Source of the DNA: a virus | Virus record (IMG/VR): IMGVR_UViG_3300042934_000625 | Span: 1-25,196 of that record | Direction: 5' to 3' (one strand) | DNA: 25,196 bases | Shown here: piece by piece, positions 1 through 25,196 of the stretch | Numbering within the stretch: position 1 is the first letter of the stretch | How the letters are laid out: each line of letters opens with the position of its first letter | Notes under the pieces: model-generated | The model's input: only the letters and a program-made list of their open reading frames with translations | Database searches by the model: none | Told to the model about the DNA's origin: nothing | Made by a program: the position numbers and the translations under genes

Positions 1-134
1 AAGGTGCCTCGGCCCAGGTTCCACTGCAGGAACCCGAAGCTGATGCCCTGGCCGTCGAAATTGCCCGACAGGGCCCCGTAGCCGCCGCCCTCAAAGGCGG
101 CGGTGATGGCGAAGCATTTCTCTTCGGTGGTCAA
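1..134 (-). CDS. Endolysin, N-terminal part (gene continues beyond the left edge)
   Basis: The first 44 codons of a gene are present. The peptide contains AITAAFEGGGYGALSGNF followed by DGQGISFGFLQWNLGRG, a pattern I recognise from lysozyme-like phage peptidoglycan hydrolases in which a Glu near the N terminus precedes an NFDGQG-SFG-LQWN segment. The product would cleave peptidoglycan at the end of infection. The start is TTG (minus strand 134-132). Its T and G form part of the TGA stop of the holin gene, and AAGGAG sits about seven bases upstream inside the holin's last codons, so the two genes are translationally coupled. The catalytic C-terminal part is outside the window, so the exact hydrolase class cannot be decided. 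The position directly after a holin-like gene supports the lysis assignment. Confidence 0.75.
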   Translation of the reverse strand, partial: MTTEEKCFAITAAFEGGGYGALSGNFDGQGISFGFLQWNLGRGT

Positions 135-397
135 CGGGGGACTCCTTTCATCACGAGGGCGATCGCCGCGGCGGTCAGGGTCGAGGTGAGGACGGCGGTC
201 ACGATGCCGAGCAGCCAGAGCCGCCAGCCTTCCAGGGCCTTCACCCGCTTCTCCAGGTCTTCGATGCGGGCCAGCGCACCGCCGGGGGTCTGAAGGGTGC
301 CCATCCAGGCCTCGACCAGGGCGTCGATCTTCTTCTCGATGCGCATCCTCCAGTCGTCGTCGGCAGCGGGAATCCGCGTGGTCAGTTCATCAGGCAT
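131..397 (-). CDS. XhlA-type holin / membrane protein of the lysis cassette
   Basis: This 88-residue protein has a charged N-terminal half (about residues 14-57) with a heptad-like helix containing IEDLEKRVKALEGW. One hydrophobic segment follows at about residues 58-84 (LWLLGIVTAVLTSTLTAAAI), ending in a short basic tail. This is the layout of the haemolysin XhlA family: a cytoplasmic coiled coil with a single C-terminal membrane anchor, found in phage lysis cassettes as a holin or holin partner. GAGGAGG precedes the ATG at a good distance. The gene begins shortly after the stop of the metallopeptidase-like gene and overlaps the endolysin start by four bases (TTGA). It may be a canonical holin or an accessory factor; the sequence alone does not distinguish these. 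Confidence 0.75.
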   Translation of the reverse strand: MPDELTTRIPAADDDWRMRIEKKIDALVEAWMGTLQTPGGALARIEDLEKRVKALEGWRLWLLGIVTAVLTSTLTAAAIALVMKGVPR

Positions 398-406
398 GCG
401 CCCTCC

Positions 407-1297
407 TCAATCCAGCGTGTAGCCAGGGGCGTAGGGCGCCCAGCTATTGTTGATGCTCTGGTGCCAGTCGTGCGCGCCCGTCTGGGCCACCAGCACGCCG
501 TCCGTGGCGCGGCGGAACTCCCACCAACCGGCCGCCGCGTCGCCCTGGTGCTGCCAGCGCAGGGTGCCCGGCTGCATGCCGAACTTCCGGACGAAGGCGG
601 ATAGGCCGGGCAGCAGCTGCAGGCGCTTCTTGAGGCCGGCGATCGCCAGCGGGTCGTTGAAGCCGGGCATCACCGGGCCGGGCTCGGGCGGCACGCCGCT
701 GACGCCTCGGGTGCAGCCCACGCCGAGCAGCGCGCGGTAGGCGTCGGCGAACCGCTCCCACGGCCCCTCATGCACGCCGTTGGCCTGCAGCCAGGGGAAG
801 GCGGTGGCATTGTGCGCCGTGCCGTCCTGGGCGAACAGGCGCTCGAAGTGCTGTTCCACCTCGCGCAGCGCCGGCACGCCGAGCCACAGCCGAGCCCAGT
901 AATGCAAGGCGTGGCCCTGCTCGTGAGAGAGCGCCGCCGGCATGCGGTAGGGGTCGCTGACGGTCGGGTCGTAGTAGGGAATCCAGACGTGCAGCTCGCC
1001 GGCCGCGTCGGGCGACTGGCAATAGGCGCCCCAGCTGGCCGGCCACCCCGATGGGCGCGGCAGGGCCCCCGACCAGATGCGCCACGTGACGCGGCCGAAG
1101 AAGTCGTTGGGCGGAACCATCAGCCCCCCGGCGTCGCGCCGGCAGTAAGCCTCCCAGGCCTCGGCCATGAACTGATCCTCGAGCGCCTGGTAGTAGCTCG
1201 TCTTGCCGCACTGCTGCGTGAGCGGGTAGTCGTCATCGTAGTGACGCATCAAGGTGGTGCCCCACCTCAGGGTAACGGGGTAGTCGCGCTGCGCCAT
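407..1297 (-). CDS. HExxH zinc metallopeptidase-like protein of unknown role
   Basis: This 296-residue protein contains ALSHEQGHALHYW at residues 122-134. That is an HExxH zinc-binding motif (His125, Glu126, His129), followed 52 residues later by WERFADAYRAL, where Glu181 could be the third ligand as in gluzincin-type peptidases. No signal peptide or membrane segment is visible. The first ~110 residues are rich in Trp and Tyr. The last ~90 contain a GWWEFRRATDG stretch that may form a small beta domain. I chose the ATG at 1297 because GGAGG stands seven bases upstream and the longer open frame is low-complexity. The gene lies between tail-tip genes and the holin, just after a terminator. A role in tail-tip penetration, fibre processing or lysis is possible. 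I do not recognise a named family. Confidence 0.7.
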   Translation of the reverse strand: MAQRDYPVTLRWGTTLMRHYDDDYPLTQQCGKTSYYQALEDQFMAEAWEAYCRRDAGGLMVPPNDFFGRVTWRIWSGALPRPSGWPASWGAYCQSPDAAGELHVWIPYYDPTVSDPYRMPAALSHEQGHALHYWARLWLGVPALREVEQHFERLFAQDGTAHNATAFPWLQANGVHEGPWERFADAYRALLGVGCTRGVSGVPPEPGPVMPGFNDPLAIAGLKKRLQLLPGLSAFVRKFGMQPGTLRWQHQGDAAAGWWEFRRATDGVLVAQTGAHDWHQSINNSWAPYAPGYTLD

Positions 1298-1312
1298 GGG
1301 CACCTCCGATGG

Positions 1313-1338
1313 GCAAGAAAAAGCGCCCCGGAGGGCGC
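1313..1338 (-). terminator. Rho-independent terminator after the tail-tip genes
   Basis: On the minus strand a perfect 6-bp stem GCGCCC / GGGCGC with a four-base loop (plus-strand positions 1323-1338) is followed by TTTTTCTTG. It lies a few bases after the TAA stop at 1344 and just before the ribosome binding site of the metallopeptidase-like gene. It would end or attenuate the late structural transcript. Because the lysis genes lie downstream on the same strand, they need read-through, antitermination or their own promoter, and I see no clear promoter. Confidence 0.75.
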
Positions 1339-1343
1339 GGCGG

Positions 1344-1559
1344 TTACGGGATGGGCTCAGCTTCCGGCTCGGGGGGCGGCAGCTCTGAGTACGACAAATA
1401 GACGACGGTCGGCTCGCCAACCAGCGGCGTGTAGCCGGCGGGGACATAGCTCGAAACGCCGGTGCGGCACATCCCCTCGGGCGGTGCAGGCTCGTTGGTC
1501 AGGTCAGGCGAGAGGGCATCGCCCTCCAGCGCCCAGGTGGTTATGAAGTGCGCGATCAT
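1344..1559 (-). CDS. Small hypothetical protein after the tail-fibre gene
   Basis: This 71-residue protein ends in an acidic, Pro-rich tail (ELPPPEPEAEPIP). I do not recognise a family. GAGGAGG is placed seven bases before the ATG, and the ribosome binding site overlaps the stop region of the upstream gene, which makes translation credible. It is the last gene before the terminator at 1313-1338. The middle part contains YVPAGYTPLVGEPTVVYL, which could be a small beta structure. A minor tail-tip component is possible from position only. Confidence 0.6.
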   Translation of the reverse strand: MIAHFITTWALEGDALSPDLTNEPAPPEGMCRTGVSSYVPAGYTPLVGEPTVVYLSYSELPPPEPEAEPIP

Positions 1560-1570
1560 GCAAGGCCTCC

Positions 1571-2305
1571 TCAGGCGAATGTAAGGGCGAACATGGCGGA
1601 GTTGTTGCCGCTGAGCGTCTGAGCGGCACCCGAGCCGCCGTCAGCGCCGATGGCGTAATAGCCCGTGTTGTTGCCCACCGAGCCGTAAAGCTTGATGCGA
1701 ATTGCGAGTCGCTCGCCGCTGGCAACGGCATAACCGGCGCCATAGTCGAGCGCCCTCACTTGGACCGTCAGCTGGTTCGCGGTCCCGATGGGGCCGGATG
1801 CCAGCGTGGCACCGGTTCCGGTTGCGAACGTGTGCAAAGTCGTCACTACGCCGGCCGCGCTAATTTTCTCCAGGATGATGTCATAGCCCTGGAGGCGCGT
1901 GACGTTGGAACCAGTATTTGCAAGGCCGATCGGCAGCTTGGCGAACAGCCCTTTCACCGTGCAGGCGTCGTGAGCGGGCAAGATATACCGCTTATCGAAC
2001 ACCTGAACGACAGTCGTGCTGGCCGTTGAGGTCTGTACCAGGGAGTCGGCCGACATCGTGCGCGGGCGGTAATACTCGTTGGCGTACTTGACCAGCGTGA
2101 GATCGCCGTCCGAGGACACGGTGGCAAAGGTAAAAGCGGCCGTAGCTGTCCGCAGTCGCAGCATCAGAGCGTTTTCGGCCGGAGAAGTGAAGGGGCCCTG
2201 AATCAGGGTGGCCACGGCGGCGTCGTGCTGCGTCTCCAAGTGGTTGAGCAGGGTATCAGTGATCGTCTCGTCGTCGACCCAGGTATGTGGCGTGTAGCCC
2301 GACAT
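1571..2305 (-). CDS. Tail-tip / fibre-like structural protein
   Basis: This 244-residue protein opens with SGYTPHTWVDDETITDTLLN, the kind of N terminus seen in phage minor tail and fibre proteins that carry a short helical attachment segment (TPHTWVDGETIT followed by a helix). The rest is rich in Ala, Thr, Gly and Val with alternating hydrophobic residues and no cysteine-rich or catalytic motif, consistent with a beta-sandwich head domain. The final third (TGYYAIGADGGSGAAQTLSG) is Gly-rich. GGGAGGG precedes the ATG. It follows the tail hub and another tail-tip gene, so a receptor-contacting or distal tail role is likely. No long triple-helical repeat is visible, so it is shorter than a classical fibre. 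Confidence 0.65.
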   Translation of the reverse strand: MSGYTPHTWVDDETITDTLLNHLETQHDAAVATLIQGPFTSPAENALMLRLRTATAAFTFATVSSDGDLTLVKYANEYYRPRTMSADSLVQTSTASTTVVQVFDKRYILPAHDACTVKGLFAKLPIGLANTGSNVTRLQGYDIILEKISAAGVVTTLHTFATGTGATLASGPIGTANQLTVQVRALDYGAGYAVASGERLAIRIKLYGSVGNNTGYYAIGADGGSGAAQTLSGNNSAMFALTFA

Positions 2306-2315
2306 GCTTCCCTCC

Positions 2316-2825
2316 CTATGCCGCGCCCCACGTGAGGTCCCACGTGAAGGTCACGGCGATCGCCGTCGTCTTCGGAATCGGCTCGCCGAGCACCACCCGG
2401 CAGTACATCGTGCCGGCGGCCGCGGCGTTGAAGAGCCCAGCCTCGGTGAGCGTGCTGCCATTGGCGGTTGTCGAGCCCAGGTAGTACTTGACCGTGAGCT
2501 TGCCGGCGCCCTTGGCTCGAGTCGTGAGCGCCTCGCGCGCCACCTCGGCGCCGAGGGTCGTGTCGCCCGGCGTCACCGCCGTGCTCGACGTGCCCACTGC
2601 GAAGTGCGACGGGCCGGCCACGGCGTCGCCATACATCAGATCTCGGATGAGGTTCAGCCCAGAGCCGACCACCAGGTTGTGCACCTGCTGCCGGCCCAGG
2701 TGCTGGCCCGTGGCGACGTCCCACGTGTCAGCGGTGACGTTCACCCGAGCAAGCACGAGCTCCACGCCGGTGACGGATAGGGTGACGGCCAGGAAGGCCT
2801 GCCGCACCCGCTGCCAGAATTTCAT
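2316..2825 (-). CDS. Minor tail / tail-tip protein
   Basis: This 169-residue protein contains HNLVVGSGLNLIRDLMYG (about residues 49-66), followed by HFAVGTSSTAVTPGDTTLG and a beta-rich C-terminal half with LTEAGLFNAA. This arrangement is familiar from small tail-appendage proteins of siphoviruses in which a helix-containing N terminus precedes a jelly-roll-like domain. I do not assign a named family. The ATG at 2825 overlaps the stop of the tail hub gene by one base (TGATG), which fixes the start by coupling; the longer open frame is a shadow of the hub gene. The N terminus is moderately hydrophobic (FLAVTLSVTGVELVLA) but not a convincing signal peptide. Confidence 0.65.
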   Translation of the reverse strand: MKFWQRVRQAFLAVTLSVTGVELVLARVNVTADTWDVATGQHLGRQQVHNLVVGSGLNLIRDLMYGDAVAGPSHFAVGTSSTAVTPGDTTLGAEVAREALTTRAKGAGKLTVKYYLGSTTANGSTLTEAGLFNAAAAGTMYCRVVLGEPIPKTTAIAVTFTWDLTWGAA

Positions 2826-4261
2826 CAGCCCACCTCGCTGTAGTTCACGCGGGCGTGGCCCACTCGTCTCTCGGGGGCCGCGCTGGTGTAGGTCAGCGCC
2901 TCGGCGCACGTCACGGCCTGGGTGTTCTGCCGGAGCAGCACCACGACCTCGTTCTCGCGAATGACGAGCCGGCGCCCCTGCTCGGCGAAGCCCTTGAAGA
3001 GGGCCTCCCACCCGCCGAAGGACTCGCCCGAGAGCGCCTTCACGCGGTAGACGAGGGTTCGGCCGTCGCGGTCGCTGGCCCTCACGTTGTCGATCAGGTA
3101 GCTGCCGGCGAGGCCGTGGTCGGTCACGTTGATGGGCAGGAGCTGGCCGGCGGCCAGGCCGTCGTCATCCGTTTCGAACTCGACCACCTCGGGGATCTCG
3201 CCGTACTTGCGGAGCAGGCCCGACGCGGCGGCCGTCGCCATTTCCTCGCTGTCGATGTTCGGCTGGTCCGTCACGGCCTCGAAAACGCCCGTGCCGCCGT
3301 TCTCCTGAGCCTGCATGGCCGCGATCGCCGAGTCATCCTGAGCGGTGACGACGATCGGGAACATGCCCTGGTAGGTGACCGAAACGATGTTGGCGCTCGT
3401 GAGCTTGGTCCCGCTGTCGTCCTGCTTGATGAGCGGATCGCCCTTGTTCCAGTAGAAGTCCTTGCCCGAGTCCACGCCGCCGATGCCGATGGTCTTGGGC
3501 ACGCCGCCCACCGAGATCGCCGTGGGCTGAACGCCTACCGGGAACTTCAGCGGCCAGGAGCGGGTTTCGCCGTCGCCCTTGAACGTCTCCGTACGGCTGT
3601 CCGTGAGGTCGTAGCCGGCGCGGACAATCTGCTTGTTCCGGTACTGGCTGCGGTTCCGCTTGACCGTCAGGTTGCGGAAGTTGCTCGAGCTGTCGCTCAG
3701 CCCGAACGGCGCCGCGTTCGTCTCGCGGGCGAAGAAGTGCAAAACCTTGTTGTAGTCGATGTACCAGGAGTAGCCGGTCAGCTCGGCCAGGTTGTTGAAG
3801 GCCTCGGCGACCGTTTGGTAGTTGAAGACGGCCTTCTCGATGAGCGGGCCGTCCTGGACGTAGGCGGTGGTGATGCCCTCGCCGGCCAGATCCTTCGTGA
3901 CGATGTCGATCACGATGTCGCCCATCGTCTGGCCCACGACCTCGTAGACCCGCGCGACGTGGTGACGGTCGGCGATCGCGTTGTAGTCGACGCAGTTCAC
4001 CGAGTAGGCCAGCCGGGCGACGGGGCCCGACAGGCGCTTCTCGGAGAAGTCCTCGACGAATCCCGCGAAGGCTCGGGGGGTGCCGTTGAGGATGACGACC
4101 TCCTGGCCGATCACTGGGCGCGCGCTGGGCGGCCCCAGGAGATCGAACCCGCAGGTGTTGCGCCGGTTCAGCGCGTCGCTGATGGTCAGGCTGTCGGCCT
4201 GGAGGTAGCCCGTCCCAAAGGCGGACATCTCCAGGCCGGCGATCGTCATCGTCAGGCTCAT
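2825..4261 (-). CDS. Tail hub / baseplate-like tail protein
   Basis: This 478-residue protein starts MSLTMTIAGLE and contains YLQADSLTISDALNRR, SVNCVDYNAIADR, GYSWYIDYNKVLHFF and RNKQIVRAGYDLTD. It ends near VYRVKALSGESFGGW and a variable tail. I recognise these as features of a common siphovirus tail protein encoded directly after the tape measure, probably a gp27-like hub at the distal end of the tube. Middle strands (FKGDGETRSWPLKFPV, VTYQGMFPIVV) fit beta-rich hub domains. No lysozyme motif is present. The ATG overlaps the tape measure stop by four bases (ATGA), so I use it rather than the upstream ATG, which would add 14 residues. The hub would close the tube and hold the tail-tip proteins encoded next. 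Confidence 0.8.
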   Translation of the reverse strand: MSLTMTIAGLEMSAFGTGYLQADSLTISDALNRRNTCGFDLLGPPSARPVIGQEVVILNGTPRAFAGFVEDFSEKRLSGPVARLAYSVNCVDYNAIADRHHVARVYEVVGQTMGDIVIDIVTKDLAGEGITTAYVQDGPLIEKAVFNYQTVAEAFNNLAELTGYSWYIDYNKVLHFFARETNAAPFGLSDSSSNFRNLTVKRNRSQYRNKQIVRAGYDLTDSRTETFKGDGETRSWPLKFPVGVQPTAISVGGVPKTIGIGGVDSGKDFYWNKGDPLIKQDDSGTKLTSANIVSVTYQGMFPIVVTAQDDSAIAAMQAQENGGTGVFEAVTDQPNIDSEEMATAAASGLLRKYGEIPEVVEFETDDDGLAAGQLLPINVTDHGLAGSYLIDNVRASDRDGRTLVYRVKALSGESFGGWEALFKGFAEQGRRLVIRENEVVVLLRQNTQAVTCAEALTYTSAAPERRVGHARVNYSEVG

Positions 4262-7200
4262 CCGATTTTCACCCCTCTGCGCCGGAGCTCGTCGACCATC
4301 CACTCCATGAAGGACTCGGCATCCTGGCGGGAGCCGCTTCCCTGGTACTGGAGCGTGATGTAGGTGTCACCGCCCCCGCCCGCGTAGGCAGGCGTATGGG
4401 CGGCGATCCCCGCGCCGAGCTGTGAGAATACCGGCGTGCTCAGCGGCAGAACCGCTTCCTTGTGCTTGCCCTCGCCCACCACGGCGAGCGTGGGCGAGCC
4501 GATGACGCCGCCCTCGGCCAGCATGGGGATCTGGGGGATGTTGAAGCCGCCCCAGCCCTTGCCGCCGATGCCCGGCACCCAGTCAGGCACCTGGATCTGA
4601 ATGCGGTTGATGCCGCGAATCAGCGTGTTGATGGTGGCGATCATGGCGTTGAAAGCGCCCTTGAACACCCCTGTGATGCCGTCCCAGACAGCCCGGATCG
4701 GGCTCTCCGCCCAGGCGAAGGCAGCGACGAGCGCCTCGGCAACGACGCGCGCGCCCGCCGCCATCCCGTCCCACAAGGGCTTGAGGAAGCCGGTAATCGC
4801 GTTCCACGTCCCGCTGATGGCGCCCCAGATTGCCGACATGGCGCCGCCGACGACGCTGGAGATTCCACCCCAGACAGCAGTTGCGACACCGGCGATCCCC
4901 TCCCAGACCGGGAGCAGGAAAGCCGAGATGGCTTCCCAGTTCTCGTAGAGCAGCTGACCCGCGATGATGGCTCCCGCGATGCCCGCGGCGATGAGCGTGA
5001 TCGGCCAGATGGCCGCGCTGATTGCCACGCCCACGGCGGTAAAGGCTCCCGCGAGGAACGTGCCGATGACCGGCACGGCCGCCACGATGGCCGGAACCAC
5101 CGAGGTCCCGATGAAGCCGGCCAGGCCTGCGAGCAGGGGAGTCAGCTCGTTGACCGCCGCGCCGATCTTGATGGCTGCACCGGACAGGTCGCCGAACTTC
5201 CCTACCGCCGCGAGTACTGGACCCTCGATGGTGACGCCCAGGCCGTCCGCGAACGTCTTCAACCCGTCCTTCAGGCCATTGACGGCGTTCATAACGTCGG
5301 TGGTGTTGTCGCGGAGATCGCCCATGAACTTCACGAAGCCGGTGGGCTTCGGAGGCTTGAGCGCTTCGATCTTCTGCTGCAGTTCCCACACCGCGAACGA
5401 AGCGGGGCTGAAGCCGTTGGCCGCCAGCTCCTCGAGCTGCTTCTCGTAGATGCTGAGCTTCGCCGCGCCCGCGTTGAAGGTTTCCCCCAGCACGGCCGCC
5501 TTGGCGTCGACGACGGTCAAGTCCTTCGTCATGTCGGCGAAGGACTTGCTGACGTCGAAGGTCGCCACCTTGGACTCGTCTGCCGCCTTGCGGTAGCCCT
5601 TCCACTGCTCGGTCAGCTTCAGCACGATCGGGTTCGTCGCGCCCAAGCTCTGCCGGAGGACGTTGATGGTCTTCTCCAGCGCCGAGGCGCTCTCGGCGCT
5701 GACGTTGATCGACTCGCCGAAGAGCGCCGCCCGCTCGCGGATGTCCTTCATCTCCCTGTTGAGTGCCGTCAGGGCGCCCACGTTGCCGGAGAAAGCCTTC
5801 AGCGCCGCCTGGCCGTTGTCGAGCGCCTCCATCTGCACCTGCAGACCCTTGAGCGTGCTCACGAGCCCCTGGAAGCGCTTATCCGTTGGCGCAACGCCCT
5901 TCTCGGTCAGGCCTCTCAGGCCATCCGTCAGCGCGGCGATCTTCTTGGGAATGGTGTCGAGCGCCGTCCAACCGCTCAGCGCGGCCGTCATGTCGATGCC
6001 CTTCAGCTTGCCGCCGATGTCCCCGAATGCCTTGCTGATGTCCTCGGCGTGCTTCTTCGCGTCGTCGGCCGCCTTCTTGGCCGCCTTGCCCATGCCGGCC
6101 GCGGCATCCGCCACGCCGGCAACGCCGGCCGCCGCGTGCGCAGGCAGTCCCCCGAAACCGGACTTGACCTTGGTCGTGAGCTGGCTCATGAAGCCGCTCA
6201 CGTTCGAGACCATGCCCGACACGGACGAGCCGACGCCAGCGGCCATGCCCTGGATGTGGGGGACGACCATCTGCGGCAGGCTGGAGACCGTGTTCGCCAC
6301 GTTGCCAGCCAGCTTCTTCAGCGGCGCCTTGACGGACTCGGGCAAGAGGTCAAAGACGGCCTTATAGGGGGCAATCAGGCTGTTGAACGCAGCAAGCGCC
6401 ACCTTGACGAAGAAGTCCCAGACGCCCCGTGCCACGTTCCCAAAGGTCACGAGCATGCCGCGCAGCCCGTTCAAGAGGCTGTTGAAGCCGGACTTGAGGG
6501 CGTCCCAGTTCCTGATGATGAGGTACGCCGCCGCACCGATGGCCGCGGCCGCCGCGATCAGAGGCACGAACGGCACCGCCGCTGCGATCGCCGCGGAGAC
6601 GAGGCCGCCCAGGGCGGGAATCACCGCCAGGGTGACAGCGGCACCGATGCCGATGACGGCCGCTTTCATCTCGGGCCCGAAGAGGCTCCACAGGCCGTCG
6701 AACAAGCCCTTGTCGGCGATCGCCGTCGCCAAGGCGTTCATCGCCTCGCCGCCGGTGTCGGCCATCATCTTCAGCGCCGGCATGAAGTTCTCGAAGATGG
6801 CGTCGCCCAGGTTCTCCAGCGCGGCCGAGGACTTCTCGACAGAGCCCTTGAAGGTCTTGCCGAAGGCGTCGGCGCTGCCGCCGAACTCCTTGTTCAGCTC
6901 CTTCAGGATGATCTTCTGGGCTTCCATCGTGCGCCCCGACTCCTGCAGGGTCTTGATGGTTTCCTTCTGACCCTCGGTGAACGAAACGCCCACCTTTTGG
7001 AGAGCGGACACGCCCTTGACGGGATCGTTGAGCGCCTTGCCCAGCTGCATGGCCGAGCTGGTGGCGTCCTGGCCCAGCGCCACGGACATATCGGCCATGA
7101 TCGCGGTGGTCTGGTTGAAGATGTCGTTGCCGGCGCCCACGCCGTTCTTGATGTTGGTGAAGGTGAGAAGCAGGTTCTCGCCCTTCTGAATCATCTCGCC

Positions 7201-7521
7201 CGACACACCCGTGGCGGCTTCGATGGAGTTGGCGAGATCGCTCATATGCTCGGCCGTGATGCCCGCCGCGCCGCCGGTCGACTTGATAGCCGCGGCGGTC
7301 TGGGCGTTGATCTGCTCGACCTCGGCCAGGTGCTCGATCGCACCCTTGGCGAAGTCGACCAGCCCGGAGCCGATAGCCTGCAGGCCGTCGGCGATGAGCT
7401 CGGCGCTCACCAGGGAGGGGATGAAGGACTTCTTGAGGCCGTCGGCGGCGTGGTCGATGGCTTGCGTGAAGTCCGCAGTGTCCGCGCTCAGCGTGACGTG
7501 AAGGCGTGCCGCTTCGGCCAT
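4258..7521 (-). CDS. Tail tape measure protein
   Basis: At 1087 residues this is the longest gene in the window. The N terminus (LHVTLSADTADFTQAIDHA) and residues to about 280 match the tape measure pattern of alternating helical segments (SDLANSIEAATGVS, LGKALNDPVKGVSALQKVGV). Hydrophobic stretches lie at about residues 285-337 and 805-860, and a Trp-spaced region with repeated W-GI/W-AI units follows at about 865-930. The C-terminal part carries AEGGVIGSPTLAVVGEGKHK, typical of tape measure C termini. The protein sets tail length inside the tube; by the usual rule of about 1.5 angstrom per residue the tail would be near 160 nm (inference). It starts three bases after the GT chaperone stop and ends overlapping the hub gene. 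Its middle is rich in Lys- and Ala-containing helices. No peptidase or lysozyme motif was seen. Confidence 0.93.
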   Translation of the reverse strand: MAEAARLHVTLSADTADFTQAIDHAADGLKKSFIPSLVSAELIADGLQAIGSGLVDFAKGAIEHLAEVEQINAQTAAAIKSTGGAAGITAEHMSDLANSIEAATGVSGEMIQKGENLLLTFTNIKNGVGAGNDIFNQTTAIMADMSVALGQDATSSAMQLGKALNDPVKGVSALQKVGVSFTEGQKETIKTLQESGRTMEAQKIILKELNKEFGGSADAFGKTFKGSVEKSSAALENLGDAIFENFMPALKMMADTGGEAMNALATAIADKGLFDGLWSLFGPEMKAAVIGIGAAVTLAVIPALGGLVSAAIAAAVPFVPLIAAAAAIGAAAYLIIRNWDALKSGFNSLLNGLRGMLVTFGNVARGVWDFFVKVALAAFNSLIAPYKAVFDLLPESVKAPLKKLAGNVANTVSSLPQMVVPHIQGMAAGVGSSVSGMVSNVSGFMSQLTTKVKSGFGGLPAHAAAGVAGVADAAAGMGKAAKKAADDAKKHAEDISKAFGDIGGKLKGIDMTAALSGWTALDTIPKKIAALTDGLRGLTEKGVAPTDKRFQGLVSTLKGLQVQMEALDNGQAALKAFSGNVGALTALNREMKDIRERAALFGESINVSAESASALEKTINVLRQSLGATNPIVLKLTEQWKGYRKAADESKVATFDVSKSFADMTKDLTVVDAKAAVLGETFNAGAAKLSIYEKQLEELAANGFSPASFAVWELQQKIEALKPPKPTGFVKFMGDLRDNTTDVMNAVNGLKDGLKTFADGLGVTIEGPVLAAVGKFGDLSGAAIKIGAAVNELTPLLAGLAGFIGTSVVPAIVAAVPVIGTFLAGAFTAVGVAISAAIWPITLIAAGIAGAIIAGQLLYENWEAISAFLLPVWEGIAGVATAVWGGISSVVGGAMSAIWGAISGTWNAITGFLKPLWDGMAAGARVVAEALVAAFAWAESPIRAVWDGITGVFKGAFNAMIATINTLIRGINRIQIQVPDWVPGIGGKGWGGFNIPQIPMLAEGGVIGSPTLAVVGEGKHKEAVLPLSTPVFSQLGAGIAAHTPAYAGGGGDTYITLQYQGSGSRQDAESFMEWMVDELRRRGVKIG

Positions 7522-7524
7522 GCT

Positions 7525-8093
7525 CTACCTGCCCTTCTTCCCCTTGGCCTTTTGCTTTTTGGCCTGCTGTTCGGCTTCCCAGTGGCGCTGCTTCTGGAGC
7601 GCGATCAGCTCGGTCAGCTCGACCGAGTCGATGCGCTTCAGAAGCTCGCTCGCGGTGCACCCCCAGCGGTCGGCGACTTCTAGGACGAAGCGGCGCTCGG
7701 GGTTTCGGATGAGTTTCCCTGGGCGGTCTCCACGGCCTTTTCACCCAGGCCGGAGAGAGTGATCACCTTCAGGGCGATGCGCTGGAGCACCTCGCCGTTC
7801 TTCTCGCGCAGCTCGTCGATGTCGGCCGCGGTGAAGAGGCGCTCGCCGGTCTGCGGGTCGCGCGCGCCGTCCACGACGAAGTCGTTGATGAGCGGCACCA
7901 TCGCCTTATTGGTGGCGACCTTGGCGGCCTCACCGTCGCCGCCGCCGCCGTTCTGGAAGACGGCATCGAGGAACTTCTCGCGGGTGCGGCCGCTCATGCC
8001 GGTGACCTTGATGGTGACGCCCCACTCGGGGATGGTCATCGACTCGGACTTGATGTCGGAAGCGGCCAGGATCTTGGCTTTCAGGGTAGTCAT
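7525..8093 (-). CDS. Tail assembly chaperone GT, made by -1 frameshift
   Basis: A -1 shift at the heptamer GGGAAAC (plus-strand 7713-7719) joins the G chaperone to a second open frame that ends with TAG at 7527-7525, giving about 189 residues. The added part begins KLIRNPERRFVLEVADRWG and contains CTASELLKRIDSVELTEL. This is the typical T domain of such chaperones, followed by a Lys-rich tail with KKQKAKGKKGR. The frame contains no good start codon of its own, which supports the frameshift. By analogy with lambda gpG/gpGT, the T part binds tube subunits and the G part coats the tape measure during assembly. The tape measure ATG is only three bases downstream. Coordinates cover both frames; the coding path repeats one base at the shift. 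Confidence 0.85.
7680..8093 (-). CDS. Tail assembly chaperone G
   Basis: This 137-residue protein is the unshifted product, with AAGGAG in its ribosome binding site. It has a mixed alpha/beta N-terminal part (IPEWGVTIKVTGMSGRTREK) and a central helical region (DIDELREKNGEVLQRIALKV). The last ~15 residues are low-complexity Ser, Thr and Ala, as is usual beyond the shift site. Its position between the tail tube genes and the tape measure is that of lambda G. In assembly it is expected to bind the tape measure in large excess over GT. The sequence is not close to lambda gpG, so the call rests on gene order, length and the frameshift. Confidence 0.85.
   Translation of the reverse strand: MTTLKAKILAASDIKSESMTIPEWGVTIKVTGMSGRTREKFLDAVFQNGGGGDGEAAKVATNKAMVPLINDFVVDGARDPQTGERLFTAADIDELREKNGEVLQRIALKVITLSGLGEKAVETAQGNSSETPSAASS
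7713..7719 (-). promoter_or_regulatory. Programmed -1 ribosomal slippery site GGGAAAC
   Basis: On the minus strand the G gene reads CAG GGA AAC, so the heptamer G-GGA-AAC fits the X XXY YYZ rule (X=G, Y=A, Z=C) in the correct phase. Slippage places the ribosome in the T frame, which stays open to 7525. GGGAAAC is among the sites known from tail chaperone pairs. I did not find an obvious stimulatory pseudoknot by eye, although the downstream 60 bases are GC-rich. Confidence 0.88.
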
Positions 8094-8110
8094 TGTGTCG
8101 TGTTCTCCTT

Positions 8111-8524
8111 CTACGGGTGGGTCGCGCGGGTAACGTCGCCAGTGATTTGGAACTCGGCCGAGGCCGTCGCCACGTCACTGACCGGGCTGGAGCCCGAGAA
8201 ATCGTTGCAGATGGCCGCGCCGGTGTACTTCACGGCGCCCGAGGCGGTGCCGGCTGGCGAGATCTCGAAGTTGACCTGCTTGCCGAGGATGCCGTCCAGG
8301 TGGGCATCGAGGACGGGATCCCAGACGTACTCTTGGCTGAAGGTGCCGTCCTTCAGGCCAGGGATGTAGGTCTTGGCATCCTTGCCGAACGTGGTGGTTT
8401 CGTGGGTGTCAGCCTGGCGGCTGAGGTCCTCGCTGGTGACGAACTGCGAGATGTCGGCGAGGGTGGTCGGCGCGGCCGAGGTGCCGAGCTTGACGACCGT
8501 GGATTTACCGTGAGAAGCGGCCAT
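8111..8524 (-). CDS. Second tail tube protein (short paralogue)
   Basis: This 137-residue protein shares with the neighbouring tube gene the N terminus (MAA-HGK), the block ETTTFGKDAKTYIPGLKDG at residues 42-60, and a C-terminal SSPVSDVATASAEFQ. It lacks the C-terminal extra domain of the neighbour. Tube subunits polymerise into the tail lumen around the tape measure. The two genes probably arose by tandem duplication; their proteins have diverged between the conserved blocks. GGAGGAA precedes the ATG, and the gene lies between the long tube gene and the G chaperone. It could form alternate rings, cap one end of the tube, or replace the long form; the sequence does not show which. Confidence 0.8.
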   Translation of the reverse strand: MAASHGKSTVVKLGTSAAPTTLADISQFVTSEDLSRQADTHETTTFGKDAKTYIPGLKDGTFSQEYVWDPVLDAHLDGILGKQVNFEISPAGTASGAVKYTGAAICNDFSGSSPVSDVATASAEFQITGDVTRATHP

Positions 8525-8536
8525 GGGGGTTTCCTC

Positions 8537-9253
8537 CTACTTCCTGGCGAAGGTGACGGCGAACGTGAACGACGGCGTGGTGCCGCCGATCGTGTGAATC
8601 GCGCGCACATAGCGGTTGACGGTGCCCGTGCCGGTCAGCTGCTGGGAGCCGGCGGCGGTGATGGCGGTGAAGGTGCCGAGGTCCACCCATGTGGTGCCGT
8701 CGACGCTGTGCTGCACCTTGACCGTGTTGGTCGGCGTGGTGCCGGACGCGACCGTGCAGTGAAGGTTGGCGACCCAGCCGGCCGTGGTGGCCGCGGCGTC
8801 GTCTTGGGTGGTGCCGTTGCCGGTGGCGGTCTTGGCGCCGAGCGGGGAGAGCACTACGCCGCCCCAGATGCCCTCGTCGCCCTGGAACTCGGCGCTGACG
8901 CTCACGATGTCCGAAACGGGACTCGAGGTGTCGTAGCCGGTCAGCTCCGCGCGGCCGATCTTGGCGCGGCCGCCCTGGGTCTGGCCCTGGAGCAGCAGCG
9001 AGACGATCTGGCCGGCCGGGGCGCCAAGGGCACTGGCGAGCACCGGGTCGGTGGAGCCGGCGGCGGTTTCGTGAAAGCCTTCCGCGCTGATGCTGCCGTC
9101 CTTCAGGCCGGGGATGTAGGTCTTGGAGTCCTTGCCGTAGGTGGTGGTCTCGTGAACGTCGGCGGTGCGGCTCCAGTCCGAGCTGTTCAGGTAGGGCGAC
9201 AGGTCGTACTGGTCGACCAGGAGGGCCGTGCCCTTGCCGTGTTGTGCTGCCAT
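8537..9253 (-). CDS. Major tail tube protein with C-terminal beta-sandwich domain
   Basis: This 238-residue protein has a tube-like N-terminal domain (residues 1 to about 130) with ETTTYGKDSKTYIPGLKDG and SSPVSDIVSVSAEFQ. The C-terminal domain (about 135-238) contains VKVQHSVDGTTWVDLGTF and RYVRAIHTIGGTTPSFTFAV. That C-terminal pattern is common on phage tail tube and tail proteins and is likely an Ig-like or related beta domain decorating the tube surface. GAGGAGG overlaps the end of the preceding gene, seven bases before the ATG. The protein is a clear paralogue of the product of 8111-8524. Because it is the first of the pair and carries the surface domain, I call it the major subunit, but the relative amounts are not known. 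Confidence 0.82.
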   Translation of the reverse strand: MAAQHGKGTALLVDQYDLSPYLNSSDWSRTADVHETTTYGKDSKTYIPGLKDGSISAEGFHETAAGSTDPVLASALGAPAGQIVSLLLQGQTQGGRAKIGRAELTGYDTSSPVSDIVSVSAEFQGDEGIWGGVVLSPLGAKTATGNGTTQDDAAATTAGWVANLHCTVASGTTPTNTVKVQHSVDGTTWVDLGTFTAITAAGSQQLTGTGTVNRYVRAIHTIGGTTPSFTFAVTFARK

Positions 9254-9256
9254 CGG

Positions 9257-9439
9257 TTAACCCTCCTCGGTGGCGATCGCCGCGGACGGCTCACCGTCGG
9301 GCTCGATGTAACCCTGCTCTTTCAGCCAGTCGATGGACTCGGCCGGGAGGTCGTCGACAACGTCGCCCGCCTCCGCCCGCTTCTCGTTCGGGCCGTAGTT
9401 CATGCCCGCCAGCACGCGGAACTTCTGCTTCTTGGCCAT
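9257..9439 (-). CDS. Small tail-module protein
   Basis: This 60-residue protein begins AKKQKFRVLAGMNYGPNEKR and continues AEAGDVVDDLPAESIDWL, a pattern familiar from short proteins encoded near phage tail tube or head-tail junction genes. It contains a small beta-rich fold followed by WLKEQGYIEPDG. I start it at the ATG at 9439, which has GGGAGA upstream and follows the previous stop by two bases, rather than at the longer frame start. It ends just before the ribosome binding site of the tube gene. Its function is unknown. A head-tail joining or tail-completion role would be in keeping with the location. Confidence 0.65.
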   Translation of the reverse strand: MAKKQKFRVLAGMNYGPNEKRAEAGDVVDDLPAESIDWLKEQGYIEPDGEPSAAIATEEG

Positions 9440-9441
9440 GT

Positions 9442-9780
9442 TCAATCTCCCTTGTGGTCGAAGCCGCACGCCAGGCACCGCCAGGCGTTCGGGTGGGTCA
9501 TGGTGGCGATCGCTCGCCGCCGCTCCTTGGGGTGCCGGCAGACGTCGTCGTCGGGCTCGGGCGGCGCCTCGATGGGCGGCTCATCCGGCGCCGCGGTGGG
9601 GCCGTCGCCCCAGGCCTCGAGCAAGGCGATCGCACCACCGAGAGCGGCGGCCGCGCTTGCGGCGGCGTGGGGCGCGATGCGGTTCTCAGGCTTGGCCTGG
9701 TCCAGGTCGGGCAGCAGCGAGGCCAGGAGTTGAATGCCGGCCTCGGCGCTGCGGAGCTGGGCGATGATGACGTGTTCCAT
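9442..9780 (-). CDS. Hypothetical protein with C-terminal zinc-ribbon-like motif
   Basis: This 112-residue protein has an Ala/Leu-rich helical N-terminal half (AASAAAALGGAIALLEAW), an acidic Pro-rich linker (PPIEAPPEPDDD), and a C-terminal Cys-x-His plus Cys-x2-Cys arrangement (VCRHPKERR and WRCLACGFDHK) that could bind one zinc ion. Its ATG overlaps the stop of the tail terminator gene by one base (TGATG), so it is translated with the connector genes. I do not recognise a family. Structural modules of high-GC phages often carry such a small Zn-ribbon protein between tail terminator and tube genes. A virion or assembly role is only positional inference. Confidence 0.65.
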   Translation of the reverse strand: MEHVIIAQLRSAEAGIQLLASLLPDLDQAKPENRIAPHAAASAAAALGGAIALLEAWGDGPTAAPDEPPIEAPPEPDDDVCRHPKERRRAIATMTHPNAWRCLACGFDHKGD

Positions 9781-10175
9781 CAGTTCCCCTCGTGCCAGAT
9801 GAAAAAGTCCAGGATGGTCGTGTAGACGCCCGTGTCGGGCTCGTCGTCGTCGAGCTCGTTGTCGAGCTGGATGGCCGAGACTGGCACGCCGCCGGGGCCG
9901 CCCAGGGTCCCCGTGTAGCCATCAAGCGCGGCGATCACCTGGTCGGCCACCGCCTTGGCGTCGGCGTAGCTCTTGCCGCAGCAGTCGACCTGGATGCGGG
10001 GCTTGCCGGTGCTGCCGCTGAAGGTGCGGACACGGGCGCCGCTCACCCGTCGGTAGGTCGCCGCGGGGAAGGCGCACCCCTGGGGCCGCTTGTACGGGTA
10101 GATGCGATCGCCGACGACGGCCATCAGGCCCGCGTGGGTACTCAGGTGGTTGAAAAGAGCCTGTTCAAGCCTCAT
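9780..10175 (-). CDS. Tail terminator / tail completion protein (DUF3168-like)
   Basis: This 131-residue protein starts MRLEQALFNHLSTHAGLMAV and contains GDRIYPYKRPQGCAFPAATY, RIQVDCCGKSYADAKAVAD and the C-terminal TTILDFFIW. This is the typical course of DUF3168-family tail completion proteins: a helix, then IYP, then RIQVD, then a helix, and a final strand. They form the ring that ends tube growth and joins the tail to the head. The ATG overlaps the preceding gene's stop by four bases (ATGA), so I discard the longer frame start. Two adjacent cysteines (CC) are unusual but occur in place of the more common small residues. The gene lies exactly where expected, between the gp10-like gene and the tube genes. 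Confidence 0.82.
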   Translation of the reverse strand: MRLEQALFNHLSTHAGLMAVVGDRIYPYKRPQGCAFPAATYRRVSGARVRTFSGSTGKPRIQVDCCGKSYADAKAVADQVIAALDGYTGTLGGPGGVPVSAIQLDNELDDDEPDTGVYTTILDFFIWHEGN

Positions 10176-10633
10176 GCGCGGTACTCCGTCTGGGCGATTA
10201 AGCCCTTGAGCACGCGCCGGAATTCCTCGAGCGCCGCGTCGCGGTTCTCGTCGAACGCTGGGCGCATGTAGGGGCGAGCCTTCATGCCTTTGGTGGTGTA
10301 GAACTTGCCGCCGGAGACGAACACCCACGGCGTCTTTCGGCCGTTCCCGCCCTCGGCGAAGATGCCGGTGCCGTATTCCAGCCATTTGCCGTACTCGACG
10401 GTGGGGCCGATCGTCGCGATGACCTTGCCGTCGCTGCCGGTCGCGACCTCGATAACGATCGAGCGGCTCAGCGTGCGGGTGCGCTTCGGGGCCTTCTCCT
10501 TGGCGGCGTTCTGAATCTTGAGCGCGCCAGCATGGAGGGCTTTCTCCATCAGCTGCGGACCGGCGGGGCCCAGGGCGTCGAGGCGTGCGGCCAGCTCCTT
10601 GCCGCCGAGCACCTTCATGGTCACCTTGGGCAT
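10172..10633 (-). CDS. HK97 gp10-like head-tail junction protein
   Basis: This 153-residue protein contains GGKELAARLDALG, AALKIQN-like AGALKIQNAAKEKAPKRT, the strand region VIATIGPTVEYGKWLEYGTG, and RPYMRPAFDENRDAALEE. These match the HK97 gp10-like family: an N-terminal helix pair, K-AP-RTG/RTL, then the E-GT segment and a final P-MRPA helix. Such proteins take part in joining head and tail. GGGAGG is correctly placed before the ATG, and the stop overlaps the tail terminator start. It is moderately basic. The family assignment is firm, though its precise place in the connector varies between phages. Confidence 0.85.
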   Translation of the reverse strand: MPKVTMKVLGGKELAARLDALGPAGPQLMEKALHAGALKIQNAAKEKAPKRTRTLSRSIVIEVATGSDGKVIATIGPTVEYGKWLEYGTGIFAEGGNGRKTPWVFVSGGKFYTTKGMKARPYMRPAFDENRDAALEEFRRVLKGLIAQTEYRA

Positions 10634-10643
10634 GGGCGCCTCC

Positions 10644-11000
10644 CTACTCGATCACCTCGCAGATCAGCGTGGTCATCACGTCCTGGCTGTCGTGCAGGAC
10701 GCCTGTGACGTCGTAGGCGAAGATGCCGACGATCGCCCGCATCTTGCTCTTGATGAGCGGGAAGTAGCCCTGCAACAGCACCTTGTAGGTGTTGCGCGTG
10801 TAGGTCGCCTCGGCCTTCTTGGCTTCCGTGGCGGTGGCGGGCGAGACGACGCAGGGGATGGCGACGTGTCCGTCCTTGTCGGCCCACGGGCCGTTCTCGG
10901 CGCCGTAGGAGTCGCGGCCGGCGCCCTCCTCCTGGATGGTCACCGTCTTGGTGTAGAGAAACCCCAGGCTGTCGAGCAGCGAAGGATCGATCAGGCCCAT
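10644..11000 (-). CDS. Head closure / head-tail joining protein
   Basis: This 118-residue protein is mostly beta-strand: KTVTIQEEGAGRDSYGAENG, TYTRNTYKVLLQGYFPLIKS and MTTLICEVIE at the end. The opening VTIQ...YG...W and later Y-V-L-G are typical of small head completion proteins of the HK97 gp7 / SPP1 gp16 type, which plug the portal-adaptor channel. The ATG lies within the last ten bases of the upstream adaptor gene, so the two overlap and are probably coupled. No catalytic motif is present. Gene order (gp6-like adaptor, this gene, gp10-like, tail terminator) is the standard connector order and carries much of the assignment. Confidence 0.7.
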   Translation of the reverse strand: MGLIDPSLLDSLGFLYTKTVTIQEEGAGRDSYGAENGPWADKDGHVAIPCVVSPATATEAKKAEATYTRNTYKVLLQGYFPLIKSKMRAIVGIFAYDVTGVLHDSQDVMTTLICEVIE

Positions 11001-11335
11001 CCGCAGCCCCCCAGGTCGACGATGGCGAAAGCGTCACCGGAGTCGGCCACCTGGGCTCGCAGCGACGCCGCGTGGTTGCGCAGCGAGGCAGCCACGGCCG
11101 GGCCGTCGGTGCCGATGTCGCCGAGCTTCAGCTTCTTGAGCGTCAGGGTCTGCGAGCTCGCGATCGTGTCGAGCGCCTCGGCCGCGGCGAGCTTCACGTC
11201 GCCGTCCTGCAGCTCGAGGAACGCGTCAATCTCGGCGTCTTGGAAAATTTGCTTCGCCGTGTCGGCGGTGTCGGTGTCCTTGATGATGAGGCGGACCTTG
11301 CCGGCGTCGGTGGCGGGGTCGTAGGTAAAGCCCAT
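10991..11335 (-). CDS. Head-tail connector adaptor (gp6-like)
   Basis: This 114-residue, largely helical protein begins GFTYDPATDAGKVRLIIKDT. It has KQIFQDAEIDAFLELQDGDV and AAAEALDTIASSQTLTLKK, matching the four-helix adaptor pattern (N-terminal segment with RLLI-D-, D-EI-A-L, AAA-AL--IA) of phage gp6-like or DnaT-like connector proteins that form a ring under the portal. The ATG follows the stop of the 55-residue gene by three bases; the Shine-Dalgarno is weak (AAGGCG), suggesting coupling. It is the first of the connector genes after the capsid gene, as expected. The last residues (GGCGWA) overlap the head closure start. Confidence 0.78.
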   Translation of the reverse strand: MGFTYDPATDAGKVRLIIKDTDTADTAKQIFQDAEIDAFLELQDGDVKLAAAEALDTIASSQTLTLKKLKLGDIGTDGPAVAASLRNHAASLRAQVADSGDAFAIVDLGGCGWA

Positions 11336-11338
11336 GGC

Positions 11339-11506
11339 CTAGGTCGCCTTCTTGCGGGCGGCGGCTTTCGGCTCCTTCAGATCGGCGAGGGCCGGCTCGG
11401 CGGCAGACGCCTGGCCGGCCAGGTTGGTGTTGAGCTTGACCAGTTCTTGGTGGATAGCCTTGAGGTATTCCTCGGTGCCGTTGATCGGCTGGGGCAGGTT
11501 GGCCAT
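11339..11506 (-). CDS. Small 55-residue head-module protein
   Basis: The 55-residue product opens MANLPQPINGTEEYLKAIHQ, continues with a helix (ELVKLNTNLAGQ) and ends in a basic tail (KAAARKKAT). GGAGGAATCATC precedes the ATG, a strong ribosome binding site. The gene fits snugly between the capsid stem-loop and the adaptor ATG, which follows its TAG by three bases. I recognise this kind of short protein from the same position in other high-GC phages, but I know no function. The basic C-terminal tail could contact DNA or the acidic capsid interior; this is speculative. Confidence 0.7.
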   Translation of the reverse strand: MANLPQPINGTEEYLKAIHQELVKLNTNLAGQASAAEPALADLKEPKAAARKKAT

Positions 11507-11529
11507 GATGATTCCTCCAGGGGGAAAGA

Positions 11530-11553
11530 GGAGAGGGACCGAAGCCCCTCTCC
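11530..11553 (-). terminator. Strong stem-loop with UUCG loop after the capsid gene
   Basis: The minus-strand RNA forms a 10-bp stem GGAGAGGGGC / GUCCCUCUCC closing a UUCG tetraloop; one pair is G-U. The plus-strand copy would have an A-C mismatch at that pair, so the structure favours minus-strand RNA. Only UCUUU follows, a poor U-tract, so I read it as an attenuator or mRNA-stabilising hairpin rather than a full terminator. It lies 15 bases after the capsid stop and would keep capsid mRNA more abundant than that of connector genes. Confidence 0.7.
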
Positions 11554-11568
11554 CTGGTGGAGACCTGT

Positions 11569-12732
11569 TTACGCGCCGGAACCGTTGGAGGCCACGGCCG
11601 CCTTGGGGTCCATCGTGGTGCCGCCGAGCACGTGGCGGACCTTGTACTCGAAGGAATCGGTGTCGAAGTCGCCCGCCATCGCGTCCACGCTGCCGCCAAC
11701 GCGCTGGGCGTTGGGGGCCTTCATGAACACCTCGGGCTCCTCGTGGCCGCGCAGGAAGTCCAGCTCCATCGCCGGGCGACCGGTCGACGGGTTGGCGAAC
11801 AGGAACCAGCTGGTGCTGCCGTTGGCCGTCGAGGCGACCAGCGGCAGGTAAGGATCCACGTTCAGGCGGACCTTATTCTTCATCCAGTTCTGGGCGTTCA
11901 GCTTTTGGTTGGCCGTGCCGCCCGCCTCGACGATCTCGATGTGGGTGGCGTTGAGGATGTTCTCAGCGACGACCTGGAGCGCCGGGGGGACGACCAGCTC
12001 GACCGCCTCGATGACGATGGGCTCGCCGTCGGCGTCGACCTGAGAGGCCAGGGCCGTCATAGCCGCCTGCAGGCCGGCGATCGACAGCGCCGGGTTTCCG
12101 GTCACGAGGTTCTTGTTGCCGACCGTGAAGAAGGCAGCGTCGGGACCGTTCGCGCCAGCGTACAGGTCCGTGACGTACCGAGCTTCGGTGCGGCGGGCCG
12201 CCCGGGCGAAGCGATCGGGAATGTCGCGCAACGCGTCCAGGTCGTCGTTGATCAGCGTCTCCCAGCTGATGGGCATGCGAGCGCCGTACTTCTTGACAGC
12301 CAGTTCGTACTTGCCCTCGTTGAGCTTGCGCTCAGGGTACTCGCCGTTCTCGCCCACCTGCGACAGCGTCGCCTCGGCGCCCTCGGTGTAGAGCTTCTTG
12401 GCGGTGCGGAAATCGCGCACGGAGCCCACCTTGCAGTAGTTGCGGTAGGTCGCCGTCGCCTCCCGGTAGTTCGCGAGCAGCATGCGGTCGATGATGTCGC
12501 CGAACAGGATCGGGAAGTCGGAGCGCGTCATCGCCTCCTGCAGGTAGTGGAGGGGCTTCTTGCCGGCGAAGACGTCGGCGACCAGGCCGGCCGCCTCGGC
12601 CAGCAGCGCGAGGTACTTCGGCCCGCGGCGGATGCCGCGGACGCCGGTCCCGTCCTTGTCGCGCGTGAAGACGTCCACCGCCGCAGAACGCTCGCGGTCG
12701 ATGGACTCGATCAGATTCAACAGTTCAGCCAT
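11569..12732 (-). CDS. Major capsid protein (HK97 fold)
   Basis: This 387-residue protein begins with an N-terminal helical part (about 1-70), then LQEAMTRSDFPILFGDI and YRNYCKVGSVRDFRTAKK (about 96-113), EYPERKLNEGKYELAVKKYG (131-150), and RMPISWETLINDDLDALRDI (152-171). The C-terminal part has STSWFLFANPSTGRPAMEL and RGHEEPEVF, ending in KAAVASNGSGA. This is the course of a Mu gpT-like or HK97-fold capsid protein: N-arm, E-loop rich in K/E/Y around 115-150, spine helix, P-domain. TAGGAGG precedes the ATG. Scaffold and protease are encoded just upstream as a separate fused protein, so any N-terminal cleavage would be by that protease. Size and position are both as expected. Confidence 0.93.
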   Translation of the reverse strand: MAELLNLIESIDRERSAAVDVFTRDKDGTGVRGIRRGPKYLALLAEAAGLVADVFAGKKPLHYLQEAMTRSDFPILFGDIIDRMLLANYREATATYRNYCKVGSVRDFRTAKKLYTEGAEATLSQVGENGEYPERKLNEGKYELAVKKYGARMPISWETLINDDLDALRDIPDRFARAARRTEARYVTDLYAGANGPDAAFFTVGNKNLVTGNPALSIAGLQAAMTALASQVDADGEPIVIEAVELVVPPALQVVAENILNATHIEIVEAGGTANQKLNAQNWMKNKVRLNVDPYLPLVASTANGSTSWFLFANPSTGRPAMELDFLRGHEEPEVFMKAPNAQRVGGSVDAMAGDFDTDSFEYKVRHVLGGTTMDPKAAVASNGSGA

Positions 12733-12745
12733 GTTCGCGAGCCTC

Positions 12746-13093
12746 CTAGAACTTGCTCAGTTTGACGGTGATGGTGCCCGTGGCTCCCGCCGCGACGGCG
12801 CCCAGGGCGAAGCCGAAGGGAATGCCCGTCGCCTTCTTGGAGATCTTGGGGTCGTCGGCTTCGACGTAGTAGAGGGCGTCGCCCACGGCCACGGCGCTGT
12901 TGCCGCCGCCGTCCACACCTTTGACCGAGAGGTCGTAGCCGCCGGCCGTGTCGATGGTGGTGTTGCCGGCGGCGTCGGTGTCGGTCTGGGCCACGCCGGT
13001 GATCTGGCCCTTGGCGACCGGGGCGCCGCTCAGGGCAGCGGCGATCGCCAGGGTGAGGTAGCGCGCGTCAGCAAATTTGCGGTTCTTGGCCAT
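12746..13093 (-). CDS. Capsid decoration protein (DUF2190-like)
   Basis: This 115-residue protein begins AKNRKFADARYLTLAIAAAL and runs through APVAKGQITGVAQTDTDAAG, then YDLSVKGVDGGG and VAVGDALYYVEADDPKISKK, to TGTITVKLSKF. The order G-PV--G-I-GVA-T, then a strand, then VGDALYY, is typical of the DUF2190 family, small beta proteins that trimerise on the outer capsid as cement. GGAGG precedes the ATG three codons upstream. It lies between the protease-scaffold and capsid genes, the usual place for cement proteins such as lambda gpD. A copy of the GCGATCGC octamer is inside it. Confidence 0.82.
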   Translation of the reverse strand: MAKNRKFADARYLTLAIAAALSGAPVAKGQITGVAQTDTDAAGNTTIDTAGGYDLSVKGVDGGGNSAVAVGDALYYVEADDPKISKKATGIPFGFALGAVAAGATGTITVKLSKF

Positions 13094-13096
13094 GGG

Positions 13097-13537
13097 TTAG
13101 TTCCTCCCCTTCGCCGCGACGGCCGCGGCCTTCTCGTTGCCCATCAGCGCCGAGAAAGACTCGGTCAGGCTGGCGTGGGTCTCCTCGGGCTTCGGCTCGC
13201 TAGCGGCGCTCTCCTGGAGCGACTCGCCCATTCCGACGATCGCGCCGGTGCCGCCCAGTTGCGCCAGGTAGGCGCCCTCGGACTTCGCCGCCTCACGGAC
13301 GGCCGCAGTGGTCGCCTCGACGTCGAGCGCGCCGTCCTTGATGACGGGCTGGACGCTCTCGGCCAGGCGGGCGCGGCTGGCGTCCGGCAGGTTGATGCCC
13401 GCCAAGACGCCGCGAGCCAGGTCCTTGGCATCGCGCTTGAGGTTGCCCTCGAGCAGGGTCTTCAGCATCCCCTGCAGGGTGGTGTTGCTCTCGGTCAGGC
13501 TTTGGAGCTGCTTCTGCTCCGCTTCGGTCATGCCCAT
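13097..13537 (-). CDS. Nested scaffold protein from an internal start
   Basis: Within the protease gene, GGAGGA (minus strand, 13553-13548) stands ten bases before an in-frame ATG at 13537. Translation from it gives 146 residues starting MGMTEAEQKQLQSLTESN, which is exactly the helical scaffold region without the protease. Known precedents are lambda Nu3 inside C and Mu Z inside I. The free scaffold would be made in larger amounts than the fusion and would organise the capsid shell. A second ATG two codons later could also be used. The site is seen directly; that it is used is inferred from the analogy and the domain boundary. Confidence 0.75.
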   Translation of the reverse strand: MGMTEAEQKQLQSLTESNTTLQGMLKTLLEGNLKRDAKDLARGVLAGINLPDASRARLAESVQPVIKDGALDVEATTAAVREAAKSEGAYLAQLGGTGAIVGMGESLQESAASEPKPEETHASLTESFSALMGNEKAAAVAAKGRN

Positions 13538-14542
13538 GGTGTTGGATTCCTCCATGCTCGCTGCGGAGCCCGCTTGCGGCGCGCCCCCGGTGTGTCGTTG
13601 CTTCGCCGCCTCGCGCAGCGAAAGGATCTTGCCGCCGCGCCCCGCGTCGGTTACGAAGTCCACGCTCTTGGCGTAGGCGATCGCCTCGATGATCGGGCCC
13701 TTGCGGCCCTCGGCCTCGCCGTAGACCGGCTTGCCCATCGCCCGGATGCTCACGCCGATGTCCGCGGCGAGCGCCTCGATAGTAGGACGCCAGTTCTCGA
13801 TCACGCGGGCGTCTGCATAGAGGCCAGGGCCATCGGTCCCATTGTCCTCCCAGCGCGCGTCGCTCTCGAGCACGGCCACCAGGTCCTCGATTCGACCCTC
13901 GGGCCGTTCCGCTTCCTCGGTGGGCGTCATGTGGTTCGAGAACATCTTGAGGCCCTTGCGGAAGGCCTTGGGCCCGTCTCGCTCGAGGACCTCCTTGGAG
14001 TAGTAGCCGGTCGTTCCCCAGCCCGGGTCGATGAGCTTCAGCGCCACCGTGCCGTCTTTGCGCACGGCCTTCTCGACCAGGGGAACGAACTCGAGGTCGA
14101 TCGCCTGGCCGGCCTCGGTCACCGGCGCGTCACCCTTGTCGGTGTACGACAGCTCGACCTCGACAGCCGCGCCGATCGTCACGCTCTCGCCGTCGACGGT
14201 GTAGGGCGCGCGGTAGAGCCGGCCGCCCACCTCGAAGACGCAGGTATCGGCGAACAGGTCGCGCACCCAAGGGTAGAGGTAAAGGTCCATGCCGGTGGCA
14301 GCCTGAGCCTCGGCATTAAGCTTGGTCCGGATGGCCGCGGCGACGCGCTGCCGGAGAGCGTCAAGGGTGTCGGCCAAGCGGAGTGCGGCCTCAGCCACCA
14401 CCACTGACGCCGATTCCTTGGCCTCGCCCTCGTCGCCCCCCTCCGTCTCGGCGATCATCGCCTCGATCGTGGCCTTGAGCGTCTTGAGACGCTCCACGTT
14501 GCGCTTGGCGAATTTCTTACCCGCCTCGCTCAGAAGTTTCAT
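13097..14542 (-). CDS. Prohead protease fused to scaffold (Mu gpI-like)
   Basis: This 481-residue protein has a helical N-terminal region (residues 1 to about 80). The protease domain covers about 145-310, with FSNHMTPTEEAERPEGRIED (His204 as candidate catalytic His), LYADARVIENW and IGVSIRAMGK (Ser265 as candidate nucleophile), then EGRKGPIIEAIAYAKSVDFV. This H...S order and the motifs match the Mu I / assemblin-like protease family. The C-terminal ~150 residues are Ala/Glu-rich and helical (EAEQKQLQSLTESNTTLQG), as expected of a scaffold. The ATG at 14542 overlaps the MuF gene stop by four bases, so I use it and not the longer frame. The protease would cut scaffold and capsid arms once the procapsid is built. 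Confidence 0.85.
   Translation of the reverse strand: MKLLSEAGKKFAKRNVERLKTLKATIEAMIAETEGGDEGEAKESASVVVAEAALRLADTLDALRQRVAAAIRTKLNAEAQAATGMDLYLYPWVRDLFADTCVFEVGGRLYRAPYTVDGESVTIGAAVEVELSYTDKGDAPVTEAGQAIDLEFVPLVEKAVRKDGTVALKLIDPGWGTTGYYSKEVLERDGPKAFRKGLKMFSNHMTPTEEAERPEGRIEDLVAVLESDARWEDNGTDGPGLYADARVIENWRPTIEALAADIGVSIRAMGKPVYGEAEGRKGPIIEAIAYAKSVDFVTDAGRGGKILSLREAAKQRHTGGAPQAGSAASMEESNTMGMTEAEQKQLQSLTESNTTLQGMLKTLLEGNLKRDAKDLARGVLAGINLPDASRARLAESVQPVIKDGALDVEATTAAVREAAKSEGAYLAQLGGTGAIVGMGESLQESAASEPKPEETHASLTESFSALMGNEKAAAVAAKGRN
13548..13553 (-). promoter_or_regulatory. Internal ribosome binding site for the scaffold
   Basis: The minus-strand sequence GGAGGA, embedded in the codons for Met330-Glu331-Glu332, matches the Shine-Dalgarno core used by many genes of this phage and decides the nested start at 13537. 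Its spacing of ten bases is slightly long but workable. Confidence 0.7.
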
Positions 14543-15387
14543 TCGTCCGCTCCCTTCGCTCGAATGAGCATGTCGCACCGGCAGCCGGGGAATCGCAGGG
14601 GGCGATCGTCGCCGCTCGGGAAAGGGTCATCCAGGGGAATCCAACCGGCGTCGGCATTTTCCCTGCAACCATCGGTGACCTTCTCGTCACCGCTGTCCGA
14701 CCAGGCCTTCTCCATGTCGATGCCGGCGTCGGCCAGCTCGCGGCCGGCCGCCATCTGCCCGGCCGTGTAGGCGTCTCCAATCTCCGTGATGGCAATCAGG
14801 TGCGCCCGGCTGTCGATGTGATCCTGAGGCTTGCCGACCGCGAATTCCTCGTAACGGTCGGTGATGGCCTGGGCCACCTTCTCGTAGCTCCAGCCCTCCT
14901 TGACCCCCTGGGTGATCACGGTCCGGAGATAGTCCCTGGTGGTGTCGTTGATGCCGGTCACGCGCTCCGCGGCCCGCCCCTCGAGGAAGGCCTCGGCGCG
15001 TGGGTTCTTGAGGTCGAAGCCGATGCCGGCACCAGCCTCGGCGATCACCGTCTTGGCGCCGCGCAGGACCGCGCGGGTGGTCTCCGAGTCGATCGGGCCG
15101 GTGAACAGCTCGATCTCGTCGTCGGCCGCCTCGTCGAACAGCCCCTCCCAATCCTCGTTGCGGACGGCTTCAGTCAGCCGGCGCGCCTCTTCGGTTTCGG
15201 TTGGGAACTTGTCTTCGAGCGCCTTGAATTTGGCGAGGAAGGCCTTGCCCTGGGCGCGGAACGCCTTGGACATGGCCTTCTGTAGCCGCTTCTCCAGCCG
15301 CCCACGCTCCTTTTGGGTGCGCGTCTTGGCGATCGCCTCCATCAGCTGCCGGCATGCCGCCAGCACGGCAGCGGGGTCACGCAGCAT
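14539..15387 (-). CDS. MuF / SPP1 gp7-type minor head protein
   Basis: This 282-residue protein has a basic helical N terminus (KTRTQKERGRLEKRLQKAMS). The MuF-type central part follows (about 100-215): TRDYLRTVITQGVKEGWSYE and AHLIAITEIGDAYTAGQMAA. The end contains CRENADAGWIPLDDPFPSGD and FPGCRCDML. The R--IA-TE-----G helix and the closing C...(FP)GCRC segment are hallmarks of this family. These proteins sit inside the head near the portal and may be ejected with DNA. The gene overlaps the portal stop by 11 bases and its own stop overlaps the protease start. No toxin domain is fused at the C terminus, which occurs in some MuF proteins. Confidence 0.88.
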   Translation of the reverse strand: MLRDPAAVLAACRQLMEAIAKTRTQKERGRLEKRLQKAMSKAFRAQGKAFLAKFKALEDKFPTETEEARRLTEAVRNEDWEGLFDEAADDEIELFTGPIDSETTRAVLRGAKTVIAEAGAGIGFDLKNPRAEAFLEGRAAERVTGINDTTRDYLRTVITQGVKEGWSYEKVAQAITDRYEEFAVGKPQDHIDSRAHLIAITEIGDAYTAGQMAAGRELADAGIDMEKAWSDSGDEKVTDGCRENADAGWIPLDDPFPSGDDRPLRFPGCRCDMLIRAKGADE

Positions 15388-17065
15388 CGGACGCCCCCCG
15401 GGTCGCCTCTGCCAACTTCACCACCGCCGCCTCGAGCTTGCCGAGGGCGATCGTTTCTCGGGCGGTGAGTGCGTCGTCGTCCTCGTCTTCGCCCTCCGGA
15501 TCGCCCTTCATCGCCGCCTGGCCCATCTTCATGAGCTTGGCGGCCTTCTCGGCACGCACCTCTTCCCAGTTCTCCGGGAAGAGGTCGCCAATCAGCTGGT
15601 CGACCTCATCCTCGCCGAGGGCCACGAGCAACATGCGCGTCATGGTCTTCAGGTCGAGGCCGGCCGGCGACTGGCCGTTGAGCGTGCCCGCTGCGATGAT
15701 GGCGTCGACCTTCGCCTTCAGGTCCTTTTCGAGCAGGTCGGGGAAGTCCACGTCGACGTGGGTGTCGAGCTTGCCGAAGTCGACGTCCTCTTCGTTCCAG
15801 TCGTTGCGGAACACCGCGGCCCGCCCGGCGAGCACGCCGCCCGGGGCCCGAGCGGAGCATTCGAGGACAAAGTAAAGGATCTCCGATAGGACGTTCTGCC
15901 AGAGCCGCTGGCGCCCCTTGAACTTGAGCTCCATCGGCCGTTCCATGCTCGTGGCGGTCGCCAGGTTGCCGGTGGAAGGGTCGCCGAAGTAGTGCTCGTA
16001 AATGCCGAGCCCCGCACAGACCATCAGGAGCAGCCGACGGCCGTCCTCGGCCGAGGTGGTAGCGCCGGCCGTGCGGATCGGGCTGATGCTCTGCCCCTCG
16101 CCGGCCACGAACGCCGCGCCGGCCGCCGGGGCTGGTGCCGTCTCCGTGGCCCTGGTGCCCGCCTGGAGCTTGTTGGATGTAGCCGCCACGGCGCCCTTGC
16201 CGCCCTTGGTTTTGACCTCCCAGGCGAATCGCGCGTAGCTCTTCACGATGGTCGCCCAGTTCTCCAAGAACTCCTTGTAGGCCTTCGCCCAGTCGAGCGC
16301 AGCGTAGACCTCGCTGACGCCGAACTTCATGTCGGGCAGCTTGTTCACGGCGACGTGGTAGACGGGCGTTTCGTACTCGACCCGCGCGCCGGCGATCGTG
16401 CGCGGGTGGCCGCCGGCCGGGCGATGCCGCCAGTCGGGGTAGTAGATGGTTTCCTGCTTGGTGCCGTACGTCCCGCGCGCGGGGTCAAACCAGCGCTTGG
16501 TGCGGGTCCGCTTGTAGTACCAGACTTCCTTCGCGTCGTCCGGATTCGTGATGGTGTCTTCAACCTCGGCGAACGGGATCGAGCGCACGCGCACGGCGCC
16601 AGTGTTCCGGTTGATGAAGAAGACGAAGAACAGGTTGGCGTCAATCTGAAGGGCGTCTTCCTGCTGGCCCATGGCCTCGAGGCTGGTCAACTCCGACTGG
16701 TTCTTCGGGTCATCCAGAAACGCCTGTATGACCGTGTTGACGTCCTTGTCCCGCCCCTGGGTGTTAACGCCCAGGCCAAAGACGTAAGACGTCTGAATGA
16801 ACACGCCGCGCTTGATGAGCGGGTTGTGCAGCCAGAACAAGCGCGCGCGCCGGGTGATCTTGCGCAAGGCCTCTCGGCTGAAGTCGTTGTCGCTGTCGCC
16901 GCCCAGGCGCTGCCAGCCGTCGTCCTCCATGTGGAGTTCCAGCTCGGCCAGGCGCTCCTGCAGCAAGTCGATCGTATCGTCCCGCTGGGTGAGCGCCTCA
17001 CGCGTGATGACGCCTTCCGGCGAGACCTCCGGGCCGCGCCCGAAGAGCTTGTCGATGATGCGCAT
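15377..17065 (-). CDS. Portal protein
   Basis: This 562-residue protein starts MRIIDKLFGRGPEVSPEGVI, with GGGAGG upstream. It contains RRARLFWLHNPLIKRGVFIQ, YVFGLGVNTQG, DANLFFVFFINRNTGAVRVR, NKLPDMKFGVSEVYAALDWA and ICAGLGIY-like MVCAGLGIYEHYFGDPSTGN, then a long acidic C-terminal region (GDPEGEDEDDDAL). These are standard portal features: the wing and stem parts, the conserved G-S and Y--D-WAKAYKEF helix, and GNLATATSMERP near the crown. Twelve copies form the packaging vertex. I reject the much longer frame, whose first 159 residues are a shadow of the terminase gene. The variable Ala-rich stretch around residue 300 (APAPAAGAAFVAGEGQ) is an ordinary loop. Confidence 0.92.
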   Translation of the reverse strand: MRIIDKLFGRGPEVSPEGVITREALTQRDDTIDLLQERLAELELHMEDDGWQRLGGDSDNDFSREALRKITRRARLFWLHNPLIKRGVFIQTSYVFGLGVNTQGRDKDVNTVIQAFLDDPKNQSELTSLEAMGQQEDALQIDANLFFVFFINRNTGAVRVRSIPFAEVEDTITNPDDAKEVWYYKRTRTKRWFDPARGTYGTKQETIYYPDWRHRPAGGHPRTIAGARVEYETPVYHVAVNKLPDMKFGVSEVYAALDWAKAYKEFLENWATIVKSYARFAWEVKTKGGKGAVAATSNKLQAGTRATETAPAPAAGAAFVAGEGQSISPIRTAGATTSAEDGRRLLLMVCAGLGIYEHYFGDPSTGNLATATSMERPMELKFKGRQRLWQNVLSEILYFVLECSARAPGGVLAGRAAVFRNDWNEEDVDFGKLDTHVDVDFPDLLEKDLKAKVDAIIAAGTLNGQSPAGLDLKTMTRMLLVALGEDEVDQLIGDLFPENWEEVRAEKAAKLMKMGQAAMKGDPEGEDEDDDALTARETIALGKLEAAVVKLAEATRGASDAA

Positions 17066-17076
17066 GGCGCCCTCCC

Positions 17077-18429
17077 TCAGTAGTCTGGCCCGATCGCCAC
17101 CGGGTCGTAGTACTCCACAACTTCGTCGGCAAGCGCCTCCAGTTCGAGCATCAGCTCGGTGAGCAGCCAGACCAGGGCGTCGAGGCGGTCGGGCGACTTC
17201 TCCCCCGTGGTGGGGTCCCAGTTGCACATCTGGTCCTCGAGGAGGGCCAACGAACCGAGGTGGTGGACCTTGCATTGCTCGTACAGGGCCGCGATCGGCT
17301 CGGCTCGGGTCTGTTTGCCGCGGCTCGCGTGGACGGCCTTGTACGGGATGTGCTTCCCAACGGTGCGGAGGTTCACTTCGACCAGGTCGCCGCCGTTGTT
17401 GACCTCGGCGATCACCCTGTCCGCTTCCTGCGCTTCGTAGGTATTCACCACCAGCTCGGCCCACTCGGCGGGCGTGTACTGGCCCGAAACGTCGTCGATG
17501 ATGAAGCCGTGAAGCTCGGGGTACCCCTTGCACGAGCACCAACCGATGCCGCCGGCCACGATCCCCGTTTCGTCCGAGGTCGCCTTCGAGGAGACCGCCG
17601 GGTCGACAGCCACCGCCTTTCGGATGAGAGGCGGCAGCACCTTGACCATCAGGGCTTCAATTTGCGCGCGCTTCCAGAGCGCGCCGGGGTTGTCGTCGAG
17701 GATCTCGGCGTGCAGCTCCTGGCGGCCCAGGCGGGTGCCCTCGTACTTCTTCCTCACGGCCTTGATGAACGGAGCCGCGAGGTTTTCCTCATTCTCGTAA
17801 GTCGTGCCGGTGGTGATCGCCGTCGTCGGGTCCTTGACCAAGTCGCGCACCAGCTTGACGGGCTTGGGCGTGGTCGTGACGACGCACCGGGGATCGTCGC
17901 CCAGGCGCAAGCCGAAGATCAGCATGTCCCAGGCCATCGGGTAGCGCCAGGCGCACAGCTCATCGCACCAGGCGGCGTCGTGCTGGGGGCCGCGAAGGCG
18001 CTCCGGCTCGTCGGCCGAGTAGGCCGTGGCGATCGCCCCGTTCGGCCAGGTCAGGCGCCGCTTAGACGGCTCATACACCGGGCGGTTCCACGGCGGGCAC
18101 ACGGCCAGGATGCCGCTCTCACCCTCAATCATGACGTCGCGCACGTCGGCGGCGGTCGGGCCGACGAGCGCGATGCGCTTGGCCTTCCCGCTCTCGACCA
18201 TGTCGCGGACCCACTCGGCGCCCGTGCGGGACTTGCCGAAGCCTCGGCCGGCCAGCACGAGCCAGACGGCCCACGCGGCGGTGGGCGGCAGCTGCTTGGG
18301 CCGAGCCCAAAGGCCCTTCCAATCGTAGAGAAGGGCCTCGGCCTCGTCGTCCGAGACGTCAGCCAGTGCCGCCAGAATCTGGTCGCGGCTTAAGCCTCGA
18401 CAGGCGCTCAGCAAGTCGCTGTTTGGCAT
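17077..18429 (-). CDS. terL: Terminase large subunit
   Basis: This 450-residue protein carries the packaging ATPase and nuclease. Walker A is GRGFGKS (residues 61-67). Walker B ends in AAWCDELCAW with Asp156-Glu157. The coupling motif is TTTPKP (185-190). The RNase H-like nuclease has Asp276 (AVAVDPAVSS), Glu342 (VIAEVNNGGD) and Asp414/Asp417 (PDRLDALVWLL). It cuts concatemeric DNA and drives it through the portal. GAGGTG lies just before the ATG. Its first 71 bases overlap the small terminase gene in another frame, a longer overlap than for other pairs here. The closest type I recognise is the gp36-like/Terminase_6 group of siphoviruses. Whether it uses cos or headful packaging cannot be read from the sequence. 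Confidence 0.95.
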   Translation of the reverse strand: MPNSDLLSACRGLSRDQILAALADVSDDEAEALLYDWKGLWARPKQLPPTAAWAVWLVLAGRGFGKSRTGAEWVRDMVESGKAKRIALVGPTAADVRDVMIEGESGILAVCPPWNRPVYEPSKRRLTWPNGAIATAYSADEPERLRGPQHDAAWCDELCAWRYPMAWDMLIFGLRLGDDPRCVVTTTPKPVKLVRDLVKDPTTAITTGTTYENEENLAAPFIKAVRKKYEGTRLGRQELHAEILDDNPGALWKRAQIEALMVKVLPPLIRKAVAVDPAVSSKATSDETGIVAGGIGWCSCKGYPELHGFIIDDVSGQYTPAEWAELVVNTYEAQEADRVIAEVNNGGDLVEVNLRTVGKHIPYKAVHASRGKQTRAEPIAALYEQCKVHHLGSLALLEDQMCNWDPTTGEKSPDRLDALVWLLTELMLELEALADEVVEYYDPVAIGPDY

Positions 18430-18928
18430 CGTTCACCTCGACCTGCATGGGCCCGCCGTTGGGACCGGAGACCTCCTGCTTCTCGGGAGCGTTCCATCCG
18501 AACATCTTGGTCAGCTGGCTGATGGCGCCCAGCTTGTCGTGCAGCTTGATGCGCTTTGACCCACCCGTCTCGGTTACTGTCTCCGAGACCTCGGCGACCA
18601 CGCGGCCGTCCACCTCTTCGGCCTCGCAGTCCTTGAGGCGCACGCCATGTGGGCCCCAGTCCACGAAGTCGGTCATGTCGGCGAGGGCGATCCGCTTCAG
18701 CTCAACAGCAACCATCACGGCGGAGAGCCCGGCCCGCTCGGCGACGTCGGCCTGCGCCTTCTTAATCGCCGCTTTGACGCGCGGGTCCTGCAGTAGCTTG
18801 TAGGCCATCTGCTTGGCCGTCTTGGGGCTGTATCCCGCCCGGATGGCCGCCGCCGTCCCATTGCAGTCGATCGGGTATTCCCAGGCGAAACGCTGCGCCA
18901 TCGGCGCAAGAGTCTTCTCTTTCGCCAT
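18359..18928 (-). CDS. terS: Terminase small subunit (Terminase_2 type)
   Basis: This 189-residue protein begins MAKEKTLAPMAQRFAWEYPI. It has a helix-turn-helix-like segment, DCNGTAAAIRAGYSPKTAKQ, followed by MAYKLLQDPRVKAAIKKAQA, the hallmark of the Terminase_2 family (N-terminal DNA-binding helices, A-Y-LL--P-V--AI). The middle (LKRIALADMTDFVDWGPHGV) and the short helix near KLGAISQLTKMFG are also standard. It binds the packaging initiation site and recruits the large subunit. GGAGG precedes the ATG at 18928. An upstream ATG at 18992 in another frame with a good ribosome site and a TTG-started longer form are less likely. The 71-base overlap with the large subunit suggests coupled translation. 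Confidence 0.9.
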   Translation of the reverse strand: MAKEKTLAPMAQRFAWEYPIDCNGTAAAIRAGYSPKTAKQMAYKLLQDPRVKAAIKKAQADVAERAGLSAVMVAVELKRIALADMTDFVDWGPHGVRLKDCEAEEVDGRVVAEVSETVTETGGSKRIKLHDKLGAISQLTKMFGWNAPEKQEVSGPNGGPMQVEVNDAKQRLAERLSRLKPRPDSGGTG

Positions 18929-19172
18929 GCCGCACCTCCGTCCCCGCCGTTTTCGCACGGCGGCAGCGCCTGGCTTTACCAGGGGCGTACATAAGCTCAC
19001 CCCCAATCAGTCAGGGTTGCCTTTAAAAGTTGCTCGGCAGCCGGTGCCGTGCCGGCTTGTCCACCTGGTTCTGAGGAGACGTCTCCTTTCGAGAGATAGT
19101 CACCCAGGCAGCTTCTCACGGGCGCCCCATTAAAGCCCCGGCCCCTACTGGGGAACCGAACGAATCACACAG
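18929..19172 (-). promoter_or_regulatory. Intergenic region before the terminase genes, rich in dyads
   Basis: These 244 bases hold no convincing gene. They contain several dyads: a perfect 14-bp palindrome AGGAGACGTCTCCT (19074-19087), CCTGG-CTTTA-CCAGG (18969-18983), GCCGG...CCGGC (about 19040-19056) and CCCC-TACT-GGGG (19142-19153). Upstream of the small terminase is the usual location for the packaging recognition site and for the late promoter. I see no clear -10/-35 pair on the minus strand, in keeping with a promoter that needs a phage activator. Which dyad is bound by terminase or activator is not decided by the sequence. Confidence 0.5.
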
Positions 19173-19325
19173 TTACAGGAGCCGGCCCTTGTAGGCCGCC
19201 TGGGCCAGCTCGGCCTCGAGCTCCGGCGCGGCCACCAGTCGGCGGGCGATCGCCTTCGCCTCCGGGTCGCGCTTAGGCTTGCGCCGCTCGGCCGTCGGCT
19301 CAGCGGGCAAGGGCTCGGCTCTCAT
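19173..19325 (-). CDS. Small basic 50-residue protein
   Basis: The product starts MRAEPLPAEPTAERRKPKRD and ends LEAELAQAAYKGRLL. It has a Pro/Arg/Lys-rich head and one helix. The ATG overlaps the end of the upstream gene by 26 bases; the only Shine-Dalgarno-like sequence is AGGT, so expression would rely on coupling. A GCGATCGC copy lies inside it. I do not recognise a family. The codon use (GCC, GAG, CTC) is like that of neighbours, which speaks for a real gene, but its shortness and weak start keep confidence moderate. Confidence 0.5.
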   Translation of the reverse strand: MRAEPLPAEPTAERRKPKRDPEAKAIARRLVAAPELEAELAQAAYKGRLL

Positions 19326-19857
19326 ATTCGACCTGGACCGCGACGGGCACCTGATCGATGGGCACCCAGCGCACCTTGTGCCAGCCGTCGGTAAGGGTGA
19401 AATCCCAGAGCGGGAACTCGGTGGCGCCGGCTTCCTTCCAAGCCTTCACGGCTTCCCGGTCGGGCACGGCGCGGCGGATGGCCGCCCAGCTGCCTTCGAG
19501 GATGAAGCTGCGCCCGTCGTCCAGGAGCACGCTCACCCGCGCGGCGTTGCCGCCCCACTCGTGAGCCTCGACCAGGTGGGTACGCATCGCGGCCCGGTCG
19601 TTGCCGGCGTTGCCGTGGGCGGCGTCGTCCGGCACGTAGGCTCGGAACTCGTCGGCCTCGAAGGTCTCGACGGAGTCGCGAACGAAGACGGGCTCGGCGC
19701 TAACGTGGACGGTGGCTGCGGCGCGATCGCCAAAGGTCAGCGGGTGAAACTCGCGGGGCGCCGCCACGGGGGCGACGACCAGGGCGAGGGATGCCTTGCG
19801 GCTTTCGGCTCGGGTCTTGGCGGCCGAGGCGCCGCGGGATGGTTTCGGAAGTGCCAT
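19300..19857 (-). CDS. Hypothetical protein between the regulator and the terminase
   Basis: This 185-residue protein has a basic Ala/Ser-rich N terminus (ALPKPSRGASAAKTRAESRK), a disordered-looking stretch, and a C-terminal domain with RVSVLLDDGRSFILEGSWAA, REAVKAWKEAGA and WDFTLTDGWHKVRWVPIDQV. The end suggests a small alpha/beta or beta domain, but I cannot name it. GAAAGGGG precedes the ATG. The gene follows a rho-independent terminator (19886-19915), so it is likely either attenuated or transcribed from a promoter I cannot identify. A DNA-binding or head-packaging accessory role is possible from position alone. Confidence 0.7.
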   Translation of the reverse strand: MALPKPSRGASAAKTRAESRKASLALVVAPVAAPREFHPLTFGDRAAATVHVSAEPVFVRDSVETFEADEFRAYVPDDAAHGNAGNDRAAMRTHLVEAHEWGGNAARVSVLLDDGRSFILEGSWAAIRRAVPDREAVKAWKEAGATEFPLWDFTLTDGWHKVRWVPIDQVPVAVQVEYESRALAR

Positions 19858-19885
19858 GGCGCGCCCCTTTCAGCCAAACTGAACA

Positions 19886-19915
19886 GCAAAAGACCCGCCG
19901 CTTTCAAGCGACGGG
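19886..19915 (-). terminator. Rho-independent terminator after the late regulator
   Basis: The minus-strand RNA forms a 9-bp stem CCCGUCGCU / AGCGGCGGG with a UGAA loop (19894-19915), followed by UCUUUUGC. It lies 73 bases downstream of the regulator stop (19989) and 28 bases before the ATG of the next gene. It would separate the early transcript from the late operon and is a likely point of antitermination or activation. Confidence 0.75.
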
Positions 19916-19988
19916 CACAAGGACCCCTTGGGGTAGGCCGTAATCGTAACCCCTTTTGTGCATATCGAACAAGGGTTCTAAATAATTC

Positions 19989-20312
19989 TTAACGGGCAGG
20001 CGTCAGAAGCCAGGCCAGGATGTTCGGCCTGGCCCGCTCGACGAGGTTGCGCACGGCCGTCGCGCTGATGTTCATCTGGCGGCCGGCGCGGGCATAGTTG
20101 TAGCCCTCGCGCTTGGCGATCGCCGAGGCGTTGCCCTTCTGCACGTAGAAGAGCACGCACTCGAGGGGCAGCGCCCAGAGCACCTGGCACATCGCCTCGG
20201 CCTGCTGGGGTTCGAGGGTGATGACGGCCTGGACGATCTCTTCGGGGGTGAACGTGCGGCCGCTGGCACGGGTCTTGCCGAATTCCTCGAGCAGCTCATA
20301 AAGTGCGGACAT
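19989..20312 (-). CDS. Small HTH / sigma-region-4-like regulator, likely late activator
   Basis: This 107-residue, mostly helical protein contains FTPEEIVQAVITLEPQQAEA, LECVLFYVQKGNASAIAKRE and GRQMNISATAVRNLVERARP. The last two form a helix-turn-helix at about residues 60-95 like sigma factor region 4. Proteins of this size and fold located just before the small terminase gene are often late-gene activators of the ArpU/RinA type; I infer that role. I use the ATG at 20312 with GAGG upstream rather than the longer frame, which runs into the divergent promoter. The gene is divergent from the plus-strand moron at 20381, and they share the 68-base spacer. A terminator follows. Confidence 0.7.
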   Translation of the reverse strand: MSALYELLEEFGKTRASGRTFTPEEIVQAVITLEPQQAEAMCQVLWALPLECVLFYVQKGNASAIAKREGYNYARAGRQMNISATAVRNLVERARPNILAWLLTPAR

Positions 20313-20380
20313 GGGCGAAACCTCGCTATCGTTGGATTCTTGGTAGAATGGCTGCCCGTACGGCAACACTAGGAGGGCGG
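20313..20380 (+). promoter_or_regulatory. Divergent spacer with an extended -10 promoter for the moron
   Basis: On the plus strand TGGTAGAAT (20341-20349) matches an extended -10 element (TGn plus TAGAAT for TATAAT). There is no good -35, as is usual for that class. AGGAGG (20371-20376) follows and then the ATG at 20381. A CCGTACGG palindrome (20356-20363) lies just downstream of the probable start point and could be an operator. The same spacer holds the upstream region of the minus-strand regulator, for which I see no clear promoter. Confidence 0.55.
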
Positions 20381-20884
20381 ATGGCACTCGACGAATTTTT
20401 CAAGTACGCCGCGGCAGTCGGCTTTGGCACCATCTTTGGCGCAGTGATCAATCAGTTCGTTGCGATCTGGCTCGCTGAGCGGGGACGACACTTCGCCGAG
20501 AAGAAGGACGCCTACATGCGCTTCCTCGATGCCTATCAGGAACTTGAAGCCGAGAGACTGGGGACAGGCAGTAGTCCTGAGGCGGCCGCGCAGTATCGGA
20601 AATTGCTAAATGCCATCGATCGCTTAGTTCTCGTCGGGACGCCCGAAGCGGTTTACGCGGCGATAGAACTCCGAGAGGCTATCCTCAGGCTTGAAGCGGC
20701 CGTAATTCACGCCGAGCGTCGGTTGTGCATGGAATCGATGGGCGTTGCCTATAACCGGGCCCGCGACGAATTCCGCCGCGATCTAGGGGTCGACAAGCGG
20801 CTGGTAAGCCAGACGGCTCGCGACCGCCGTGGCGGGATTCTGCGTTTGCTCCGCCAACCCAGCAACAAGGGGAATCAGGTCTAA
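20381..20884 (+). CDS. Membrane-anchored coiled-coil protein, probable moron
   Basis: This 167-residue protein is encoded opposite to its surroundings. Residues ~8-31 form one hydrophobic segment (YAAAVGFGTIFGAVINQFVA), followed by a charged, helical cytoplasmic part with RHFAEKKDAYMRFLDAYQEL and an LRLEAAVIHAERR helix. The tail is basic. The start at 20381 has AGGAGG five bases upstream; the longer frame start is rejected. Base use is slightly less GC-rich than that of its neighbours (TTAGTTCTCG, AATTGCTAAA), a sign of later acquisition. I recall a loose resemblance to hypothetical proteins of genomic islands with one N-terminal membrane helix. Such morons often alter the lysogen or exclude other phages; here that is inference. 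Its last 102 bases overlap the RecU gene on the other strand. Confidence 0.75.
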   Translation: MALDEFFKYAAAVGFGTIFGAVINQFVAIWLAERGRHFAEKKDAYMRFLDAYQELEAERLGTGSSPEAAAQYRKLLNAIDRLVLVGTPEAVYAAIELREAILRLEAAVIHAERRLCMESMGVAYNRARDEFRRDLGVDKRLVSQTARDRRGGILRLLRQPSNKGNQV

Positions 20885-21388
20885 CCCGCCGCGGTCTTTC
20901 ACCACCGCCGCGCAGGTCTGCTTGAACACCTCGAGGGGAATCGACGGCGCCGACTTGCCGCCCAGGTAGCGCGCGCGGTCGGCCTGCTCCCAGTACGGGG
21001 CCAGCACGGGCCAGGTGAGAGCGAAGTAGCGCGGCCCGTCCGGCAGCTCGGAGAACTCGACGAGCAGGAAGGCGATCGCCCCGCGCTCGTGCGCCTCGCG
21101 TAGCCGCCGCGCCTGGTGGGGCTTCACGGTGCGCTTGGGGTCGACGGGGAAGGACTTGCCCTTGGTGCTCTTGGCGTCGAAGGTGACACGCCGGCCGTAG
21201 TAATCGCCGGAGAAGTCGAGCCCGCCCTTCGCGACCAGGCGCCCGCGGGCCCGGCCCTGGCCGTCAACCTTCCCCGCGAACCGGGGGCTGTTTTGCTCGA
21301 GGTCGAGCCCTTCCTCGCGGTACGCCTTCTCCCGCTTTCTTACCAGCGCTTCGAGCGCCGCGCCGGTGCTTTTGGTCTTGGCCGCCAT
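20783..21388 (-). CDS. RecU-like Holliday junction resolvase
   Basis: This 201-residue protein has the RecU layout: an N-terminal helix (ALEALVRKREKAYREEG), then GLDFSGDYYGRRVTFDAKST, with Asp58 and the Asp71-Ala-Lys73 pair of the PD-(D/E)XK core. KRTVKPHQARRLREAHERGA and IAFLLVEFSE follow, then FALTWPVLAPYWEQADRARY and GKSAPSIPLEVF. These steps match RecU well; the enzyme cuts four-way DNA junctions made by recombination and may help resolve phage concatemers or repair forks. GGAGGA precedes the ATG. The C-terminal 33 residues are antiparallel to the moron's 3' end and less conserved in appearance. The N-terminal 42 codons overlap the end of the gene at 21264-21782. Confidence 0.8.
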   Translation of the reverse strand: MAAKTKSTGAALEALVRKREKAYREEGLDLEQNSPRFAGKVDGQGRARGRLVAKGGLDFSGDYYGRRVTFDAKSTKGKSFPVDPKRTVKPHQARRLREAHERGAIAFLLVEFSELPDGPRYFALTWPVLAPYWEQADRARYLGGKSAPSIPLEVFKQTCAAVVKDRGGLDLIPLVAGLAEQTQNPATAVASRLAYQPLVDP

Positions 21389-21782
21389 GCTCTTCTTCCT
21401 CCGTTGCCCACAGCGCCTCGACGGCGCCCTCGTACGTGTCCCCTGGTCGGGCCTTGTCCCAGAACCCCTCGGGCAGGCCCAGGTGCTTCGGGCCGGGCCA
21501 CCAGACCCGGCCGCAGTGGCTATAGACGTCGTGCAGCGGCCCGCTCGGCAGCGTCAGCTTCTTGCACGCCGGGCAGACGCACGCCGTGGTGCGCGGCAGG
21601 CGCCGGATGCTCGTGCCGGCCGTGACCAGCTCGAGCATGGCAGCCATCAGCTCGCCGCCCAGCTGCCGCCACTGCTCCTCGCTCAGGGCCTCCGGGTTCT
21701 TGGTGAGTGGTAGACCGGCACGCAGGGTGGCGATCGCCGCCGCCTGGTTCAGCCGCAGGAAGTCCTTGAACGCCTCGCTCAT
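21264..21782 (-). CDS. Hypothetical protein with a Cys/His zinc motif, overlapping recU
   Basis: This 172-residue protein has a helical N terminus (FKDFLRLNQAAAIATLRAGL), a helix near EEQWRQLGGELMAAMLELVT, and a CVCPACKK...HDVYSHC zinc-ribbon-like cluster at about residues 68-90. WWPGPKHLGLPEGFWDKARP follows, and the low-complexity Arg/Lys-rich end overlaps recU by 125 bases. The ATG overlaps the preceding stop by four bases (ATGA), and I see no independent ribosome site, so it is coupled. The overlapping tail is just the reading frame continuing until a stop; the functional part is probably the first ~130 residues. I do not recognise a family. Confidence 0.65.
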   Translation of the reverse strand: MSEAFKDFLRLNQAAAIATLRAGLPLTKNPEALSEEQWRQLGGELMAAMLELVTAGTSIRRLPRTTACVCPACKKLTLPSGPLHDVYSHCGRVWWPGPKHLGLPEGFWDKARPGDTYEGAVEALWATEEEEHGGQDQKHRRGARSAGKKAGEGVPRGRARPRAKQPPVRGEG

Positions 21783-22075
21783 AGGCGATCGCCCGGGTCC
21801 CGTTCAATCTCAAGCCGGATCGCCTCGTCAGCGTCTTGCTGGGCGATGTCCGCCTCAAGCAGGGCCTTGGCCGCGGCGATCGCCTCGTCCGAAGCGTCAT
21901 GCAGGAGATTCACAAGCTCGGCCACACGAGGCGCGTGCTCGCCGTCGAGGACGATGACCGCGGCGCCTTCGTGCTCGCCGCCGAACGTCACCGTGATGGC
22001 GCCCTGGTTCGCTTCGCGTACTGCTTCGACGATCTCGCCGACCGTGAGGTTGAGGGGGTGGGTCTTGAGCTGCAT
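21779..22075 (-). CDS. Small early protein, paralogue of the 22723-22989 product
   Basis: This 98-residue protein starts MQLKTHPLNLTVGEIVEAVR and continues ITVTFGGEHEGAAVIVLDGE and AELVNLLHDASDEAIAAAKA. It aligns with the neighbouring 88-residue protein over HPLN-T-GE-V, VT-GGE-EG-A-I-LD and LL-DA-D, so the two are tandem paralogues separated by two other genes. The predicted fold is a helix, two or three strands, then two helices. AAAGGAT precedes the ATG. Three GCGATCGC copies lie in or at the edge of this gene and the next. Function is unknown; strong conservation of short blocks suggests a compact structural or binding domain. Confidence 0.75.
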   Translation of the reverse strand: MQLKTHPLNLTVGEIVEAVREANQGAITVTFGGEHEGAAVIVLDGEHAPRVAELVNLLHDASDEAIAAAKALLEADIAQQDADEAIRLEIERDPGDRL

Positions 22076-22078
22076 GGT

Positions 22079-22264
22079 CTATCCTTTCTTCCGGCGCAGG
22101 AACGCCCGCGCCTCCGTGTCCGTCACCGTCCGCATGCGGCGGTACTGGGTGATGTTGCCCGCTTCGTCCCGGGCGGCGACTTCCACCAGCACGAGGGCCA
22201 GCTCGGCCTGGTCGTGCTCGGCGGTGCGGTCGAGCTGCGCGAGCTCGCGTTCGTTCGTGGTCAT
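22079..22264 (-). CDS. Small early protein, unknown function
   Basis: This 61-residue protein contains AELALVLVEVAARDEAGNIT and YRRMRTVTDTEARAFLRRKK, a strand-rich middle and basic tail. GAGGTG is placed before the ATG at 22264, which also overlaps the stop of a short frame upstream (ATGA). It ends four bases before the start of the next gene's ribosome site. I do not recognise a family. The VLVEVA and RMRTVTDTEA stretches suggest a small beta-hairpin and helix. Confidence 0.6.
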   Translation of the reverse strand: MTTNERELAQLDRTAEHDQAELALVLVEVAARDEAGNITQYRRMRTVTDTEARAFLRRKKG

Positions 22265-22398
22265 CGCTTCACCTCGTGTAAAATAGACGCAAGCGCCGCC
22301 GCTGTGACACGGTAAATCTTCCGGCCGTAGGACGCGGGCAACCGCGGATCGCGAGAGGGGAACGGGAAGTCCCTCGGCAGCGGCGCCCGAGTTTACTT
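22265..22398 (-). other. Spacer with a short in-frame extension beyond two stop codons
   Basis: Directly after the TAG stop of the gene at 22399-22719, the same frame reads AAG and then TAA, and then stays open for about 43 codons to a TGA overlapping the next ATG. The open part ends SYGRKIYRVTAAALASILHE and VKR, which has gene-like composition, but it has no good start codon or ribosome site. It may be a decayed C terminus, a short gene with a rare start, or chance. No terminator is visible here. Confidence 0.4.
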
Positions 22399-22719
22399 CT
22401 AATCTGGGAGCGGCTGAGCCGGCATCCCAAGGTGTATGCGCAGCAGGTTCGCGGCCTCGTTGAAGCCGATGTTCTTGCCGTAGAACAAGTTGACCTCTTT
22501 CGCGCCACCTCGGCCGCGCTGCGCACAGTACATCGGGTGCGGTGTCACGCGCTTGTCGAGCACAGCCGACACGGCCGCCTTGTAACGGGCGAGATCCCGC
22601 TCCGCCTGGTTCGCTCTCGCTTGCGCCGCGGCGAGCTGCCATTCGAGAGACGCCGGGCAGTATGGCTTGTGCTCCTTGCTGCCCGCCGGGCAGTGCTGGC
22701 ACGCGATGAAGCCGCCCAT
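22399..22719 (-). CDS. Small protein with a cysteine motif
   Basis: This 106-residue protein begins GGFIACQHCPAGSKEHKPYC with Cys7, Cys10 and Cys21, followed by a helix (LEWQLAAAQARANQAERDLA) and a C-terminal part with VLDKRVTPHPMYCAQRGRGG and FYGKNIGFNEAANLLRIHLG. The Cys pattern could bind a metal. No family is recognised. The ATG follows the previous stop by three bases; only a weak TAGG stands upstream, so it is probably coupled. The gene ends with TAG, and the frame continues after it as noted for 22265-22398. The location among small early genes suggests a host-takeover or regulatory role, but this is not shown. Confidence 0.65.
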   Translation of the reverse strand: MGGFIACQHCPAGSKEHKPYCPASLEWQLAAAQARANQAERDLARYKAAVSAVLDKRVTPHPMYCAQRGRGGAKEVNLFYGKNIGFNEAANLLRIHLGMPAQPLPD

Positions 22720-22722
22720 AGC

Positions 22723-22989
22723 CTACTCGGCTTCCATCTCGCCGCGCGCCTCGTTGACGCCCTCGGCAAGCTGTTCGTGGATGCTCTCAAAGAGAGCGTC
22801 GGGGGCATCGTAGAGCAGGCCGAAGACCTCGGCGTACAGCTCGGCGTCCTCCTGGTCGAGGAAGATGGCGGCCACCCCCTCGTACTCGCCGCCGAGCGTC
22901 ACGGCGAGGTAGCCGTGGCCTCCCTGGCGCATCTGTTTCACGACCTCACCCAGGGTCGAGTTGAGAGGGTGTTGATTGAGTTTCTCCAT
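22723..22989 (-). CDS. Small early protein, paralogue of the 21779-22075 product
   Basis: This 88-residue protein starts MEKLNQHPLNSTLGEVVKQM, continues YLAVTLGGEYEGVAAIFLDQ and YAEVFGLLYDAPDALFESIH, and ends acidic. It shares HPLN-T-GE-V, VT-GGE-EG-A-I-LD and LL-DAPD/DASD with the 98-residue protein. GAAAGGAG precedes the ATG well. It is acidic where its paralogue is more neutral, so the two may have diverged in partner. Function is unknown. The protein at 23000-23257 might be a third distant copy. Confidence 0.75.
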   Translation of the reverse strand: MEKLNQHPLNSTLGEVVKQMRQGGHGYLAVTLGGEYEGVAAIFLDQEDAELYAEVFGLLYDAPDALFESIHEQLAEGVNEARGEMEAE

Positions 22990-22999
22990 GGGGCTCCTT

Positions 23000-23257
23000 T
23001 CAGCGGCGATCGCCGCCCCGGGCCGGCGGCCGCGGCGTGAAAAGCTGCTGGGCGGCCGCGGCGAGCTGGCCGAACTGATACCCGACGCACACGGCCACCG
23101 TCACCTCGGCCTGGCCGTCGACCATCGTGTAGTGCGTGGCGTCCTCGGCCTGCATGATGGCGATCAGGTCGCGGACGCGGAGGTCGAGGAAGCCCTCGAC
23201 GCCGGCGGGCACGGGCGGGGCGTCCGGCCACTCGCGGAGAATCAGGGGAAGGGTCAT
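23000..23257 (-). CDS. Small early protein, possible distant member of the same family
   Basis: This 85-residue protein begins MTLPLILREWPDAPPVPAGV and contains FLDLRVRDLIAIMQAED and AEVTVAVCVGYQFGQLAAAA. Helix, strand, strand, helix order resembles that of the two paralogues (L-VGEIVEAVR / ITVTFGGEHEG / AELV), but identity is low, so I give this only as a possibility. The ATG at 23257 has a weak AGG eight bases upstream and the gene starts nine bases after the stop of the preceding gene. It ends directly before the ribosome site of the next gene. Function is unknown. Confidence 0.65.
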   Translation of the reverse strand: MTLPLILREWPDAPPVPAGVEGFLDLRVRDLIAIMQAEDATHYTMVDGQAEVTVAVCVGYQFGQLAAAAQQLFTPRPPARGGDRR

Positions 23258-23265
23258 CTGTGGGC

Positions 23266-23535
23266 CTACTTCCGATTGCGCTTGCGCGCCGCGCGGGAGG
23301 CCTTGGCCTTCGCCTTGTCGCGGGCCTGCATGCCGACCTTGGTGTAGCCCGAGCGGGTCTTCTGCGGGTAGACCTTCCGCAGCTCGCGCCGCTTCATCTC
23401 GGCGATGTCGATCGTCTCGGTGCGCACGACCTGGCCGTTGGGGATGCTCTCGTCGATGACGATGATCTCGCCTCGCGCCTTCATGCCTTCGATGATGCCG
23501 GCGGCTTCCAGTTCGCGGTAAGTGGTGCTGTTCAT
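23266..23535 (-). CDS. Small basic early protein
   Basis: This 89-residue protein begins MNSTTYRELEAAGIIEGMKA, contains IIVIDESIPNGQVVRTETID and IAEMKRRELRKVYPQKTRSG, and ends in a very basic tail (KAKAKASRAARKRNRK). A nucleic-acid-binding role fits the charge but is not proven. The start has GCGAG upstream, and a 5-bp GC stem (23552-23566) precedes it, perhaps affecting ribosome access. I do not recognise a family. The 230 bases beyond its start hold no clear minus-strand gene, so transcription may begin there. Confidence 0.65.
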   Translation of the reverse strand: MNSTTYRELEAAGIIEGMKARGEIIVIDESIPNGQVVRTETIDIAEMKRRELRKVYPQKTRSGYTKVGMQARDKAKAKASRAARKRNRK

Positions 23536-23577
23536 GATGTTCTCGCTTTCTGCCCGTCGTGCGGGCGGTAGGGTGAG

Positions 23578-23763
23578 CTAGGCGAATTCGCATTCGTTTC
23601 CGCTCACCGGCCCTACTGTGGAAAAACCACGATGTATGTCAATAACAACCTGTGTTACAATCCTGGCAACCGCGCCCAAGAGCCTGAGGAGCCAGATTAT
23701 GTTGTTTCCGAGCGCCGCCGTTGCTGCTTTTGCTCCATTCTGGAAACTGATCGCCTGGTTCAT
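23578..23763 (-). CDS. Doubtful small membrane-protein frame
   Basis: The frame encodes 61 residues with a hydrophobic stretch (NNIIWLLRLLGAVARIVTQV). Its codons (GCA, GGA, AAT, AGT) differ from the GC-ending codons of neighbours, and no proper ribosome site stands before the ATG. It lies over the promoter-like sites of the region and competes with the plus-strand 23-residue frame. I list it for completeness with low confidence. Confidence 0.25.
   Translation of the reverse strand: MNQAISFQNGAKAATAALGNNIIWLLRLLGAVARIVTQVVIDIHRGFSTVGPVSGNECEFA
23653..23661 (+). promoter_or_regulatory. Extended -10 promoter element on the plus strand
   Basis: TGT-TACAAT carries the TGn extension and differs from TATAAT at one position. 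The -35 region 17 bases upstream (TGTATG) is poor. A transcript from here would reach the small plus-strand frame at 23699 about 30 bases later. Confidence 0.4.
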
Positions 23764-23770
23764 CCGCTAA
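23699..23770 (+). CDS. Possible 23-residue hydrophobic peptide gene
   Basis: The frame begins MLFPSAAVAAF and ends APFWKLIAWFIR. It is strongly hydrophobic with Trp and basic residues near its end. GAGGAG (23686-23691) stands seven bases before the ATG, and an extended -10 element lies about 38 bases upstream of the ATG. The TAA stop overlaps the TAG stop of the minus-strand gene at 23767. Small hydrophobic peptides of this kind occur among type I toxins and among small membrane regulators. I cannot tell whether it is translated. Confidence 0.35.
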   Translation: MLFPSAAVAAFAPFWKLIAWFIR

Positions 23771-24075
23771 CGGCGCCCTTCTCCCTCGGCCCCAGGGCGA
23801 TCGCTGCCCAGGGGCGGCGCCAAGTCGTCGGTATCGGGCACCGGATGCCCAGGGCACCCGGTCACAGGGTCGAAGGCGTCGCAGTCGCCCATGGGGATGA
23901 GGTGCACGCCCTGGGCCCACAACTCCTCGAGGTTGCGCCGTGCCTCGCGCGGGTGAATCAGCCGGCCCTCCGCATCCTTGAAGCAGTCGTAGTGCGCCTT
24001 TTCGAACTGCTTTGGCGTGTAGTTCTTGAGTACGCCCTCAACGCTCATGGCCATATGGTGAATCGTTGTCGGCAT
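23767..24075 (-). CDS. Small early protein with Cys-His C-terminal motif
   Basis: This 102-residue protein starts MPTTIHHMAMSVEGVLKNYT, has a helical middle (EKAHYDCFKDAEGRLIHPRE and RRNLEELWAQGV) and then GDCDAFDPVTGCPGHPVPD, a Cys/His pattern I recall from short phage proteins with unknown function. GAAAGGA precedes the ATG. It ends at the point where the plus-strand peptide frame also stops. A GCGATCGC copy lies near its C terminus in the Gly-Ser-Asp-Arg codons. No enzymatic motif is seen. Confidence 0.68.
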   Translation of the reverse strand: MPTTIHHMAMSVEGVLKNYTPKQFEKAHYDCFKDAEGRLIHPREARRNLEELWAQGVHLIPMGDCDAFDPVTGCPGHPVPDTDDLAPPLGSDRPGAEGEGRR

Positions 24076-24086
24076 CGTCTGTCCTT

Positions 24087-24584
24087 TCAGCTGGCGTTGC
24101 GGCGGGCCCGCTGCGCCGCTCGCATCTCGGCGCTGCTGTTGTAATTGGCGTAGCAGCTGACGGTCCCGGTGCTCACGCCGTAGTGCTCGGCCAACTGGCG
24201 TCGGGTCATGCCCTGGGCGGCCAGCTGCCGCAGCTCGGCGATCACCGCCGGCGTGAAGGCGAACCCCTTCTTCCGGCGCATCCGCTCCTGCGCGATGGTG
24301 CGCAGGCGCTCGCCCAAGGGCACCGTGTACTTCGGGCGCGGCATGCCGTAGCGCCGCTCGTGCATCAGGCAGGCCGAACAGAGCTGGCGGGAAACGAGGT
24401 GGATCGTCTTCACCTCGTCGCAGTTGCTGCACGGCTTAGGGTTGGCCTTCCTCTTGGCGTTGTATCGCTCGCTGTGCCGGATGATGCTGTCGCGGCTGCG
24501 CTTGCGCTTCTGGCGGTAGGCGTAGCGCTTTCGCTCTTCTTCGTGGGTTGGGCAAAGGTCGCCCGGCTTACATCCGCAGTCCAT
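24087..24584 (-). CDS. Zinc-ribbon plus helix-turn-helix DNA-binding protein
   Basis: This 165-residue protein has Cys3/Cys5/Cys11/His14 near its start, a second Cys cluster (Cys52-x2-Cys55 and Cys69-x2-Cys72) as in a zinc ribbon, and a C-terminal helix-turn-helix at about residues 126-147 (MTRRQLAEHYGVSTGTVSCY) preceded by FTPAVIAELRQLAAQG. The last part resembles resolvase-type HTH domains. It probably binds DNA and controls transcription. GAAAGGAGCG stands before the ATG. Directly upstream lies a region with two palindromes (24585-24710), a possible target for self-regulation. It has no recombinase catalytic domain. Confidence 0.75.
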   Translation of the reverse strand: MDCGCKPGDLCPTHEEERKRYAYRQKRKRSRDSIIRHSERYNAKRKANPKPCSNCDEVKTIHLVSRQLCSACLMHERRYGMPRPKYTVPLGERLRTIAQERMRRKKGFAFTPAVIAELRQLAAQGMTRRQLAEHYGVSTGTVSCYANYNSSAEMRAAQRARRNAS

Positions 24585-24710
24585 GCTCTCGCTCCTTTCG
24601 TCCGACGCTAGGGCTATTTAACTGGTGTTTTCGAGATAACTACCATTATCAATGGACCTGCAATCCGGCTCAGTGAGCCGACGACAGGCGCTAACGCTAG
24701 GTTTCCAGGT
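24585..24710 (-). promoter_or_regulatory. Operator-like region with two perfect palindromes
   Basis: This 126-base spacer is AT-richer than its surroundings. It carries CCATT-ATC-AATGG (24643-24655) and CGGCTCA-G-TGAGCCG (24666-24680), both perfect dyads, and a direct repeat ACGCTAGG (24605-24612 and 24694-24701) flanking them. A promoter for the HTH gene at 24087 is expected here; TTAAAT-like sequence stands near 24615 but with no well-spaced -35. The dyads could be operators for the flanking DNA-binding proteins. Confidence 0.55.
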
Positions 24711-24962
24711 TTATTTATCCGGCGCCCGATCGCCGCCCCCGTCCGAGGCCTGGTTTTTCTCCAGATAATTCGGAGGCCGGGCCGCTCGCTCGCGCGCTCG
24801 ACGTTCATGCCGAGCGGCGGCGAACGCCTCGACCTGGCGCCGGTTGATCAGGCCGGTTCGGCGATCGCCCAGTAGGATTCCCTGGCTGAGCATCCACTTG
24901 ATCGCTGGGGCTCTCTCCCTCAGCACCCGCCCCGCCTCGAGCGGGGTCATCCACTCGCCCAT
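24711..24962 (-). CDS. Small HTH (MerR/excisionase-like) DNA-binding protein
   Basis: This 83-residue protein begins GEWMTPLEAGRVLRERAPAI and continues KWMLSQGILLGDRRTGLINR and RQVEAFAAARHERRARERAA. The order T-LEA---L--R-P-I---L--G-L---R--G-I----VEAF is that of winged-helix MerR/excisionase-type proteins. The tail is basic and then acidic. GGAGGA is eight bases before the ATG. The gene's first 158 bases overlap the end of the preceding gene. It may regulate the early operon or take part in excision; no integrase is in the window to support the latter. Confidence 0.68.
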   Translation of the reverse strand: MGEWMTPLEAGRVLRERAPAIKWMLSQGILLGDRRTGLINRRQVEAFAAARHERRARERAARPPNYLEKNQASDGGGDRAPDK

Positions 24963-25196
24963 AGCCGTCTTCCTCCAGCTCGCACCAGCGCTGCCGCCAG
25001 TACGAGGACATGCGCAGCTGGTTCGGCTCAGGCTCCGGCCGGACGTACCGCGCCGTCTGCTCGGCCACCCAAGCCGGCGTCACCGTCTCGAGCTCGTTCA
25101 TCGCCCAGCCGGCGAGCCGCTCGTATTCCCGCCGGAGCGACTCGGGGTGCTGCGTCTCGGTCTTCTCCTGGCCGTTGACCTTGGTCGTCACCTTCA
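24805..25196 (-). CDS. Hypothetical protein, possibly truncated by the right edge
   Basis: The frame gives 128 residues from a GTG at 25191 but stays open to the window edge, so the true start may lie beyond. The product contains PESLRREYERLAGWAMNELE, TPAWVAEQTARYVRPEPEPN and SSYWRQRWCELEEDGYG, then a Pro/Gly/Arg-rich end that overlaps the HTH gene by 158 bases. The first ~85 residues look gene-like and helical; the overlapping tail is probably only the frame running to its stop. No family is recognised. Confidence 0.5.
   Translation of the reverse strand, partial: KVTTKVNGQEKTETQHPESLRREYERLAGWAMNELETVTPAWVAEQTARYVRPEPEPNQLRMSSYWRQRWCELEEDGYGRVDDPARGGAGAEGESPSDQVDAQPGNPTGRSPNRPDQPAPGRGVRRRSA

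Follow-up and report, generated by a model that had tools for sequence, protein, structure and literature searches.

The plus-strand gene at 20381-20884 of the virus record IMGVR_UViG_3300042934_000625, a stretch of 25,196 bases that we call the window, is very probably a moron, and alignment with a sister phage shows that it has been swapped between related phages by recombination, as exactly one gene. On the evidence of profile searches its product, P0001, belongs to a diverse, unnamed family for which Pfam, PHROGs, NCBIfam and PADLOC hold no model. We tentatively suggest a part in defence or exclusion.

A reversed gene between early and late genes

The genes of the window form a minus-strand series that runs from recombination and early genes at its right to packaging, head, tail and end genes at its left (Table 1); from their sequences, we read the genes left of the large terminase subunit as portal, capsid and tail genes. 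The plus-strand gene lies at the junction of recU and the gene for a small HTH protein, a probable late regulator. It thereby stands between the recombination/early and the late genes, about 1.4 kb from terS and on its upstream side, and its 3′ end overlaps that of recU by 102 bp. An earlier note on this DNA had singled it out as a plus-strand gene among minus-strand ones, and the observation holds: 20381-20884 is a real gene. No other plus-strand ORF of 100 aa or more has so small an overlap with minus-strand genes (19%, at the 3′ end of recU). The sister phage has a homologue at the same position (33% amino acid identity), from which it differs least at second codon positions (0.41), more at first (0.52) and most at third (0.59), an ordering that argues for a coding gene.

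Table 1. Features of the window that bear on the plus-strand gene.
Feature	Position	Strand	Basis or remark
Terminase large subunit	17077-18429	-	annotated terminases match
Terminase small subunit (terS)	18359-19006	-	late packaging/structure genes start here
Small HTH protein, sigma-70 region 4-like	19989-20312	-	left neighbour, head-to-head with the moron
Exchanged cassette, one gene and putative promoter	20313-20876		DNA homology with the sister ends at 20312 and resumes at 20877 (blastn, alignment)
Extended -10 TGGTAGAAT, putative promoter	20341-20349	+	without -35; sister has TGGTAAGAT
Ribosome binding site AGGAGG	20371-20376	+	4 nt before ATG
Probable moron gene, predicted single-pass membrane protein P0001	20381-20884	+	ATG start, 167 aa
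Predicted membrane-helix region, residues 11-29, GFGTIFG glycine pattern	20411-20467	+	hydropathy, charge, AlphaFold helix
R132-x-D134-L135 codons, the family's most conserved motif	20774-20785	+	alignments
RecU-like Holliday junction resolvase	20783-21388	-	Pfam E=2.7e-14; right neighbour of the moron

Both the strong ribosome binding site and the extended -10 element that the earlier note had described are present before the ATG. Matches to TGNTANAAT are rare in this GC-rich sequence: the window has 2 where 0.24 are expected. The sister phage carries the equivalent TGGTAAGAT 35 nt before its ATG, compared with 31 nt in the window, and the 68-71 bp surrounding the element are otherwise diverged between the two phages. 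A strict sigma-70 scan for the gene found no -35 hexamer and no strict sigma-70 site. The second TGNTANAAT match of the window (TGTTACAAT, plus strand, 23653-23661) lies amid a minus-strand ORF of low GC3 (23578-23763).

The gene also differs in composition. Its GC, already described as lower, is 0.591 compared with 0.666, a level as low as that of just 0.6% of 504-bp windows, and its GC3 is low too, at 0.68 compared with mostly 0.80-0.93 (about 0.88) in the other genes. The sister allele, P0005, has a GC of 0.53 and a GC3 of 0.65. The earlier note had further pointed to the absence of HIP1. The gene does hold zero copies of the HIP1 core GCGATCGC, but the absence is uninformative, since only 0.5 copies are expected in 504 bp (P(0)=0.61), and we rejected it as evidence. 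The whole window holds 25 copies of the HIP1 core where 2.5 are expected, in a phage whose terminase has mostly alphaproteobacterial relatives among genomes. The excess may mean that the host lineage is rich in HIP1 or that the phage has a methylation habit to match.

Comparison with related phages points to the exchange of a single gene

The sister phage, a 42-kb contig (IMGVR_UViG_3300042922_000826; L181), encodes proteins that are 85% (terminase), 93% (HTH) and 86% (RecU) identical to those of the window, and by blastn the DNA is 93% identical up to base 20312 and 83% identical from base 20877. In the slot between, the sister carries the gene for P0005 (146 aa), of the same family and in the same orientation. 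Among shared genes that align over most of their length, the moron has the lowest identity; the others stand at 54-98%. Where the two alleles encode identical residues, 50% of codons differ, compared with 15-20% in the flanking HTH gene, g19300 and recU, and synonymous changes between the alleles are near saturation. Selection acting only on the protein could not increase silent change, so this pattern shows that the gene was replaced by recombination. One break point is at the HTH gene's first codon and the other close to the end of recU, and as a consequence the two phages have different recU tails.

In a more distant phage, L083, the recU, HTH and terminase genes keep this order on a single strand, and no homologue of the moron stands between recU and HTH. 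This check of the locus in related phages gave the strongest evidence we obtained: the allele is replaced in the sister, and the gene is absent from L083. The contrary case named in the earlier note, in which all distant relatives would have the gene in this place and evolving like a core gene, was looked for and not found.

Other parts of the window vary as well. A second variable stretch, at 22399-24584, holds several small minus-strand genes that either lack a sister counterpart or are only 67-70% identical to it. At 1571-2305 the tail-end protein has diverged from that of the sister (39% over part), and at 11569-13093 a capsid/decoration pair is 64% and 54% identical, amid adjoining genes at 89-98%; these two regions suggest further exchange of modules.

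We infer lysogeny from the sister phage, as no integrase or repressor was seen in the 25,196-base window itself. The sister carries a large phage serine integrase (phrog_95, E=8e-97), a Cro/CI-type, repressor-like HTH protein and, adjoining the integrase, what by eye looks like a HicA/HicB-like toxin-antitoxin pair (L181:18288-18961); together these suggest that the lineage is probably temperate. An ImmA/IrrE-like protein was likewise seen by eye further on.

Moron criteria in the literature list an extra gene, differing base composition and "promoter, operator, and/or terminator" (PMC2920897). The gene is variably present among related phages, its composition departs from that of the window (GC 0.59 as against 0.67), and an extended -10, without a -35 match, precedes it in both phages. 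No terminator-like site was found on the plus strand at 20884-21270, a feature that this definition does not require. The proposal of a moron, with a putative promoter of its own, is well supported by the reversed orientation, the conserved extended -10, the foreign composition, the replacement in the sister and the absence from L083. A relative placed likewise in an unrelated P2-like prophage backs it further.

A predicted membrane-anchored helical bundle

Hydropathy predicts one N-terminal membrane helix in P0001 (KD19 maximum 1.73 at residues 11-29), with the positive side after it, in agreement with the single helix proposed before. In the six relatives examined, the net charge before the helix is -1 or 0 and 4-6 basic residues follow within 15 positions; from this charge pattern the C-terminal domain should be cytoplasmic, and the predicted topology is N-out/C-in. 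AlphaFold models of both alleles, built from two-row alignments and of moderate confidence only (mean pLDDT 71.6 for P0001 and 75.1 for P0005), combine a long helix at the N-terminus with a bundle of helices. A coiled coil had also been proposed; residues 88-117 do form a good heptad, but the extended coiled coil did not stand, the models having a long helix and a bundle in its place. The product is predicted to be an inner-membrane protein that exposes little, if anything, on the outside and forms in the cytoplasm a helical bundle that ends in R-x-D/E-L.

A diverse family reached through profiles

P0001 has no match in Pfam, PHROGs, NCBIfam, PADLOC or the sequences of the PDB. Single-sequence scans of viral contigs, genomes and phage records likewise returned no relatives, because the family diverges too fast. 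Relatives were reached with a profile of the two alleles, P0001 and P0005, followed by iteration: the two-allele profile found a relative in 1 of 399 genomes, and the iterated profiles found relatives in about 1-3% of the sampled genomes (proteobacterial and actinobacterial samples). When a profile of seven bacterial relatives, made without phage proteins, was run against a background of about 14,200 ORFs, P0005 (1e-12) and P0001 (2e-5) ranked higher than every unrelated ORF; the test is not fully independent, as these relatives were first reached from phage sequences. All its other above-threshold matches were family members, with no false positives. The remote homology and structure searches suggested in the earlier note thus brought out a diverse family by profiles and, on the side of folds, generic helical bundles only, with no significantly similar structure in the PDB or viral fold searches.

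Members share an N-terminal helix, often with glycines of the GLGS/GFG type, an E-K-K-x-A-Y region, an L-V-x-S-x-x-V turn and a final R-x-D/E-L. A plasmid match (L084) is a remote member only (profile E=8e-6), and one relative (L176) looks truncated. Weak family matches to Glyco_hydro_66, MPN385, phrog_18141 and PGC7_Stella were rejected as chance or membrane-helix composition, and an SPFH-like (L169), a Crp-like (L210) and a glycosyltransferase-like protein (L194) were rejected as false on reading the sequences. Three two-helix membrane proteins of low-GC genomes (L177, L178, L179), with a similar helical domain and R-x-D-L, lie beside a sigma-factor-like gene and are possibly a chromosomal branch of this family.

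Relatives are known from phages, prophages and integrase islands of several bacterial groups. One relative (G560) is a plus-strand gene within the tail operon, itself on the minus strand, of a P2-like (sheathed-tail) prophage, between the tape measure and a gpE-type chaperone. Elsewhere a tRNA-Val is followed by an integrase and then the relative in reverse (G344), a tRNA-Ser is followed by the relative and the contig end (G528), and a relative adjoins an integrase (G999). A remote member on Caballeronia plasmid p2 is beside an integrase, and the plasmid has type I restriction and Abi genes. In G704, split over two contigs, the relative is downstream of a tyrosine recombinase resembling an integron integrase. 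The array behind this integrase (L198, L199) comprises the relative, a RadC-like gene and a 433-aa protein whose start looks TIR/SEFIR-like, with no Pfam match; the whole may be a cassette array of defence genes. Of the bacterial relatives, about half are found in ordinary chromosome, one of them between argF and argB (G397), a setting that is not obviously mobile, as is also the case in G545, G767, G860, G901 and G954. Mobile settings of the relatives are common, not universal.

Proposed function and alternatives

We propose that a single-gene cassette with its own promoter was inserted in reverse at the early/late gene boundary of a probably temperate phage; the sequences show that related phages exchange this cassette by recombination. 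Most likely, the lysogen would make the protein at a time when the lytic operon is off. Acting at the inner membrane from its cytoplasmic side, the protein would guard the lysogen against other phages, either by keeping their genomes out or as an abortive-infection switch anchored in the membrane. That the moron serves defence or exclusion as a cytoplasmic, membrane-anchored helical bundle is our best guess, if a tentative one; the defence or conversion factor of the earlier note was a fair guess from context.

Tab of Pseudomonas phage JBD26, a moron reversed by the terminase genes that provides constitutive defence from its own promoter, is the closest working precedent for this layout (PMC10884400). 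Like Tab, the gene is a small moron on the strand opposite to the late genes, near the terminase genes and with an own, here putative, promoter. Unlike the 83-residue Tab, P0001 has 167 aa and a membrane helix; Tab lies between the terminase subunit genes, whereas the P0001 gene is upstream of terS; and Tab comes with an anti-Tab gene, whereas the exchanged cassette holds one gene only. A co-exchanged antagonist as in Tab is ruled out, both neighbours being 86-93% conserved while the moron changes. P0001 has no sequence match in phage records.

Other likenesses are of layout or kind. RNA-seq of Salmonella prophages found STMMW_20121 of prophage ST64B-D23580, antisense to lytic genes, to have a promoter of its own from which the lysogen transcribes it (PMC7067206); the P0001 gene is likewise antisense to lytic genes with a putative promoter of its own. 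The superinfection-exclusion proteins HK97 gp15 and P22 SieA are prophage-encoded membrane proteins of the moron kind (PMC10884400, PMC10883804). P0001 is like them in this respect and unlike them in having no sequence match to any PHROG or phage record. P22 SieA has several membrane helices. With one predicted N-terminal helix and a cytoplasmic helical part, P0001 is also like the PADLOC 'Effector, 1TM'; unlike the 1TM effectors of abortive systems, it has no adjoining sensor gene, and neither P0001 nor P0005 matches the curated PADLOC defence profiles at E<=1. A distant relative (L192) matches the '1TM effector' profile at E=0.0016, too weakly to carry weight.

It is possible, if rather doubtful, that the moron alters host physiology or the envelope, through stress, growth or membrane function, and does not act on other phages. 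The moron evidence, with its sister replacement and diverged alleles, applies equally here; a membrane-anchored cytoplasmic helical bundle, as modelled, would suit partner binding; and the half of the relatives in ordinary chromosome, where neither phage nor defence genes are evident nearby, would fit a general cell function. However, the very patchy distribution of the family across sampled genomes and its frequent presence on mobile elements are more in keeping with a conflict gene than with a housekeeping gene.

Improbable, in our judgement, is a gene of the lytic cycle that acts early, from its own promoter, in host takeover or in lysis timing as a holin/antiholin-like protein. The single membrane helix would fit, as would a putative promoter that needs no phage regulator and a weak PHROG holin match of P0005 (E=0.33), the one lysis match of the two alleles, P0001 having none among PHROGs. 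Yet the gene is reversed relative to all lytic genes and absent in L083, holin-like or lysis-type genes are found elsewhere on sequence reading (131-397 in the window; the end of the sister contig), and the predicted topology, C-in with a large domain in the cytoplasm, does not resemble that of a spanin. Highly improbable is a neutral passenger or decaying insertion without current function, which the single-gene insertion, its foreign composition and the truncated look of L176 would suit, but both phage alleles are intact and keep the family residues K41, R132, D134 and L135 despite near-saturated synonymous change, from which we infer purifying selection on the protein.

Morons drive lysogenic conversion and competition between phages, and most are unannotated. 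Here exactly one gene has been exchanged between near-identical phages, and it is linked to a family that has no existing model. For a moron serving defence or exclusion, the alleles P0001 and P0005, in nearly the same backbone, offer a direct test of differing specificity. A broader reading, which we consider unlikely, is that the family, made up of single-pass, C-in membrane proteins with a glycine-rich N-terminal helix, a helical bundle and the R-x-D/E-L motif near the C-terminus, comprises one-gene anti-phage modules moved by phages, integrase islands, cassette arrays and plasmids. If it were true, phage loci would exchange anti-phage alleles of differing specificity at one fixed slot.
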